Origin: Spirochaetia bacterium
GTDB taxonomy: Bacteria > Spirochaetota > Spirochaetia > Sphaerochaetales > Sphaerochaetaceae
NCBI GenBank assembly: GCA_022482625.1
Contig: JAKVOU010000001.1
Span: 186,001 to 250,000 of the forward strand
DNA: 64,000 nucleotides
Reading direction: 5' to 3'
Position numbers and translations under genes: made by a program. Below are positions 1 to 64,000 of this stretch, piece after piece; the first letter of the stretch is position 1; each line of letters opens with the position of its first letter. The notes beneath the pieces were generated by a model that worked only from the letters and a program-made list of their open reading frames with translations, was not told where the DNA came from and searched no databases.

Positions 1-377
1 TATTGACAAGTATACCCGAAGGAATTGCAAGAGATGTAATGGAACATCCTAAAAACAAGAAAGCGTCATCGACACAAATCAGAAAGTACTATGATGATTT
101 ATTGCTGTTGCATTCCAAGGCGCATGTAGAAGGTTGTACGAAAGAGAATTTCCATGATTCGATTTTGCCTCTTGTTGCTTTTTCCAAGGCAAAGCTTGCT
201 TATGGAGTGGGAAGAAAAGTTGTTACCGATGAGTTCAGGGATAAGTTGGTATCCTATATTGATCAGATTGAAAGCCGGGATGATTTTGACCATTTCATTT
301 TGTTTTACCAAGCTTTGATAGGTTATACAAAATACTACGAAAATATGGCAAATGGTAATAGGAATGGGAGGCGCTGA
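1..377 (+). CDS. csm2: Csm2, small subunit of the type III-A Csm complex (5' end outside window)
   Basis: Csm2 is the small helical subunit that lines the crRNA-target duplex in the Csm interference complex. About 124 residues are visible; the residues are helical and charged, with a Csm2-like C-terminal part (FILFYQALIGYTKYYE). The first possible start in the window is a TTG at position 3 without a ribosome site, so the true start probably lies upstream. It is followed after 2 bases by csm3 in the order csm2-csm3-csm4-csm5, which supports the name. cas10 (csm1) would be expected just left of the window. Confidence 0.85.
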   Translation, partial: LTSIPEGIARDVMEHPKNKKASSTQIRKYYDDLLLLHSKAHVEGCTKENFHDSILPLVAFSKAKLAYGVGRKVVTDEFRDKLVSYIDQIESRDDFDHFILFYQALIGYTKYYENMANGNRNGRR

Positions 378-379
378 AA

Positions 380-1030
380 ATGAGCATGGAAATAGTTTCA
401 ATTACAGGAAAACTTGAGATTGTAACAGGACTGCATATCGGAGCAGGGAACGCTGAAATACATATCGGTGGTATTGATTCTGCCGTCATAAAGAATCCAT
501 TGGATGGTTATCCGTACATTCCTGGTTCTTCACTTAAGGGAAAAATCAGGTCATTGCTTGAACTGACTGAGGGAATCGTCACTGATGGGAACATTTCCAA
601 TCGAAAAAATACAGAAAGCCTTATTCCTGTCGTATTCGGAGATACTAGCCAGCAGGGAATGTCCCAAGTAATTTTCCGTGATTGTTTCCTTTCTAAGGAA
701 TCAAAACAGAAGTTACAGGAACGGAATATACTGGCAACTGAGGAAAAAAGCGAGAATCATATTGATAGAATTACTGGTGTTGCTTCTGATCCCCGCAATA
801 TTGAAAGAGTTATTCCTGGTATGATATTTGATTTTGAGATGAACCTTAGGATTACTGACAGTGCGAAGAGAGAAAAGATTCTGCAACTGATTAAAAACGG
901 ACTATACCTGCTTGAACATGATGCCTTGGGCGGATCAGGTAGCCGAGGTTATGGCAAGGTAAAGTTTTCTGGGCTGAAGTGTGATGGTACGGATTTTCCT
1001 GTGGAGTATGATGCACATGAAGTACTGTAA
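380..1030 (+). CDS. csm3: Csm3, RAMP backbone subunit and target-RNA nuclease of type III-A
   Basis: Csm3 forms the Cas7-like filament of the Csm complex and cuts target RNA every six nucleotides. The 216-residue protein has the usual family length. An early glycine-rich GLHIGAG segment (residues 17-23) is followed by Asp33 in GGIDSAV, which matches the catalytic Asp33 of studied Csm3 proteins. The RAMP signature PYIPGSSLKGKIRS lies at about 45-58 and a C-terminal GGSGSRGYGKV glycine loop is present. A GGAG-type ribosome site precedes the ATG. The active-site Asp is retained, so RNA cleavage by the complex should be functional. Confidence 0.95.
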   Translation: MSMEIVSITGKLEIVTGLHIGAGNAEIHIGGIDSAVIKNPLDGYPYIPGSSLKGKIRSLLELTEGIVTDGNISNRKNTESLIPVVFGDTSQQGMSQVIFRDCFLSKESKQKLQERNILATEEKSENHIDRITGVASDPRNIERVIPGMIFDFEMNLRITDSAKREKILQLIKNGLYLLEHDALGGSGSRGYGKVKFSGLKCDGTDFPVEYDAHEVL

Positions 1031-1949
1031 ACTTCGTTTTTGTGCAAAAAGTGCCTTCTCAAATCTCTTTACTGCCGATCAGGTTTGGGGGCAGATGGTA
1101 TGGGCAATTTCTGCCTTGGAAGGAGAAGCTGCTGCGACGAAGTTTGTCGAGGACTTTGATGAAGTACCACCTTTTGTGCTTTCTGCCATGATGCCGGAAG
1201 GTTTTTTGCCGAGGGTTGTGCTTCCTCCGATGCAATCGAAAGAAAAAATGAATGCTGTAGAGGAAAGAAAGGCTCGGGAAAGAGTAAAATCAAACAAGAA
1301 AAGGAAGTGGATTCCAATCAATACCTTGCTTGAAGTGCAGGATAATATTGCTTTGTTATCACAAAAAGAGATTCCTGGGAAGAAAGATCAAGAGGTGATA
1401 CAACCTGTCAATGAAGTACATGTTTCACTGGACCGTACTACCAATACGCCTTTTGAGGATGGGGGTTTGTATAACCAGCAATACTACATTTCAACAAAGC
1501 CATTGATTGTCTACGTTCGCCTTGATAGAGATGAAACGGAGTGGTCTGCATGGCTCAAGAAAATCTGTAAGTATCTTGAAGCCGTTGGCATCGGCGGAGA
1601 CCGTACTGTTGGTAAAGGAAGTTTTAGCATCAGCGTGGAAGAGCTTGATGAGAGTGAGCAGAAATTGTTTGACTACAAAGGTGGAAATGCATGGATATCG
1701 TTGAGCAGATGTGCGGGTAGGAATCTAAAGCCACTGTACTATACAATAAGTCTTTATGCTGGTATAACCGGTGGTTCTCTTACTGAGGCAAAGACCTATA
1801 ACAAGTATCCTGTACTCTACTATGAACCAGGTTCTTTGTTTGATGCCGGAGGAGGGACGGGAAGTCTGCTGCATCATGTTCAGGAAGACCCTAGAATCTG
1901 TTCATATGGTTATCTGTTTCCGCTTCCAGTGAGAAGCATTGGAGAGTGA
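1017..1949 (+). CDS. csm4: Csm4, Cas5-like RAMP subunit of type III-A
   Basis: Csm4 caps the 5' handle of the crRNA and binds Cas10 in the Csm complex. The protein begins MKYCKLRFCAKSAF, continues with a segment typical of Csm4 (FTADQVWGQMVWAI), has a central GIGGDRTVGKGSF glycine-rich loop, and ends near YGYLFPLPV. I chose the ATG at 1017 because GGAG at 1003-1006 sits about ten bases upstream; ATGs at 1008 and 1011 and a GTG at 981 are alternatives. It overlaps the end of csm3 by 14 bases, so translation is probably coupled. Confidence 0.92.
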   Translation: MKYCKLRFCAKSAFSNLFTADQVWGQMVWAISALEGEAAATKFVEDFDEVPPFVLSAMMPEGFLPRVVLPPMQSKEKMNAVEERKARERVKSNKKRKWIPINTLLEVQDNIALLSQKEIPGKKDQEVIQPVNEVHVSLDRTTNTPFEDGGLYNQQYYISTKPLIVYVRLDRDETEWSAWLKKICKYLEAVGIGGDRTVGKGSFSISVEELDESEQKLFDYKGGNAWISLSRCAGRNLKPLYYTISLYAGITGGSLTEAKTYNKYPVLYYEPGSLFDAGGGTGSLLHHVQEDPRICSYGYLFPLPVRSIGE

Positions 1950-3067
1950 TGATGGAAGAAAAATGGACAACGTATCCGGTTGTAGTAGAAATTATAACAC
2001 CGGTAATTATCAATACCGGAGAAGTATACGAATGTGGTGAGCTGTTCTATGATGAAAATGTAAAACGCCTGTATCAACTACGTGTCGATAATTTACTAGC
2101 TGCTATGAACAAAGAAGAAGCTGACCGATTTGTTCGTATCGTATCTACCGGTGTGACACAAAGAAATCCAATCCAGTTCCATGAGCAGATGAAGCTAGTA
2201 TCGACGGTCATAGGAAAACATCCTGACCAGTTGAGAAATATCATTGCAAGGCCGATGGGATTCACTGAAAATGGACAAAGGATGTTCAGTAAGAAACCTT
2301 GGTCGGAAGTTTCAAAGATTATGACACGTAAGTTTAATGAAAAACCATACTTGCCAGGTTCTTCGATCAAAGGAGCTCTTCGGACCGCAATACTTGAGCA
2401 GATGCGGGGAGTACAGGATTCTGATGGCTCGAAGTATACAGTAGTCCACAGTCAAGGTATGTACACTAAATATATCAAGAGCCAAGAACTTGATGCAAAG
2501 ATTCTTTCTGATAACAATTGGGCGCGTTTTGATATCAAAAGCGATCCATTCAAGTTTATTCGGGTAAGTGACTTTGATTTTTCCAGTCCACAGGCAAAAG
2601 TCATCTTGGGGCAAGTTTCTATTACGACTCATGCAGAACCGATTGAGTACTATACAGGTATGAGTGAGGCAACCTGTCTAGGGGAAGAATGCATGTATGC
2701 AGAAGGGAGTATTTCCATTTCATCTAGAATTAAGGAAACAGCTTTGAAAAGTTTTTTCTCAGTAGATGCTATCTTTCATGCAGTGGATGAATTTTACTTT
2801 GCTGCCTATAACAATCATCGGGAAAAACTTCCCATTTCCGTTGCAACGACAATGGACAAGTTGCTGCAACCTTACGTAGATAACAGAAAACCTTTGCTTC
2901 GTTTAGGAAAGTACAATGGCATTGAAAACAAAACCTACAATATCGACAGGGATTCTGATATTCGTCCTAAAATGCCACAGGATGCCAATAAGACAGGAAC
3001 TTCTTCATGTGCTACGGTAAACGGACGGTACTTGCCAGGATATTGCGTCATCTACAAGAAAAAGTAG
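1949..3067 (+). CDS. csm5: Csm5, RAMP subunit at the 3' end of the Csm complex
   Basis: Csm5 sits at the 3' end of the crRNA in the Csm complex and takes part in crRNA maturation. The N-terminal ITPVIINTG segment and the RAMP loop KPYLPGSSIKGALRTAI (about residues 130-147) identify it. The product is about 372 residues. The start codon overlaps the csm4 stop; GTG 1946, ATG 1949 and ATG 1952 share the ribosome site GGAGAG at 1941-1946, so the exact start is uncertain by one or two codons. Confidence 0.92.
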   Translation: MMEEKWTTYPVVVEIITPVIINTGEVYECGELFYDENVKRLYQLRVDNLLAAMNKEEADRFVRIVSTGVTQRNPIQFHEQMKLVSTVIGKHPDQLRNIIARPMGFTENGQRMFSKKPWSEVSKIMTRKFNEKPYLPGSSIKGALRTAILEQMRGVQDSDGSKYTVVHSQGMYTKYIKSQELDAKILSDNNWARFDIKSDPFKFIRVSDFDFSSPQAKVILGQVSITTHAEPIEYYTGMSEATCLGEECMYAEGSISISSRIKETALKSFFSVDAIFHAVDEFYFAAYNNHREKLPISVATTMDKLLQPYVDNRKPLLRLGKYNGIENKTYNIDRDSDIRPKMPQDANKTGTSSCATVNGRYLPGYCVIYKKK

Positions 3068-3080
3068 TGAGGAACACAAT

Positions 3081-4643
3081 ATGAAATTGATTGTAAACCT
3101 TGGAAACAGTGATCTTCGGGTAAAGTTGTCTGATGTTGATGGTTACTATGTATTCAGAAAAAGAGAAAACTATCTTGCAAATCTGAGGGAAGTTACCAAA
3201 GCCATTGATGCTGTTCCCGAAGTAAAGATTTCTGCTGATGGCATCGTAGAAGATGCATTGTGTATCGAGGGCAATACACATCAGATAAAAAGCATACAGT
3301 TTCCAATTCTTGCAGAGGAAATACATGCCATTGAAAAGGCAGAAGGCAAAATTCTGACAGATATCATCTGCTTTGTAACCATGCAGGAACCTGAAGTAGG
3401 AACCGATACCTATGGGCTTGCCAAGTTGTTGGATGGACCTGTTGGACAGCAATTGTTTCCAAATAGAAGATTTACGTTTGTCTGTATCAAGGAAAATCCT
3501 TCTGATTACGGAGCAATGATGGCTTACTATACAGCATTTTTCCATGATAGGGGGGATATTGCTGATATAGTGGTTTCCATTGCACAAGGAACTCCTGCCA
3601 TGTGTTTTGGCCTTTCTACAGGAATTGCCAAGCTAAGCCCGAATGTACATCAGTACTATGCTTCAAATAATTTCATGGATGACAAGATAAGAATCGTCAG
3701 ATTGGATTATTTTTCCAAAGCAGAAAAAGAACAGCAGATAGATAGATATTTTCAACTGATGGAAAGGGGTGATTATCCTTCTGCCTGCAATATGATCAAA
3801 GGATCGGTATTGGAAGGATATGCTTCAGTTGTACCTCTGACCCAGTACTATATTTACAGATCAAATTACCGTTTTGACGATGCTGTAAATTCTTTGGTTA
3901 AATTGGAACAGCTTGCATTTGCACCAAGACAGGTATCACTTGTAAAGGACAATGTAGAGCGGATTCTTTCTACACTTATCCCAGGTGATAAAGGAAAGTT
4001 TGATTTGGATTTCAATTCTGACAATTTTCCCTATGATTTGCTTGAAACGCTAGTAAATATCAGATTCAACTATCAGCATCAGAATTTTTTCCTTGCCATT
4101 GCGTTGATGACTTCATTCTTGGATGTCTTTGAAAATTTCCTTGTTTGCAGAGGACTTGGATTATCCAATATGGATTATAAAAGTTATCATTATCCATCTT
4201 TAGATTTGTATATAAAGGAACATATTGATGTGGATAAATTGTCAAATACGAAATATAGGGAACTTAAAGAGAATTGGAAACAAGACGAGAAGGGAGAATA
4301 TTACCTTAATATTAATGGGTTGTCCAGATATTGTATGTTGAAATGGATTTACGAAACAAATCCAAACTGTTCATTTGTTGTTTCTTATTTCCCTTTAGCG
4401 GAAAAACAAGGAAAATTTGCAGACTTGAGAAAGTTACGTAACCGTTTGCCTATTGCACACAGTGTTGATTCTATTTCTGAAATGAAAATAAACAAAACCT
4501 TAAAGGAAATTAATTTCATAGAATTGATGGACAGGTTTAAACACATTCTTGACGGTATGCTGTCCAAGGAGCAACCTCGTTTTCCTGATTATTTTTCTCA
4601 GCTGAAAGATTTTGAAACAGAACTCAGGGCGTACATAAAATGA
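3081..4643 (+). CDS. csm6: Csm6-type CARF-HEPN ribonuclease
   Basis: Csm6 is a stand-alone RNase switched on by cyclic oligoadenylate made by Cas10 when the Csm complex binds target RNA. The 520-residue protein starts with a Rossmann-like strand (LIVNLGNSD) and has a CARF-type loop at about 164-185 (SIAQGTPAMCFGLSTG). The C-terminal HEPN domain contains the catalytic R-x4-H motif, Arg455 to His460 in RNRLPIAH. It lies 14 bases after csm5 and overlaps cas1 by 4 bases, within the same operon. Family assignment is strong; which cyclic oligoadenylate it senses cannot be read from the sequence. Confidence 0.88.
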   Translation: MKLIVNLGNSDLRVKLSDVDGYYVFRKRENYLANLREVTKAIDAVPEVKISADGIVEDALCIEGNTHQIKSIQFPILAEEIHAIEKAEGKILTDIICFVTMQEPEVGTDTYGLAKLLDGPVGQQLFPNRRFTFVCIKENPSDYGAMMAYYTAFFHDRGDIADIVVSIAQGTPAMCFGLSTGIAKLSPNVHQYYASNNFMDDKIRIVRLDYFSKAEKEQQIDRYFQLMERGDYPSACNMIKGSVLEGYASVVPLTQYYIYRSNYRFDDAVNSLVKLEQLAFAPRQVSLVKDNVERILSTLIPGDKGKFDLDFNSDNFPYDLLETLVNIRFNYQHQNFFLAIALMTSFLDVFENFLVCRGLGLSNMDYKSYHYPSLDLYIKEHIDVDKLSNTKYRELKENWKQDEKGEYYLNINGLSRYCMLKWIYETNPNCSFVVSYFPLAEKQGKFADLRKLRNRLPIAHSVDSISEMKINKTLKEINFIELMDRFKHILDGMLSKEQPRFPDYFSQLKDFETELRAYIK

Positions 4644-5692
4644 TTGTGTATTTGGTATCAAACAATGGAACTTTAAAAAAGGAAAATGATGTACTGTTGT
4701 ACAGCGACTACAAAGGGAATGTGACTAAATTAATTCCTGAGAAAGTTTCACTGTTGATTATCATTGGAAAATTACAGATTACAGGTTCTGCTTTTCAGTT
4801 GATCTGCAGGCAAAAGATTCAATTGTTTTTCCTTTCCAAGAACGGTTTTGGCAATGGGAAATTTATCTATGGAGATAGCAAAAATACCTTGCTGAGGCAT
4901 AAACAGCATCAGTTATATGATAATTCACAAAGTGCATTGGCCATAGCAAAGGATATTGTTGCCGGGAAATTAAGCAATGAGTTTTATTTTTCCCAACGGA
5001 TTGCAAGGACCCGCAATTGTCAGGATATAAATAGTGATATAAGAACTATTCGTCAATTACATGATATGGTCGCTTCTTGCGATTCCATGGATGGTGTCCG
5101 GGGTATAGAAGGAAAAGCTGCTACATGTTATTTTAATTGTCTTGGACATAATTTTATTATTGATTGGACTAAGTTTTCAAAACGCACGAAAAATCCTCCT
5201 TTGGATGAAATCAATTCAGTGTTGAGTTTTTTATATACATTGGTTGCTAACAGAATTGATATTTTATTATTTCAAGAAGGTTTGGATGATTCTATCGGTT
5301 ATCTCCATGCACTTTCCTATGGACGCAAATCATTGGTGTTTGATTTGGAAGAAGAATTCAGGACACCGGTAGTTGATACTTTGGCTTGTGCTCTTTTTAA
5401 CAGAGGGGAGGTGGAACAGAATGATTTCGAAACTAAGGAAGATGAAGGTAATGAAGAGAACGGATCAAATGAAACTATTGAAAACAGAAGTTTGCGGAAA
5501 GGTGTCTATCTGACAGAGGGTGGTATGAAGAAAACGATTGCAGCATTTGAGAAAAAATTGCTTCAAGAACACTACTATCCGGAACTGAACAAGAAGCTGA
5601 GCTATGAAAAGATACTAGGTGAACAGGTAAAGCTTTTCAAAAGTGTAATCAGCGGAGATCGAGAACATTATGTTCCTTTTGTGGTGACGTGA
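4640..5692 (+). CDS. cas1: Cas1 integrase
   Basis: Cas1 with Cas2 inserts new spacers at the leader end of the array. The protein has 350 residues, in the family range. The metal-binding residues are visible: Glu157 in RGIEGKAA, His223 in GYLHALSYGRKSL, and the acidic cluster Asp235-Glu238 in FDLEEEF. There is an acidic low-complexity insert at about 258-280 (FETKEDEGNEENGS). The ATG overlaps the csm6 stop and the stop overlaps the cas2 start by 4 bases, giving a tightly coupled adaptation cassette. Confidence 0.96.
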   Translation: MIVYLVSNNGTLKKENDVLLYSDYKGNVTKLIPEKVSLLIIIGKLQITGSAFQLICRQKIQLFFLSKNGFGNGKFIYGDSKNTLLRHKQHQLYDNSQSALAIAKDIVAGKLSNEFYFSQRIARTRNCQDINSDIRTIRQLHDMVASCDSMDGVRGIEGKAATCYFNCLGHNFIIDWTKFSKRTKNPPLDEINSVLSFLYTLVANRIDILLFQEGLDDSIGYLHALSYGRKSLVFDLEEEFRTPVVDTLACALFNRGEVEQNDFETKEDEGNEENGSNETIENRSLRKGVYLTEGGMKKTIAAFEKKLLQEHYYPELNKKLSYEKILGEQVKLFKSVISGDREHYVPFVVT

Positions 5693-5967
5693 TGATATAC
5701 TTTTGTTGTTATGATATAACTGATGCCAGACGTCTGAAGAAAGTTGCCAAGACACTTGAAAAATGGGGAGTTCGTGTTCAGCGTTCATTTTTTTGCTGTG
5801 AAGAGGATTCTGATGCCATACAGGCTTTGTCGGCAGAAATAATAGCACAAATTGACCAGAAAGTAGATAAGTTCTGTGTGTATCCTATCTGTGATGCTTG
5901 TTTCAAAAAGATTGTATACTTCGGTTGTGATGCATCTTTCATAATGCCTGAATATATGATACTATGA
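5689..5967 (+). CDS. cas2: Cas2, first of two tandem copies
   Basis: Cas2 is the small ferredoxin-fold scaffold of the Cas1-Cas2 integrase. The 92-residue protein opens with the typical strand and Asp (FCCYDITDARR, Asp9) and keeps the R-V-Q-R-S-F segment that follows the first helix. It is unusually cysteine-rich for Cas2 (CC at 6-7, FFCCEE, CDACF). It overlaps cas1 at an ATGA and the next cas2 at another ATGA. Confidence 0.93.
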   Translation: MMIYFCCYDITDARRLKKVAKTLEKWGVRVQRSFFCCEEDSDAIQALSAEIIAQIDQKVDKFCVYPICDACFKKIVYFGCDASFIMPEYMIL

Positions 5968-6260
5968 AAAAAGTTAGGTTGTATCTGCTGGTCTATGATA
6001 TTACAAATGCACGGGTGTATCGGAAATTGTACAAAATCCTCGATTCTTATGTCTACCAAAGAATAGAGAAATCTGTTTTAGAGTTGACGTTGACCGATAT
6101 GGATTTGGTAAGATTACGACGCCAGTTAGGGAAGCTTTTCCCAGATGATGAGGAAAAGATAATATTGATTCCTGTCTGTAGGGATGACCAGAGCAAGGTG
6201 CGGGTATATGGCGCTGTCTGCAGAGAAAGTGTAAGTGAACCCGACTTTGTAATGTTGTAG
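5964..6260 (+). CDS. cas2: Cas2, second divergent copy
   Basis: This 98-residue protein is also Cas2-like: YLLVYDITNARVYRKL carries the conserved Asp12, followed by QRIEKSVLELTL and a C-terminal strand. It differs clearly from the copy just upstream in length, composition and C-terminus, so it is not a recent duplicate. The four-base overlap with cas2-1 means they are made together. It is the last gene before the leader. It could be a partner subunit for a Cas2 heterodimer or a Cas2-type RNase; the sequence alone does not decide. Confidence 0.9.
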   Translation: MKKVRLYLLVYDITNARVYRKLYKILDSYVYQRIEKSVLELTLTDMDLVRLRRQLGKLFPDDEEKIILIPVCRDDQSKVRVYGAVCRESVSEPDFVML

Positions 6261-6461
6261 CGCAGACCCCTGGTAGAGTAGCTTTTTGCCATTTTTACCG
6301 TAGGGTTCGCGAAGATTTGTAGGTATTTATATCGGAAGGAGTTAGCCATTATGTACCATTTTGATAAGAGCAAAAGTATGTATTGTTGGAAAGATACAGT
6401 GGGTAGATTCGCGCAGAAGGACGAACAACTTATTACAATGGTAAGAAATACAAAGAGTGGA
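6261..6461 (+). promoter_or_regulatory. CRISPR leader
   Basis: About 200 bases separate the last cas2 from the first repeat. The array decays at its far end (truncated repeat at 8139-8163), so this cas-proximal side is the leader, where transcription and new insertions are expected. No convincing -35/-10 pair is visible; TACAAT at 6434-6439 could be a -10. A small ORF with a good ribosome site lies inside (6351-6467). Confidence 0.7.
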
Positions 6462-6467
6462 GTCTAA
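6351..6467 (+). CDS. Possible 38-residue leader ORF ending in the first CRISPR repeat
   Basis: The sequence GGAAGGAG at 6334-6341 lies nine bases before an ATG that opens 38 codons (MYHFDKSKSMYCWKDTVGRF at the start). The stop TAA is formed by bases 4-6 of the first repeat. The predicted peptide is basic and polar and I do not recognise it. It may be chance, but a ribosome site of this quality just upstream of an array is unusual. Confidence 0.3.
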   Translation: MYHFDKSKSMYCWKDTVGRFAQKDEQLITMVRNTKSGV

Positions 6468-8163
6468 AGCTATTGACCTGTAGAAAGGGATTAAGACAGC
6501 GACCAGACAGAAACGGTCTTGTAATCGATGACATATCGTCTAAAGCTATTGACCTGTAGAAAGGGATTAAGACATCTGTTCAATTGCATCATAGACGATT
6601 TCTTCATCAATCTGTCTAAAGCTATTGACCTGTAGAAAGGGATTAAGACTGTCATCGCATCGATGTCTTTTGCCTCCGGGAATATCTTGTCTAAAGCTAT
6701 TGACCTGTAGAAAGGGATTAAGACTGGCGCACCGATGAAACTCAATGTGTACTCCGTACTCTCTGGTCTAAAGCTATTGACCTGTAGAAAGGGATTAAGA
6801 CAAAATCTTTTTTGTTTGGTTGACGCTGTATCAATCAACCTGTCTAAAGCTATTGACCTGTAGAAAGGGATTAAGACTCTTTTACTCCTCTTGCGGTTCA
6901 TATTCAAAAACTTCACCGTCTAAAGCTATTGACCTGTAGAAAGGGATTAAGACTATTTTTTAAATTCTGTCCAATAGGCTTTTTTACAAAATCCGTCTAA
7001 AGCTATTGACCTGTAGAAAGGGATTAAGACATCAGCCAAATTCCAACCGTAACGGTTAACATCTCTACCACTGTCTAAAGCTATTGACCTGTAGAAAGGG
7101 ATTAAGACTCCAATTCCATCGGGATTGTTATCGTCGATTAAAGCGCCACAAGTCTAAAGCTATTGACCTGTAGAAAGGGATTAAGACTAGTAGCCACATA
7201 GTAAGGATAATCCCTATCTTTACCTAAATCGTCTAAAGCTATTGACCTGTAGAAAGGGATTAAGACTGTCCTTGCCAAATGCCAATACTTTTTTGCCACC
7301 TTTGGTCTAAAGCTATTGACCTGTAGAAAGGGATTAAGACTAGTCATTATCAAAAGTGGCACTTACAGCGATGACATTATACAGTCTAAAGCTATTGACC
7401 TGTAGAAAGGGATTAAGACTTTACGACCTCAATTTTTTTAATCTCTTTTTTCATTTTTCGTCTAAAGCTATTGACCTGTAGAAAGGGATTAAGACTTTAC
7501 AGTTCTTGACATATTTTACTCCTTAAAAAAGTGTCTAAAGCTATTGACCTGTAGAAAGGGATTAAGACGCACCTGGTTGAAGGAGCCCTTCTCGTTTGCG
7601 AGATATGCGTGTCTAAAGCTATTGACCTGTAGAAAGGGATTAAGACCTGATTCTCTGACCAGCAATTACAACGTCCTTGAAATTGTCTAAAGCTATTGAC
7701 CTGTAGAAAGGGATTAAGACACTGGTTCAAGAGCCCTATATATTCTGCACGACTTATTGTCTAAAGCTATTGACCTGTAGAAAGGGATTAAGACCCATGC
7801 TCACACAGGTCCTTGTGCTCCTCAGGAGTCCTTGTCTAAAGCTATTGACCTGTAGAAAGGGATTAAGACGAAAACCCCTGAAATTTGTAAACCGTTATCG
7901 TAGGGATTGTCTAAAGCTATTGACCTGTAGAAAGGGATTAAGACAATGTCACTATCATCATCACACACCTCTCATTTTCTGGTCTAAAGCTATTGACCTG
8001 TAGAAAGGGATTAAGACAATCAGCCGCCTTTGCGGCCTCTTCGCCCGTCAAGAACAGGCAGGTCTAAAGCTATTGACCTGTAGAAAGGGATTAAGACCGC
8101 CCGTCAAGAACAGGCAGGCTTGCCTGTCTGTGATAGCTGTCTAAAGCTATTGACCTGTAGAAA
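6462..8163 (+). CRISPR. CRISPR array, 22 full 36-bp repeats plus one truncated repeat, 22 spacers
   Basis: The repeat begins GTCTAAAGCTATTGACC and ends GGGATTAAGAC. Full copies start at 6462, 6538, 6614, 6689, 6766, 6842, 6918, 6995, 7073, 7152, 7231, 7305, 7384, 7460, 7533, 7611, 7685, 7759, 7834, 7909, 7982 and 8062; the last, at 8139, stops after 25 bases. I saw no variant among the full copies. Spacers are 37 to 44 bases, as is common for type III. The last eight bases, ATTAAGAC, resemble the ATTGAAAC-type 5' handle, so the crRNA is read on the plus strand, away from the cas genes. Confidence 0.98.
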
Positions 8164-8235
8164 CATATAACAAGGGATGTTTTTGTAATACTCGAAACTA
8201 ATTGATTAGGGTGAATAAATATACAGTTATCCCGG

Positions 8236-8377
8236 CCTGTCCGCGGGCATATCGGACACAGGGGCTATATAGCCTAGTGGACATACTTGCCGTGAGGACG
8301 GCACAGCTGCTGTATGGATATGCATTATTCATGAATATTTTTAGCTCCGAACGACACAGTGCGTAGTTCGGGGCTAA
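8236..8377. other. Cluster of four stem-loops after the array
   Basis: Four inverted repeats follow each other in a GC-richer patch inside AT-rich sequence: 8236-8243 with 8253-8262 (8 bp, two-base bulge); the palindrome GGCTATATAGCC at 8263-8274; TGCCGT-GAGG-ACGGCA at 8288-8303; and a 12-bp stem, 8341-8352 with 8366-8377. No T-run follows on either strand, so none is a classical terminator. It could be a structured RNA, regulatory leader remnant or decayed gene; the rest of 8164-8414 shows nothing recognisable. Confidence 0.4.
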
Positions 8378-8414
8378 GAAATCCAAATACCTCGTAGCTT
8401 GCACGGAAGAGGAT

Positions 8415-8789
8415 TCATTTACTGGTTGCCTTGTCTAGTTCTTTAAACTTTTCGAAAGTCTCCGGGCTTACCAAATGTTCTAAATGGCGAGCATCTTCAT
8501 GAGCGGCTTTTGCCCCAACTTTGAGGACATGCGTTAGAAAGTCTTCGATTATCACTTGGCGTTCAAATATGGAAGTAGCATATTTTTGTCCACTTTTTGT
8601 TAGAACAAGGTTGTGATGTTCGTCGATATCAATCAAACCTTCATTATGAAGTCTTTTAATTGCATTGCTGACACTTGGTTTTGAGACTCCAAGTTCATTT
8701 GCAACGTTGATGGAACGGACAGAACCAAGCTTACGCTGCAGCAGAAAAATTGTTTTCAGATAGGTTTTGGAAGATTTACTGATTTGCAT
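8415..8789 (-). CDS. DtxR/MntR-family metal-dependent transcriptional regulator
   Basis: The 124-residue protein has an N-terminal winged helix (VRSINVANELGVSKPSVSNAIKRL, about 24-47) and a wing (GLIDIDEHHNLVLTKSG), then a helical dimerisation part ending HEDARHLEHLVSPETFEKF with the His and Glu residues that bind metal in this family. It lacks the C-terminal SH3-like domain, as MntR does. It is the last gene of a three-gene minus-strand unit and overlaps the upstream gene by 14 bases. It probably senses Mn or Fe; its targets are not visible in the window. Confidence 0.88.
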   Translation of the reverse strand: MQISKSSKTYLKTIFLLQRKLGSVRSINVANELGVSKPSVSNAIKRLHNEGLIDIDEHHNLVLTKSGQKYATSIFERQVIIEDFLTHVLKVGAKAAHEDARHLEHLVSPETFEKFKELDKATSK

Positions 8790-9114
8790 TTTTCCGGCAC
8801 AATTGCATTTGATAGCTACCTTGAGAATTCAGTACCTGCAATTTGCAGCTTACAGGCTCTATACCATATACTTGGCGTTTATCCATAGAATTATCACCAT
8901 CACTGACATGGTATATATTCTGTATGCTTTGACCGCTCAGTTTACCGATCTCAAGTATAAAGGACTGTTTCTCACAATTTTGCCAATTGTTCTCTAAGGC
9001 AAGTTTCCAAAGATAATCAACCAGAATATCTGGAAGGATGACCTTTATGTTGGATGCTACCGATAAGTCCACATTACTGCATATAGTCAGATTCTTAGTT
9101 ATCGCTTTCATCAT
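8776..9114 (-). CDS. Uncharacterised small protein between two regulators
   Basis: This 112-residue ORF overlaps both its neighbours (20 bases with the MarR gene, 14 with the DtxR gene), which argues that it is translated. The fold is not obvious; segments such as ILPDILVDYLWKLALE and SFILEIGKLSGQSIQNIYHV faintly recall the DUF960 family, but I would not rely on that. It has no signal peptide or membrane segment. Context suggests a role linked to the two regulators. Confidence 0.6.
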   Translation of the reverse strand: MMKAITKNLTICSNVDLSVASNIKVILPDILVDYLWKLALENNWQNCEKQSFILEIGKLSGQSIQNIYHVSDGDNSMDKRQVYGIEPVSCKLQVLNSQGSYQMQLCRKNANQ

Positions 9115-9730
9115 TTTCAGTTTCTTCTCCCATGAATGGCCTCATCTCATCCCTATAGTGCCTGCGTCCCCTGGTACGTCTGGAACTATGCCTGTAGCGA
9201 TTATAATCGGTGTCGGTATGTTGCCAATTTCCATAGATTTTTCCATAGTAAGACATAAAATCTTCCATATACTTACGGCGGTTCTCAAAATCAACATCAG
9301 GAAATTGCTTCTCATATTGCTTGATGATGCGTTCCAAGTATTCGCTGAAAGTAGATAATTCATCATCATTCAGGCACTCAAAGACTTTTAAGACATCCGA
9401 TTCGTTTTCATTCGTGTCCTCTGTGACTTTTGCACCGGCCTCAGTCAGATGAATAATCATGATCCGTTTGTCGTCCTCTGAGACCTCACGGGTTATATAG
9501 CCACTTCTTTCAAGTTTCGTAAGTAGTTCTGCAACTGATTGTTTGCTCATGTTAAGCAGATACGTCAGTTCTTTTTGGCTGATTGTCGGTTTCAATTTAA
9601 GGATTGCCAATACTCTGCCTTGTCCTCTGTGCGGGTTATGTGTGCTGCCTAAATGGCTGATCATTGTACGGTGCATAAGCATATGAAGCTGTTGTAGCTG
9701 TCCAATGATAGTATCTGTAATTTCATTCAT
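9095..9730 (-). CDS. MarR-family transcriptional regulator with arginine-rich tail
   Basis: A 211-residue MarR-type winged-helix repressor: recognition region QKELTYLLNMSKQSVAELLTKLERSGYI and wing EVSEDDKRIMIIHLTEAG. The C-terminal 50 residues (after about 160) are an unusual extension rich in Arg, Tyr and acidic residues. The ATG at 9730 has AGGAG about ten bases upstream on the minus strand. Three operator-like repeats cover its promoter, so autoregulation is likely. It heads a three-gene operon with the unknown protein and the DtxR regulator. Confidence 0.88.
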   Translation of the reverse strand: MNEITDTIIGQLQQLHMLMHRTMISHLGSTHNPHRGQGRVLAILKLKPTISQKELTYLLNMSKQSVAELLTKLERSGYITREVSEDDKRIMIIHLTEAGAKVTEDTNENESDVLKVFECLNDDELSTFSEYLERIIKQYEKQFPDVDFENRRKYMEDFMSYYGKIYGNWQHTDTDYNRYRHSSRRTRGRRHYRDEMRPFMGEETENDESDN

Positions 9731-9762
9731 AGTTATATTCTCCTATTGACATTTGTTAGATT

Positions 9763-9825
9763 AGTCAAGCGCCTGACTTTATAATTAGTATGGCGCCTGA
9801 CTAATTTAATGTCAAGTACCTGACT
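9763..9825 (-). promoter_or_regulatory. Promoter of the MarR operon with three tandem operator sites
   Basis: Three copies of an AGTCA-N6-TGACT pattern occur: 9763-9778 (perfect), 9787-9802 (AGTAT half, also inside TTAGT-N10-ACTAA) and 9810-9825 (TGTCA half). They are spaced 24 and 23 bases apart. A minus-strand promoter TTGACA (9815-9810), 17-base spacer and CATACT (9792-9787) lies directly under copies 2 and 3, so a protein bound there would block polymerase. Confidence 0.7.
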
Positions 9826-9830
9826 GTATT

Positions 9831-10170
9831 TTTTTTTACACCTGAGAGGACTTTACTTCAGATCAGAAGAAGGTAAGAAAACTTTTGAAAGAGGACGGAT
9901 AAGTTGAATGAGTGTACTTTAGACAGACTTTGCTATATAGGTTTTGGGTTGCATCATAATGATGGCAGGCTACAAAAAGAGGAAAGAGAAGATACCTGTT
10001 GCCCCGAAAAATCAAGGCAGCACTAGTTGCCGATATACCATGGCAAAAAGTGAGTTCAAGTTGTCATGTCGTTTCCTTTTGTCTGTTACTGACAACCTGG
10101 ACTGCATTGTAATTAACTGTTTTCTTCAATGGCAAAAATACATTTGCTTCTTTTATATGGCTTTAAGGGT
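9831..10170. other. Non-coding stretch between two minus-strand units
   Basis: Apart from a T-run at 9830-9837 I see no gene, RNA or strong repeat here. A plus-strand ORF that runs through it continues as the antisense shadow of the XdhC-YqeB gene and is not credible. Confidence 0.5.
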
Positions 10171-10201
10171 AAAAAAATTGCCAGGAATGATTTTCCTGGC
10201 A
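10171..10201 (-). terminator. Rho-independent terminator of the xdhC-yqeB gene
   Basis: On the minus strand a stem TGCCAGGAA/TTCCTGGCA (10193-10201 with 10179-10187, 5-base loop) is followed by a run of seven T (complement of 10171-10177). It begins ten bases after the stop codon. Confidence 0.85.
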
Positions 10202-10210
10202 GTCTTTTTC

Positions 10211-11791
10211 TCACTTCATTTCCCGAAGGAACTTCTCAACTGCCTGCAGGACCCCGCCGCCTATGGTACGGCCTTTATCCGAGCAGTGGAGGTGATCAAC
10301 CGAAGCACCTCTGGGATCAACATCGGCAACCTTGAAACCTACGGTGACAGGCAGGCCCGAATGGAGCAGGCCCCGAAGTTTACCAGAGATGACTGTCTGG
10401 ACCGGAACGCCGTCTACCCCTGCTATGATATCTCCTTTTTCAACGAGATCCCCGATTTTATGGTTGGAAGAGAAAATGCCTTCTGCAGGGCTCTTTATGA
10501 CCCGTTCCTTCCCATAGCCACCGATAACACCCGGAGTTCCTGTGTTGGGCTGGGTCTGTCCTTCCGTTAAGACCCTTCCAAGGTCATGTCCTCTCATTGT
10601 CTCGATGACGGCATCGCAGTCAATACCTGCGGTAAAGCCTGGCCCCAGTGCAAGTACCAAAGGAGCATCATCTTTCTTTGTACCGATGTTTACCTTTGCC
10701 AAGATAGCATCGACGACAATGTACGGATGTAATTTCTGTATCAATGTAGCATCAGGATCAACTACCAGTGGTACGATTCCTTCATCAAGCAGTGCGGTAA
10801 TCTTTTCCAGGTCTTCTTTCGCAGTCAAGACACCCTTGACTCCTTCGACTTCAATCGTACCCTCATACATTGCTTCTCCGAACGCAACCGTCCTTCTGAT
10901 GACTGTCGGTTTTTCAATATCCAAGGCAATTACACGGTGCCCTGCGTTATGCAGCATGAGAATGACGGAAGTAGCCAGGTCTCCGGCACCTCTGACGATG
11001 ATAGGCCGATAGGCGATACCCTTTCTGATTGCAGGTCTTCCTTCAAAGAAAGCCAGGATTTCACTTACCAATGAAAGACCGACCTGATAAGGCATCTGCC
11101 CTCCGATGTCAACGCCGATCGGGCAATGAATCCGGACCATTTCCTCTCTGTTCAGCGGTACATCTCCAAGGATACGATGCATATGCTTATGGCTTGCCAT
11201 GATACCGATATAGGGAGCCGGTGTCTCAAGCAATGCCTTATAGTCCTTGCTTCGCATCAATGCATGGTTCAGTACGACAATCGCAGTGTCTTCATCAATC
11301 GGTATTTCCGATAAAGCTTTCTTGACTGTGCCTTGCAGGATAATCTGGCTGGCAGTAGGGAAGAGTTCGGTACTGGCAAATTCCTTGCGGGTTTCGATGA
11401 CCTTTGTTTCAAAACCTGCTCCCTGTGCAATCCTTGCAGTTTCCTGGGCTACGTGTCCGCCTCCGATGATCAACAGGCAATGTCCTTTTTCGCCAATGTC
11501 GATCGAAATGGTCATAGAAGATATGGCATCGTTGTTTTCGTTTGTTCTCTTGAGCCTGAAAAGTCCACCTTTGCCTCTTTGTAGACAAGCCAAGGCATTC
11601 TGTTTTGCCCGGAATTCAATTTCTCCGCCTCCTATGGTACCGTAGGAAGTGCCGTCTTTCGTAACTAGCATTCTGCCACTGGTCCTGGTTACCGTACCAG
11701 TAGTAGCGGCGATGGTTACCCATGCAAAAGGTATATTTTTTGCTTCCAAATCAGAAGCAATGGTATATGGTGAATTGTTCTGTGTACTCAT
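10211..11791 (-). CDS. XdhC-YqeB fusion, maturation factor for molybdenum hydroxylases
   Basis: Residues 1 to about 255 are XdhC-like: the GGGHVAQE Rossmann motif at 110-117 and the family C-terminal block CPIGVDIGGQMPYQVGLS at 223-240. Residues from about 262 match the YqeB/EF2563 family, beginning RPIIVRGAGDLATSVI, with the typical EKPTVIRRTVAFGEAMYEG. XdhC proteins insert the sulfurated molybdenum cofactor into xanthine-dehydrogenase-type enzymes; YqeB is linked to selenium-dependent molybdenum hydroxylases, often of purine catabolism. These are usually separate genes, so a single 526-residue chain is notable. No hydroxylase subunit is in the window, but the purine-salvage block lies 8 kb away. 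Confidence 0.88.
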   Translation of the reverse strand: MSTQNNSPYTIASDLEAKNIPFAWVTIAATTGTVTRTSGRMLVTKDGTSYGTIGGGEIEFRAKQNALACLQRGKGGLFRLKRTNENNDAISSMTISIDIGEKGHCLLIIGGGHVAQETARIAQGAGFETKVIETRKEFASTELFPTASQIILQGTVKKALSEIPIDEDTAIVVLNHALMRSKDYKALLETPAPYIGIMASHKHMHRILGDVPLNREEMVRIHCPIGVDIGGQMPYQVGLSLVSEILAFFEGRPAIRKGIAYRPIIVRGAGDLATSVILMLHNAGHRVIALDIEKPTVIRRTVAFGEAMYEGTIEVEGVKGVLTAKEDLEKITALLDEGIVPLVVDPDATLIQKLHPYIVVDAILAKVNIGTKKDDAPLVLALGPGFTAGIDCDAVIETMRGHDLGRVLTEGQTQPNTGTPGVIGGYGKERVIKSPAEGIFSSNHKIGDLVEKGDIIAGVDGVPVQTVISGKLRGLLHSGLPVTVGFKVADVDPRGASVDHLHCSDKGRTIGGGVLQAVEKFLREMK

Positions 11792-11860
11792 GAATGGTAG
11801 TATAGCATGTTTTTATAAAAAAGAGTTACATTTTGCACAAAACATTGCTATGCTGTTTAC
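11792..11860. promoter_or_regulatory. Divergent extended -10 promoters, apparently for leaderless mRNAs
   Basis: Minus strand: TGCTATACT, whose -10 ends seven bases before the xdhC-yqeB ATG. Plus strand: TGCTATGCT at 11847-11854, whose -10 ends six bases before the ATG at 11861, with TTACAT 17 bases upstream of it as a possible -35. In both cases transcription should start at or within a base of the ATG, and neither gene has a Shine-Dalgarno site. Confidence 0.5.
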
Positions 11861-12460
11861 ATGAACAGGAATTTGGGAACAGGGCCGCATTATGTAGGCA
11901 TAGAAATATATGGGAATCGGTTTCGGGCTGTAATCATGTCAGATAGTACCAACGCATATAGGACCTACAAGGGCGATCTTACCTCTTCTTTTCAAAGTGA
12001 ACGATTGCTTGGCAGATTGCAGGAGAATGACCATCTTATCATCAACCAAAGCAAGTTTGCCGTCAGGGCAATGGAGAGGGTAAAAGATACTTATGTGCCT
12101 TCTGACGAGTTGTGGGAAGCATGGAAATTTGCCCTTGGAGAAAAAAGTACGGAACTCTGTCTTTTTGCATGCAGGTTCAACAAGCGGGAAAAGGGGAAAC
12201 ATCCTGTTTCTTTTTCTCCTGCCATGGAACAGCAGGTACTCAATGCAGGAGCAGAAAGGCTTGCACAGTTGCAGGAACTCTGTGATGATGCCTCAGGGCA
12301 ATTGGATGCCTCTTCACCAGATGTCAATCAAGCAAAGACATTGGAATGGGATGCCCGTCGCTATAGGGGAGAAGCGATGAGTGCTGCCGGCAGTAGCATG
12401 GAAGAGCTTCTGCTTCGGTTCCGGCAACTCAAGGAAACCTATGAAAGTTTCGAGGAATAA
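11861..12460 (+). CDS. Unknown protein, 199 residues
   Basis: I do not recognise this protein. It begins with a compact region (HYVGIEIYGNRFRAVIM, 10-26) that may form two beta strands, and ends in a long, probably coiled helical region (about 118-199, rich in Glu, Gln, Leu). There is no signal peptide or membrane helix. It is divergent from the xdhC-yqeB gene and convergent with ackA, with which it shares a terminator. Lack of a ribosome site and the promoter position suggest a leaderless transcript. Confidence 0.7.
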   Translation: MNRNLGTGPHYVGIEIYGNRFRAVIMSDSTNAYRTYKGDLTSSFQSERLLGRLQENDHLIINQSKFAVRAMERVKDTYVPSDELWEAWKFALGEKSTELCLFACRFNKREKGKHPVSFSPAMEQQVLNAGAERLAQLQELCDDASGQLDASSPDVNQAKTLEWDARRYRGEAMSAAGSSMEELLLRFRQLKETYESFEE

Positions 12461-12487
12461 GATCCGATATTTGTCATGTTTGGAATA

Positions 12488-12520
12488 AAAAGGAGGAAGC
12501 CATTGTCGCCTCCTCCTTTT
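12488..12520. terminator. Bidirectional terminator between the unknown gene and ackA
   Basis: A 10-bp stem AAAAGGAGGA/TCCTCCTTTT (12488-12497 with 12511-12520) with a 13-base loop carries an A-run on one side and a T-run on the other, so it can end transcripts from both converging genes. Confidence 0.8.
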
Positions 12521-12544
12521 ATGTATAATCCAATCACATCCTAT

Positions 12545-13879
12545 TTATTTGGCTGTGACAAGGATTTCCTTCAGTTCCGGATGTTTCTTCAAATCTTCGA
12601 CAAGCCCTCTTGCCCTTGCCTTGTTCTCGTAATCTTTGCTTTCGAAGGTGTAATGGAATTTGGTATGGACATCGTAGGTGCCTTCCATGAGCGCATAGGC
12701 ATCTTCGGTGATGACCAATTCTTCATCAGTAGGAATCACGAAGATACGAGTCGGAGAATCGGATGTGCTGATATCAAATTCGCCGTTTCTGCAGTGGCAG
12801 ATGGCATTCTTATGTGCATCCATGCTGATACCGATATTTTCCAGTCCTTCTGTAGATCCCTTTCTGATATGGTCGCCCATTTCACCGACACCGGCAGTAA
12901 AGACGACAGCATCGACCCTGCCGAGCAAAGCTTTGTAGGCACCGATATACTTCTTCAGTCTGTGGCATTCCATATCGATAGCCAACTGAGCCTTCTCATC
13001 TCCCTTGAGAGCAGCTTCGTGGACATCACGGCGGTCACTCATGCCGCAGATACCTACAAGACCACTCTTCTTGTTAAGGGCAGTATCCATTTCGCTGGCA
13101 CTCATGCCGGTCGTGTTCATGATATAGGGGAGGATGGCGGGATCAAGATCACCGCTCCTGGAACCCATGACAAGGCCTTCAAGCGGTGTCAGCCCCATGG
13201 AAGTATCGACGCAGATGCCGTCCTTCACAGCGCAGACTGATGCTCCGTTACCGATGTGGCAGATGATAAGGTTGGTATCCTTGTTCTGTTTGCCGAGCAG
13301 TACTGCAGCCCTTTTTGCACAATAGAGGTGACTGGTTCCGTGGAAACCATATCGGCGGACATTGTACTTCGTATACCAATCGTAGGGAACTGCATACATG
13401 AAAGCTTCTTTGGGCATCGTCTGATGCCAAGCTGTATCCATGACGATGGCATGAGGAATGTTCGGCATTACTTTCCGTGCTGCTTCAATACCCATGATGT
13501 TGGCTGGCATATGAAGAGGACCGAGAGGAATGATTTTCTTCAGATCTTCTACTACCTGGTCATCTACCAATGCAGATTTCTTGAAATATTCTCCACCATG
13601 CAATACCCTGTGTCCAACGGCGCCGATTTCACTCAAATCTTTGATTACGCCATATTTTTTGTCGACCAACATACTGATGATGAGTTCAATTGCTTCCTTA
13701 TGTGTAGGAGAAGAAAATTTTGTAAAATAAGGTTCTTTTCCCGTAGCCTTATGGGTAATTGTTGAATACTCAAGTCCGATTCGTTCAACTACACCGACAG
13801 CAAGTACATCCTTGTTGTCCCAGTCGAAGACTTGGTATTTGGCAGAAGAACTGCCACAGTTCAAGGTCAGAATAACCAT
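12545..13879 (-). CDS. ackA: Acetate kinase
   Basis: AckA makes ATP and acetate from acetyl phosphate, the last step of acetate fermentation. The family signatures are complete: [18 protein letters not shown] at the N-terminus, [11 protein letters not shown], the substrate loop [12 protein letters not shown], and [12 protein letters not shown] with [19 protein letters not shown]. At 444 residues it is longer than the usual 400 because of a C-terminal tail after about residue 400 ([20 protein letters not shown]). No pta gene is adjacent. Confidence 0.97.
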
Positions 13880-13986
13880 AACGATGCTCCTTGGTTTTCT
13901 AAAAAATAAGATTTATACTGATTGCTTTAGTTTTGTCCTTTTGCAAGAAACATGAAAAAGTATCACACATTTTCTTAGAGAGTGCA

Positions 13987-14008
13987 AGGTAAAAAGGGGC
14001 TTTTACCT
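13987..14008. other. Stem-loop between ackA and the exported protein gene
   Basis: AGGTAAAA (13987-13994) pairs with TTTTACCT (14001-14008) around a six-base loop, in the 170-base divergent gap. It may be a regulatory site for one of the two promoters; no T-run marks it as a terminator. Confidence 0.35.
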
Positions 14009-14050
14009 CTGCAATTAATGCAAATATATAGTTTTTTTTCATAGGGAAAT

Positions 14051-15076
14051 ATGAAGGATTTTGCTATTGTCCTGCTGTTGCTTGCAGTTCCTGTCTATTT
14101 GTCAGCAGATAGATTTGTTGTTTCTGGAACCAGTGCGGCAAGGACATTCGGAATGGCTATCTATACAGAGGCCTTGGACTTGGAACTCTCGGGTGGACAG
14201 GAAAAGCAATTTTCTGTTGCAACTGCAAGATTCGAAGAAGGCAAGTTGCAGATAGTCAGGGAAATTCCTTTCGTATCTTCATTGCTCAGCAGTGGTTTCC
14301 CTTCGGCCACTGTAGCAAATTTTACATTTTCTCCTTCATTGCATGTCTGCTTCGGGATATCCGATCGGGATGAAGAAGGGTTTGCCATCGGCGGAATTGT
14401 CTATCGGAACAGTAGGACTGAACTTGAGCTAGCACGGTTTGTCGGAATGGAAAGCGAGGGGAATGGCTATTATCTGAAGAAGGGAATGCTGTGTGATGAA
14501 GGGCCTGGGATATTCATGCATGTTGCCAATGAGGGTCAAAGATGTTCCTTTGTCTTCGAATGTGCCTTTTTTGCCCAACAGACTGAAGTCGGCCTGTTGG
14601 CTTCGATAGTAGCCGGTCCCCTTGTTTTTTTTACTGACCATATTTCTCAAACGGGAGAACAGGCTTTTGGGGTAAAGGTAAAGACTTCTACGGCTTCCCT
14701 TACGTTGAAGCTACAGAATTTCCCTGAGAGTCCCTTCGGAGGTGAAGGAAAAGGCGGTACCTATGATTGCAGCTTTGAAGCAAACATTCCCTTTTGGTCA
14801 TGGAATTGTTCCCTTGCTACCGAGAGATCGGTTTCATTGAAACATGACGGTACCATTGCAAAAACAGATACCGTCAAGCTTAAGGTTGCCTATGCAAGGC
14901 CAGCAGGTTTTGATCTTTCCTTGTCCCTCGGAACAAAGGGCATTGAAGCTGAGGCAAGGCTCGGTACCTGCCTTATCAGCAGAAAGAGGATAAAGCTACA
15001 GGGTAAGAAAGGCAATTTTCATTTTTCTGTTTCTACGAGCGGCATCATCGGCTGTAGCTATGAACTTGTTTTTTGA
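14051..15076 (+). CDS. Exported beta-rich protein, probably outer-membrane
   Basis: The 341-residue product starts with a clear signal peptide (MKDFAIVLLLLAVPVYLSA, cleavage near residue 19). The mature part alternates short beta-type segments and ends in YELVF, with the terminal aromatic residue common in outer-membrane barrels. I do not recognise a family. The last 19 bases overlap the 3' end of the convergent murB gene. Confidence 0.65.
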   Translation: MKDFAIVLLLLAVPVYLSADRFVVSGTSAARTFGMAIYTEALDLELSGGQEKQFSVATARFEEGKLQIVREIPFVSSLLSSGFPSATVANFTFSPSLHVCFGISDRDEEGFAIGGIVYRNSRTELELARFVGMESEGNGYYLKKGMLCDEGPGIFMHVANEGQRCSFVFECAFFAQQTEVGLLASIVAGPLVFFTDHISQTGEQAFGVKVKTSTASLTLKLQNFPESPFGGEGKGGTYDCSFEANIPFWSWNCSLATERSVSLKHDGTIAKTDTVKLKVAYARPAGFDLSLSLGTKGIEAEARLGTCLISRKRIKLQGKKGNFHFSVSTSGIIGCSYELVF

Positions 15077-16047
15077 CCAGGCCAAGTCCCAAGCAGTTGG
15101 ATTTCATATGAAAGGTCGATGCCGAAACGCTTTGCTACTTCATCTTTTGCAAGCTGGCTCAAGTCGAATATGTCACGGCTGGAGGCACCGGCAGCATTGA
15201 CAATGACATTTGCATGTTCCTGGCTGACCATTGCACCTCCCAGTGTCTTGCCCTTCAAGCCACATTGGTCAATGAGCCAACCGGCTTTCTGCCCTTCTGG
15301 ATTCTTGAAGATAGATCCGGCATTCGGAAATGAATGTAGGCCTCGCTTGCCATGTTCCCGTATACATTGTTCCTTTATTTTTTTCGCTTCTGAGCTCTGT
15401 CCGGTATTATCAAGGCTAAATGCAGCTTCAAACAGTATGACTGTCTGTTTCATGTCCATGAACGGACTATGCCGGTAGGAAAAATCTTCTCCATCGGCAT
15501 CCATCCTGTGGAGTCTGCCATCCATGGTAAAATAATCGACGTAAACCAGCCTGTCGCTGATCTGATGGTTGTCAGATCCTGCATTACCTCTTACGGCACC
15601 ACCTACGGTACCAGGAATTCCACCAAGGAATTCCAAGCCTTGCAGACCATCGTCTATGGAAATCGAGATTGCCCGGTCCAAGGACATGCCGCAACGGGTT
15701 GCAAAAAGGTTGCCACGCAATGAAAAGCGGGAAAGATGCTGGGTACACAGTACCATTCCTTTGATGCCCTCATCACTGATCAATATATTTGTCCCGCCTC
15801 CGATGATGGTAAGCGGCAGATTATACTGTGTGGACAGCTTTAGGATGTCAATCAATTCATGCATTCTTCCCGGCATTGCAAAGTATTCGGCATTTCCGCC
15901 AGTGCCGAACGAAGAATAGGGTGCAAGAGGGACATCCTGAGCCGTAAGTTTTTCAAACTTGATTTTTTCACTGCTATGACTTACATTGGTATGCATGGTT
16001 GTATAGTAATCCAGTTCCGACAAGTCTACAACCATATTTTGCTGCAA
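15058..16047 (-). CDS. murB: UDP-N-acetylenolpyruvoylglucosamine reductase
   Basis: MurB reduces UDP-GlcNAc-enolpyruvate to UDP-MurNAc with NADPH and FAD in peptidoglycan synthesis. Visible are the FAD-binding start APYSSFGTGGNAEYF, the IIGGGTNILISD loop, LEFLGGIPGTVGGAVRGNAG, the segment HSFPNAGSIFKNPEG with the conserved Ser, and a C-terminal EVAKRFGIDLSYEIQLLG. The TTG start at 16047 has no good ribosome site; the ATG at 15999 would give a protein 16 residues shorter. It diverges from cysS and overlaps the convergent exported-protein gene by 19 bases. Confidence 0.95.
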   Translation of the reverse strand: MQQNMVVDLSELDYYTTMHTNVSHSSEKIKFEKLTAQDVPLAPYSSFGTGGNAEYFAMPGRMHELIDILKLSTQYNLPLTIIGGGTNILISDEGIKGMVLCTQHLSRFSLRGNLFATRCGMSLDRAISISIDDGLQGLEFLGGIPGTVGGAVRGNAGSDNHQISDRLVYVDYFTMDGRLHRMDADGEDFSYRHSPFMDMKQTVILFEAAFSLDNTGQSSEAKKIKEQCIREHGKRGLHSFPNAGSIFKNPEGQKAGWLIDQCGLKGKTLGGAMVSQEHANVIVNAAGASSRDIFDLSQLAKDEVAKRFGIDLSYEIQLLGTWPGQKTSS

Positions 16048-16082
16048 TCATCTTGCATTGCACTATGACCAGTGAGGGAAAC

Positions 16083-17498
16083 ATGGAAGTCAAGCTATAT
16101 AATACGATGGGACGGAAACTGGAAGTCTTCAGACCTATCAACGAAGGAAAAGTCGGTCTGTATACGTGTGGTCCTACCGTATACAACTATGCACATATCG
16201 GTAATCTCAGGACATTTCTGTTTGAAGATGTACTCAAGAGAACGCTCATGCATGCTGGCTATGACGTGGAACACGTCATGAATATCACGGATGTCGGTCA
16301 TCTGACAGACGATGGGGACGAGGGTGATGACAAGATGACGAAGAAGGCAAAGGAAAGCGGCAAGTCAGTCTGGGAAATTGCAGCCTTCTATACGGAAGCT
16401 TTTCTTCATGACTATGATCAGCTTAACATGATCCGTCCTGCGGTACTGTGCAAGGCGACCGACCATATACAGGATATGATTGCCTTGATCAAACGGCTTG
16501 AACAGCGGGGCCACACATATCTCAGCGGAGGCAATGTCTATTTCTCCATAGATACATTTCCTGACTATGGTAAGCTTGCAGGTCAGAACCTTGACGATCT
16601 GCAGACTGCTGTCCGGGCTGATGTCACGGCTGACAGCAACAAACGGAACAGCAAGGATTTTGTCCTTTGGTTTACCAAGAGCAAGTTCGGACAGCAGCAG
16701 ATGATGTGGGACTCACCTTGGGGAAGAGGCTATCCTGGTTGGCATATTGAATGTTCTGCAATGAGCATGAAGTACCTTGGGGAATCATTTGATATCCACT
16801 GCGGTGGAATTGATGCCATCCCTGTACATCATACCAATGAGATTGCCCAGAGCGAAGCCGCAACAGGACACAAATGGGTCAATTATTGGCTCCATGGAGA
16901 ATTCCTGCTGGATGAGACCGGGAAGATGAGCAAGAGCAAGGGAGATTTCCTTACGCTTGGCCTGCTGGAGAAAAAGGGATATGATCCGATGGATTATCGC
17001 TTTTTTACACTTGGCGGGCATTATCGGTCACAGCTTCGTTTCAGTTTCGAGAATCTTGATACGGCTAGGAACGGAAGGCTTTCCATCATATCAAGGATCC
17101 AAGACTTGCTGGATGCAGGAGCTAAGAAGCTTCCGTTGGCCGGAGCTGTTGCAAAGACCTATGCCGAACGTTTTGATACGGATATCTGCAATAACCTCAA
17201 TATGCCGAAGGCTGTTGCGGACCTGTGGGCGACACTCAAGGCAACAGATCTTACCGATGATGAAAAATATAGCCTGGTATTGTACTATGATGAAGTGTTC
17301 GGCCTGAGATTGGATAAGGTCGAGGCCAGAGGAGATGTGTCAGTTCCTCCGGAGGCTATGCAGCTTCTTGCCAGAAGGACACAGGCAAAGAAGGAAAAAA
17401 ACTGGACGGAAGCCGATGCAATGAGAGATCAGCTTGCGGCCTTGGGCTTTACGGTAAAGGATACGCCCCAGGGACCTATCCTTCAAAAAAAGCTGTAA
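16083..17498 (+). CDS. cysS: Cysteinyl-tRNA synthetase
   Basis: A class I synthetase of 471 residues. Zinc ligand Cys29 and the HIGN form of the HIGH motif (residues 38-41, in CGPTVYNYAHIGN) are seen, with GWHIECSAM, a GGIDAIPVHHTNEIAQSEA zinc-binding region and the KMSKSKG loop. I chose the ATG at 16083 because GAGGGA lies seven to twelve bases upstream; a longer ORF from 15999 would run into the murB start on the other strand. Confidence 0.96.
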   Translation: MEVKLYNTMGRKLEVFRPINEGKVGLYTCGPTVYNYAHIGNLRTFLFEDVLKRTLMHAGYDVEHVMNITDVGHLTDDGDEGDDKMTKKAKESGKSVWEIAAFYTEAFLHDYDQLNMIRPAVLCKATDHIQDMIALIKRLEQRGHTYLSGGNVYFSIDTFPDYGKLAGQNLDDLQTAVRADVTADSNKRNSKDFVLWFTKSKFGQQQMMWDSPWGRGYPGWHIECSAMSMKYLGESFDIHCGGIDAIPVHHTNEIAQSEAATGHKWVNYWLHGEFLLDETGKMSKSKGDFLTLGLLEKKGYDPMDYRFFTLGGHYRSQLRFSFENLDTARNGRLSIISRIQDLLDAGAKKLPLAGAVAKTYAERFDTDICNNLNMPKAVADLWATLKATDLTDDEKYSLVLYYDEVFGLRLDKVEARGDVSVPPEAMQLLARRTQAKKEKNWTEADAMRDQLAALGFTVKDTPQGPILQKKL

Positions 17499-17526
17499 CC
17501 CACGGTTACAAGGGTTGTTATCGATT

Positions 17527-18039
17527 ATGGAAATACGAAGTAACAATGAGAATGATTTCCGACAGATCTATACTGAGGTATTCCCCCAGTTGTTCAAGGT
17601 TTCGAACAACATCGTAAGGAATCCCGATAGGGCAGAGGAATTGTGCCAGGAAGCATTCACACGGTTCTATGACAAGGCTTTGGTCTTTCCTTCCGAAAAT
17701 GATGCCAAGTACTGGTTGATTCGGGTAACGAAGAACCTTTCGATCAATGTGGTCAAGCGCAAGAGCCGTGAGGCCCATATGATTGAGAAGTTCAAGCGGC
17801 AACCGAAACGGAAAGAAAAAACAGGAGAGGACCTGATGGTGGAAGAGGCTTCCTGCAAGGAGGTAAGGGATGCCATTGAACAGCTTCCTGAGAAACTCAA
17901 GGTAGTAATAACGATGAAGACGTATACGGACCTTGATTATAAGGAAATTGGAGCTACGCTGAATATTTCTGAAAGTAACGTGAAGGTGAGAGTCTTCAGA
18001 GCTCGTCAGATGCTCAAGAAGATTCTTTTGCAGGAGTGA
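17527..18039 (+). CDS. ECF-type RNA polymerase sigma factor
   Basis: About 170 residues with sigma region 2 (NNENDFRQIYTEVFPQLFKVSNNIV ... EELCQEAFTRFYDKA, about 6-54) and region 4 (AIEQLPEKLKVVITMKTYTDLDYKEIGATLNISES, about 115-150), ending in the helix VKVRVFRARQMLKKIL. The ATG at 17527 has AAGGG about 12 bases upstream. It lies 28 bases after cysS and eight before an anti-sigma gene, the usual paired layout. The signal and regulon are unknown. Confidence 0.9.
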   Translation: MEIRSNNENDFRQIYTEVFPQLFKVSNNIVRNPDRAEELCQEAFTRFYDKALVFPSENDAKYWLIRVTKNLSINVVKRKSREAHMIEKFKRQPKRKEKTGEDLMVEEASCKEVRDAIEQLPEKLKVVITMKTYTDLDYKEIGATLNISESNVKVRVFRARQMLKKILLQE

Positions 18040-18046
18040 TAGGGGT

Positions 18047-18613
18047 ATGTGCTTGGATGATGCATTGCTGAATTCTTATCTGGATGGCGAATTGCAGGAA
18101 CCTTGGAAAACACAGGTTGAGGAGCATATTGCTTACTGCAAGGGATGTCGTCAGAGACTTGAAGAGCTGCAGGCTTTGGACAAGAGACTTAAAGCTGCCG
18201 TTGAAAGTGATGAAGAAATTGCACGGCGGAGTGCACGGGTGATGACTTACTTTGAGAAGAATCGTTTTAACAGGCAACCCCATACGAATATCTTCAAAAG
18301 GAAAGTCCAAGTCAAGCTTGTCCCGACATTGATTGCCAGTGCTGCTGCGTTTGTCGTCATATTCATTGGTTCTTTTGTGCTTTTTGGGACAAATAACCGT
18401 CAGACCAGCCAGATTTTGCCTGAAGTCATGATGCCTATTTCGTCCAGCCAGGTGCAGCAGGTAAGTGAGAAGCAGAAAACTACGCTTGATGATTTCTCCT
18501 TGGAAGAAATCGTGCAGTATCTTGATTCGAAGGGCTATGCCGTACAGTTGCAGCTGAAGTCCATTGCTCCGATACCGGAAAAGAAGAATGCAACTGCTGA
18601 TACTCAGAAATAA
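18047..18613 (+). CDS. Zinc-binding anti-sigma factor, single membrane helix
   Basis: The N-terminal domain has the ZAS signature His27-x3-Cys31-x2-Cys34 (HIAYCKGC). One transmembrane helix lies at about 98-117 (LIASAAAFVVIFIGSFVLF). The extracytoplasmic part is short, with Gln and Ser rich segments and a DFSLEEIVQYLDSKGYAV segment. It should hold the sigma factor encoded just upstream at the membrane until a signal releases it. Confidence 0.85.
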   Translation: MCLDDALLNSYLDGELQEPWKTQVEEHIAYCKGCRQRLEELQALDKRLKAAVESDEEIARRSARVMTYFEKNRFNRQPHTNIFKRKVQVKLVPTLIASAAAFVVIFIGSFVLFGTNNRQTSQILPEVMMPISSSQVQQVSEKQKTTLDDFSLEEIVQYLDSKGYAVQLQLKSIAPIPEKKNATADTQK

Positions 18614-18637
18614 AAAAGAGATAATTTGAAGAACGAG

Positions 18638-18680
18638 CTGTACCGGAAACTACTGGAAATAGTTTTCGGTACAGTTTCTT
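18638..18680 (+). terminator. Terminator after the sigma/anti-sigma genes
   Basis: A 15-bp stem with one G-T pair (18638-18652 with 18660-18674, seven-base loop) is followed by TTTCTTTAT. It sits 25 bases after the anti-sigma stop codon. Confidence 0.75.
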
Positions 18681-18873
18681 TATATGGTTGCATAATAAGG
18701 ATATCTTTCTGTAAATTAAGCTTCTTTTCCTTTTGCTGTTTTCCCTTGTCTGTGGTACTGACCTGGACGTCATTGTTGCAATTCATGGTAGTCCTGTTGC
18801 TGGGTCAGGTAATAGCTTCCATATGAAAATCATCTATGACCATTGTATGAACTGAAGGATTTGCCGGAAGCCT
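18681..18873. other. Non-coding stretch before the purine promoter
   Basis: I see no gene or clear structure here. The duplicated promoter segment starts at about 18874 with ATTTTGCAACG. Confidence 0.4.
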
Positions 18874-18930
18874 TATTTTGCAACGTTTTTTTCATTTTTG
18901 TAAATGATTTTGATCTTTTCACAATTATAC

Positions 18931-18961
18931 TTGCACCTATAGTAACTATAGGAAGTAAGGT
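18931..18961 (+). promoter_or_regulatory. MerR-type promoter of the nucleoside/purine transport operon
   Basis: TTGCAC (18931-18936) and TAAGGT (18956-18961) are separated by 19 bases, longer than the normal 17, and the perfect palindrome CCTATAGTAACTATAGG (18936-18952) sits between them. This is the classic layout of promoters activated by MerR-family regulators, and a MerR gene lies downstream at 30539. A near-identical copy is at 27012-27042. TATCCGGATA follows at 18967-18976 in both copies. Confidence 0.8.
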
Positions 18962-19017
18962 TCGCATATCCGGATAGAAGAGTATTTGTATTTGGTTACG
19001 AAAAGTGTGAGGAGCAA

Positions 19018-20160
19018 ATGATGAAAAAGACTGTAATGTTGTGTTTGTCAGTATTGACGGGCCTTGGCATGTTGTTTGCCAACGGGACAAGTGAAAAACC
19101 TGCTGCTGCGAGTACTGCTACAAGTGCTGTTGCAAGTGCTACGACTGCATCCGGCCTGCCTGCCTTGACCAAGGATACGATAAAAGTAGGGTTTATCTAT
19201 GGCAGTCCCGTAGGAACCGAAGGCTATTCCTACTGCCATGACCTAGGAAGACGGGCATTGGAAAAAGAAGGTATCAAGACGATGTACCTGGAATCAATTT
19301 CAGAGACATCTGCCTGTGAAAAGGCAATGCGGGACCTTATCAACCAAGGTTGCAATGTCATTTATGCAACAAGCTTCGGCTATGGGGAATATGTGCTTTC
19401 CCTTGCAAAGGAATACCCGGACGTCTACTTCAACCATGCTACCGGTTATCAGACTGCAAAGAACGTTTCAACTTATATGGGCAGGTTATATGAGGCTGAA
19501 TATCTTACCGGTATGGTTGCCGGCATGATGACAAAGAGCAATCAGATCGGCTTCGTGGCTTCATTCCCGCTTCCTGAAGTAGTACGTCAGATCAATGCCT
19601 ATATGCTTGGCGCAAAGGCAGTCAATCCGAAGGCAACCATTGAAGTGAAATGGACCAATTCCTGGTATGACCCTGCAACCGAAACGGCTTCGGCAAAGGA
19701 TTTGGTAAACGACGGATGTGATGTCCTTGGTGCTTATTGCGATACCATGAACCCGCAGTCAGCGGCAGCCCGCATGGGCAAATGGGTGACCGGTTGTTCA
19801 TCAAGCGGTTATGATGCACTTCCTGACAAATATCTGACAGCTCCGCTGTTCCACTATGATGTATTCTATCCCGAGAATGTCAATCAGATCCTGGATGGTA
19901 CGTGGAAAGCAGACAGCAAGTGGGAAGGCATTGACCACGATGTCGTCGACATCGACAAGATTACCAACTGTCCTCCTGAAGTCAGTGAAAAAGTCATGAA
20001 GGCCCGTCAGGACATCATCGATAAGAAACTGGATATTTGGAAGGGCGAACTCAAAGACAACAAGGGTAAGGTACGTGTTGAAGCAGGACAGACCCTGACG
20101 GATTCGGATCTGACATCCCTTGACTGGTTCGTTGACGGTGTCATCGGATCGGTAAAGTAG
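19018..20160 (+). CDS. BMP-family nucleoside/purine-binding protein of an ABC importer
   Basis: A 380-residue solute-binding protein of the BMP/Med (PnrA) family: KVGFIYGSPVGTEGYSYCHD, INQGCNVIYATSFGYGEYV, and SYDALPDKY-like ligand-pocket segments (GCSSSGYDALPDKYLTAPLF). The signal peptide ends LFA-NG (cleavage near 21) with no lipobox cysteine, followed by a 30-residue Ala/Ser/Thr linker. It is the first gene of the transport operon and is followed by the ATPase after 15 bases. Known members bind purine nucleosides; adenine deaminases downstream fit a purine substrate. The start is one of two ATGs at 19018/19021. Confidence 0.9.
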   Translation: MMKKTVMLCLSVLTGLGMLFANGTSEKPAAASTATSAVASATTASGLPALTKDTIKVGFIYGSPVGTEGYSYCHDLGRRALEKEGIKTMYLESISETSACEKAMRDLINQGCNVIYATSFGYGEYVLSLAKEYPDVYFNHATGYQTAKNVSTYMGRLYEAEYLTGMVAGMMTKSNQIGFVASFPLPEVVRQINAYMLGAKAVNPKATIEVKWTNSWYDPATETASAKDLVNDGCDVLGAYCDTMNPQSAAARMGKWVTGCSSSGYDALPDKYLTAPLFHYDVFYPENVNQILDGTWKADSKWEGIDHDVVDIDKITNCPPEVSEKVMKARQDIIDKKLDIWKGELKDNKGKVRVEAGQTLTDSDLTSLDWFVDGVIGSVK

Positions 20161-20175
20161 CAGGTACGGACTGAG

Positions 20176-21660
20176 ATGGCAGAGTATCTTGAACTGAAGG
20201 ATATAACCAAGAAGTTTGGTTCAGTGGTAGCAAATGACCATGTATCCGTCTCTTTCAGCAGAGGTGAAATTCACGCTCTGCTGGGAGAGAACGGTTCGGG
20301 AAAAAGCACGCTGATGAACATCCTTTCCGGTATCTATGCTGCAGACAGCGGGCAGATACTGCTTGAAGGCAAGGCACTTGACATTTCCTGCCCGAAGGAT
20401 GCCTTGAAACATGGTATCGGAATGATTCATCAGCATTTCAAGCTTGTTGATGTATTTTCCGCCTTGGACAATATCATTGCCGGTCATCCTACGGGCTTTT
20501 ACTTGGATAGGCAGCATCAGTTTGCAGCCATACGGCAACTCTGTGATCAATATGGCTTCAAGGTCGATCTCAAGAAAAAGATCTATGAAATGTCCGTCAG
20601 TGAAAGACAGAAAGTTGAGATCATCAAAGTCCTGTATTTCGGTGCCCGCATACTGATCCTGGATGAACCCACCGCGGTGCTTACACCGCAGGAAACGGAA
20701 ATACTCTTCAATGTCCTTCGGGAAATGAAGAAACAAGGGTGTGTCGTTATCCTGATCACCCATAAATTCAATGAGGTAATGAGTGTCAGTGACCGTATTA
20801 CGGTCCTGCGCAAGGGCCTTATGGTCGGTTCCGTCCGTACGGACCGGACTGACAGCAATGAACTGACACGGATGATGGTCGGTCATGAGATTGCCCTCGA
20901 TATCCCTACGGTCCCGTCCTATGATGGCTGCAGGACGGTGATGAGGCTCAAGGATGTGACTGTCGAGGGCCATGCCCATCTCAAGCTGCTCGATGCAGTG
21001 AATCTTGAGTTGAAATCCAACCAGATCCTGGGCATTGCCGGTATTGCCGGGTCCGGACAGGAAGCTTTGTGTGAGGCCATTGCAGGTCTGTTGCCTCTTA
21101 CCGGCGGTAGCATCGAAGCGGAAGGATTCCAACAGATCGGCTTTGTACCTGAGGACCGCTTGGGTATGGGACTGCTGGCTTCTGCATCCGTAGTAGATAA
21201 TGTCCTGTTGCGTTCCTACAGGAAGGGCAAGTATTTTTTCGTGGACAGGACTGCCGGGAAAAAACAAGCAGAAGAGCTGGTAAGGAAATATAACGTTTCT
21301 ACACCTTCCATATATCAGAAAGTCAGCCGTCTGTCCGGCGGCAATATCCAGAAGATTCTGCTTGGACGGGAAATTGACTGCAAGCCTTCTGTTCTTTTGG
21401 TTGCTTACCCGGTCCGAGGATTGGACATACAGGCTTCAAATTTTATCTATGAACAGCTCAATGCCCAGAAAGAGAAAGGTGTTTCCATAGTATTCGTCGG
21501 AGAGGACCTGGATGTCCTGCTTGCCTTATGTGACCGCATTGCAGTCATGCATGAGGGTAGGATTGCCGGAATCTATAAGAAAGATACGATTTCAAAGCAG
21601 GAAGTAGGATTGCTCATGATGGGTGAAAGATTAGGGGAGAAGCATGATCAGAACAATTAA
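20176..21660 (+). CDS. ABC transporter ATPase with two nucleotide-binding domains (nucleoside import)
   Basis: The 494-residue protein has two ABC domains in tandem. The first has Walker A GENGSGKSTL (about 37-46), a QxxxxxS-like region, signature-like MSVSERQKVEI and Walker B LILDEPTAVLTP. The second has a degenerate Walker A (GIAGSGQEAL), signature LSGGNIQKILLGRE and VAYPVRGLDI in place of Walker B, the usual pattern of the YufO/NupO/sugar-type importers. It overlaps the first permease by 17 bases. Confidence 0.92.
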   Translation: MAEYLELKDITKKFGSVVANDHVSVSFSRGEIHALLGENGSGKSTLMNILSGIYAADSGQILLEGKALDISCPKDALKHGIGMIHQHFKLVDVFSALDNIIAGHPTGFYLDRQHQFAAIRQLCDQYGFKVDLKKKIYEMSVSERQKVEIIKVLYFGARILILDEPTAVLTPQETEILFNVLREMKKQGCVVILITHKFNEVMSVSDRITVLRKGLMVGSVRTDRTDSNELTRMMVGHEIALDIPTVPSYDGCRTVMRLKDVTVEGHAHLKLLDAVNLELKSNQILGIAGIAGSGQEALCEAIAGLLPLTGGSIEAEGFQQIGFVPEDRLGMGLLASASVVDNVLLRSYRKGKYFFVDRTAGKKQAEELVRKYNVSTPSIYQKVSRLSGGNIQKILLGREIDCKPSVLLVAYPVRGLDIQASNFIYEQLNAQKEKGVSIVFVGEDLDVLLALCDRIAVMHEGRIAGIYKKDTISKQEVGLLMMGERLGEKHDQNN

Positions 21661-22705
21661 GAAGGAAAGTGCTGGTGCTGATGGATGGAAAAGGACAGTC
21701 TTCTCCCTTGCCGTTGCCCTGCTGGTTACAGCTTTTCTGATAGCCATGCTTGGCTACAATCCCTTTGCCGTGTATGGACAGATGCTGAAGGGTTCCCTTG
21801 GTTCGTCCTATCAACTGAAGGAGACGATCAACAAGACCATTCCGCTGCTTGTCATGTCATTGGGGGTCTGCATTTGCCTCAAGGGCCAGTTCGTCAACAT
21901 AGGGGTCGAAGGTCAGTTTTTCCTTGGGGCTATCGGGGCTACGTTTGTCGTACGGAAGATAGGGACCGCTATGGGAAGCGGTATCCTTCCTGTCATGTTT
22001 CTGTTGGCTTTTGTGGCCGGAGGCCTGTGGTGTCTGCTTCCTGCTTTGATGAAGGTCAAGCTGAAGGTCAATGAAATTGTCGTAACCCTGATGCTCAACT
22101 ATGTTGCGCTTAAAATCGTATCGTACCTGCAGTATGTTGTCTGGAAGGACCCGAAGGCCTATGGTTTTCCAAAGATTGCAAATTATCCCGACGTTGCGAC
22201 GTTACCGAAGGTCTTTGGCATCCATTGTGGGTGGATCATCGCAATTGCCTTGGTCATTGCCGTCTATCTGTTGCTTGACCGTTCAAAGTTCGGTTATGAG
22301 CTGACTGCCGTAGGGCTGAACCCGAATACGGCGCGGTACGCATCCATCAACGCTGACAAAGTCGTGATGCTGGCAGCTTTCATCGGCGGCGGCCTATGTG
22401 GTCTTGCCGGCCTGATGCAGGCTTCAGGCATTGAAAGGACGATGAATGACCAGATGTCACAGGGACTTGGGTTTACAGCAATTGTCATTGCCTATATGGC
22501 GCGGCTAAGCCCTGCCGGTAGTGTCCTGGTTTCCCTGTTCTTTGCTATCATGCTTCAGGGAGGATCATATATCCAATCTTCACTTCAGATTCCATCTGAG
22601 ATTTCAACAGTACTTGAAGGTATCATCCTTCTGACCATACTTGGATCTGAATTCTTTACCAAGTATCGTATTGCCATTGTTGGCAAAGGAGAGGGCAATG
22701 CATGA
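21644..22705 (+). CDS. ABC nucleoside importer permease 1
   Basis: A BPD_transp_2-type membrane protein of 353 residues with about nine to ten hydrophobic segments. The family signature NIGVEGQFFLGAIGA (about 87-101) is present, as is PNTARYASINADKV. It overlaps the ATPase and the second permease, so the subunits are made together. Confidence 0.92.
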   Translation: MIRTIKKESAGADGWKRTVFSLAVALLVTAFLIAMLGYNPFAVYGQMLKGSLGSSYQLKETINKTIPLLVMSLGVCICLKGQFVNIGVEGQFFLGAIGATFVVRKIGTAMGSGILPVMFLLAFVAGGLWCLLPALMKVKLKVNEIVVTLMLNYVALKIVSYLQYVVWKDPKAYGFPKIANYPDVATLPKVFGIHCGWIIAIALVIAVYLLLDRSKFGYELTAVGLNPNTARYASINADKVVMLAAFIGGGLCGLAGLMQASGIERTMNDQMSQGLGFTAIVIAYMARLSPAGSVLVSLFFAIMLQGGSYIQSSLQIPSEISTVLEGIILLTILGSEFFTKYRIAIVGKGEGNA

Positions 22706-23654
22706 ACTAGCTCTGTTTCTCCAACTTTCCTTTCAACTGGCGACACCTTTGCTTTTTGCCACCTTGGGAGAGATCATTACCGAGAAGGCCGGTAACATGA
22801 ACTTGGGCGTAGAAGGCCAGATGATGGTCGGGGCTTGCTTCGGGTATATCGTCGCTTATTCTACGGGCAATGCTTTCTTGGCTCTTGTTGTCGCTGTCAT
22901 TGCCGGAGCAGCCTTGGCCTTGGTATATGCCATGCTTACTGTTTCCTTGCTGAGTGACCAGCTGGTATGCGGCTTTGCCATTACGATATTCGGTACCGGT
23001 TTTGCCAATTTTGCCGGCAAGCCGTTGTTGGGTACGTATCTGTCTGATACCATTGCCAATAGCATAGGCGTCAAACCGATACCTGTGCTTTCCTCCATTC
23101 CTTTTGTCGGCACCATTTTGTTTGACCAGAGTTGGCTGCTGTTGCTTTCTATTGTACTTGCCTTGCTTATGGAGGCCTATCTCTACAAGACAAGTGCCGG
23201 ACTGAAGCTGAGGATGACCGGAGAGCAGCCGGCCGCCGCTGACGCGAGCGGCATTGATGTGACGAAGGTCAAGTATCTGCATATCCTTGTCGGAGGCGGA
23301 CTGTGTGCCTTGGGGGGAGCATATCTTTCCCTTGTGGATGTACCGCATTGGCAGAATGACATTACTGCCGGTACAGGCTGGATAGCCATTGCCTTGGTTA
23401 TCTTTGCCATGTGGAGTCCCTTACGGGCAATCGGGGGCGCCTATTTGTTTGGCATCCTTAGGGCACTGAGCATAAAATTCCAATCATGTACGTTCGCTGT
23501 CATCGGCGTGCATATCACCTTGTCATCACAGATCATGGACATGATGCCGTATGCAATGACCATCCTTGTCCTGTTGGTGACTACGTTAGGGAACAAAAAA
23601 GAAAACCTGGCACCTGCCAGTCTTGGCAGGGCCTACTATCGGGAAGAACGGTAG
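22698..23654 (+). CDS. ABC nucleoside importer permease 2
   Basis: About 318 residues, also BPD_transp_2 type, with GEIITEKAGNMNLGVEGQMMVGA near the N-terminus and GEQPAAADASGIDVTKVKY in the central cytoplasmic loop. I chose the ATG at 22698, which overlaps the previous gene by eight bases and has GGAGAGG upstream. It completes the importer; the adenine deaminase follows after 15 bases. Confidence 0.92.
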   Translation: MHELALFLQLSFQLATPLLFATLGEIITEKAGNMNLGVEGQMMVGACFGYIVAYSTGNAFLALVVAVIAGAALALVYAMLTVSLLSDQLVCGFAITIFGTGFANFAGKPLLGTYLSDTIANSIGVKPIPVLSSIPFVGTILFDQSWLLLLSIVLALLMEAYLYKTSAGLKLRMTGEQPAAADASGIDVTKVKYLHILVGGGLCALGGAYLSLVDVPHWQNDITAGTGWIAIALVIFAMWSPLRAIGGAYLFGILRALSIKFQSCTFAVIGVHITLSSQIMDMMPYAMTILVLLVTTLGNKKENLAPASLGRAYYREER

Positions 23655-23669
23655 GAAGGAGTTGTATAT

Positions 23670-25425
23670 ATGGACAAAGATTTGATTTCGGTAGCACTTG
23701 GCAAGAAACCTGCTGATATCGTCATTCGAGGGGGCTTGCTGATCAATGTACATTCTGGGGAAATCTATCCTGCAGATGTAGCTGTTTTCCACCAGACCAT
23801 TGCCTCTGTCGGTTCTCTTCCCGAAGGGTGCATCGGTGCACAGACTAAGGTCATCGATGCTTCAGGCCTGTACCTTGCGCCCGGTTTCATCGATGCGCAT
23901 ATACATTTTGAAAGCAGTATGCTTTCCTATACCGAATTTGCCAAGATGGCCGTCATACACGGTACCTGCTCGGTGGCGTCGGATCTGATGGAAGTGACCT
24001 TGGTCAGCGGAGTCGAGGGCATGAAGCACATTTTGGAAGAGGCAAAGCAGACTCCTGTGTCACTGTACTATCCTGTACCGGCTTTCATGGGGGACGATGA
24101 TGTCCAGACCAGCGGCAGCTCCCTGAGCCTTGACATGATGCAGGATCTTGTCAAGCTGCCTGAAGCTGTCGGACTTGCCGAAGTGCTTTTCCCACCCATT
24201 CTTGCAGGCAGCGATAAATCAAAGTGGATGCTGGATCTGGCCCAAGAGAACCATCTGGTTGCAGAAGGGCATGCCCCCTGGGCTTTCAGGAGCGGCCTTG
24301 CAGGCCTATGCAGGCTGTCATATCAACAGCGACCATGAAAGCTCGACGGCTGAGGAAGCCTTGGGCAAACTCAGGGCCGGCATGAACGTCCTGATGAGGG
24401 AAGGATCAGCTGCACAGGATCTCAAGGCTTGCCTTTCCATGATTGTCAAAGACAAGATCTCAACCCGTCATTGTTCAATGGTGTCGGATGATATCGATGC
24501 TCTGCATATGGAAGAAAAAGGCCATCTGGACCATAAGGTCAGGATGGCAATCAAGGAAGGGGTGGATCCGATAAGTGCCATTGAAATGGTGACGATCAAC
24601 CCTGCAGAAAACTTTCGTCTGCAGGATACGATAGGAAGTATTGCACCGGGCAAGCGTGCAGATATCGCTTTCCTTTCTTCCCTTGAAGATTGCAAGGTGG
24701 AAAAGGTCATGTCGAAGGGCAAGCTTGTCGTCGACAAAGGAAAGCTTGCCGTTGCCTTCCCGCCGTACCATTATGACAGGTGCCTGCTTGATACCGTCAC
24801 CATCCCTGCGGGACTCAGGGCTCAGGATCTGTTGATCCCTTGTAATGCCAACCAGGCTAAGGTGCATGTCATCGGAGTATCCGGAACGACGCTTCTTACC
24901 GAAGCCAGAGAAGCCGTAGTACGTACAGAGGATGGCTATCTTGCAAGCGATGTTTCCCGTGACCTCCTTCATATTGCGACTGTCGAACGGTATGGCAAGG
25001 GCGGTGGCGTAGGCAGAAGCTATGTCCAGGGATTCGGTTTGAAGAAGGGTGCAATCGGTCTGAGCGTAGGGCATGACCATCATAATATCACGGTGGTGGG
25101 GGCAGACAGCAGGGACATGCTGGTTGCCGTAGAAGAAATCGGCCGGTTGTCCGGTGGATTTGTCCTGGTAGAAGACAGAAAGGTCATGGCATCCATTGCC
25201 CTGCCGATCTGCGGACTTCTCTCCGACAAGGATGGGCATGAGGTTGCCGCAGAACTGAAGGAAATGGTGTCATTGCTCCATAGCTGGGGATGTACCATGG
25301 AATCTCCTAATGTGACGCTTTCATTCCTTACGCTGATCTATATTCCTGCCTTTGGAATTACTGACAAAGGACTGTATGAATTTGCATCGCAGAAGATCAT
25401 CAGTCCGATAATTGAAACATTATAG
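23670..25425 (+). pseudogene. ade: Adenine deaminase, copy 1, frameshifted in a C-run
   Basis: Adenine deaminase turns adenine into hypoxanthine and ammonia. The 5' part reads to about residue 203 (GLYLAPGFIDAHIHFESSML carries the metal-binding HxH) and stops at 24338; the 3' part continues in the next frame to 25425. The switch is at GCCCCCTGGG: removing one C from 24274-24278 restores ...LVAEGHAPGLSGAALQAYAGC... and gives 584 residues, exactly the length of the intact copy at 28630. A good ribosome site (AGGAAGGAG) precedes the ATG. So this is either a recent one-base inactivation or a sequence error. Confidence 0.85.
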
Positions 25426-25439
25426 ATAGATGGAAAGGA

Positions 25440-25742
25440 GTACAGCAGAAATAAAGCAGTATTGCTGAACATGGATGTAGTACAAAGACTGTGTGTTTTG
25501 CTGTGGCTCAGTCCTCATTCAAGATGACAAGGTCGTTGCAGTAGGCAAGGCAGACCAGCTGAGTACGTTCTGATGCCGAAGCCGTGGACCTGCAGGGAAA
25601 GTGTGTGCTCAATACATACGTGTACGCTTCCCCGCAGGTCAACCGGGAAAGTGAGGACAATGTTATTTTATTAAGACTGGTTACTTCCAAGTACGAGAGG
25701 CTTGTAAGGGGAAAAAGCTGTCAGGAACATTTGCCTGACAGC
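25440..25742 (+). pseudogene. Decayed copy of the amidohydrolase and second adenine deaminase genes
   Basis: From 25426 (ATAGATAGATGGAAAGG) the sequence follows 27206 onward closely: the ATG is now ATA at 25459, and segments such as GCAGTAGGCAAGG and GTGGACCTGCAGGGAAAGT remain, but many indels break the frame until about 25660. From about 25675 the homology jumps to the intact deaminase at about 29179-29247 (CTGTCAGG...GCCTGACA). A deletion has therefore fused the first part of one dead gene to the middle of another. Confidence 0.75.
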
Positions 25743-25746
25743 TTTT
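25712..25746 (+). terminator. Hairpin terminator formed within gene remnants
   Basis: A perfect 13-bp stem AAAAGCTGTCAGG/CCTGACAGCTTTT (25713-25725 with 25734-25746) ends in four T. The same sequence in the live gene (29214 onward) forms only a shorter hairpin, so the scar seems to have been turned into a terminator for the transport operon. Confidence 0.55.
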
Positions 25747-25889
25747 GATGATCTGCTATATCGTTAGAGTCTATAGTCTTGAACCACACAGGAGACCATA
25801 GATGAAGAAATCTAGGTGACAAAGTCGTTTGCACGATTATGCTGTTTTCTGAACCTTGTCGACTTTATGACAGTTCTGATGAGTGTTCG

Positions 25890-26780
25890 TCAATATGCAA
25901 TCCTGAAGTACTCCAGCCATTCCTTGAATCTATCCTGCGCAACGAGGCAAGTATCAGTGAGATAACCCTTTTCATGTTGCCACTCATGTAAGCCACGATA
26001 GTAATACATCTTCATATCATCATCGATGATGAAGGGCGTAATGCCGTTTCTCAGACATTCCTTGAAAAGAATCAAGCGTCCTATGCGGCCATTGCCATCC
26101 TGGAAGGGGTGGATGGTTTCAAATTTATAGTGAAAGTCGATAAGTTCTGCTAATGTTTTTCTCTGTGTGCTGTTGTATTCCGTAAGCAACCTGTTTATTT
26201 CAACGGGTACATTCTCCGGTAAGGTGGTCTCCCTGCCTCCTACTTCGTTGGGAAGTCGTTTGTATCCATCTACGGAAAACCAATCCTTGCGTGAATCGCT
26301 GGTACCGGTCTTCAATGTAGCATGAAGCTGCAGGATGAGCTTCTCCCTGAGTTTGTCACCGGCATGGTCGATGATCAAGTCTATGCAGCGGAAGTGGTTG
26401 GCTGTCTCGATGATATCATCCACATTCATGGCACTGCCATCTGCACTGACCGTGTTGGTTTCGTAGATATAGCGGGTCTGGTCATGCGTGAGCCGGCTTC
26501 CCTCCATATGGTTGGAATTATAGGTCAATTCAATCTGTATCTTTTGATAGATGCTACCCTTGATCCTGGCCTTTTTTTCTACCTTCAGGATTTTCAGCAA
26601 TGTCTTTGGCGCTTCCTTGTGCCTGTTGCTCCGTTCTGGCTTTATTGCCGTCTTTGGGATGTTCCATGTCTTTCCTGTCATAACAGCACCAGGAATGCGT
26701 CCTGTGGCGCAGTAATTGCGTACGCTACGTTCTGAAAGTTTCCACAGTCTAGAGGCTTGAACAACGGAAATATAGTCCAT
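25890..26780 (-). CDS. Fic-domain AMPylator-type protein with N-terminal helix-turn-helix
   Basis: Fic proteins move AMP or other nucleotides onto target proteins. The 296-residue protein has a short DNA-binding-like N-terminus (ISVVQASRLWKLSERSVRNYCATGRIPGA, about 4-32), an inhibitory helix motif Ser89-x3-Glu93-Gly94 (SNHMEGSRL) and a complete active-site motif HPFQDGNGRIGR (224-235). Catalytic His224 and Arg235 are retained, so it should be active once inhibition is relieved. It lies alone, opposite to its neighbours, exactly between the two decayed purine-gene remnants. Confidence 0.9.
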   Translation of the reverse strand: MDYISVVQASRLWKLSERSVRNYCATGRIPGAVMTGKTWNIPKTAIKPERSNRHKEAPKTLLKILKVEKKARIKGSIYQKIQIELTYNSNHMEGSRLTHDQTRYIYETNTVSADGSAMNVDDIIETANHFRCIDLIIDHAGDKLREKLILQLHATLKTGTSDSRKDWFSVDGYKRLPNEVGGRETTLPENVPVEINRLLTEYNSTQRKTLAELIDFHYKFETIHPFQDGNGRIGRLILFKECLRNGITPFIIDDDMKMYYYRGLHEWQHEKGYLTDTCLVAQDRFKEWLEYFRIAY

Positions 26781-26815
26781 CTGAATCCTCCCGAATAACT
26801 TTTATCATAGTATCT

Positions 26816-26869
26816 TATCGGCAAAATTTCAATCAACTATATTGTATAAGAAACTAAATTTTGCCGATA
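26816..26869 (-). promoter_or_regulatory. Operator-like inverted repeat upstream of the Fic gene
   Basis: Two perfect 14-base arms, TATCGGCAAAATTT (26816-26829) and AAATTTTGCCGATA (26856-26869), face each other across 26 bases just upstream of the minus-strand Fic start. They frame the likely promoter and could be bound by the Fic protein's own N-terminal helix-turn-helix. Confidence 0.6.
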
Positions 26870-27011
26870 GTTACAAAAGGTGATAGCACATCAAAATCTC
26901 TGAGTGCTATCGCATGCCAATCTTCATTAGGTCGCTTGTCTGCCATAATAGCTCTATTTTGCAACGTTTTTTTCATCTTTGTAAATGATTTTGATTTTTT
27001 CATAATTATGC

Positions 27012-27042
27012 TTGCACCTATAGTAACTATAGGAAGTAGGGT
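27012..27042 (+). promoter_or_regulatory. Second MerR-type promoter, for the amidohydrolase-adenine deaminase operon
   Basis: TTGCAC (27012-27017), 19 bases, TAGGGT (27037-27042) with the same perfect palindrome (27017-27033) as at 18936. Homology to the first promoter runs from about 26953 to 27100, but the binding-protein start codon at its end has been lost. Confidence 0.78.
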
Positions 27043-27102
27043 TCCTATATCCGGATAGAAGAATTATTGGTATCAGGTACGAAAAGTGTAAGGGAACAAA
27101 GA

Positions 27103-27212
27103 GTGCCAAAGGCTGAAATGACTTTGCCGATTTGCGGATTTCTGTCCGACAAGGATGGGCGTGGGGGCTAGTTACAGAAGATCATCAAGCCAATAATTGA
27201 AACATTATAGAT
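27103..27212 (+). pseudogene. Remnant of the 3' end of adenine deaminase copy 1
   Basis: The stretch has GCCGATTTGCGGATTTCTGTCCGACAAGG-like sequence matching about 25203-25240 of copy 1 and then jumps to its last bases (CAGAAGATCATCA...CCAATAATTGAAACATTATAG, matching 25390-25425). It is too short and broken to code for anything, and marks a duplication of the transport operon that has been deleted down to promoter and tail. Confidence 0.7.
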
Positions 27213-27235
27213 AGATGGAAAGGGGTACAGCAGAA

Positions 27236-28603
27236 ATGAAGCAGATATTGCTCAAACATGGATATGTCGTATCAATGGATGACAAAGACCGGGTGTTTGA
27301 CGGTGGATCGGTTCTCATCGAGGATGACAAGATTATTGCAGTAGGCAAGGTAGACCCGTCAATGATACAGCCTGATGCCGAGGTCGTGGACCTGCAGGGA
27401 AAGTATGTGCTTCCTGGATTTGTCAATACGCATGTGCACACTTCACAGCAGATCAGCCGGGGAGTCGGGGATGATGTCGATTTCCAGACCTGGTTGCATG
27501 ACCGCATGTGGCCGTTCGAAAGCAATATGACTGAGGAAGATTCCTATGTCTCAACCTTGATGACCTGCCTTGAACTTATCAAGAGCGGTGTTACTTCCTT
27601 TGCCGAACCGGGCGGTCAGTTCGTTTCTGCCATGTGCAAGGCAACTGCGGAATCGGGAATCAGGGGCAAGCTTGCAAAGTCTGTCATGGACTGTGGTGAA
27701 GGCCTGCCTCCGATCTGGCAGCGGACGGCACAGCAGGAACTTGACCAGGAAGTCAAGGACTTGGAGACGTATAATGGTACTGCTGACGGACGTGTACAGG
27801 TATGGTTTGGTCTCAGGACCATTTTCAATGATACTGATGAACTTATCGTCAAGACCAAGGAACTTGCAGACCATTATGGCGTCGGTGTCCATATGCACGT
27901 TGCCGAAGCGAAGAGCGAAGTTGAATATACGAAGGAAGTCTACGGCGAGCCGACGGTCACCCATCTTGAAAAACTGGGTGTCCTTGACAAGAATCTCTTG
28001 GCTGTCCACACGGTATGGCTGACTGATGAGGAAGTTGAAATGTTCCGTAAGCGTGAGGTCAAAGTATCCCATAATCCTGCATCAGCCATGAGGGTACTTG
28101 GTTTTGCCAAGATTCCCAAGATGATCGACCGTGGTATCTGTGTCTCTATCGGTACCGACGGCGCCTCTTCAAGCAATAGGATGGATATCGTCGATGAGAT
28201 GTGGCTGACTTCCCTGATCCACAAAGGCTGGCGGCTTGACTCTACCGTGATGCCTTCCCAGAATATACTGAGGATGGCCACGAAATGGGGCGCAAAAGCC
28301 TTGCTTGATGAAAAGTACTATGGAAGCCTGAAGCCAGGTCTGAAGGCTGATCTGATCATCATCGATCCTACCGGACCTTCCATGATGCCGGTGAATGACA
28401 AGATTGCAAGTCTCGTGACAGCCATGCATTCGACTAACATCATTGCGACAATGTGTGACGGCAAGTGGATCATGAAGGACAGGAAGGTCCTGACGCTGGA
28501 TGAGGATGCAATTCTGAAAGAAGGTTGCAACAGGGCACAGGCAATCTACCGCAGGGCAGGTATTGTGCTTCCTGACCGTTTTCCCGTTACAAAGGTTGAC
28601 TGA
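27236..28603 (+). CDS. Amidohydrolase, probable MTA/SAH or related purine deaminase
   Basis: A 455-residue TIM-barrel amidohydrolase. Metal ligands are visible: HVH in PGFVNTHVHTSQQ, VHMHVAEAKSE, and Asp in SIGTDGASSSNRMD. Overall it resembles the MtaD/SsnA group (MTA/SAH deaminase, guanine or 8-oxoguanine deaminase-like). The ATG at 27236 is preferred; the upstream codons lie in decayed sequence. It is followed 26 bases later by the intact adenine deaminase under a shared MerR-type promoter, so a purine base or nucleoside is the likely substrate. Confidence 0.85.
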   Translation: MKQILLKHGYVVSMDDKDRVFDGGSVLIEDDKIIAVGKVDPSMIQPDAEVVDLQGKYVLPGFVNTHVHTSQQISRGVGDDVDFQTWLHDRMWPFESNMTEEDSYVSTLMTCLELIKSGVTSFAEPGGQFVSAMCKATAESGIRGKLAKSVMDCGEGLPPIWQRTAQQELDQEVKDLETYNGTADGRVQVWFGLRTIFNDTDELIVKTKELADHYGVGVHMHVAEAKSEVEYTKEVYGEPTVTHLEKLGVLDKNLLAVHTVWLTDEEVEMFRKREVKVSHNPASAMRVLGFAKIPKMIDRGICVSIGTDGASSSNRMDIVDEMWLTSLIHKGWRLDSTVMPSQNILRMATKWGAKALLDEKYYGSLKPGLKADLIIIDPTGPSMMPVNDKIASLVTAMHSTNIIATMCDGKWIMKDRKVLTLDEDAILKEGCNRAQAIYRRAGIVLPDRFPVTKVD

Positions 28604-28629
28604 GGTATTTTGATTATAAAGGAGACCCT

Positions 28630-30384
28630 ATGAAAACCAAGTTATTGCAAGCAATCAAAGAAAAAGGCTTTGCTGATTCCGTTATCATAAACGGCAAATT
28701 CGTGAATGTTGCCTCCAAGGAAATCTATGAGGGGGGCGTTGCAGTCAAGGATGGCTTTGTCTTGTCCATTGACAATGTAAAGGACTATATCGGTCCCCAG
28801 ACCAAAGTCATTGATGCACAGGGCAATTACATTACTCCGGGATTCATTGACGGACATATCCATCCTGAAAGTTCGAATCTTTCGATCAAGAGCTTTGCTG
28901 AAATCATTCTCAGGCATGGTACGACTTCCATCATGACCGACCTGCATGAGATAGGTGTGGTCAGTGGGCTGGAGGGTATTGAGGCTGTCTTGGAAGAAGG
29001 GAAGGAAACAGACCTGAATATCTATTTTGTCGTACCTTCCCACGTGCCGTTTGCTCCTAACCTTGAAACAAGCGGCGGACATTTCAACTTTGAGGTGATA
29101 AAGAAAGCCTTGGACCGCCAGGATGCAGTCGGCCTTTCCGAGATTGTTGCTCCTTATCTTATCGGAGGGCTTCCTGACTTGGTTGCTTCCATGGATGAAA
29201 CGCTTGCAAGAGGAAAAAGCTGTCAGGGACATCTGCCTGACATCGTCGGCACCGACCTCGATTACTGCATTGCGGCAGGTGTGACCACCGACCATGAATG
29301 CCTTACCACCGACCAGGCAATTGAGAGGGTCAGGAAAGGTTGCCATCTGATGATGAGGGAAGGATCTGCAGCCCGAAATCTGAAGGAATGCATCAAGGTA
29401 CTGACTGAACACCATGTCGATTCGACTTTGTGCAGTATCGTTACTGATGACTTGCATACCATCGATGCCGTAGACCGTGGGGACCTTGATGACGCGCTGA
29501 AGACTGCCATCGCAGAAGGTGTCGATTTCCTTACGGCCGTACAGATGGTAACGATCAACGCAGCCAGAGCCTTCCACCTTGAACATGAGGTCGGCCTCCT
29601 TGCTCCCGGAGCACGGGCAGATATCTGCATACTCGACAAGGAATCCTATGCAGTCAAGACAACGATTGCCGGTGGCAACCTTGTCTATGACCATGGTGAA
29701 TTCCTAGCTCATTATATGCAGAAGCCCCATGCTTCCTGCTTGTTGCATACGGTACATCTGTCGGAGTTTACCTCGGAAGACCTGGCGATAAAGGTCTCGC
29801 CTGAAGCAAAGCAGGCAAAGGTACTTGCAATGCGGACGCTTGACTGGATTCCTATTACCGTTGCCCAGGATGCAACGCTTCCTGTAAAAGATGGTATCGT
29901 CCGCTGTGATGTTGACCAGGATGTGCTGTATATAGCCCAGGTTGAACGATATGGCATCAATGGCAATATCGGCAAGGGATTCATCGCGGGGTTCAACCTC
30001 AAGAGCGGTGCCATGGCTTCCTCGATTGCCCATGACAACCATAACATCATTGTCATGGGAACGGACTTGGATGATATGGCTTTGGCACTGCGCCATTGCC
30101 AGGAAATGAACGGAGGCCAATGTCTGGTTGACCATGGAAAGGTACTGGCTGATGTTGCTTTCCCGATCTGTGGCTTGCTCAGTGACCTTTCGGCTGAAGA
30201 GCTGTCTGCCAAGAAGAAGTATATGATCAAGGAATGCCATAGGCTGGGTTCGCCTATTCCTATTCCGTTCATGTTCCTGTCCTTCATCGGACTAGCAGCA
30301 ATTCCGTCCTATGCCATAACCGACAAAGGTTTCGTCGATGTCATGCAGCAGAAGGTAATTGACCCCATCCTAGAGGTAAAATAA
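28630..30384 (+). CDS. ade: Adenine deaminase, intact copy 2
   Basis: A 584-residue adenine deaminase, the family's full length: PGFIDGHIHPESSNLSI (metal HxH), GLSEIVAPYLIGG, TDHECLTTDQAIERVRKG, LMMREGSAARNL, the C-terminal GFNLKSGAMASSIAHDNHNIIVMG and LCGLLSD-type segment (PICGLLSDLSAEEL). AAAGGAG lies seven bases before the ATG. It should convert imported or salvaged adenine to hypoxanthine and may replace the frameshifted copy at 23670. Confidence 0.95.
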   Translation: MKTKLLQAIKEKGFADSVIINGKFVNVASKEIYEGGVAVKDGFVLSIDNVKDYIGPQTKVIDAQGNYITPGFIDGHIHPESSNLSIKSFAEIILRHGTTSIMTDLHEIGVVSGLEGIEAVLEEGKETDLNIYFVVPSHVPFAPNLETSGGHFNFEVIKKALDRQDAVGLSEIVAPYLIGGLPDLVASMDETLARGKSCQGHLPDIVGTDLDYCIAAGVTTDHECLTTDQAIERVRKGCHLMMREGSAARNLKECIKVLTEHHVDSTLCSIVTDDLHTIDAVDRGDLDDALKTAIAEGVDFLTAVQMVTINAARAFHLEHEVGLLAPGARADICILDKESYAVKTTIAGGNLVYDHGEFLAHYMQKPHASCLLHTVHLSEFTSEDLAIKVSPEAKQAKVLAMRTLDWIPITVAQDATLPVKDGIVRCDVDQDVLYIAQVERYGINGNIGKGFIAGFNLKSGAMASSIAHDNHNIIVMGTDLDDMALALRHCQEMNGGQCLVDHGKVLADVAFPICGLLSDLSAEELSAKKKYMIKECHRLGSPIPIPFMFLSFIGLAAIPSYAITDKGFVDVMQQKVIDPILEVK

Positions 30385-30392
30385 CTTGCTGG

Positions 30393-30443
30393 AAGAGCTA
30401 TCGCACGGCCAAGATATGGCTTTTGCGGTAGCTCTTTGTTTTT
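30393..30443 (+). terminator. Terminator after adenine deaminase 2
   Basis: AAGAGCTATCGC (30393-30404) pairs with GCGGTAGCTCTT (30425-30436, one T-G pair), followed by TGTTTTT. It lies eight bases after the stop codon. Confidence 0.8.
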
Positions 30444-30538
30444 GGTATCCTTGCCATCTGAAACAACAGTGATCATTGCAATATGAAATGCTGTCTGCTA
30501 TGCTTTGTCATGCACTGAGTGGGGCATGAGAGGCAAAG

Positions 30539-31363
30539 ATGAAGAAGATATCCAACGGCGGTTCAAAGACATTTACCATCGGTCAGATGGCCGAATGTTT
30601 CGGCATAAATATCCAGACTCTTTACTACTATGACAGGATAGGATTGTTTTCTCCCTATAGCAGGGAAGGTAGCAAGGATGTGCGGAAGTATGATTTCAAC
30701 CAGCTCAATACCTTGGCTTCAATCCTTTATCTTAAAAAACTGGGACTGTCAATTGATGAGATAAAGGAACAGATGGCCGGCACTGATGCAAATAAGTCTG
30801 TACGGCTGTTGCTGGGGCGTTCCGAGAAGCTCAGATTGCAATGGGAAGAATTGCTTCAGATCGATGATGCCATCCATAGAAAGATAGAATTCGTACAACA
30901 GGCATATAGGGAGTATAGCAGCCGTCCTCAGGAAAAGATTGTCTGGCGTGATACCTGTCACTATATACCGATGGGTGATGAGTACATCATGTACAGCAAG
31001 GAAATATTTTACTTTTATCCTACGATAGCTCTCTATGATGAAGGAGGAAAGTCATTCGGTGCCATGCTGGATGAGATTTCCTATCATAGCGTCGATGCCC
31101 ATCTGGTCCATACCATTCCTTCCGGTTGGTACTTCATTTCCTATCACTGCGGCCCCTATGAGACCATTGTCGATCATATGGTTGAGATCATGCAAGCTCA
31201 CCCTGAGTTGAAATTCAAGGGCAATGTCGTCGACTTCAATATCATAGACCAGTTTCTTGATACTGATCCAGAGCATTACATTACCAGGCTTGAATATCCT
31301 TTGATAGGGGATTGGTCTGCATATGTACACACAGACAACAATGAGGACGCTGAGCATATCTGA
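30539..31363 (+). CDS. MerR-family regulator with effector-binding domain
   Basis: A 274-residue protein with a MerR winged helix (FTIGQMAECFGINIQTLYYYDRIGLFSPYSREGSKDVRKYDF, about 12-55), a linker helix (RLLLGRSEKLRLQWEELLQ) and a C-terminal GyrI/BmrR-like ligand domain from about 130 (IPSGWYFISYHCGPYE). It follows the purine genes by 150 bases. Two promoters in the window have MerR-type 19-bp spacers with the same palindrome, so it very likely controls both; the effector may be a purine or nucleoside. Confidence 0.88.
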   Translation: MKKISNGGSKTFTIGQMAECFGINIQTLYYYDRIGLFSPYSREGSKDVRKYDFNQLNTLASILYLKKLGLSIDEIKEQMAGTDANKSVRLLLGRSEKLRLQWEELLQIDDAIHRKIEFVQQAYREYSSRPQEKIVWRDTCHYIPMGDEYIMYSKEIFYFYPTIALYDEGGKSFGAMLDEISYHSVDAHLVHTIPSGWYFISYHCGPYETIVDHMVEIMQAHPELKFKGNVVDFNIIDQFLDTDPEHYITRLEYPLIGDWSAYVHTDNNEDAEHI

Positions 31364-31407
31364 GGTAATTGTATGATGTGTTCTGTGCCAAAATTGCTTG
31401 ACAATAT

Positions 31408-31423
31408 GTACGTAATAACGTAC
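31408..31423 (+). promoter_or_regulatory. Operator-like palindrome of the dead YefM/YoeB module
   Basis: GTACGT-AATA-ACGTAC, overlapping the spacer behind a TTGACA at 31398-31403. Palindromes of this kind upstream of Phd/YefM antitoxins are used for autoregulation. Confidence 0.5.
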
Positions 31424-31426
31424 GTC

Positions 31427-31687
31427 ATGGAAAAGGTGATAATTATAGACATATTAACTGCCAGTGCAGCATAGTCGAATTTATATAAACTTATAGATCA
31501 GGTAAACGAATTCCATAAACCTGTCGTTATTTTTGGGAAAAAGGATAGTGCAATTTTGGTTTCAGAAGAGGATTGGAATACAATACAGGAAACACTATAT
31601 TTGACTTCAATCCCACGAATGAGAGAATCGATTATTGAAGGAATGAAAGAACCATTGGGAAAAAGTCTGAAGAATCTTGATTGGTAA
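31427..31687 (+). pseudogene. YefM/Phd-type antitoxin with an in-frame stop
   Basis: From the ATG at 31427 the frame reads a typical YefM protein (ILTASAA, then SNLYKLIDQVNEFHKPVVIF, LVSEEDWNTIQETLYL, MRESIIEGMKEPLGKSL) but a TAG at 31472-31474 interrupts it after 15 codons. Without that stop it would be an 86-residue antitoxin. No ATG follows near the stop, so it is probably dead. Confidence 0.75.
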
Positions 31688-31809
31688 TGTGGGAAATTAT
31701 ATACACAAAACAAGCTGTAAAAGATGCTCGAAAAATAGAAGAATTACATTTGAAGCGTAACGTATTCTTAGAATGTGGACACATTATGAGTAAATATGTG
31801 GAAATGTAA
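31687..31809 (+). pseudogene. Truncated YoeB/Txe-type toxin
   Basis: The ATG overlaps the antitoxin stop. The 40 codons begin MWEIIYTKQAVKDARKIEE, the N-terminus of YoeB/Txe mRNA interferases, then lose homology and stop. The catalytic C-terminal half is absent. The following 31810-32109 holds no recognisable gene. Confidence 0.7.
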
Positions 31810-32109
31810 AAAAGGATTTCCGTTCATTGACAAGGATAAGTTATTCTATGTAAGGTAAGGATGTTTATCTTAGGCTTAATTGCCAATAGAGTAATATAAC
31901 TGAAATCTTGTCCGATTCCAAGCCAAGTCTGGTGGATGATGTATGGGAGGAAAGAGCCGTGGATGACAAAAAAGAACTTTATCAATGTTCCCATGTCACT
32001 TTTGTCAGATCAACTCAAGATTATTGTTTTTTTAAAAGACAATGTTTCAATATGTTTTTTTGACTGGTAGTTTTATCTTTGAGGATTCCTTTGTTGTAGG
32101 ATGGTAGCT

Positions 32110-33252
32110 ATGAGTGAGTTTTCTTATCAACCTCCGTTTCATATGACGGAGGAAATCACCAATCTTGTCATTGAAATCGGCGAATATGTTGGTTCTATGA
32201 CAACCTATGATGCATTGCACCCTAATCCGGTATTACGTAGGCAAAATAGGATTAAGTCTATTCATTCTTCATTGGCAATTGAACAAAATACTCTTTCTTT
32301 GGATCAGGTAAGTGATGTCATTGATGGGAAAAGGGTCCTTGGACCTCCACAGGACATTAAAGAAGTCAAGAATGCATACGAAGCTTATGAACGAATTTCT
32401 ACACTGAATCCATATAGTGTAAATGATTTGCTTTTTGCGCATAAGATCATGATGGAAGGTTTGGTAAAGGAGGCTGGCAGATTCCGTAATGGTGGGGTGG
32501 GTGTCTATGCTGGAAATCAATTGATCCATGCAGGTACGTCGGCGAAGTATGTACCTGATGTAATCAAACAGCTGTTCGTATGGTTGAAGCAATCGGATCA
32601 ACATCCGTTGATCAAGTCTTGTGTTTTTCATTATGAATTTGAATTTATTCATCCTTTTGCAGATGGAAATGGGCGAACCGGAAGATTATGGCAGTCCTTG
32701 ATTCTTCAAAAATGGAAGAGTTTCTTCGCTTGGCTTCCGACCGAGACGTTGATTCATGAGCATCAGAATGCTTACTATGAGGCACTGAATCAATTAAATA
32801 CGGAAGGTGACTCCTCATTTTTTGTTACTTTCATGCTAAGGATGATTCTGAATGCACTGAAAGAGATCGTAGCAAATCAAAGTTCGCGACAGAAAGAAAT
32901 TGCCGTCGGTACAAATGTCGGTACAAATGTCGGTACAAATGTCGGTACAAATGTCGGTACAAATGTCGGTACAAATGTCGGTACAAATGTCGGTACAAAT
33001 GTCGGTACAAATGTCGGTACAAATGTCGGTACAAATGTCGGTACAAATGTTGGTACAAATGTTGGTACAAATGATGAGGAAGTCATAGTAATGCTTCTGC
33101 ACAATCCAAAATTTACTGCTAAAGCTCTGGCAACAAGGTTGGACTTGACTGAACGGCAAATCGAAAGAATTTTGTCTGACTTGAAGAAAAAAAAGAGAAT
33201 TATTCGTCATGGAGCCAGCAAGAACGGCTATTGGGAAGTAATCGGGAAGTAG
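32110..33252 (+). CDS. Fic-domain protein with GTNV repeat linker and C-terminal winged helix
   Basis: About 380 residues. The N-terminal inhibitory region has SSLAIEQN (Ser54, Glu58), then the Fic motif HPFADGNGRTGR (181-192). From about 267 a linker of 14 Gly-Thr-Asn-Val units joins the Fic core to a C-terminal winged helix (AKALATRLDLTERQIERILSDLKKKKRI). I prefer the ATG at 32110, because AGGA at 32098-32101 is well placed for it; 32101 is the other choice. Such Fic-winged-helix proteins often regulate themselves. The catalytic residues are intact. Confidence 0.9.
   Translation: MSEFSYQPPFHMTEEITNLVIEIGEYVGSMTTYDALHPNPVLRRQNRIKSIHSSLAIEQNTLSLDQVSDVIDGKRVLGPPQDIKEVKNAYEAYERISTLNPYSVNDLLFAHKIMMEGLVKEAGRFRNGGVGVYAGNQLIHAGTSAKYVPDVIKQLFVWLKQSDQHPLIKSCVFHYEFEFIHPFADGNGRTGRLWQSLILQKWKSFFAWLPTETLIHEHQNAYYEALNQLNTEGDSSFFVTFMLRMILNALKEIVANQSSRQKEIAVGTNVGTNVGTNVGTNVGTNVGTNVGTNVGTNVGTNVGTNVGTNVGTNVGTNVGTNDEEVIVMLLHNPKFTAKALATRLDLTERQIERILSDLKKKKRIIRHGASKNGYWEVIGK
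32908..33072 (+). repeat. Tandem 12-bp repeat, 14 units, inside the Fic gene
   Basis: GGTACAAATGTC is repeated 14 times; units 12 and 13 end in GTT, and the last unit is cut to nine bases. Because 12 is a multiple of three, gain or loss of units keeps the frame and only changes linker length. Confidence 0.97.
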
Positions 33253-33431
33253 CCTGTGGTAAGGTCAAATATTGTTCATTGTCTCTGCTGTGTCAGGAAA
33301 AGACAAAATTGTCAGGAGAAAATCTTTTGCTATTTTGTTGCCAAACAAACAGTAGATTTTTTTGATAATCTAAAACATAGTTTACAACTGTATATTATGG
33401 TTATATACTTAACAAATGAACAGAGGTCAAT

Positions 33432-33710
33432 ATGAAATCACTGACTGTCAAACCGGCTGAAATAGGTTTTGCTGAACAAGGATCCGAGAGTAGGTATATT
33501 ACTCCATGTAATTCTGCCGAAGATTTGGAGAGAGCCTTGAATGTATATGTCTGGCAGGGATATGATGAGATTATCGTAGACTATGCGGGAACACGGTTTT
33601 TCAATCCATATTTCCAGGAAGAGATGGAACATTACCAGGCAAGGATGAAAAAAGACCATAATTGCAACATAGTTTTCAAGAACTGGAGAAACAGTCCGAT
33701 TGGTCAGTAA
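33432..33710 (+). CDS. Small protein of unknown function (92 residues)
   Basis: AGAGG stands eight bases before the ATG. The protein has mixed alpha/beta character (SAEDLERALNVYVWQGYDEIIVDYAG) with no membrane segment, and I do not recognise it. It stands alone in an AT-rich accessory stretch. Confidence 0.5.
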   Translation: MKSLTVKPAEIGFAEQGSESRYITPCNSAEDLERALNVYVWQGYDEIIVDYAGTRFFNPYFQEEMEHYQARMKKDHNCNIVFKNWRNSPIGQ

Positions 33711-33923
33711 AGGGAGGATGTATGGGAAAATCAGAGTACTTTTTTTGTGTATAAAAGGAGTGCTTGATAATGATATACATTTATCCATTGATATAAACTC
33801 TAGATCCTATATTCTTTTAAATCTTTCTATTTTGCAAATAATTCCCTGAAGTTCGGGATTATAGGCAATTGTTTCCATCTTATCCTTTAGCTTGGTTCGA
33901 TTATCCGTAATTGGGAGTGTACT

Positions 33924-34274
33924 ATGCTATTTGATTTATTGGTTTTCCCAGTAGCGTTGTTTGTCGTCGGTCGCATACTCTCGGGATATAATCCTAAGTT
34001 TTATGATACCCATCCTAAATATTTCAGTCAGAATGGCATGAATCTGACATTTCTGAATTTTACCGACAAACAATGGGACTTTTTCCTTACGAAACTAGCA
34101 AAGAGATATTATACTTTCTGCGCTATTCTATCACTTTGCTTCAATAGTATTATGATGTTGTTCTTTCATGGGGACCCAAATGAACTTCCGTGGATAAATT
34201 TTGCCTTTGGAATGATCGGAGGGGTTGTTACCTTCATACTTATGGTACATAAGACAAAAGCAGTTAGTGGTTAA
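33924..34274 (+). CDS. Small membrane protein, SdpI-like in layout
   Basis: 116 residues with three probable membrane helices (about 2-18, 68-82 and 90-109). The central FTDKQWDFFLTKLAKRY recalls SdpI/DUF-type small membrane proteins, but the match is weak. No operon partner is visible. Confidence 0.5.
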   Translation: MLFDLLVFPVALFVVGRILSGYNPKFYDTHPKYFSQNGMNLTFLNFTDKQWDFFLTKLAKRYYTFCAILSLCFNSIMMLFFHGDPNELPWINFAFGMIGGVVTFILMVHKTKAVSG

Positions 34275-34419
34275 AATCTGGAAATAAGGATGGAAGCATC
34301 GAGGAATGAGAATCCGTGCAAACTTTATGCCAACACACTGGGTAAGTTGTTTTTTGTCGTATTGTCAGCATTCGGAGGCTTGCAGATGGATTTGTGTTTT
34401 AAAATCTTCATCTTCCAGC

Positions 34420-35100
34420 CTACCTGAAATCCTTTCGGTAGCGTTCTTTCAATTTAAAGCACTTGTTTAGGTGGAGTATCTGATGTCGAGTAATTGGCAT
34501 TGTCAATAATCCTGTCATTGTCTTTTTTCCCCAGAATTCCAACAACCAAATTGAATCCTTTTCTTGAGTCAGGACACCTTCGGAAAGAATCCTGTCCAGT
34601 TGCCCTTTCGTAGGTTTTCGTTTTCTGTTTTCGATACTCAGTTTCTTAAGGACAGTCTGGGTGTTTTTCCCAACAGCTTTCCTGTAGTTCAATAACTCTG
34701 ATGTATCTATTGCCTGATCAAATTCATCAACATTCTCTTTGGTAAAAGCATTTCCTGTATCTGTTACGTCAATCTGCATTCTATCCAGCCATTCACTGTT
34801 TAGAACCTGCTTTGAATCATCGATTAAAATATTTGATACTGCATCTTCAATTCTTGTGATATGCCACAGATTCCACGCAATGGAACGGGAATCATTTTCA
34901 GGACGATATGTAATCATTTCGGCTGTCAGGTCCGTAATCAGGTTTTTATATATGGTCGGACTGCCATTGTCAGAAATACCATGCACTTGATTGTGCATTT
35001 CAAGGCACAAGGATATGGCATCAGCAAAAGTTTGAGGTTTAGATAACAACAATGCCAGCCGTTTTTGTTTTGGGTTCCAGTCTTTTGCTACAGAAAACAT
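34420..35100 (-). CDS. DinB-like four-helix protein
   Basis: About 226 residues. The segment SIAWNLWHITRIEDAVSNIL and a later HQILHLNKCFKL resemble the metal-binding His regions of DinB/YfiT-like enzymes. A perfect AGGAGG site upstream on the minus strand fixes the start at the ATG ending at 35100, although the open frame extends to 35160. Function is unknown; members include thiol-dependent transferases. Confidence 0.65.
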   Translation of the reverse strand: MFSVAKDWNPKQKRLALLLSKPQTFADAISLCLEMHNQVHGISDNGSPTIYKNLITDLTAEMITYRPENDSRSIAWNLWHITRIEDAVSNILIDDSKQVLNSEWLDRMQIDVTDTGNAFTKENVDEFDQAIDTSELLNYRKAVGKNTQTVLKKLSIENRKRKPTKGQLDRILSEGVLTQEKDSIWLLEFWGKKTMTGLLTMPITRHQILHLNKCFKLKERYRKDFR

Positions 35101-35707
35101 AGTATACCTCCTAAAAAGTCCTTTATGGAACAGTATGGTTATTTTAATAAAGTCTTCCATGACTAATCTATATGTACATTATCCGTGTTCATGTTGGTAA
35201 AGACAAGAATGCCTGTACCTAGGAAATTTTCCAGGCTTCCCCATAGTAAGGTTAATCTTGGGCATTCATATTGCTTTTGTGTCCATTTTTTGTGATAAGT
35301 GGACGAAAAATCAAGCAAAGTGGACGTACATGCTTTGAAAAACAACAACTATGATCCAGCAAATTCCTAAGGAAAACGATACTTGAAACAGAATAGGAAT
35401 GTATAAAACAATGCTTCTGCTTGTTTCCAGTTCCAAGTCTTCTTTTCTTCTGAGGTATAGCGTCCATAGTACATTCACCATATTTCTAAAATGGATATTT
35501 CCCAGCTTATTTGTACTGGTCTATTCAGTTCCTTGGATTTTTTATTTGAAGGTTTTGAATAGTGTCTTCTATATATAGATACTAATAGATATAAGTGTCA
35601 AAGTTATATTGACACTTATGAAAACTTTCATAACCTGTTATCTACAATATATTCCTGTAATGATCAAAAAGATTGGCAATACTCCTGTAAAACATTAGTA
35701 TCTGTGT
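35101..35707. other. AT-rich stretch with no gene; holds one inverted-repeat element
   Basis: Short ORFs here lack ribosome sites and family features. The only structure is the inverted repeat at 35591-35619. Confidence 0.4.
35591..35619. repeat. Inverted repeat AAGTGTCAA-N7-TTGACACTT, copy 1
   Basis: ATAAGTGTCAA (35591-35601) faces TTGACACTTAT (35609-35619) across AGTTATA. A very similar element lies before the ATPase gene at 38014 (37953-37987), where the loop is AATTATA. It may be an operator left from a lost gene. Confidence 0.6.
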
Positions 35708-35991
35708 ATGATAAAGTCATTCGTAGATAATGAAACAAATTCAATCTTCGATGGTATACGCTCGAAAAAGTTACCAAATGAAATACAACATACAGCTCGA
35801 AGAAAATTACGAACGCTTGATACCGCAGAAAAATAGATGATTTGAGAGTTCCTTATGGAAATAGCCTCGAGCAATTAAAGGGGAATTTTCAAGAGTATTA
35901 TAGTATCAGAATAAATGACCAATGGAGAATTGTATTTAAATGGCCAGATGGAGATGTGTATGAAGTCAGAATCATTGATTACCACAGATGA
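35708..35991 (+). pseudogene. higB: HigB/RelE-type toxin, one-base frameshift
   Basis: The first 43 codons read MIKSFVDNETNSIFDGIRSK... LRTLDTAEK and hit TAG; the homologous continuation IDDLRVPYGNSLEQLKGN... YSIRINDQWRIVFKW...IIDYHR is in another frame. One more A in the five-A run (GCAGAAAAATAG) would restore a 94-residue HigB. The toxin is thus inactivated, or the base is missing in the assembly. higA follows and overlaps it. Confidence 0.82.
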
Positions 35992-36286
35992 AAAATTGTC
36001 GAACATACATCCAGGCGAAATCCTTCTGGAGGAATTTTTGAAACCGTTGCATATATCAGCATACAAATTGGCAAAAGAAATCAACATTCCTCAGACAAGG
36101 ATATCAGATATAATCCATGGAAAAAGAAGGATAACGGCGGATACTGCATTGCGATTGTCACGTTTTTTTGGAACTTCGACGAAGTTCTGGTTAGGCCTGC
36201 AGGATGCATATGATGTTGAGGAAGAAGGACGTAAGCATTCAAAAGAGCTTGAAAAGATACAGAGATATGTGTCTATGTTAGCATAA
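35960..36286 (+). CDS. higA: HigA-type antitoxin (XRE DNA-binding)
   Basis: The protein contains the HigA hallmark SNIHPGEILLEEFLKPLHIS and an XRE helix-turn-helix (YKLAKEINIPQTRISDIIHGKRRITADTALRLSRFFGTS). The ATG at 35960 gives 108 residues, but most HigA proteins start next to SNIHPGE, so TTG 35996, five bases after the higB stop, is a good alternative. It appears intact although its toxin is broken. Confidence 0.88.
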   Translation: MKSESLITTDEKLSNIHPGEILLEEFLKPLHISAYKLAKEINIPQTRISDIIHGKRRITADTALRLSRFFGTSTKFWLGLQDAYDVEEEGRKHSKELEKIQRYVSMLA

Positions 36287-36335
36287 TATTTCTTTGTTCA
36301 AAGCTTTTACAGTGTCGTATTGCTGTGCTGCTAAA

Positions 36336-36390
36336 ACAAAGCAAAAGGATTGTAACGGAAAGAAGTTGAAATGTAATTCTTTTGCTTTGT
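36336..36390 (+). terminator. Stem-loop after higA, probable terminator
   Basis: ACAAAGCAAAAGGATT (36336-36351) pairs with AATTCTTTTGCTTTGT (36375-36390) with one G-T pair and a 23-base loop. The tail has no long T-run, so termination is likely but not certain. The rest of 36287-36647 is AT-rich without genes. Confidence 0.5.
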
Positions 36391-36647
36391 CTTGAAATAA
36401 ATGCTTTTACTTGATTTCAGCCTGATTCTTTTTTTGCTTTTGTAGAATATACCTATACTGTTTCTTATCAAGTAGATCAATGTATTTTCTAGAACGAATA
36501 ATTCTTTATATAAATGAAATTATATAGTATATTTTTGAAAATTTATCTAACTATTGAACAATATGCAGTATGTATAATGAACAATTTGCAATATATAAAT
36601 TGAACAATTTGTCATATTTGGTTATGCTGAAGTGAGAAGGAATATAT

Positions 36648-37880
36648 ATGGAACTAATAAAAAGATGGGCGATTGAACGGGTATGTATATATCTCAGAGT
36701 TATGAGAATTGTGTCCATTGAAGGACCTAGACAATCTGGGAAAACAACACTTGGAAAACAGATGTTGGATTCATCTGATGCTTTTTTCAATTTGGATATT
36801 GCTCAGCTGCGAGCAATAGCAGAAAATGACAAGATTACTTTTTTTTCTTTACTTCAGGGACATTTTCCTTCAATGATTGATGAAATACAGAAAGTCACTT
36901 CACTGATTTCTGAATTGAAGGCTAGGGTAGATGAGAATCCAATAAAAGGACAATTCTTGATTACAGGATCTACAAATATTCAATCAATGCCTAGTGTCAG
37001 GGAAAGTCTTGCTGGTAGATTAGGTGTAGTAAGACTACATACGCTGAGCCAGGGTGAAATAGCAGGCAGCAACAACAACTTCCTGAATTGTGCATTCAAA
37101 GAGAAGTTTAAGACTTCCAGTTTGTCCTGTAGCAAGCAGGCAGTTGTAAAGAATGCGCTTATCGGAGGATATCCAGAACCTTTGCAAATGAATGCAGAAG
37201 AACGTAACATTTGGTTCAATTCTTATATTTCCAGAATTTTCCAACGGGATCTAAAAGATATTTCCCATATCACCCGAATCAATAAACTTGTTGATCTAGT
37301 TTATATATCCGGCTTGTGGTCGAGCAAATATCTCAATACCACACAACTGGCAGCAAGACTTGGAATTTCAAGGAATACGTTGTATGCATATTTCAATGTA
37401 CTTCAACAGCTCTTTCTTGTTGACTCTGTGCCTGCATGGACAAAATCGCCTTACAAGCGCATAGGAAAAATTCCAAAGATTTTTCTGACTGATACCGGTT
37501 TGCTTTCTTATCTCAACAAATGGGATGATTCTGTAATATATGACGGAGATTCCTGTGGTAAGCTCATAGAATCCTTTGTTTTTCATGAACTTTCCGTGAT
37601 GGTCGATTTGGAATTGAATGCCAAGCTGTATCAGGTCCGAGATAACGTAGGGCATGAAATTGATTTTCTCATTGAACAGGCAGATGGGAGTTTGCTTGGA
37701 ATTGAGGTAAAGGCAAGTGAAACTATCGGGGATAAAGATTTTAAGTCCCTTAGATGGTTTGCTGATACCCAGGTGAATCCAGGAACCAATTTTACCGGTA
37801 TTGTACTGTATTGTGGTCCATATACCTATAAAAAGGATGAACACCTTTTTGCAGTATCAATGGCAAGGCTATGGACGTGA
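36648..37880 (+). CDS. AAA_14/DUF4143 ATPase 1
   Basis: A 410-residue protein: Walker A SIEGPRQSGKTTL (about 23-35), Walker B FPSMIDEIQ, sensor-like ITGSTN, then a winged-helix-like region (NTTQLAARLGISRNTLYAYFNVLQQLFLV) and a DUF4143 tail with a nuclease-like core (HEIDFLIEQADGSLLGIEVKAS; Glu-Asp and Glu-x-Lys residues). The family is common in anaerobes and spirochaetes, with poorly known function. AGAAGGA precedes the ATG. The tail keeps the residues of a PD-(D/E)xK-like fold. Confidence 0.9.
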   Translation: MELIKRWAIERVCIYLRVMRIVSIEGPRQSGKTTLGKQMLDSSDAFFNLDIAQLRAIAENDKITFFSLLQGHFPSMIDEIQKVTSLISELKARVDENPIKGQFLITGSTNIQSMPSVRESLAGRLGVVRLHTLSQGEIAGSNNNFLNCAFKEKFKTSSLSCSKQAVVKNALIGGYPEPLQMNAEERNIWFNSYISRIFQRDLKDISHITRINKLVDLVYISGLWSSKYLNTTQLAARLGISRNTLYAYFNVLQQLFLVDSVPAWTKSPYKRIGKIPKIFLTDTGLLSYLNKWDDSVIYDGDSCGKLIESFVFHELSVMVDLELNAKLYQVRDNVGHEIDFLIEQADGSLLGIEVKASETIGDKDFKSLRWFADTQVNPGTNFTGIVLYCGPYTYKKDEHLFAVSMARLWT

Positions 37881-37952
37881 TATCTATCTGAGATAATGCC
37901 TCTGTCAAAAATGTTTAGGTTTTTACAATATCTATACACGCTAACAACAATA

Positions 37953-37987
37953 TATAAAAGTGTCAAAATTATATTGACACTTTTATA
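37953..37987 (+). repeat. Inverted repeat AAGTGTCAA-N7-TTGACACTT, copy 2
   Basis: TATAAAAGTGTCAA (37953-37966) faces TTGACACTTTTATA (37974-37987) across AATTATA, ending 26 bases before the next ATPase gene. The position suggests an operator in its promoter. Confidence 0.65.
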
Positions 37988-38013
37988 GTATAATGACAAA
38001 ATAATATGCACAT

Positions 38014-39300
38014 ATGGAATTACTTGAACAAGATATCAAACAGATAGTATTGGACAACCAGCAACTTGTAGTACAGAACAGTTTCTTTCGACGTGAACTG
38101 CGGGTTGAACGGTTGCCAAGGAAGGCAACAATCATTACAGGTATACGCCGTGCAGGGAAAAGCGTCTACATGATGCTTTATCTCCAATCGTTGGTTGCCA
38201 ATGGCGTTTCATCTGAAAATTTTTGTATCTTGGATTTTTCAGATGATCGGTTGTATCGTTTGCGGTCAGAAGAGCCCTCTGTCATTGCAGACAGCTATTA
38301 TGCGCTTTTTCCTGAGAAAACCAACGAAAAAGTATATTTCTTTTTTGATGAGATTCAATATCTACATCATTGGCAACTGTTCGTCAATCGTCTGCAGACT
38401 ACCCGTAACTGTGAAGTAAATATTACTGGCTCTTCTGCAAAGTTGCTAGTCAAGGAAATATCGACGGAATTTGGGGGCAGGAGCCTGTCCTGGGAACTCT
38501 TTCCTTTTTCTTTCTCTGAATTTGTTGCGACAAAAGGAAAACAGTACAATTTACCCGACTTTGACCATATGACAAGCGATGATAGCAACTATTGTCGCAG
38601 TTGGTTCAGGACATACATGAAGATTGGAGGTTTCCCTGAAAGTCTGATGATCCAGAACGAAAGAACCCGTATCCGATTTCTTCAGGATATTGCGCAATCT
38701 GTAGTCTTCAGAGATGTGATACAGCGATACCGCGTTACAGATACCAATGCAATTCTTCGTCTCATGCAGATGTTGCTGAATCAGATGGGAGGATTGACTT
38801 CGTTGAGGAAGCTGAAGCAACGGATGGCAGGTGAACGATATCGGATTTCCATTGAAATGATACGGCAGGCAATTATCTATTTTGAAGATGCCTATCTGTT
38901 GTATCCTGTAGAAATCTTCAGCTTGAACAGTGCCGTCAGGTCAAATAATCCTAAAAAAATCTATTGTGTAGACCATGCGCTTGCCATGTCCATTTCAGAA
39001 AAACTTACTCCCGATTATGGTAAAATACTCGAAAATATTGTTTTTATCTATCTACGGCATTATACAGATAGAATCTACTATGCAAGGACCAAACATGGCA
39101 GGGAGATAGATTTTGTGACAATGGCTTCAGGTACGGTTATGAGCGAGCATACTTCTGTCCATTTGTGGCAAGTCTGCTATGAACTTGATGATATTGATAC
39201 CTTGAATCGTGAACTTGAGGCATTGAAAGATGTTGAGAACAGCTATGTCATTTCCAAGGCCACTATTGTCACCTATGATACGGAAGGATATCCGATATGA
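38014..39300 (+). CDS. AAA_14/DUF4143 ATPase 2
   Basis: 428 residues with Walker A TGIRRAGKSVYM (about 44-55), Walker B VYFFFDEIQYLHHW, NITGSSAKLL, and a C-terminal DUF4143 region with YARTKHGREIDFVTMASG. It is only distantly similar to ATPase 1. No good Shine-Dalgarno site is seen at the ATG. It is preceded by the inverted repeat at 37953. Confidence 0.9.
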   Translation: MELLEQDIKQIVLDNQQLVVQNSFFRRELRVERLPRKATIITGIRRAGKSVYMMLYLQSLVANGVSSENFCILDFSDDRLYRLRSEEPSVIADSYYALFPEKTNEKVYFFFDEIQYLHHWQLFVNRLQTTRNCEVNITGSSAKLLVKEISTEFGGRSLSWELFPFSFSEFVATKGKQYNLPDFDHMTSDDSNYCRSWFRTYMKIGGFPESLMIQNERTRIRFLQDIAQSVVFRDVIQRYRVTDTNAILRLMQMLLNQMGGLTSLRKLKQRMAGERYRISIEMIRQAIIYFEDAYLLYPVEIFSLNSAVRSNNPKKIYCVDHALAMSISEKLTPDYGKILENIVFIYLRHYTDRIYYARTKHGREIDFVTMASGTVMSEHTSVHLWQVCYELDDIDTLNRELEALKDVENSYVISKATIVTYDTEGYPI

Positions 39301-39435
39301 AGGAACTTTGAAAATTGACATTATTCCAGCATGGAAGCTCCTGTTGGATAAAAGGAAAAATGATGATTTTGTGTAGCAGGTCTCTAATTTATTTCAAGAA
39401 CATATAGCTGACAACAAATCAATAGAGAGATGTAT

Positions 39436-40188
39436 CTATTTGCTACGGGTATATCTACAAGTGGGATAGTTTGAGCATCCGTAAAACTTACCAAATCTGC
39501 CGTTTCGTTCAACTAAGGTTCCTCCGCATCTGGGACAGACCAAAGGAGCTTCTTTCCATTGACGAAATCGTGCCTGTTGATTGATTTGATGTACATGCTC
39601 TGATTTGGTAACCTTATTTTTATTGATGTAGAAAAGTATGTCCTGTCTGATTTGTCTGATCTGTTCAATGGACAGACAAGGGGTGATACTGCTGCATGTG
39701 ATGGTTTGGATAAGCTCGTTTCCATATATGACCGGTGTATGGGCATATATGTTTTTGAATTTTGCACTACCAACAAAAACAACAATAGGGTAGTAAGGGA
39801 TCTGTCTGAAATCTGAAAGAATAGTTTTTAGTGCATAAACATGGGCCAAGTTTTGTCTTATTGGGTTTCTAAATTGATTTTTCTCTTTATAAATGATTTG
39901 ACTCCAATATTCGGAAGCTTCACTGCCATAAATCCAACCTTTATAGTTTTTAGTCTCAATGACGAAGATTCCATAAATTGAAATGACTATGTGATCGATT
40001 TGGCTACTCCCATATTTTGTTTGGAACAGCAAGTCATTTAGGACAAGATATTCATCTTTATCAAGTTGCTTCAAACTCCTTGCAATCCAAGATTCTCCTT
40101 TGGAACCTTTTTTTGTAGGGCTGGAGATTGAAAACAATGGAAAGAAAATGATAATAATAATGAACGTAAGTATCAAAACACTTTCCAT
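39436..40188 (-). CDS. NERD nuclease-related protein with topoisomerase-type zinc finger
   Basis: 250 residues: an N-terminal membrane helix (about 4-22), a NERD domain with the nuclease-like core [28 protein letters not shown] (Asp and Glu-x-Lys of a PD-(D/E)xK fold), and a C-terminal four-cysteine zinc finger (CPRCGG ... [12 protein letters not shown]). Such proteins occur in defence regions. It lies on the opposite strand to its neighbours. Confidence 0.88.
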
Positions 40189-40718
40189 ATTATCCTAGAA
40201 ACTCCCTGTCTATGAGTAACGCATGATGTACATTACGGAATAAAAAATAGTGTTTATTCCATAAATCCAAAAGATGCTTTCTTGATTATCAGATATTTCA
40301 CTTAAATTCGCAAGTTGCGTTGATGTAATAACTTTGATTTGTACTTTATTCAGATTTAGGTTCAGGTCAAGTGTTTTGATTCTGTAATCAATTCAATCAA
40401 TATAGCAGGGAATGACTTGGTTGAAATTATAAAAAGTTATTCTGTTGTCTTTTTGCAAAACTTTTTCGTTCAGTTCTTGTGCATATTGGGAAAACAAGGA
40501 GACCTTGTAGAAATGGGAAATGATTTCCATGGATACTATATAGCACATCATAGAATTTTTGTATGCCAGTATAAGTGAGCAAATAATGTTAATTATTTTT
40601 CAAAAAAATATACTAATTTAAGCTTATAATCCTATTTTAGCTAATAAAATGAGAAAATATCTCATTCTTCTTGCATTTATTTTGTTTTCGATAGATACTG
40701 TCTACAAGAGGTGAGATT
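40189..40718. other. AT-rich intergenic stretch, nothing recognised
   Basis: I find no ORF with a ribosome site, no clear hairpin and no repeat. It separates the NERD gene from the RloA-type operon and presumably carries the promoter for the latter. Confidence 0.4.
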
Positions 40719-42014
40719 ATGTTGTTGCAGTTTCGTTTCAAGAATTTCAAATCCTTTCAGGAAGAAGCTGTCCTTGATATGACGGCAACGGGAATATCTG
40801 AGTTATCAAATCATGTTGTCAATCTAGGAAAGGGAAAAATACTACCGGTATGTTCAATATTCGGTGCCAATGCCAGCGGAAAGTCCAATGTGCAGCAAGC
40901 TTTTGAGTATATGACAGATCTTGTTCTGAATTCCTTTGCCTTTGGAGATAGCAAAGAAAATGATGTTGAAAGACAACATGATTCATTTCCTGTTCCGCCG
41001 GTTTTTGTATTTTGTTCAGATAAAGATAAATGCAGAGAAAGTGAATTTGAAGTATTTTATGTTGATCATAAATCATGTAAGACCATAAATTATGGTTTCA
41101 GTGTCGATGATGAAGGTGTCATTGAAGAATGGTTGATTGAGACGACCAAGGGAGGTCGGAGCAAACATGAAATCATCAGCAGGGACCGTAAGGAAAATGT
41201 CCTGGACTTGGATGAGAAATTTATTCCAAAAGAGCAAATTGCAAATTTAAAGGCGTCTTTGGAAAAAGAAACTTTGGTGGTTTCCTTAGGGGCAAAACTG
41301 AAGGTAAGAAAATGTAAGGATGTCAGAGATTGGTTCTTGGGCAATGAGATTATTGATTATGGAGATTCAGAAGAAAATTTTTTTCGTTCACGCCTTCTTC
41401 CAAGAAATTTTGACACGAAAGAAGTGCAGGACCAAGTTGTTGCTTTTTTATCGACATTTGATGAATCAATCAAAGGTTTCAAGGTCGAGAAGCATCCTTC
41501 AAAGACACGAAAAAATGCTGTCAACTATCATGTGTTTTCTCTTCATGAGGCTGTGGATAGTAAAGAACTCATTCCAATCGAGCTAAGTGATGAGTCCTCA
41601 GGTACGTTGAAGATGTTCTCCTTATATGTACCGATGATTAAGATTTTGCAGTCTGGAGGAATCCTATTCGTTGATGAACTGAATGCTAAGCTGCATCCTT
41701 TGTTGGTACGTAATATCGTTCTGACTTTTGCAAACGAAGAGACAAATCCGAATCACGCACAATTGCTTTTCAGCACCCATGATACGTGGTATCTGTCGAA
41801 CAACCTTTTCAGAAGAGATGAAATCTGGTTTACAGATAAGGATGAGAAAGGAAGGAGTACCTTGTATTCCTTGGCAGAATTCAAATGCAACGGAGAAAAG
41901 ATCAGGAAGGATGAACAGTATCAGAAGAATTATCTGCTTGGTAAGTACCATGCTATTCCGACTATCAAGACAATGAGACTGATTTTTCCTGATTTGGCGG
42001 ATGATGAAGGATAG
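40719..42014 (+). CDS. rloA: RloA-like AAA ATPase (SMC/ABC-type) of an RloAB pair
   Basis: 431 residues: starts LLQFRFKNFKSFQEEAVLDM, Walker A FGANASGKSNV (about 44-54), an ABC-type signature SDESSGTLKMFSL and Walker B GGILFVDELNAKLHP, then a switch His (LLFSTHDTW). It resembles RloA/AAA_15 proteins that pair with RloB beside type I restriction genes. AGAGGTGAG precedes the ATG. The partner starts eight bases after its stop. Confidence 0.85.
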   Translation: MLLQFRFKNFKSFQEEAVLDMTATGISELSNHVVNLGKGKILPVCSIFGANASGKSNVQQAFEYMTDLVLNSFAFGDSKENDVERQHDSFPVPPVFVFCSDKDKCRESEFEVFYVDHKSCKTINYGFSVDDEGVIEEWLIETTKGGRSKHEIISRDRKENVLDLDEKFIPKEQIANLKASLEKETLVVSLGAKLKVRKCKDVRDWFLGNEIIDYGDSEENFFRSRLLPRNFDTKEVQDQVVAFLSTFDESIKGFKVEKHPSKTRKNAVNYHVFSLHEAVDSKELIPIELSDESSGTLKMFSLYVPMIKILQSGGILFVDELNAKLHPLLVRNIVLTFANEETNPNHAQLLFSTHDTWYLSNNLFRRDEIWFTDKDEKGRSTLYSLAEFKCNGEKIRKDEQYQKNYLLGKYHAIPTIKTMRLIFPDLADDEG

Positions 42015-42022
42015 GGGATGTT

Positions 42023-42665
42023 ATGACTAAACACAAGCATACCGGTATTCCTAGGGCTCGTACAGTTTGCACAAAAGAACCTGCGTTGGGTTATTATGTG
42101 ATATTCACGGATACTGAAGCAACTGAAACTTGTTATTTCCGAGGCTTGAGAGATAGCCTGAATACTGACGGTAAACGGGAAATTACAATCAAGGTATTTG
42201 ACAATATCAAAACAGAAAAACTGGTAAACAACTGTTTGGAAAAAATCAGTGAGAATCCTCAGTTTGCAGTTCCTTGGATTGTATTTGACCGGGACAAAGT
42301 TCCTGCTTTCGATGCTATTATTGCAGATGCGAAAGTTCATGATATTCATGTCGGTTGGTCCAATCCTTGCTTTGAAGTATGGCTGTATGGATATTTTGGT
42401 ACATTGAATGGTGTTGAAGATTCTGTTCAGTGTTGCAGACAATTTGGAGAGAAATTTAAAAAAGTTACTCACAACGAATATGTCAAAAGTAAAAAGACTA
42501 TATGGGCTGCTTATTCGTTATGGTGATGAGGAACAGGCTGTCGACATTGCAAAGCGACAATTTGAACGATTAGGTTCATCTTGTAAAGAATGCTCTGAAA
42601 TGTATCCTTGTACTGCTGTTTTTCCTTTGATTGAAGAAATAAAATCAAAATGTCATTCTGAGTAG
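42023..42665 (+). pseudogene. rloB: RloB-like nuclease partner, one-base frameshift
   Basis: The first part (to about residue 158) matches RloB, with a C-terminal segment VFDRDKVPAFDAIIADAK ... GWSNPCFEVWLYGYF typical of the Toprim-like family. After THNEYVKSK the frame runs into TGA at 42524, while the family ending (RLYGLLIRYGDEEQAVDIAKRQFE ... MYPCTAVFPLIEEI) continues in the next frame. One A too many in the five-A run at 42491-42495 explains it; removing it gives 213 residues. Either the pair is disabled or the base is an assembly error. Confidence 0.82.
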
Positions 42666-43004
42666 TGATAGAGTAGTCAAAAACGAAAGTTATAGTATGG
42701 TTTATTATAATTAAACTACTATAATCAATCCTACAAACGTGAATTCACGTGTTTTACTGATAATTTTACCTTTTATCGCAGGGGTATAAATAAAAATTTA
42801 CATTGCGGTTTGTTTTTGTTGGTAGTATGCTTAATCAATGTTGCATGAATAGTTTCTATCAAGATTCATTGGAGAAAAACAATATCCAAGTGAAGTTTCT
42901 ATTACATGTTTTTGATGTGATAGAAATGATAGGAATATTTTACTGTTTTTCTGCATGAAAGAAAAGAAGCAACAAGAATTATGTATACCTGAAAGGAAAA
43001 CAAA
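42666..43004. promoter_or_regulatory. Intergenic region before the type I R-M genes, with a 14-bp palindrome
   Basis: The perfect palindrome ACGTGAATTCACGT (42737-42750) is the only clear structure in this AT-rich gap. It could be an operator for the restriction-modification genes. No promoter stands out. Confidence 0.4.
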
Positions 43005-45164
43005 ATGACCGATAACCGGAAGGAACAGGAAAGAGCTGAATTACACCGTACAATCTGGGGAATTGCAAATGATTTACGGGGAAGTGTTGATGGTTGGGAC
43101 TTCAAACAATATGTGCTTGGAATGTTATTTTATCGCTATATTTCGGAAAATCTTTCAAATTATATCAATAACAATGAACATGATGTTGATGGCAACGTCA
43201 GTTTTGACTATGCGAAAATTTCTGATACAGAAGCTGAACCAACTCGTAAGGAACTTGTAGAAACCAAGGGGTTTTTCATCTTACCAAGCCAACTTTTTGA
43301 GAATGTTCACAAAAAGGCTGCAGGAGATGACAATCTCAATGAAACTCTTGATGCTATTTTCCAAAGCATTGAAAATTCTGCACAAGGGACTGCCAGCGAA
43401 GAAAATTTCAAGGGGTTGTTCGCTGATATGGATGTCAACAGCAACAAGCTTGGTAGTTCCGTAAAAAGAAGGAATGAGAAGCTTGTCAAGCTTATGGATG
43501 GCATTGCCGAGATGAAACTTGGTAATTTTCAAGATAATACGATTGATGCCTTTGGTGATGCATATGAGTATCTGATGGGTATGTATGCTTCCAATGCAGG
43601 TAAAAGCGGTGGTGAGTATTTTACTCCTCAGGAAGTTTCTGAATTGCTGGCACGCATAACCATCGTTGGAAAAACTGAGGTGAACAAGGTCTATGATCCT
43701 GCATGTGGTAGCGGTTCACTTCTATTGAAATATGCCAAGATACTTGGAAAGGAAAATGTTCGTGATGGTTTCTTTGGACAGGAAATAAATCTCAGTACCT
43801 ACAATCTCTGTAGAATCAATATGTTTTTGCATGACATCGACTATGACAAGTTTGATATAGCTAATGCTGATACTCTTATTGATCCTAAGCATTGGGATGA
43901 TGAACCTTTTGAGGCTATTGTTTCCAATCCTCCGTATTCGACAAAATGGGCAGGAGACAGTAACCCTCTCTTGATAAATGATCTTCGATTTGTACCAGCA
44001 GGTGTATTGGCTCCAAAATCCAAAGCTGATTTAGCATTTATCATGCATGCTTTATCATGGCTTGCGACAAATGGTACCGCTGCAATTGTCTGTTTTCCTG
44101 GCGTCATGTATAGAGGAGGAGCGGAACGAAAAATAAGAAAGTACTTGATTGATAACAATTTTATTGATTGCATTATCCAACTTCCAAGCAATCTTTTCTT
44201 TGGTACTACCATTGCTACGTGCATCATGGTCTTGAAAAAATCGAAACCAGAAAACAGTACGCTGTTCATTGATGCTTCCAAGGAATTTGTCAAGGTTACA
44301 AACAGCAACAAGTTGACTGAGGACAATATCAAGAAAATTCTTGATGCATTTACAACTCGAAAGGAAGAACATTATTTCTCACATGTGGTCAAGAATAGTG
44401 AAATTCATGACCAAGATTATAATCTTTCTGTTACCACATATATTGAACAAGAAGATACCAAGGAAAAAATTGATATCGTAGCATTGAATGCGGAGATAGA
44501 TCAGATTGTAGCAAAAGAGCAAGTACTTCGTGATGAAATAGCCAAGATTATATTGTTTTTCCCAAAATACCAGTCTAAACAAATACAAAGGATGACCTTT
44601 GAAGAAATTACAGCGCAAAATATTGGAGGAGGAACTCCCTCAAAATCAAATCCTTCTTATTGGCATGGAAACATTTTGTGGGCATCAGTTAAAGATGTAG
44701 TAAGGGAAGGAAAGTTTTTGAACAGGACTTTAGATACCATAACAGAAAAAGGCCTTAACAATAGTTCTTCTAACTTAGTGCCAAGAGGGTGGTTAATTAT
44801 GTGTACTCGAATTAATCCCGGTTTATGTTCAATAGCAAATAAAGAAGTTGCAATAAATCAGGATTTACGAGGAATAAGTTTTAAACCATTTGTTTTGACA
44901 AAATTTATTTATTACTATTTTCAAACTTTATCTCTTGCAGGAAACGGAACGACCGTAAAAGGAATTTCCCTTAAAGAATTGAATCAATTAGAAATTCCAA
45001 TTCCACCTTTACCTGAACAACAACGTATTGTTTCCATCCTTGATCGTTTTGATGCTCTCTGCAATAACATTACCAAGGGCTTACCGGCTGAAATTGAAGC
45101 ACGTAAGAAACAGTATGAATACTATAGGGATAAGCTTTTGACTTTTAAGGAATTAAAGAAATGA
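43005..45164 (+). CDS. hsdM: Type I methyltransferase HsdM fused to a half-HsdS
   Basis: Residues 1 to about 515 form a complete HsdM: HRTIWGIANDLRGSVDGWDFKQYVLGMLFYRYIS, SAM-binding DPACGSGSLLLKYA (about 229-242), catalytic NPPY (about 308-311), and the usual tail NAEIDQIVAKEQVLRDEIAKII. Without a stop it continues into one target-recognition domain (MTFEEITAQNIGGGTPSKSNPSYW...) and the HsdS conserved helix region (LPEQQRIVSILDRFDAL). A normal HsdS has two such domains. The ATG has GAAAGG upstream; the stop overlaps hsdR by four bases. Confidence 0.93.
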   Translation: MTDNRKEQERAELHRTIWGIANDLRGSVDGWDFKQYVLGMLFYRYISENLSNYINNNEHDVDGNVSFDYAKISDTEAEPTRKELVETKGFFILPSQLFENVHKKAAGDDNLNETLDAIFQSIENSAQGTASEENFKGLFADMDVNSNKLGSSVKRRNEKLVKLMDGIAEMKLGNFQDNTIDAFGDAYEYLMGMYASNAGKSGGEYFTPQEVSELLARITIVGKTEVNKVYDPACGSGSLLLKYAKILGKENVRDGFFGQEINLSTYNLCRINMFLHDIDYDKFDIANADTLIDPKHWDDEPFEAIVSNPPYSTKWAGDSNPLLINDLRFVPAGVLAPKSKADLAFIMHALSWLATNGTAAIVCFPGVMYRGGAERKIRKYLIDNNFIDCIIQLPSNLFFGTTIATCIMVLKKSKPENSTLFIDASKEFVKVTNSNKLTEDNIKKILDAFTTRKEEHYFSHVVKNSEIHDQDYNLSVTTYIEQEDTKEKIDIVALNAEIDQIVAKEQVLRDEIAKIILFFPKYQSKQIQRMTFEEITAQNIGGGTPSKSNPSYWHGNILWASVKDVVREGKFLNRTLDTITEKGLNNSSSNLVPRGWLIMCTRINPGLCSIANKEVAINQDLRGISFKPFVLTKFIYYYFQTLSLAGNGTTVKGISLKELNQLEIPIPPLPEQQRIVSILDRFDALCNNITKGLPAEIEARKKQYEYYRDKLLTFKELKK

Positions 45165-48100
45165 GTCTTTATAATTTGGTATCTACTTCCGATGAAAGTA
45201 CCGTGGTTGCAGAATATGCTCCGACATACTATACACATTCTGATGCATTTCAAAGCGAAGCGTTGCTTGAAAAAGAGTTTATTTCGTTGCTAACTTCACA
45301 AGGCTATGCATATCTTCCAATTCATACAGAAGCAGACTTGATTGCAAATCTCAGAAAGCAATTGGAACTATTGAACCAGTATGAATTTTCCGAGGCAGAA
45401 TGGAAACGATTTTACTTGGAGTGTATTGCTGACCCAAATGAAGGTATAGTAGAGAAGACACGTAAAATCCAGGATGATTACATTCAGATTCTTCATCGTG
45501 ACGATAGTTCTTCCAAGAATATCTATCTGATTGACAAAAAAAACATTCACAACAACAGACTTCAAGTTATCAATCAGTATGAGGAAAATGAAGGCACCCA
45601 TAAAACACGCTATGATGTAACGATTCTCGTCAATGGTTTACCATTGGTCCATTGTGAGTTGAAACGTCGTGGTATACCAATCCGAGAGGCATTCAATCAG
45701 ATTAAAAGATACCAAAGAGACAGTTTCTGGGCTTCCAGTGGCCTTTATGAGTATGTTCAGATTTTTATCATTTCCAATGGAACCTATACCAAATATTATT
45801 CAAATACCACACGTGATAGCCATATCAAGGAAATGGGAGAAAACGCAAGAAAAAAAAGTAAAAAAACAAGCAATAGCTTTGAGTTTACTTCCTTTTGGGC
45901 AGATGCAAAAAATAAAGTTATCGCAGATTTAGTAGATTTTACAAAAACATTCCTTTCCAAGCATACCCTTTTAAGCATTCTTACAAAATACTGCGTGTTT
46001 ACTTCCGAAAACTTGCTGTTGGTCATGCGGCCTTATCAGATAGCTGCAACTGAAAAAATTCTGCTTCGTATCCAGACATCCAATAACTACAAACAGGTTG
46101 GAACAATAAAGGCTGGCGGATATATCTGGCACACGACAGGTAGCGGGAAGACCCTGACCTCATTTAAGACAGCTCAGTTGGCTACTGCACTTCCATTCAT
46201 TGATAAAGTCCTTTTTATTGTTGATCGTAAGGATTTGGACTACCAGACGATGAAGGAATATGACCGATTTCAGAAAGGAGCCGCAAACAGCAATACTTCA
46301 ACAAAGATATTACAACAGCAACTTGAGAATCCTAAGTCTCGGATAATCATTACGACTATCCAGAAACTAAGCGTCTTCATAAAGAAGAACAAAAAGCATT
46401 CAATCTACCATAAGCATGTAGTCTTGATTTTTGACGAATGCCATCGCTCTCAGTTTGGAGATATGCATGCCCTGATTGTCAAATCCTTCAAGAATTATCA
46501 TTTGTTTGGATTTACAGGTACGCCAATATCCGCAGTAAATGCCAGTAGTAGCGGTAATCCGCTTTTAAGGACAACGCCACAGGTTTTCGGAGAACAATTG
46601 CATGCATATACCATCGTTGATGCAATCAACGATGGAAATGTCCTCCCATTTCATATCGACTATATCAATACTATGAAAATGAAGGATAGTCTACCTGATG
46701 CTGAAGTTCAGGCAATCAACACAGAAAAGGCAATGAGCGAACCTACGCGAATCCGTGAGATTGTAACCTATATCCTTGAACATTTTGATCAGAAGACTCG
46801 TCGAAATAGCTATTATTCATTGCGAGGACAACGCATTGCGGGGTTCAATTCCATATTTGCCGTGAGTTCCATCTCAATGGCAATGAAATATTACTTGGAA
46901 TTCAAAAGACAACTTGCTGAAAACACAAAGCACTTGACCATTGCAATTATCTTTAGCTTCAGCCCAAACGAAACCGATCCTGATGATGTACTTCCTGATG
47001 AAGATTTTGATACAGATCGACTTGACCAAACTTCCAGGGAGTTCCTCGATTCTGCGATAGCTGATTACAATGCTACTTTTAGCGTCAATTATGATACATC
47101 GGTAGATAAGTTTGAAAATTACTATAAGGATGTCTCACAACGGGTAAAAAACCGAGAGATCGATTTGCTTATTGTCGTTAACATGTTCTTGACTGGATTT
47201 GATGCAACGACACTAAATACCTTATGGGTTGATAAGAACTTGAGACAGCACGGATTGATCCAAGCTTTTTCAAGGACAAATCGTATTTTGAATTCTGTCA
47301 AAACATATGGGAATATTGTCTGTTTCCGTAATCTGCAAAAGGAAACTGATGAAGCCATCGCTCATTTTGGTGACAAGGATGCCGATAGTATTGTACTTCT
47401 GAAGAAATATGAAGACTATTACTATGGGTATGATGAAAATGATAAGCATAATGCAGGCTATACTGAATTAATAGCTGAACTACAGGAACAATATCCACAG
47501 GGACAGCAGATAATCGGAGAACAGAAACAGAAGGATTTCATTGCTTTGTACGGTGCAATTCTGAGAATGAAGAATATTCTGTCAGTATTCGATACCTTTG
47601 AAGGCAATGAAATACTTAGCGAAAGGGATTTCCAGGATTATCAGAGCACCTATATTGATTTGTATCGTGATATCACCGAAACCAAGACGATTTCTAGGGA
47701 AGATATCAATGATGACATAGTCTTTGAAATTGAATTGATCAAGCAAGTTGAAGTCAATATTGACTATATTTTGATGCTGGTTGCAAAATATCATGATACC
47801 AACTGTAAGGATAAGAATATACTCGTTACCATAGACAAGGCCATTGGTTCAAGTCTTCAATTACGAAGCAAGAAGGAATTGATCAAAGCGTTTATTGACA
47901 AGGTCAATGTAGCTACCAATGTAGATGATGACTGGCATAGATTTGTTTCAGACCAAAAGGAAAAGGAGTTAGCAACAATTATCAGTGATGAGCGCCTAAA
48001 GGATAAAGCTACTAGAAAATTCATTGATAATTCCTTTAGAAGCGGAGAACTTAGGACAACTGGTACAGATATAGATAGGATTATGCCTCCTATTTCTCGA

Positions 48101-48187
48101 TTTGGTAGCAATAATAGAAACACAAAGAAACAGACTGTCATTGAACGATTGACTGCTTTCTTTGAAAAGTTCTTGGGGATTATATAA
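45161..48187 (+). CDS. hsdR: Type I restriction enzyme R subunit
   Basis: 1008 residues with an N-terminal PD-(D/E)xK nuclease (YDVTILVNGLPLVHCELKRRG, about 149-168), a superfamily 2 motor with WHTTGSGKTLTSF (about 323-335), FDECHRSQFG (about 424-433), FTGTP, and a C-terminal helicase motif region (FLTGFDATTLNTLWVDK, AFSRTNRI). It should cut unmethylated DNA after translocation, guided by the HsdM-HsdS fusion. Length is typical of the family and no disruption is visible. Confidence 0.96.
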   Translation: MSLYNLVSTSDESTVVAEYAPTYYTHSDAFQSEALLEKEFISLLTSQGYAYLPIHTEADLIANLRKQLELLNQYEFSEAEWKRFYLECIADPNEGIVEKTRKIQDDYIQILHRDDSSSKNIYLIDKKNIHNNRLQVINQYEENEGTHKTRYDVTILVNGLPLVHCELKRRGIPIREAFNQIKRYQRDSFWASSGLYEYVQIFIISNGTYTKYYSNTTRDSHIKEMGENARKKSKKTSNSFEFTSFWADAKNKVIADLVDFTKTFLSKHTLLSILTKYCVFTSENLLLVMRPYQIAATEKILLRIQTSNNYKQVGTIKAGGYIWHTTGSGKTLTSFKTAQLATALPFIDKVLFIVDRKDLDYQTMKEYDRFQKGAANSNTSTKILQQQLENPKSRIIITTIQKLSVFIKKNKKHSIYHKHVVLIFDECHRSQFGDMHALIVKSFKNYHLFGFTGTPISAVNASSSGNPLLRTTPQVFGEQLHAYTIVDAINDGNVLPFHIDYINTMKMKDSLPDAEVQAINTEKAMSEPTRIREIVTYILEHFDQKTRRNSYYSLRGQRIAGFNSIFAVSSISMAMKYYLEFKRQLAENTKHLTIAIIFSFSPNETDPDDVLPDEDFDTDRLDQTSREFLDSAIADYNATFSVNYDTSVDKFENYYKDVSQRVKNREIDLLIVVNMFLTGFDATTLNTLWVDKNLRQHGLIQAFSRTNRILNSVKTYGNIVCFRNLQKETDEAIAHFGDKDADSIVLLKKYEDYYYGYDENDKHNAGYTELIAELQEQYPQGQQIIGEQKQKDFIALYGAILRMKNILSVFDTFEGNEILSERDFQDYQSTYIDLYRDITETKTISREDINDDIVFEIELIKQVEVNIDYILMLVAKYHDTNCKDKNILVTIDKAIGSSLQLRSKKELIKAFIDKVNVATNVDDDWHRFVSDQKEKELATIISDERLKDKATRKFIDNSFRSGELRTTGTDIDRIMPPISRFGSNNRNTKKQTVIERLTAFFEKFLGII

Positions 48188-48512
48188 AGAAAGAATTGAG
48201 TTGTTAATAACACTACGAAAAGTATGAAAGAAAAGGAATTTATATTTTTAACTCTTCAGTAAAATTTGTGCATGGAAATTGTCCTAAAAGTCTAAGAATC
48301 AAACGAATTTTATTACAGTAAAATAATTGGATGGAATTATGTATATGAAATAAAGATTCGGGAAACTTTAATGAAAAGAATAGACACAAGTTAAAAACTC
48401 TTTCGATATATATTTTAGGCTAATATTTTGTAACGTTCGTTTTCATGCCATAAATTTATTTGCATGATTTTAGTTTTTTGAATTAGTTATATGGTTTAAT
48501 GGAGGCAAAAAA
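48188..48512. other. AT-rich intergenic stretch, nothing recognised
   Basis: No gene or strong structure; a GGAGG ribosome site at 48501-48505 belongs to the gene that follows. Confidence 0.4.
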
Positions 48513-49427
48513 ATTAACAAACAAGAGAGTAAATTTGAATTGCTCCAAAACAAAAATATTTTATCTATTCTTGATGGTGACAAGGATTTTGGTAATCTTG
48601 AACTCAATGGAGTTGAGAGCAATATAAAAATATCTATGCCTTATTTAAGTGGGCCGGTTCTCTGCAATATATCAAAAAAGTTTGGACTTTCGGTTACATA
48701 TGGTGGAAATGGTGGCGCAAAGAGTAGATGGGTGTATCTTGCTGACTTATTTACCTATTGTATACAACATAAGACTGAATCGGATTTGCTCGAATTTCTA
48801 TTTTCTAAGGGACAGTTCGCAGACAGGTTAAGAGGGCAGACATCAGAAAATATTGAATATGCTTATACTCAAATTGTAAAAAAAGTAATTGGACAGATCA
48901 ATGGAGATTTGTATTTTGGTGGTAATGAACTTGTGCAAATAGGTAGGGGGTTTGTAGTTAGAAAAATTGGTACATCCGTTACTATTGATGCCCCTACTGT
49001 AAAGAATATTGATAGAAGTTATATAGCAGATTTGTCTGAACGCGCAATGCAGGACATTTTGGATGAAAATTATGACAGTGCCATTACGAAATCAAGGACA
49101 TTGCTTGAAGAAGTGTTTTGTTATGTTATTGAAAAAAAAGGTGAGTTACCATCTGAAAGCGGAGATATTGGAAAACTTTATACTCAAGTCAAACAACTTT
49201 ATCATATGCATCAGGATAAAGATATGGATAAACGAATTAATAGTTTGCTTTCAGGACTTGAAAAGATTTTATCTGCAATAGCCGAGATGAGAAATAAAGG
49301 AAGTGATTCTCATGGTGTTGGATCAAAACGAATTAAAATAGCTTCTCATCATGCTCGTTTATTTGTAAATTCTGCGATGACAATGGCTGATTTTGTGTTA
49401 TCTGTTGGAGAAAAAAACGATGGATAA
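48513..49427 (+). CDS. Abortive-infection AbiC-like protein, possible ATT start
   Basis: The C-terminal part (LSERAMQDILDENYDSAITKSRTLLEEVFCYV ... AEMRNKGSDSHGVG ... ASHHARLFVNSAMTMADFVL) matches the Abi_C family and contains a HEPN-like R-N-x5-H. The N-terminal 120 residues are not recognised. GGAGG at 48501-48505 is seven bases before an ATT codon (48513) in frame, followed by NKQESKFELLQNKN; the first normal start is a TTG at 48540 without a clear ribosome site. So translation may begin at ATT, or the start codon has mutated. It adjoins the type I R-M system. Confidence 0.75.
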   Translation: MNKQESKFELLQNKNILSILDGDKDFGNLELNGVESNIKISMPYLSGPVLCNISKKFGLSVTYGGNGGAKSRWVYLADLFTYCIQHKTESDLLEFLFSKGQFADRLRGQTSENIEYAYTQIVKKVIGQINGDLYFGGNELVQIGRGFVVRKIGTSVTIDAPTVKNIDRSYIADLSERAMQDILDENYDSAITKSRTLLEEVFCYVIEKKGELPSESGDIGKLYTQVKQLYHMHQDKDMDKRINSLLSGLEKILSAIAEMRNKGSDSHGVGSKRIKIASHHARLFVNSAMTMADFVLSVGEKNDG

Positions 49428-49477
49428 TCAAGAGTTCTCTATGAAACAAAGCAGTATTCAAGGACTATCTATACTAT

Positions 49478-49825
49478 ATGTTTCGTGAGATAAGTTTTTT
49501 ATTGCTAACTGAAGTTTCGCAGTTGATCAGGCACTCGCTTTCAGGTTCTCTCCGAGGGCATCGGGAAGGTGCTTCAGGAAGCTATCCATCAGCCTTGTTC
49601 TGTCCGGCTCAGAAAGACAGAAGGTCTAGTCCACCTTACATCCGCTGTGTCGAGGAGGACCACAGGGCGCGTTTCATCACGCCGTTCGTAGGCAAGCAGG
49701 TCCGGATCTGCGAGGCCTTCGGGATCGACATCCCGGATCGGTGTGCACCTGGTTATACTTCACGCAAGGCCCATGAGAAGAAACGGGGCCGGCCTCCTAA
49801 GAAAACGGTCGATTTGGATTCCTAA
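49478..49825 (+). other. GC-rich remnant, possibly from a mobile element
   Basis: The open frame (115 residues) is more GC-rich than the sequence on both sides. Its second half (VEEDHRARFITPFVGKQVRI... EKKRGRPPKKT) is protein-like and basic, but I cannot name a family, and the first part looks like broken sequence. It may be a transposase or element remnant bordering the AT-rich cargo. Confidence 0.35.
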
Positions 49826-49937
49826 TAGAAAGTGTTGCAAAATTCAAGTTAAATGGGTATTTTTAGGAGATGAAGTACAACTGTAATATCAATATTAGTT
49901 TAAAGAGATATCTTTTTAATCAATAAAAAGGATTGTT

Positions 49938-50507
49938 ATGAATAAAAAAAAATCGATAAAAGATATAATGTTATATTTATTTTTGTTTATTATTATTTTA
50001 ATAATTATTAATACTATATCAGAACCTAAATCTACTACAAATAATTCAGAGGAAGAAATCATTAATTATAATGTTGGAGATATTGTAAAATTTGAAAATA
50101 TGGAAGTTAAATTATTGTCAGCTGAAATTATAGGAGATAAGTTAACTTCTAATAATATATTTGTTGAAGATAAAAACACTGATGGTAAATTTGTAAAAGT
50201 AAGATTTAATGTGAGTAATATTTCAAAAAAAGAAATTGAGTTTAATTATTTTACTGATAGGAATCATCCAAATATATATGATTCAGAAGAAAGAGAGTAT
50301 AAATATATTGATAATATGGAAAATTATTTATCAGAAGCTGATATAGCTACTAATTCTTTATTTGAAAACACAAAAATTCAACCTGGCTTTGATAAAAATT
50401 TTGAAGCAATTTATGAAGTCCCAAATAATTCTAAGGATTTAAAAATACGTATAAATTCACTTAATTATAGCAATAAGACTCAGAAAGATATTTTATTAGG
50501 TTTTTAA
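49938..50507 (+). CDS. Membrane-anchored DUF4352-type protein in an AT-rich island
   Basis: 189 residues: a short basic start, one membrane helix (about 11-27) and an extracellular domain of DUF4352 type (VGDIVKFENMEVKLLSAE ... DGKFVKVRFNVSNISKKEI... NDYLSE-like). Codon use is extremely AT-rich, unlike neighbouring genes, which suggests transfer from a low-GC firmicute-like donor. It pairs with the next membrane protein. Confidence 0.75.
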   Translation: MNKKKSIKDIMLYLFLFIIILIIINTISEPKSTTNNSEEEIINYNVGDIVKFENMEVKLLSAEIIGDKLTSNNIFVEDKNTDGKFVKVRFNVSNISKKEIEFNYFTDRNHPNIYDSEEREYKYIDNMENYLSEADIATNSLFENTKIQPGFDKNFEAIYEVPNNSKDLKIRINSLNYSNKTQKDILLGF

Positions 50508-50529
50508 TCATATTTAAAGAGGAGATAAA

Positions 50530-50916
50530 ATGAAAACTTTAAGAATGGTAATAGGTATTATTTGTTGTTGCCTATTTTTAGTCGTAATGGTGCAGTCATG
50601 TGCTGTTGGAATTGGTAATACATTGGAAGGAAGTGGAGAGACTAGTGGTTCCTCAGGTTTTATTTTTGCTATAGTGTTTTTAATTTCAGGGATTCTTGGA
50701 ATAGCTGGTAAAAAATCTAACGGAGCAATTATAACAGCCGCAGTTTTATTCCTTTTAGCAGGAATTATAGGTACAACAGGTGCTGGAAGTTATTCAGATT
50801 TAGAAATTTGGGGTATTTTAAGTTACATATTTAGTGGTATATTTATTTTATCAGTTATTATTAGTAGAAAAAAAAATGCAGATAATAAAGAAAATAAAGT
50901 AAATATAGAAAAATAG
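50530..50916 (+). CDS. Small four-helix membrane protein in the AT-rich island
   Basis: 128 residues with four probable membrane helices and a Cys just after the first (LVVMVQSCAVG) that could be a lipid site. Glycine-rich helices (FIFAIVFLISGILGIAGKK) are typical of small low-GC Gram-positive membrane proteins. A strong AGAGGAG precedes the ATG. It follows the DUF4352 gene by 22 bases and directly precedes an IS256 end. Confidence 0.65.
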   Translation: MKTLRMVIGIICCCLFLVVMVQSCAVGIGNTLEGSGETSGSSGFIFAIVFLISGILGIAGKKSNGAIITAAVLFLLAGIIGTTGAGSYSDLEIWGILSYIFSGIFILSVIISRKKNADNKENKVNIEK

Positions 50917-51345
50917 AGAGTATGTAATAAACTCTGTAAGTTCTAGACAAAGCAGTCTTCTATGATAAAATTTTTATCAAGGAGACTGTTTTATTATGGC
51001 TAGACGAAAAAGACAGGAAATGAGTGAAGGCAAGAAAAAAGTAATTGAAGGCTTAATTAATGAGTATGACATTAAAAATGTACAAGATATCCAAGATGCA
51101 TTAGCAGACCTTTTAGGAGGAACCATAAAAGGAATGATGGAAGCAGAAATGGATGAGCATTTAGATTAAGAGAAGAATGAAAGGACAAGTCCTTCTAATG
51201 CTAGAAATGGATATAAAAGTAAAAAAGTAAGAAGCCAATATGGTGAATTTGACCTAGATGTTCCACAAGATAGAGATAGTAGCTTTGAACCTAAAGTTGT
51301 ACCAAAAAGAAGTAAAGATATCTCTAAAGAGGTTTTTGCAAAACT
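50917..51345 (+). mobile_element. Left end and transposase fragment of an IS256-family element
   Basis: GAGTATGTAATAAACTCTGTAAG at about 50918 looks like an IS256 terminal repeat. The transposase starts at ATG 50996 (MARRKRQEMSEGKKKVIEG), reaches MDEHLD, hits TAA at 51167, and goes on in frame (RNGYKSKKVRSQYGEFDLDVPQDRDS...SKDIS) until it breaks off at about 51343. It has an internal stop and no catalytic part, so it is inactive. It is very AT-rich, like its cargo. Confidence 0.85.
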
Positions 51346-51355
51346 CACGAATGCC

Positions 51356-51369
51356 TGAATAAATATTCA
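51356..51369. promoter_or_regulatory. Perfect palindrome TGAATAAATATTCA, ARG-box-like
   Basis: This 14-base palindrome equals the core of the ArgR consensus and lies between the two IS fragments. The sequence around it (51355-51395, minus strand) resembles 8306-8340 next to the CRISPR array. It may be a stranded regulatory site. Confidence 0.35.
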
Positions 51370-51477
51370 CGGATGATGCATATCCATGCAGAAGCCAGGC
51401 CTGACAGCTGCAGGGGATGGGTAAGGTGGACTGGATTGTCAAGACACTTTTCTCTCAGAAAATAAGCTTTTGCCTCC

Positions 51478-51735
51478 TTATGCAATCTGTATCTTCACTG
51501 GCCTGTCAGGCCGGTAATAGGCCTTCGGGCTCTTGTAGCCCAGTGATTGGTGCGGTCTCTCATCGTTGTAGTAGGCGATGTACTTCCTCAGTGCCTTCCT
51601 CAGGCCCCGGGGACCTGCATAGGCATTGAGGTAGATCTTCTCCTCATACTTCAGCGTCCTGAAGAACCGTTCCACGAAGATGTTGTCCAGCGCCCTGCGC
51701 CTGCCGTCCATGCTGATCCTGATGCCGTTGTGTGT
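51478..51735 (-). mobile_element. IS3-family transposase fragment (OrfB 3' end)
   Basis: Minus-strand codons read HNGIRISMDGRRRALDNIFV ERFFRTLKYEEKIYL ... YNDERPHQSLGYKSPKAYY, the DDE-domain C-terminus of IS3-type transposases, including the catalytic Glu region. Upstream parts are missing. AGTCTAGCAAACACA occurs at 51770-51784 and again at 52147-52161 on its 5' side. The 51786-52300 stretch between holds no recognisable gene. Confidence 0.85.
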
Positions 51736-52311
51736 TTAATCAAGCCTTTTTCCCCTTTTGGATATTCTTAGTCTAGCAAACACAGCACGGGAGCTGGCTT
51801 GCTTCATCTGGGGCATGATGACCGACAACATCGGCTAGCACAGGCCAGTACGGGGCAAGGACGGAGGAGTATTTGCCATGGACAGGGACAAGGGAAAGGA
51901 GCGGTACATGATCCGGCTATCTTCGACTAGACTATGAGACTGAAACAGACTCTTGCTTTTAGACTGAAAGGGCTTTCGACGAACCATTGACCTGTAGGTA
52001 CCCAATCCACGTATATCAGAATGGCCAAGTGTCGAAAAGACTGTAGCCTTTTCCTTATCCGTGTCCATGGCATCTGCAGAAACGGCTCAGCCGATGAAAA
52101 AGGAGTAAAGATTGTTACAATAGTGCTTGACAAACGGTCACATCATATCAGTCTAGCAAACACAATCTCTACATGCGTAGGGATGTGAATGTCAAGAAGA
52201 TTTTTTCCCAACGTGCCCTATGAAGCGACCGTGTCCTGTTCCCTACATGCAGGGATAACCAGAGAGTAAGGCTCAAATGCTTTTTTGTAGGGAAAAAACT
52301 CTTCGAAAATC

Positions 52312-52563
52312 CGAAACAAAGGGATTGTTGCTGCTTTTGCTTATATGAATGTAGTAGAAGCATGGGGGAGCGGCATCCCTAAGATGTTCAGGGAGGCCAA
52401 AGAATATGGTCTGCGAGAACCGGAATTGATTGATATGGGCAGTGATTTTCGTGTAAATCTTTATCGAAAAACTGTTGCTGTCGATCAGAATGGTGTCATT
52501 GATTCGAAGAATCTGGCACAATCCGGCACATCGCCGAAATGCCGGATCAGGAACAGACAATAG
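52312..52563 (+). pseudogene. Fragment of an AlbA_2/RecG-like regulator (C-terminal part)
   Basis: The frame reads RNKGIVAAFAYMNVVEAWGS GIPKMFREAKEYGL then EPELIDMGSDFRVNLYR, the conserved end of the AAA_4/AlbA_2 putative DNA-binding proteins that hold the motif WGSGI. The N-terminal domain is absent. A further piece, TAKVGELLEVKD at about 52599, matches a winged-helix end in another frame. Confidence 0.7.
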
Positions 52564-52826
52564 TCATGTACGTTAAGGGAAAACGGAACCTGCACGACTG
52601 CAAAGGTAGGAGAGTTGCTGGAAGTCAAAGATAGAAGGACAAGGCAATCTAGAAACAACAGATTTTAAAGAAGCAGGGAAAAGCAAGGAACACAATCTAT
52701 CTTGCTGGTGAACAATTTCCAGCTTGACTAACACGCTATGGGAAAAGGAACTTAAACCAAATTATGGATAAGGTACTAAACCTATGGGAAATATCCAAGA
52801 ACTGACCTGTTTGCGTAACAATAAGG

Positions 52827-53780
52827 CTAGTCCTGCATTGGAAGAAATATCAAAAAATGCAGAGAAAAGGTACTATTATCATCAAGCCTTAGTAGAAGGA
52901 CCTCCCGTCCAATAATCTTGTGGCATAGCTTTCTGAAAGAAGCCGAAAAGATACTACCTTTTCCCCAAATGAAGTTGAACTCATGGAATACATGGTAAAA
53001 AGGAATTTCAATAGGGACAAGCAACCCCTTTTCAATTTCATCCTGTACAACAGATCGATAAAGGAAGCTGATACCTAGGTTGTGTTCTACTATCTGTACA
53101 ATGAGATGCAGGTCGTTGATCGTCGAAACTTGGGTAAAATGTTCAAGTGAATAACCATTTTCCCTAAGATATCTTGCTAGGACTTCCCTTGTCCCTGAAC
53201 CTTGCTCACGGACAAACAGGTGATAGGAAAACAACTCTTCGATAGTATGTATCGCTTTCATTGGGTAATTTGCACCACGGACTGCCACCAGATCTTCCCG
53301 CTTGATGAGCATATGTTCATATTCAGTCTTGGGAAAATACCCCTCTACCAAAGCGAAATCAATTTCTCCGCTGTTCAAACGAGCCAACAAATCCTTTGTA
53401 TCCATGACCGTCAGATCAATCTGAAGATTCGGATTACCTTCCAGGAAGTGGATCAGCTTCTGTGGCAGGTAGTAGCCTCCGACAGAAAGGGTTGCACCGA
53501 AACGCAGACGTTTGGGAGCTTGCTCTGCAAGCTGTGCATTTTCTTTCAAACGAAGTTCATCATGGTGAAAAGAAAGCATCGCATTGTATATCTGATTTCC
53601 GGCCTTTGTAAGCTGTAGCCTTTTGTTGTCGAAGGTAAACAGTTTGACACCATAGTAATCCTCAAGATAATGGATATGTTGTGAAACACAGGGTTGTGTG
53701 AGATTCAGCTTCTCAGAAGCCTTGGTATAATTCATGTACTTGCAGACAGCTATGAATGTCTTGATCCTGAAATCCAGCAT
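52827..53780 (-). CDS. LysR-family transcriptional regulator
   Basis: 317 residues with an N-terminal winged helix (FIAVCKYMNYTKASEKLNLTQPCVSQHIHYLEDYYGVKLF, about 10-49) and a substrate-binding fold with DFALVEGYFPKTEYEH and FVREQGSGTREVLARYL, similar to CysL/YtlI-type members. It diverges from the decayed oxidoreductase gene, and would normally control it. The tail beyond about 300 (STFSLHFLIFLPMQD) looks like a 3' extension. Confidence 0.88.
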   Translation of the reverse strand: MLDFRIKTFIAVCKYMNYTKASEKLNLTQPCVSQHIHYLEDYYGVKLFTFDNKRLQLTKAGNQIYNAMLSFHHDELRLKENAQLAEQAPKRLRFGATLSVGGYYLPQKLIHFLEGNPNLQIDLTVMDTKDLLARLNSGEIDFALVEGYFPKTEYEHMLIKREDLVAVRGANYPMKAIHTIEELFSYHLFVREQGSGTREVLARYLRENGYSLEHFTQVSTINDLHLIVQIVEHNLGISFLYRSVVQDEIEKGLLVPIEIPFYHVFHEFNFIWGKGSIFSASFRKLCHKIIGREVLLLRLDDNSTFSLHFLIFLPMQD

Positions 53781-53958
53781 AATTTCTTCCTAGTTTTATC
53801 ATAAAAAATATTTATTATATCATAATTATAAATAACTTTATCTTATTATGTCAACAAGTTATACTACTGCTGATGGAAAAAAGAGTTTATCGAACAGTTT
53901 TTTCTGAAGCTGTTCGGTTATTACGACATCACGGTCCACGTGATAAGGAGATAGACAT

Positions 53959-54881
53959 ATGCGATATGATTTGATTGTTATTGGCGCCGGTCCTGCAGGA
54001 ATCAGTGTAGCAGTATATGCAGCCAGCCGAGGTCTTCAGGTTCTTGTCTTGGAAAAGAAAAAAGTCGGCGGTATCATAGGAAACGTATCAACCGTTACCC
54101 ACTATACAGCCATATTACCTGAAGAAACGGGTGCAACTTTTGCAAAGCGCATGGAAGTGCAGGCTCTTTCTTCCGGTGTAGAGATCAGATATGAAGAAGT
54201 TACAGAAGTAACGCTTGAGGGAAAGCCAAAACAATTACCACAAACCAACAGGTCTATGAAACTTCCGCAGTCATCCTTGCAAATGGATCAACGCCAAAGA
54301 AACTTGATATTCCCGGAGAATCTGAGCTTGCAGGTAAAGGCATCGGTTTGAATGCTGCAAGGGATGGCAAGAACTATGAAGGTAAGGATATCTATGTTGT
54401 AGGTGGTGCTGACGGAGCCATCAAAGAGGCTATCTACCTCTCTGCATTTGCTAAAAAGCTCACAGTCATTCATTTTGAAAGTAGACTGGGAGCTATTCCC
54501 CAGTTCATGACAAACTTTCCAAACTTGACAATGTAGAAGTATTGCTTGAAAAGCGCCTGACGGCAGTCTATGGTACAGACCATGTAGAACGGCTTGAACT
54601 TACAGATGAAAAGACAGGTACAAAGGCAACTTGTCGACGACGACGGTTGCGGCATCTTTGTCTATGCGGGAACAGTTCCGAATACCCAGCTATATACCCA
54701 ACTTGACCTTGCAGGAGGCTATATCTCAGTCAATGCCAAGATGGAAACAAAAATTCCAGGCGTCTATGCAGCAGGGGATATCAGAGTCAAACAGGTTCGC
54801 CAGGTCGCAACGGCCGTCTCTGACGGCGCGGTTGCAGCAATCAACGCTGCGGTATATATAAAAGGGCTGGCTGCCTTGTAG
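53959..54881 (+). pseudogene. Thioredoxin-reductase-like flavoprotein, three frameshifts
   Basis: FAD-binding start YDLIVIGAGPAGISVAVYA, then IPGESELAGKGIG, NAD(P) site DIYVVGGADGAIKEAIYL, and C-terminal TVPNTQLYTQLDLAG ... PGVYAAGDIRVKQVRQVATA. The reading frame changes near 54230, 54505 and 54628. The place of the redox CxxC (SYCATCDG in thioredoxin reductases) reads LNAARDG, so even a repaired protein would lack it. AAGGAG precedes the ATG at 53959. It faces the LysR gene. Confidence 0.82.
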
Positions 54882-54912
54882 TCCTGGATACACGAAGCAT
54901 AAGGAGAAACAG

Positions 54913-55569
54913 ATGAATCAAGTGAAAAACATACTTTGTTACGGAGACTCCAACACGTGGGGCATCGATTATACTACCGGAGGAAGAGTCCCTTTTCCCG
55001 AGAGATGGCCAAATGTCCTGCAGCAGGAATTAGGATCTTCTTACCACGTCATTGAAGAAGGCATGAACGGACGCACGACTGTCTACGACGATCCTCTTGA
55101 TGACTGTCCGGAAGCCAAGAACGGGAAGAAAAGTCTTATCCCTTGTTTACGATCACACTTTCCGCTTGATATGGTCATCCTGATGCTTGGAACCAATGAT
55201 TTGAAGCTACAGTTCTTCGTCGATGTTGACTCTATTGCCGACCATATCGGAGAACTGGTAACAATGACCAGAGAAGAACTGCAAGTCCGACAGGGGAGTG
55301 TTCCTCCTGTTATGATCGTTGCTCCGATGCCTTTGGGCCCTACCATTGAAAGTTCTTCGTTCTGCAGTGCCTTCGGAGGAAAGAAGGCACTTGCTCCGTC
55401 AATTGAACTTGCATCCGTATTGGGGAAAAAGGCAAAAGACCTTTCCTGTGCATTCATTGATGCAGGCAAAATAGCGCAGCCGAATACAGTCGATGCCGTA
55501 CATTTTACCAAGAAAGGTCATCATACTTTTGCATTGGCTGTTGCAAAGGAAGTAAGGGACTTGCTTTAA
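54913..55569 (+). CDS. SGNH/GDSL-family hydrolase
   Basis: 218 residues with the SGNH blocks: ILCYGDSNTWG (nucleophile Ser13), the Gly-Asn region NGRTT, LMLGTNDLK (Asn) and VHFTKKGHHTFA (catalytic Asp-x-x-His region DAVHF). The family includes esterases and lipases. AAGGAG lies before the ATG. It lies 31 bases after the oxidoreductase pseudogene and may have been part of its operon. No signal peptide, so it acts in the cytoplasm. Confidence 0.9.
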   Translation: MNQVKNILCYGDSNTWGIDYTTGGRVPFPERWPNVLQQELGSSYHVIEEGMNGRTTVYDDPLDDCPEAKNGKKSLIPCLRSHFPLDMVILMLGTNDLKLQFFVDVDSIADHIGELVTMTREELQVRQGSVPPVMIVAPMPLGPTIESSSFCSAFGGKKALAPSIELASVLGKKAKDLSCAFIDAGKIAQPNTVDAVHFTKKGHHTFALAVAKEVRDLL

Positions 55570-55606
55570 TAATTTCAAGTTTTTGTAGTAAATTACTATC
55601 AAAATA

Positions 55607-55628
55607 CTGTAATACGATAGTATTACAG
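55607..55628. other. Perfect hairpin after the hydrolase gene
   Basis: CTGTAATAC-GATA-GTATTACAG, a 9-bp stem with a four-base loop, without a T-run. It may be a weak terminator or an operator. Confidence 0.4.
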
Positions 55629-55732
55629 CATAATAAGAATAGTTAAACAATTTGTTATAATATAATAATTGTATTTGTTTTATTGTTTTACCGTACAAAA
55701 TAAGAATTGAACTTATACCTTTTTTAAGACTC

Positions 55733-55764
55733 TTGCATCTTTTCTTGTTGCAAGTTAGGATAAT
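55733..55764 (+). promoter_or_regulatory. Promoter upstream of the TPP riboswitch
   Basis: TTGCAT (55733-55738), 17 bases, TAGGAT (55756-55761), overlapping GATAAT at 55759-55764. Transcription would start right at the riboswitch. Confidence 0.55.
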
Positions 55765-55770
55765 GTTATC

Positions 55771-55840
55771 ACAGGGGTGCCCGTGCGGGGCTGAGATCAT
55801 ACCCTTTGAACCTGATCCGGATCATGCCGGCGAAGGGAGG
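55771..55840 (+). promoter_or_regulatory. TPP riboswitch (thi box)
   Basis: The THI-element signature is complete: GGGGTGCCC, then GGCTGAGATCATACCC, TTGAACCTGATCCGG and ATCATGCCGGCGAAGGGA. It stands about 100 bases before thi4. The GGGAGG at its 3' end could be a sequestered ribosome site for a short ORF at 55846. Confidence 0.95.
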
Positions 55841-55845
55841 ATGTA

Positions 55846-56016
55846 ATGAAACTGAAGACAATTTCCTATTTCCCCCGACTAAAGTACCATATGATGTTTT
55901 TTCCTGCACGGGATACCTATATCCATACAGCAGGAGGCTTATATGCTGGAGTACACCATTTCGGAACGTATCGCAGATACGTATTATGCCAAATTCAAGT
56001 CAGCTCTTCACTCTGA
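55846..56016 (+). CDS. Possible 56-residue ORF between the riboswitch and thi4
   Basis: An ATG four to five bases after GGGAGGATGTA opens a frame MKLKTISYFPRLKYHMMFFP... that overlaps the thi4 start in another frame. It could be a relic of a lost thi gene or a leader peptide under riboswitch control. I do not recognise it. Confidence 0.3.
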   Translation: MKLKTISYFPRLKYHMMFFPARDTYIHTAGGLYAGVHHFGTYRRYVLCQIQVSSSL

Positions 56017-56737
56017 TGCCATTATCGTCGGCGCAGGACCATCAGGACTGATTTGTAGCTATTTCCTTGCAAAGCAAGGATACAATGTCACCATATGTGA
56101 ACGGAAACTGACGCCCGGCGGCGGTGTATGGGGCGGCGGTATGTTTTTCAACAATATACTCGTGCAGGAAGCAGCTGCCCACGTATTGGAAGAGATGCAG
56201 ATACCACTTCCGGAACCAAAGGATGGATTCTACACCTTGGATGCCGTATTCTTGGCATCAACTCTGATAAGCAGAGCTGTAGGGGCAGGTGTTAAGATCC
56301 TTAACATGATCAGTGCAGAAGATGTTGTATTTGCATCAGATGACAGCATTGCTGGTGTCGTCTTGAACTGGACACCTGTCCAGAGGGACAGGATGAGCGT
56401 TGATCCTCTGATGGCCGTCTGCCGATGTGTGCTTGATGCAACGGGACATCCTGCAGAAGTCGTCAATACCTTGCTGCGAAAGAATGATATAAAATTGCAG
56501 ACTGCAACCGGCAAAGTAATGGGAGAAAGATCCCTGAAAGTCCGCGATGCTGAAGAAGCTACCGTCAAGCATACAGGGGAAGTATATCCACGCCTGTTTG
56601 TCAGCGGTATGGCTGCCAACGCGGTCTATGGAGCCTATCGCATGGGCCCTGTATTCGGTGGTATGATACGGTCCGGTAAAAAGGCCGCAGGACTTATGGC
56701 GAAAGTCATTGAAGGACCCGAACCTGTTTACTCATAA
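55943..56737 (+). CDS. thi4: Thi4-family thiamine thiazole synthase
   Basis: Thi4 builds the thiazole part of thiamine from NAD, glycine and sulfur. The 264-residue protein has the nucleotide motif IIVGAGPSGLICSYFLAK (27-44), ERKLTPGGGVWGGGMFF and the C-terminal SGMAANAVYGAYRMGPVFGGM. At the position of the yeast suicide Cys (before MDP) or archaeal His (before VDP), this protein has Ser152 (MSVDPL). AGGAGG precedes the ATG. A TPP riboswitch controls it. Confidence 0.93.
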   Translation: MLEYTISERIADTYYAKFKSALHSDAIIVGAGPSGLICSYFLAKQGYNVTICERKLTPGGGVWGGGMFFNNILVQEAAAHVLEEMQIPLPEPKDGFYTLDAVFLASTLISRAVGAGVKILNMISAEDVVFASDDSIAGVVLNWTPVQRDRMSVDPLMAVCRCVLDATGHPAEVVNTLLRKNDIKLQTATGKVMGERSLKVRDAEEATVKHTGEVYPRLFVSGMAANAVYGAYRMGPVFGGMIRSGKKAAGLMAKVIEGPEPVYS

Positions 56738-56753
56738 ACAGGACGGTAAATGT

Positions 56754-56785
56754 GACCGGCATGTCCAATCAAAGACATGCTGGTC
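56754..56785. other. Stem-loop after thi4
   Basis: GACCGGCATGTC pairs with GACATGCTGGTC (one G-T pair) with an eight-base loop, 17 bases after the stop. No T-run follows; a weak terminator is possible. Confidence 0.5.
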
Positions 56786-57005
56786 TGTAGCAATATTCCA
56801 TATCTTATCGAAGATTCTACAGAATTGTGTTAAATCCTTTTTGTTCTGTCACATTGTTTTGTGAGGAAAATTTTTGCAAAAAGGGGACTTTGTATTATTT
56901 TAAATAGGTTTTTTGAGATTAAAATAAGAAAAGTATCTAATATGGATATTAATTACAGCTATTGTTTGATGCAGTATGTTTTAGGCAGAGAGGAAAAGCA
57001 AGGCA

Positions 57006-57389
57006 ATGACCAATATGAATGAAGTGCTTGCACATAATATCTATATGCAACTTAAACAACTAAAAAAGAAACAAACTGATCTTGCTGAAAATCTTGGGAT
57101 TTCTAAACAGACTGTTAACAAAATGCTTAATGGAGGAAGAACGATAACTGCACATGAGCTCAAGCAGATTGCAGATTATCTTGAGGTGCCAATGGAGGAA
57201 TTGGTCAAAATTTCTGATTCTAGTAAACCAAAGGCGCCACTTAAGGCATTTATGGGTAGAGTTTCTTCTACACAGGGAAAAGAAGGTATCAGAATTGCTG
57301 AAAAACTGATACAGATTTATTTGTTCCATGCAAAATATCAGAAGGAAGCATTCAAAAAGTGGCGGAACGAGGAATGGAGTGATGAATAA
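57006..57389 (+). CDS. XRE-family helix-turn-helix regulator
   Basis: 127 residues: helix-turn-helix KKKQTDLAENLGISKQTVNKMLNGGRTITAHELKQIADYLEV (about 20-61), then a C-terminal helical part (RIAEKLIQIYLFHAKYQKEAFKKWRNEEW). GAGAGG lies before the ATG. Its end overlaps a second ORF by eight bases, the layout of an XRE-ImmA pair. Confidence 0.85.
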   Translation: MTNMNEVLAHNIYMQLKQLKKKQTDLAENLGISKQTVNKMLNGGRTITAHELKQIADYLEVPMEELVKISDSSKPKAPLKAFMGRVSSTQGKEGIRIAEKLIQIYLFHAKYQKEAFKKWRNEEWSDE

Positions 57390-57838
57390 ACTTCTATCTG
57401 AATCATTGTATTACCAAAACAAAAATCGATTTTATGAATTACGCAGTGAAAGCTTTGATTACCGTAAGGCATATATCGGACAATATAATTCTGTGGGATG
57501 GAGTTTTTCGGCTACTGGTATAAATATAGGTTAATATACAAATAAATCTGAAAAGTAAGTTACACAACAACTTGATCTTTACAAAGTAAACATTACTGAT
57601 GGATACTTTCGCAATATCATATAAAGCAGTAGTGCTGAAGTTGTTTGAATGTGAAATTTTTGATGCAAAAACTGTTGATTCGATGCTGAAAGCGGATATG
57701 AACAATAGTTTTAAAAAATATGCACTTTTACACGATATCGGTATTAGGCCGACCTATGAAGAGAATTTTTCCCTGAAGGAACTTGTAAAACAAAATGAAA
57801 GGGGAGAGGCATTTTCATCTGTCCGATGTAGGAACTAA
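57382..57838 (+). pseudogene. Decayed partner gene of the XRE regulator, possibly ImmA/IrrE-like
   Basis: From ATG 57382 a frame of 50 codons (MNKLLSESLYYQNKNRFYEL...) ends at 57534; from about 57599 another open frame (DTFAISYKAVVLKLFECEIFDAK ...) resembles the C-terminal segment of ImmA/IrrE peptidases (FxIS-x-A-V-x-x-R-L). The His-Glu-x-x-His core of such enzymes is absent. It is probably an internally deleted gene; the family name is tentative. Confidence 0.35.
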
Positions 57839-57851
57839 CTGCTTTGACTTT

Positions 57852-57889
57852 TATTATCAAGTTCTTCAATAAAGAAGAACTTGATAATA
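57852..57889. other. Perfect 16-bp hairpin before valS
   Basis: TATTATCAAGTTCTTC and GAAGAACTTGATAATA with an AATAAA loop. No T-run on the plus strand. No T-box signature was found, so this is not a standard valS leader. Confidence 0.5.
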
Positions 57890-58066
57890 CATGGAATGAA
57901 TTCCTTTGGATAAGTGTACTATTTTTCGTAATACAATAGAAGCCAACTCCGATGATAAGATTTACTTTGGAAGAACCTTATTAGCCTCTGGAAAGGTGTT
58001 GTTCACATTTTGCCTTTTTGGTAGTATGGGTGCTATGCATTTCGTATCTATTCAGGAGGCATCGAC

Positions 58067-60717
58067 GTGAAGGCAGTTGAATTATCAAAAGCCTATGACC
58101 CAAAGGATTTTGAGGATAGGATCTACGCACAGTGGAAGCAGGAAGGGCTCTTTGGCCCAAAAGATGGAAAAGGCGAGCACTTTTCCATCGTAATGCCTCC
58201 ACCGAATGTTACAGGTATCCTTCATATGGGACATGCTTTGAACAATTCCCTGCAGGACATACTTATCCGTTACTATAGAATGACTGGAGTCCCTACACTC
58301 TGGGTTCCGGGAACCGACCATGCCGGCATAGCCACGCAGAACATCGTGGAAAGGCAATTGGCAAAGGAAGGCCTGCGAAGACAGGACATCGGAAGGGAAA
58401 AGTTCCTGGAAAGAACATGGCAGGTAAAAGACAAGCACCATGCCATCATCACCAAGCAGCTTGAAAAGATCGGATGCTCCTGCGATTGGAACCATGAAAG
58501 GTTTACCATGGATGAAGGCCTGAGCAGGGCAGTAAGGGAAGCCTTTGTCTCCTTGTATGAAAAAGGTCTCATCTACAAAGGTGAGTATCTTGTCAACTAT
58601 TGTCCGCATTGCGGTACGGCCCTTGCTGATGACGAAGTAGAATATGAACTTACCCCTGGCAAACTGTACGATATACTCTATCCATACAGTGACGGTTCAG
58701 GTAGCATCAAGATTGCAACCACAAGACCTGAGACGATGTTCGGTGATGTAGCTGTTGCCGTAAACCCTGATGACGAACGTTACAAGGACTTGGTAGGCAA
58801 GATGCTTGATCTGCCGCTTACCGACCGAAAAATTCCGATCATAGCAGACAGCTTCGTTGATATCGGCTTTGGTACCGGCATGGTAAAGATTACCCCTGCC
58901 CATGACCCTAACGACTGGGAATGTGGCAAACGCCATGGACTTGAAGCAATCAACATCCTCAATCCTGACGGAACCTTGAATGACAACTGTCCTGAAAAAT
59001 ACCGCAATCTTCCTGCTGTAGAGGCAAGGAAACTTGTTGCAGAAGACTTGGAAGAACTGGGACTGCTGGTCAACGTGACCAAGCATGACCACGAAGTGGG
59101 ACATTGCTATCGCTGCCATTCCATAGTTGAACCGTATCTGTCTCAGCAGTGGTTTGTCTCAATGAAGGATATGGCTGCAAAGGCTCTTTCTGCTTGGGAA
59201 AAAGGTGAGATTAAATTCTACCCGAAAAGATGGGAAAATACCTATACACACTGGCTTACTTCAATCAGGGACTGGTGCATAAGCCGTCAGCTGTGGTGGG
59301 GACATCGAATTCCTGTGTGGTATTGCCAGAAGTGTGGCAAGATGATTGTTGCCCGTGAGGATCCGACGGAATGTCCGGAATGCGGCAGTACTGACCTGAA
59401 GCAGGAAACAGATGTGCTTGATACTTGGTTCAGCTCTTGGTTGTGGCCTATTTCAACTCTCGGCTGGCCTGACAAGACTCCTGACTTTGACAAATTCTTC
59501 CCGACGACTACTTTGGTTACCGGATACGATATCATTTTCTTCTGGGTATCCAGGATGATCATGGCAAGTCTTGAGTTTGTCGGAGAAGTCCCGTTCCGTG
59601 ATATCTATATCACAGGCCTTGTGCGGGATCGTCAAGGACGTAAGATGAGCAAGAGCCTGGGCAATGGCATAGACCCGATTGATGTCGTCAATGCCTATGG
59701 TGCAGATGCCATGAAGTTTACACTTGCCTATATGGCTACCCAAGGGCAGGATATCCTCATTGATATGGATTCATTCAAGCTTGGTTCCCGTTTTGCAAAC
59801 AAGATCTGGAATGCAGCACGTTACCTGTTGATGAACCTTGAAGGAAGGACCTTGGTAGATGTGGCAGCCATCAAAAAAGACACGATGGACCGTTGGATCT
59901 ATGACAGCTTCGGCAAAGCCTGCCAGAAAGTCAAGGAATCAATGGAGAACTATCGGTTCAATGATGGGGCCCAGGCAATCTATGACTTCTTCTGGAATGA
60001 TTTCTGTGACTGGTATGTCGAGGCTTCCAAGCGAAAGCTTTACAGCGATGATGAAAAAGCAAGGATGAAGCAATTTCTCTGTTGCTTGACTTGCTGACTC
60101 AATCGATGAGACTGATGCATCCATACCTTTCTTTCATTACGGAAGAAATCTATGACAAGCTTCCTGGTTGTGATGGTCCCCTTATTACCAGTACGTTCCC
60201 GACCTATCAACAGGAATGGGTTGATGAAGAGGCAAGCGGTCTTGTGGCTTCCATGCAAGAGGCCGTAAAGGGCATACGGGCACTGAGGGCAGATCTTGGT
60301 ATTGCACCAGATAAGAAGGTGAGAGTGACCATCAAGTGTGACGCAGGTTTTGCCGCAACAGATTTCTTTGAACAGAAAAAAGAATTACTTGCTAGTTTTG
60401 CTTCCTGCAGTAGTCTTGTCATTGATGCTGACGGAAGTGCTGATGTTGCCAGTGCTGTTCCTTTTGCCGGTCAAGGATTTGAAGCCTTCCTGTTCGTTAA
60501 GGAAGCAATTGACGTTGAGAAGGAACTTGCAAAACTTGAGAAAGAGATCAAGGTTGCACAGAAAAACCTTGAGGGTTCAGTACGGAAGCTTTCAAATAAA
60601 AAGTTCATTGCCAATGCCAAGCAGGAAGCAATAGACAAGGAAAAATCCAAAAAAGCTGAATTCGAGGAAAAGATTGAAAAGGGCCAGAAGCATATTGAGA
60701 TGCTCAAAGCCTTATAA
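58067..60717 (+). pseudogene. valS: Valyl-tRNA synthetase, one-base frameshift near residue 670
   Basis: The GTG start has AGGAGG upstream. HIGH motif (PPPNVTGILHMGHALNN), editing domain, KMSKS loop (GRKMSKSLGNG), tRNA-binding helices and a C-terminal coiled coil (EVEKELAKLEKEIKVAQ-like) are all present, but the frame changes at 60074-60076: ...EKARMKQF then LLLDLLTQSMRLMHP in the -1 frame. One more T there would give 883 residues, the full family length. ValS is normally essential, so an assembly error is the most likely reason, but a real mutation or frameshifting is possible. Confidence 0.85.
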
Positions 60718-60740
60718 GATTTCTTTCTAGAAACCGTTGA

Positions 60741-60784
60741 AGAACAGGAAGTACCTCTAAGTAATGCTTCCTGTTCTTTTTTAA
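60741..60784 (+). terminator. Terminator of valS
   Basis: AGAACAGGAAG (60741-60751) pairs with CTTCCTGTTCT (60767-60777), followed by a T-run, 24 bases after the stop. Confidence 0.88.
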
Positions 60785-61036
60785 CCATCCTAGACTGTGT
60801 CGACATGATGGTATAAGTCTACTAGAGGGTTGCATGATGAGTTCTTATGAAAAAGACGCAGGAGAATATAAATCCCTGAAGTCGCTTACATAAGGGAACC
60901 AATATTCTTTCCTGTTAAACTCTTTCAATTTACATTGATAGTATTGGTAGAATAAGACCATGTCAATAAGGGAATTATTTCCTGTGTTTCTTAGATATGA
61001 AGATAAAGTATAAAATAATCCAAACCAATAGATTCA
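60785..61036. other. Intergenic stretch between valS and the lipoprotein terminator
   Basis: Nothing recognisable apart from the two flanking terminators. Confidence 0.4.
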
Positions 61037-61074
61037 AAAAAATACTCTTCTTTGACAATTTGTCAAAGAAGAGC
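61037..61074 (-). terminator. Terminator of the Thr/Ala-rich lipoprotein gene
   Basis: A 13-bp stem, CTCTTCTTTGACA (61046-61058) with TGTCAAAGAAGAG (61062-61074) and a three-base loop, is followed on the minus strand by a T-run (complement of 61037-61043). Confidence 0.88.
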
Positions 61075-61095
61075 ATTCTTACTTAAGAGTGAGGC

Positions 61096-63420
61096 TTAAA
61101 GTGAGAAATCAAGACCTAATGTGCCATAGACATTGTTACCAAAAGCATCACTTGAGAATACCATCTCATCTCCAATGCCTACCATTACAGCAGTATTGCC
61201 AGAAACAGGAATCAATGTACCAGTTTCAATTCCAAGAGAGAATGGAGTTGCCAGACTGTCAGATGCGTCAAGATTAATGATTGCACCTGCACTTGCCTGT
61301 ACATAAACAGGAACAACAAGTTTGAAGTCTTTGCGTATCAACGCTTTGATATCCATCCGTTGTTTGTCGCTTGAGTTGTTGGAATTATATTCAGCTCCAT
61401 ATGTATAATCGATGGATAAACCTCCCTTTAATCCGTTTGTAAAGAGATAGGTAGCACCGACTGTACCAGAAATTCCCAGTTGCGGGTTATCTGAAAGATC
61501 ATCCTGGTAATAGAGATCACCCTTGATGCTGGTCTGAATTGCCCAAGGACTCTTTGCTGTAGTTGCTTTAGAAACCGTAGTTTCCTGTTCACTGGTAATA
61601 GCAGCTGGCTGTGAAACAGGGGCAGTTGTTTTTGCTGGTGTAGCAGTAGTAGCTTCAGCAGTAGTAGCTTCAGCAGTAGTAGCTTCAGCAGTGGTTGCTT
61701 CAGCAGTGGTTGCCTCGGCAGTAGCAGCTTCGGCAGTAGTAGCTTCAGCAGTAGTAGCTTCAGCAGTAGTAGCTTCAGCAGTAGTAGCCTCAGCAGTAGT
61801 AGCTTCAGCAGCGGTAGCTTCAGCAGTGGTAGCCTCAGCAGTGGTAGCTTCAGCAGTGGTTGCTTCAGCAGTGGTTGCCTCAGCAGTCTTTGTAACTGTT
61901 GATGTTTCCTTTGTTGTGGATGTTGCCTTGGTTGCTTCAGTTGATTTCTGATGTTGTACGTTTCCCTCAAGGTCAATCATTACTGCATCATTTTTGTCAG
62001 TTGTAAGGGTAACTACCTTGGTTTCTGCAACATAGGCAGCTTTTGCAAAGTTACCGGCAAGCAGTACGTTGGCATTTGAATTGACAATGGTAAGGCCATC
62101 AGATGTTTGCTTGATTGCATTGCCATTCTGGAATGAGTACGTATATGTTCCTGTCGCATCAGCAGAAATCTTAGCACCATCTTTCAGAGAAAGTTCAAAA
62201 CCTTTTTCTGTTACAGAGAAAGATGTGATTGCTGAAGTTTCAAGTGGCTGACCTGCAAAGGATATAAGTGTCTTTTTCCCGCTTAGCAACAGGGTAAGCT
62301 TGCCGTAGCTAGCAGACAATTCCTGAGGTGTGTCCTTGATGAGTATGTCTTTTCCGTAAGAGAACTTGTATCCATTATCCTCTGTGCTGAAAGATGTCAA
62401 TGGAAGCTTTATTGATACAGATGAGCCATAACCTGTAGTGAAGGTACTCAGCTTTGCATCGGTCTTGATGGTAATCTGATTCGGAAGCTTTGCCGTAATG
62501 GTGCCGTCTTTGTCTACAATTATAATAGTTCCATCTTCTAAGGTGTAAGTCTCAGAAGTAGCATCGCTGGTATCTTGCGCAATACTTGAATTGCTCAACA
62601 GCAGGCTCTTGAAATACAACTTGGCGTCTTTGACAGTGAAACCGAGATCGGAAGCATTGAAGGTGTTTTCTGCTTTTGCGGTCTCTTTCTGAGTTGCTTC
62701 AGTAGTAGTAGCAGAAACAGCTGTTTTTGTTTCTTCTTTTGCAGTTGTGCCAGTAGCGGTTGTTGTCGTAGCTTCTGTTGTTGCTTTCTTAGTGGAAGCA
62801 GCCGCACTGGTAGTTGCCGTTTCTTCAGTAGCGTTGGTTTGTGCCGTCGTAGCAGAAGAGGCTGTAGCTGCAGTGGATTCTTCCTTTGTAGCTGTAGGCT
62901 GTGCTGTTGCAACCTTGGCTGTAGTTGTTGTTTCTGCAGCTGTCTTGGTTGCTGTCGTCGTTGCTTCCCCAGTCGTTGAAGCTTCTTTCTTAGCTGTCGT
63001 AGACTGTTGTTCTGTTGCATTTGTGCTAGATGCTGCTGTGGTAGTTGATGTTGCTGCAGTAGGAGCAGCTGGTTTTTGTGCAGTTACTTCCTTGGTAGTT
63101 TCGGCCTTTGGTTGTTCTGCAGAGGTTTTTACCGTGCTAGATTCAGTTGCGGTAGTTGCTGCAACAGTAGCCGTCTTTGTAGCGGTAGTTGTTTCCTTGT
63201 TGGAAGATGTCGTAGCTTCTGTAGTAGCAGTTTCTGCCTTAGTAACTGTAGGCTGCGCTGTTGTAGTTTTTGTAGTGGTGCTTGATGCTGTTGCAGCAGT
63301 TGCCGTCGGTGTTGAAACTTGTTGGGTCGACTGCTTCTTACATCCTGTCAAGCCAAGTGAGACTGCCAGGACAAGCGTTGAATAAAAGAAGATTTTCTTT
63401 GTTTGTTTCTGTTTGTTCAT
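61096..63420 (-). CDS. Large Thr/Ala-rich lipoprotein with AEATT repeats and barrel-like C-terminus
   Basis: 774 residues. Lipobox LGLTGC (about 22-27) marks a lipoprotein. Residues about 30-260 are low-complexity Thr/Ala/Glu/Lys sequence; about 265-510 is a beta-rich globular part (FTVKDAKLYFKSLLLSNS ... TLEDGTIIIVDKDG); about 530-612 holds 16 AEATT pentapeptides; the last 140 residues (WAIQTSIKGDLYYQD ... NNVYGTLGLDFSL) look like a small outer-membrane barrel. It suggests a surface-exposed protein with long flexible spacers. A TAGGAGG site lies too far upstream (about 45 bases) for the ATG used. Confidence 0.82.
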   Translation of the reverse strand: MNKQKQTKKIFFYSTLVLAVSLGLTGCKKQSTQQVSTPTATAATASSTTTKTTTAQPTVTKAETATTEATTSSNKETTTATKTATVAATTATESSTVKTSAEQPKAETTKEVTAQKPAAPTAATSTTTAASSTNATEQQSTTAKKEASTTGEATTTATKTAAETTTTAKVATAQPTATKEESTAATASSATTAQTNATEETATTSAAASTKKATTEATTTTATGTTAKEETKTAVSATTTEATQKETAKAENTFNASDLGFTVKDAKLYFKSLLLSNSSIAQDTSDATSETYTLEDGTIIIVDKDGTITAKLPNQITIKTDAKLSTFTTGYGSSVSIKLPLTSFSTEDNGYKFSYGKDILIKDTPQELSASYGKLTLLLSGKKTLISFAGQPLETSAITSFSVTEKGFELSLKDGAKISADATGTYTYSFQNGNAIKQTSDGLTIVNSNANVLLAGNFAKAAYVAETKVVTLTTDKNDAVMIDLEGNVQHQKSTEATKATSTTKETSTVTKTAEATTAEATTAEATTAEATTAEATAAEATTAEATTAEATTAEATTAEATTAEAATAEATTAEATTAEATTAEATTAEATTATPAKTTAPVSQPAAITSEQETTVSKATTAKSPWAIQTSIKGDLYYQDDLSDNPQLGISGTVGATYLFTNGLKGGLSIDYTYGAEYNSNNSSDKQRMDIKALIRKDFKLVVPVYVQASAGAIINLDASDSLATPFSLGIETGTLIPVSGNTAVMVGIGDEMVFSSDAFGNNVYGTLGLDFSL
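61651..61890 (-). repeat. 15-bp tandem repeats coding for AEATT
   Basis: About 16 in-frame copies of a GCTGAAGCTACTACT-type unit on the minus strand, with a few third-base and coding variants (AEATA, AEAAT). Copy number can change without frame loss. Confidence 0.9.
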
Positions 63421-64000
63421 GTAGATGTTGCAAAAAAGGATTTTGAAATACTCAAAATTCGATTTGCTTTCCTCCTAAAATTGTTATCAGGTTCTACGAA
63501 AACCGATAAAAAGTAGTATCAGTTGATACCATGATTATCTTTTCTTAATCTATAGTTCCATACTTCTGTTATAGTTATTTAGTCGTTTTTTACAGACTTC
63601 CTAAGCAATAACTGATCCTAGCATAGATGTAAGTAAGAGGCTTTGCAAGTGGTAGCACGCAAAACACATCAAAACACACTGAAATGACAAATTCCCCACA
63701 TATTACCAAAGTGATGTTACACAATTTTTTATATATACCAAAATATAGTAATAAACTTACCTGTATGACTAAAATATGATTTCAAAAAAGTATAATTATT
63801 TATTTTACTAATTGATTGCATATCTATTTGCTGCTTTGTTTTCCCCCAAAACGATTCTATTTGTTTTTGGGAAAACAGTTTTTGTTGTAAGTCGCTTTTC
63901 ATAGACCTTTAAGTTATAAGTTCTACTAAATAGATATTTGTATAAATTTCCTTAGAACAATCTAAAATATTTAATTGTAGTTTACTGCTACTTTGATTGT
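63421..64000. other. AT-rich region upstream of the lipoprotein gene, no gene seen
   Basis: It should hold the promoter of the minus-strand lipoprotein gene. A 12-bp stem with a CC bulge (63838-63851 with 63865-63876) followed by AGTTTTTG is terminator-like on the plus strand, yet no plus-strand gene precedes it. Confidence 0.4.

Follow-up and report, generated by a model that had tools for sequence, protein, structure and literature searches.

The usual adaptation module of a CRISPR-Cas system has one cas2 gene, and the solved Cas1–Cas2 integrases have, to our knowledge, a two-fold symmetric Cas2 core in which both subunits are products of the same gene. Type III systems need antisense guides, and how their spacers come to be correctly oriented without Cas4 or a PAM is an open question. 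The Cas1–Cas2 complex is described as four Cas1 with two Cas2 monomers, and the strand bias of one RT-free type III system has been ascribed to counter-selection (both PMC9048733). Strain V4 is reported to have two Cas2 proteins and a truncated cas1, in a passage that does not state whether the genes are adjacent (PMC6688271), and a case of fragmented cas2 is also on record (PMC6371046). The passages on cas2 in the 2025 classification make no mention of two Cas2s (PMC12669027). A description of a two-Cas2 module was not found in the open-licence literature, including passages of PMC6753606, which is weak evidence of novelty.

The locus considered here lies in a window of 64,000 nucleotides (the whole stretch of DNA analysed, from a Spirochaetia bacterium). 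It shares with known type III-A (Csm) systems cas6, cas10, csm2–5, a CARF–HEPN effector, cas1 and a long array of 36-nt repeats, and differs from them in having two families of cas2. Compared with the Cas1–Cas2 integrase hexamers – from E. coli (4QDL), from type I-C (8D3L) and in the form of Cas6–RT-Cas1–Cas2 (7KFT) – the window proteins belong to the same Cas2 family by sequence, and the Cas2 folds of these structures are matched by a modelled orthologous pair. The RT-Cas1/Cas2 modules of type III offer a further comparison: two such loci in Nitrospirota (L099 and L107) likewise carry two cas2 genes, yet their pair arose separately, and an RT domain is absent from the Cas1 of the window.

The type III-A operon and its two cas2 genes

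Read together with the stretch upstream (L007), the window contains a complete type III-A operon and a 23-repeat array, in the order cas6, cas10, csm2, csm3, csm4, csm5, a Csx1/Csm6-like gene, cas1, cas2a, cas2b and array, with all window features on the + strand. NCBIfam models identify csm2 (the 3′ part, positions 1–377, the gene starting upstream of the window; 52.5 bits), csm3 (380–1030; 206 bits), csm4 (981–1949; 113 bits) and csm5 (1946–3067; 66 bits), which with the adjacent array place the locus in type III-A; cas6 and cas10, 5′ of csm2 (L007 ORFs 6666–7544 and 7551–9977, the latter of 808 aa), owe their names to size, gene order and homology between loci rather than to a family search. 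The 520-aa CARF–HEPN ancillary effector (3081–4643) is recognised by PADLOC as Csx1 (E 3.8e-21) and Csx1/Csm6 (E 1.5e-20) and has no Pfam or NCBIfam match.

The intact cas1 gene (4640–5692) encodes a 350-aa integrase (Pfam Cas_Cas1, 237 bits; NCBIfam cas1, 220 bits) in which Cas_Cas1 is the only Pfam domain, and which is thus not an RT-Cas1. Behind it, in place of the single cas2 of a standard adaptation module, stand two intact cas2 genes: cas2a (5689–5967), which begins either at a GTG at 5689 (92 aa) or at an ATG at 5692 (91 aa), the equivalent of the latter being the start in most orthologues, and cas2b (5964–6260; 98 aa). Then follow a putative leader-side region (6261–6461), delimited by the repeat positions and assigned its side because the repeat at the opposite end of the array is degenerate, and the array itself (6462–8174), which comprises 23 36-nt repeats, the degenerate one (at 8139) being the last. 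Its spacers average 40.2 nt, and all 21 measured ones are distinct. Since the other two Cas2 matches of the window genome lie far apart, cas2a and cas2b are its only adjacent pair. Of these two further cas2 loci (L175, 2151–5417; L008), one lies next to an array of 50 repeats from a different repeat family.

That two cas2 genes lie in tandem beside one cas1, as claimed in an earlier note on this DNA, is borne out: both reading frames are present, and both products exceed the cut-offs of the Cas2 family models, namely Pfam PF09827 (Cas2a 69.1 bits, Cas2b 54.3 bits; cut-off 23.8) and NCBIfam TIGR01573 (46.0 and 50.2 bits; cut-off 24.5). Their strong divergence is equally evident, with 23% identity in a joint alignment, and each is told apart by HMMs of the two families, in whose respective training sets the window proteins were included (window Cas2a, 118 bits with the Cas2a HMM versus 71 with the Cas2b HMM; window Cas2b, 92 versus 40 bits in favour of Cas2b). 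Both keep the first-strand Asp that the note had pointed out – in Cas2a Asp9 counted from the GTG (Asp8 if the ATG at 5692 is the start), in Cas2b Asp12 – as part of a YD motif at the end of the strand, whose Tyr and Asp are invariant in 21 of 21 aligned Cas2a and 21 of 21 aligned Cas2b sequences. The cysteine richness of the first copy holds as well, with eight Cys in the window Cas2a (counted by eye) and three to seven in Cas2a of other pair loci; two of the eight form a CxxC that is a family trait, invariant in all 21 aligned Cas2a proteins and lacking from most Cas2b. Of the ATGA overlaps said to couple the three genes, the one between cas2a and cas2b is real, but the junction of cas1 and cas2a reads GTGA or, with the ATG at 5692, is a 1-nt TGATG overlap.

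Profiles of both families match solved Cas2 chains. An AlphaFold2 model of an orthologous pair that is naturally in frame (L069), read through its stop, has a pTM of 0.73, with two Cas2 cores (block pLDDT 71–90) and both C-terminal tails below pLDDT 50; Cas2 structures are its top matches in the PDB, so that this orthologous pair is predicted to have the ferredoxin-like Cas2 fold. The pTM is compatible with a heterodimer and is no proof of one. A model of Cas1–Cas2a–Cas2b is of poor confidence (pLDDT 57.8, pTM 0.43) and uninformative.

Distribution and history of the pair

A survey of related genomes, as the earlier note had proposed, found the order cas1–cas2a–cas2b in 40 loci (window included), mostly from spirochaetes. 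A congener (G001) and another member of the family (G082) have an identical gene order, with both cas2 copies open. Across the phylum, a Cas2 match is present in 168 of 392 genomes, and in at least 17 of these 168 – the window genome not counted – two matches lie side by side on the same strand, judged by coordinates; cas1 precedes the pair in all 18 loci inspected (those 17 and one in G460). When GTDB contigs were scanned with a Cas2a profile, 80 of 181 confirmed loci were kept, of which 34 carry a pair, a share biased by the choice of Cas2a as bait. An apparent thirty-fifth pair (L087) sits on a contig that starts inside cas2a, and in the rest of the 80, among them a broken locus (L090), a second cas2 was not detected. 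The removal of four duplicate loci left 44 pairs; also set aside were L087, L090, whose cas1 is broken, and L065 and L102, which are without a usable cas1.

By title, the pair loci belong to Spirochaetota (the majority), Calditrichota, Acidobacteriota, Fibrobacterota, Tharpellota, Acidulodesulfobacteriota, Pseudomonadota/Deltaproteobacteria and Nitrospirota, labels that may be wrong because most of the loci come from metagenome-assembled genomes; those labelled ‘Proteobacteria’ and ‘Deltaproteobacteria’ are near-copies of the Tharpella locus. The genes are closely packed, with at most 20 nt between cas1 and cas2a in 19 of 20 measured pair loci (259 nt in L055) and at most 42 nt between cas2a and cas2b in all 20. 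The pair does not appear to be plasmid-borne (34 plasmid records, all matches below 60% identity, the 20 listed being ordinary cas2 annotations) or phage-borne (no phage matches, and no relatives in viral contigs). One Chloroflexota (Viridilinea) locus (L138, 1287–2072) has its Cas2 at the end of a 261-aa ORF, behind an N-terminal extension of about 168 residues without a Pfam match.

In the Cas1 tree, the 40 pair rows, including the window, and six rows with a lone Cas2 form one clade (100/100). Three two-cas2 loci of Nitrospirota stand apart: L099 (1823–2397) and L107 (10001–10542), behind an RT-Cas1 whose fusion is confirmed by RVT_1 and Cas_Cas1 domains, and L102 (272–825). The Cas2s of all three belong to neither the main Cas2a nor the main Cas2b group. 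As the two Nitrospirota RT-Cas1 rows fall outside the pair clade, and the Nitrospirota Cas2s are placed among single Cas2s, the pair arose at least twice.

All 22 Cas2b group together in the 60-row Cas2 tree (99/99). Left unconstrained, the 22 Cas2a fail to form a clade, yet forcing them together raises the likelihood slightly (p-AU 0.61), so that Cas2a is compatible with a single clade. The earlier note had named a recent duplication as something that would refute its proposals; against such a duplication speak the Cas2b clade, which extends across phyla, the gathering of the 40 pair loci within a single clade of Cas1, and the rejection, if a weak one, of a tree that makes the two window copies sisters (p-AU 0.04). 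A duplication confined to the window’s family is disfavoured yet not rejected by the Cas2 tree (p-AU 0.12).

Both cas2a and cas2b are under strong purifying selection, with dN/dS of 0.01–0.19 in all computable comparisons, and the distances of Cas2a are correlated with those of Cas2b (r 0.83), also when Cas1 is taken into account (partial r 0.54). Being ancient and conserved, the pair is a real module. Residue-level covariation between the partners, for which 5 of the 40 pairs were dropped as near-copies, gave no such signal: the mutual information between Cas2a and Cas2b is matched or exceeded in 30 of 100 simulations under a phylogenetic null, and the co-variation of the C-terminal tails, striking by eye, is not significant on shuffling, last residues matching within 25 of 35 pairs versus 21.7 expected (550 of 10000 shuffles as high).

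Loci with a single Cas2

Cas1 profiles built from the pair loci, searched against 394 genomes of one class, recovered 18 loci of the pair clade (at least 278 bits, followed by a gap down to 228), with an intact pair in 13 and a single Cas2 in five. Together with one from L057, these make six lone loci, which lie at separate places in the Cas1 tree; the simplest reading is that one Cas2 was lost at least five separate times on supported branches. By HMM score, Cas2a was retained alone in L152, L153 and L157 and Cas2b alone in L155, L156 and L057x. The assignment of L153 is the least clear (101 bits for Cas2a versus 84 for Cas2b), and L157 scores low with both HMMs (64.5 for Cas2a versus 56.5). 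In L157 (within L040), a broken cas2b follows cas2a. Broken copies occur in two family members – cas2b in G004 and cas2a in G026. In the latter genome (L041, 4177–5770), a single cas2 and a 236-aa ORF come just ahead of repeat-like sequence, the tail of a broken cas2a and an orphan cas2b that is intact; the layout looks as though another CRISPR locus had entered the remains of a III-A locus by recombination.

Arrays accompany all five lone loci checked (L152, L153, L155, L156 and L157, seen in L170, L171, L172, L173 and L040), although an array is a sign of past acquisition, not of uptake still working. The earlier note had reckoned its proposals damaged by relatives that lack one copy, or hold it degraded, while acquisition goes on; such relatives with arrays do exist, but the copy lost may be either one. 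Either family, evidently, can serve as the sole Cas2 of a pair-clade Cas1. These losses argue against a strictly obligate heterodimer and also against a second Cas2 with another job, and, with arrays persisting, they suggest that Cas2a and Cas2b are both integrase subunits. Of the two possibilities raised in the note, a heterodimer or a second Cas2 with a different task, the first remains the likeliest reading, and the second fares poorly.

Readings of the two-Cas2 module

On balance, we lean towards the reading that this is a type III-A adaptation module with two ancient, specialised Cas2s, which probably form a Cas2a–Cas2b heterodimer in an asymmetric Cas1–Cas2 integrase. The overlap of their genes would keep Cas2a and Cas2b at a fixed ratio, and the one Cas1 would serve both. 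A Cas2a and a Cas2b would pair via the dimer face usual for Cas2, each of them binding a Cas1 dimer, to give a Cas1–Cas2a–Cas2b–Cas1 integrase with two unlike halves. The asymmetry may itself have a role, since the halves could tell apart the two ends of a prespacer, or the leader side from the opposite one. The heterodimer, though unproven, is the likeliest arrangement in view of the coupling of the genes in a fixed order, the correlation of distances beyond Cas1 and the precedent of the Cas2 dimer; the repeated losses of one Cas2 mean that it would not be indispensable over evolution.

Mere redundancy should not keep both copies under strong selection over such distances, which leaves either a partnership or two parallel homodimeric integrases. 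Cas1–Cas2a and Cas1–Cas2b as alternative integrases, differing in their prespacers or conditions, would agree with the purifying selection on both copies and with the lone loci, where either Cas2 persists with an array and so evidently works with Cas1. We nonetheless consider them rather unlikely, as the tight, fixed-order coupling of often overlapping genes fits a fixed-ratio partnership better, and Cas2a and Cas2b track each other beyond Cas1.

Less probable still is a division in which one Cas2 is the integrase subunit and the other serves an unrelated purpose, such as that of a nuclease or of a toxin-like or regulatory protein. A Cas2/VapD nuclease sub-family outside adaptation has been described (PMC10491678), and the CxxC conserved in Cas2a and missing from most Cas2b would suit such a split, but three loci are Cas2a-like only and three Cas2b-like only, with arrays in the five checked, so that no fixed division fits both, and the first-strand Asp is invariant in each family. 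Were there a single integrase Cas2, acquisition should end with its loss, whereas either family survives alone. A last possibility, that one copy merely persists, neutrally or in decay, after a duplication or recruitment, would explain the broken cas2b and cas2a in two family members; it seems very improbable given the low dN/dS of both copies, the intact pairs in 13 of the 18 loci of the Cas1-baited search of one class, and the deep split between Cas2a and Cas2b.

The favoured reading – two specialised Cas2s in an asymmetric integrase – can be pushed further, if only tentatively. A widespread type III integrase clade might be built on an obligate Cas2a–Cas2b heterodimer whose asymmetry marks one prespacer end or the leader side and so sets spacer polarity or the preferred substrate, a solution that might have evolved twice (in this clade and with the RT-Cas1 of Nitrospirota); the slightly shorter spacers after Cas2 loss might reflect a changed ruler. 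The conserved module offers a natural asymmetric integrase to test, and the natural losses of either subunit provide ready comparisons.

Spacer length bears on the idea of a changed ruler. Arrays beside pairs have a median spacer of 39.7 nt (26 loci) and those beside lone Cas2s one of 37.8 nt (5 loci; Mann–Whitney p 0.026), a difference that, coming from a post hoc comparison with hand-set repeat lengths and uncorrected for relatedness, is only a lead. Judged by eye, a long acidic loop precedes the last part of Cas1 in most of the pair loci compared; the loop is short in four of the six lone-Cas2 loci and also in one pair locus (L039).
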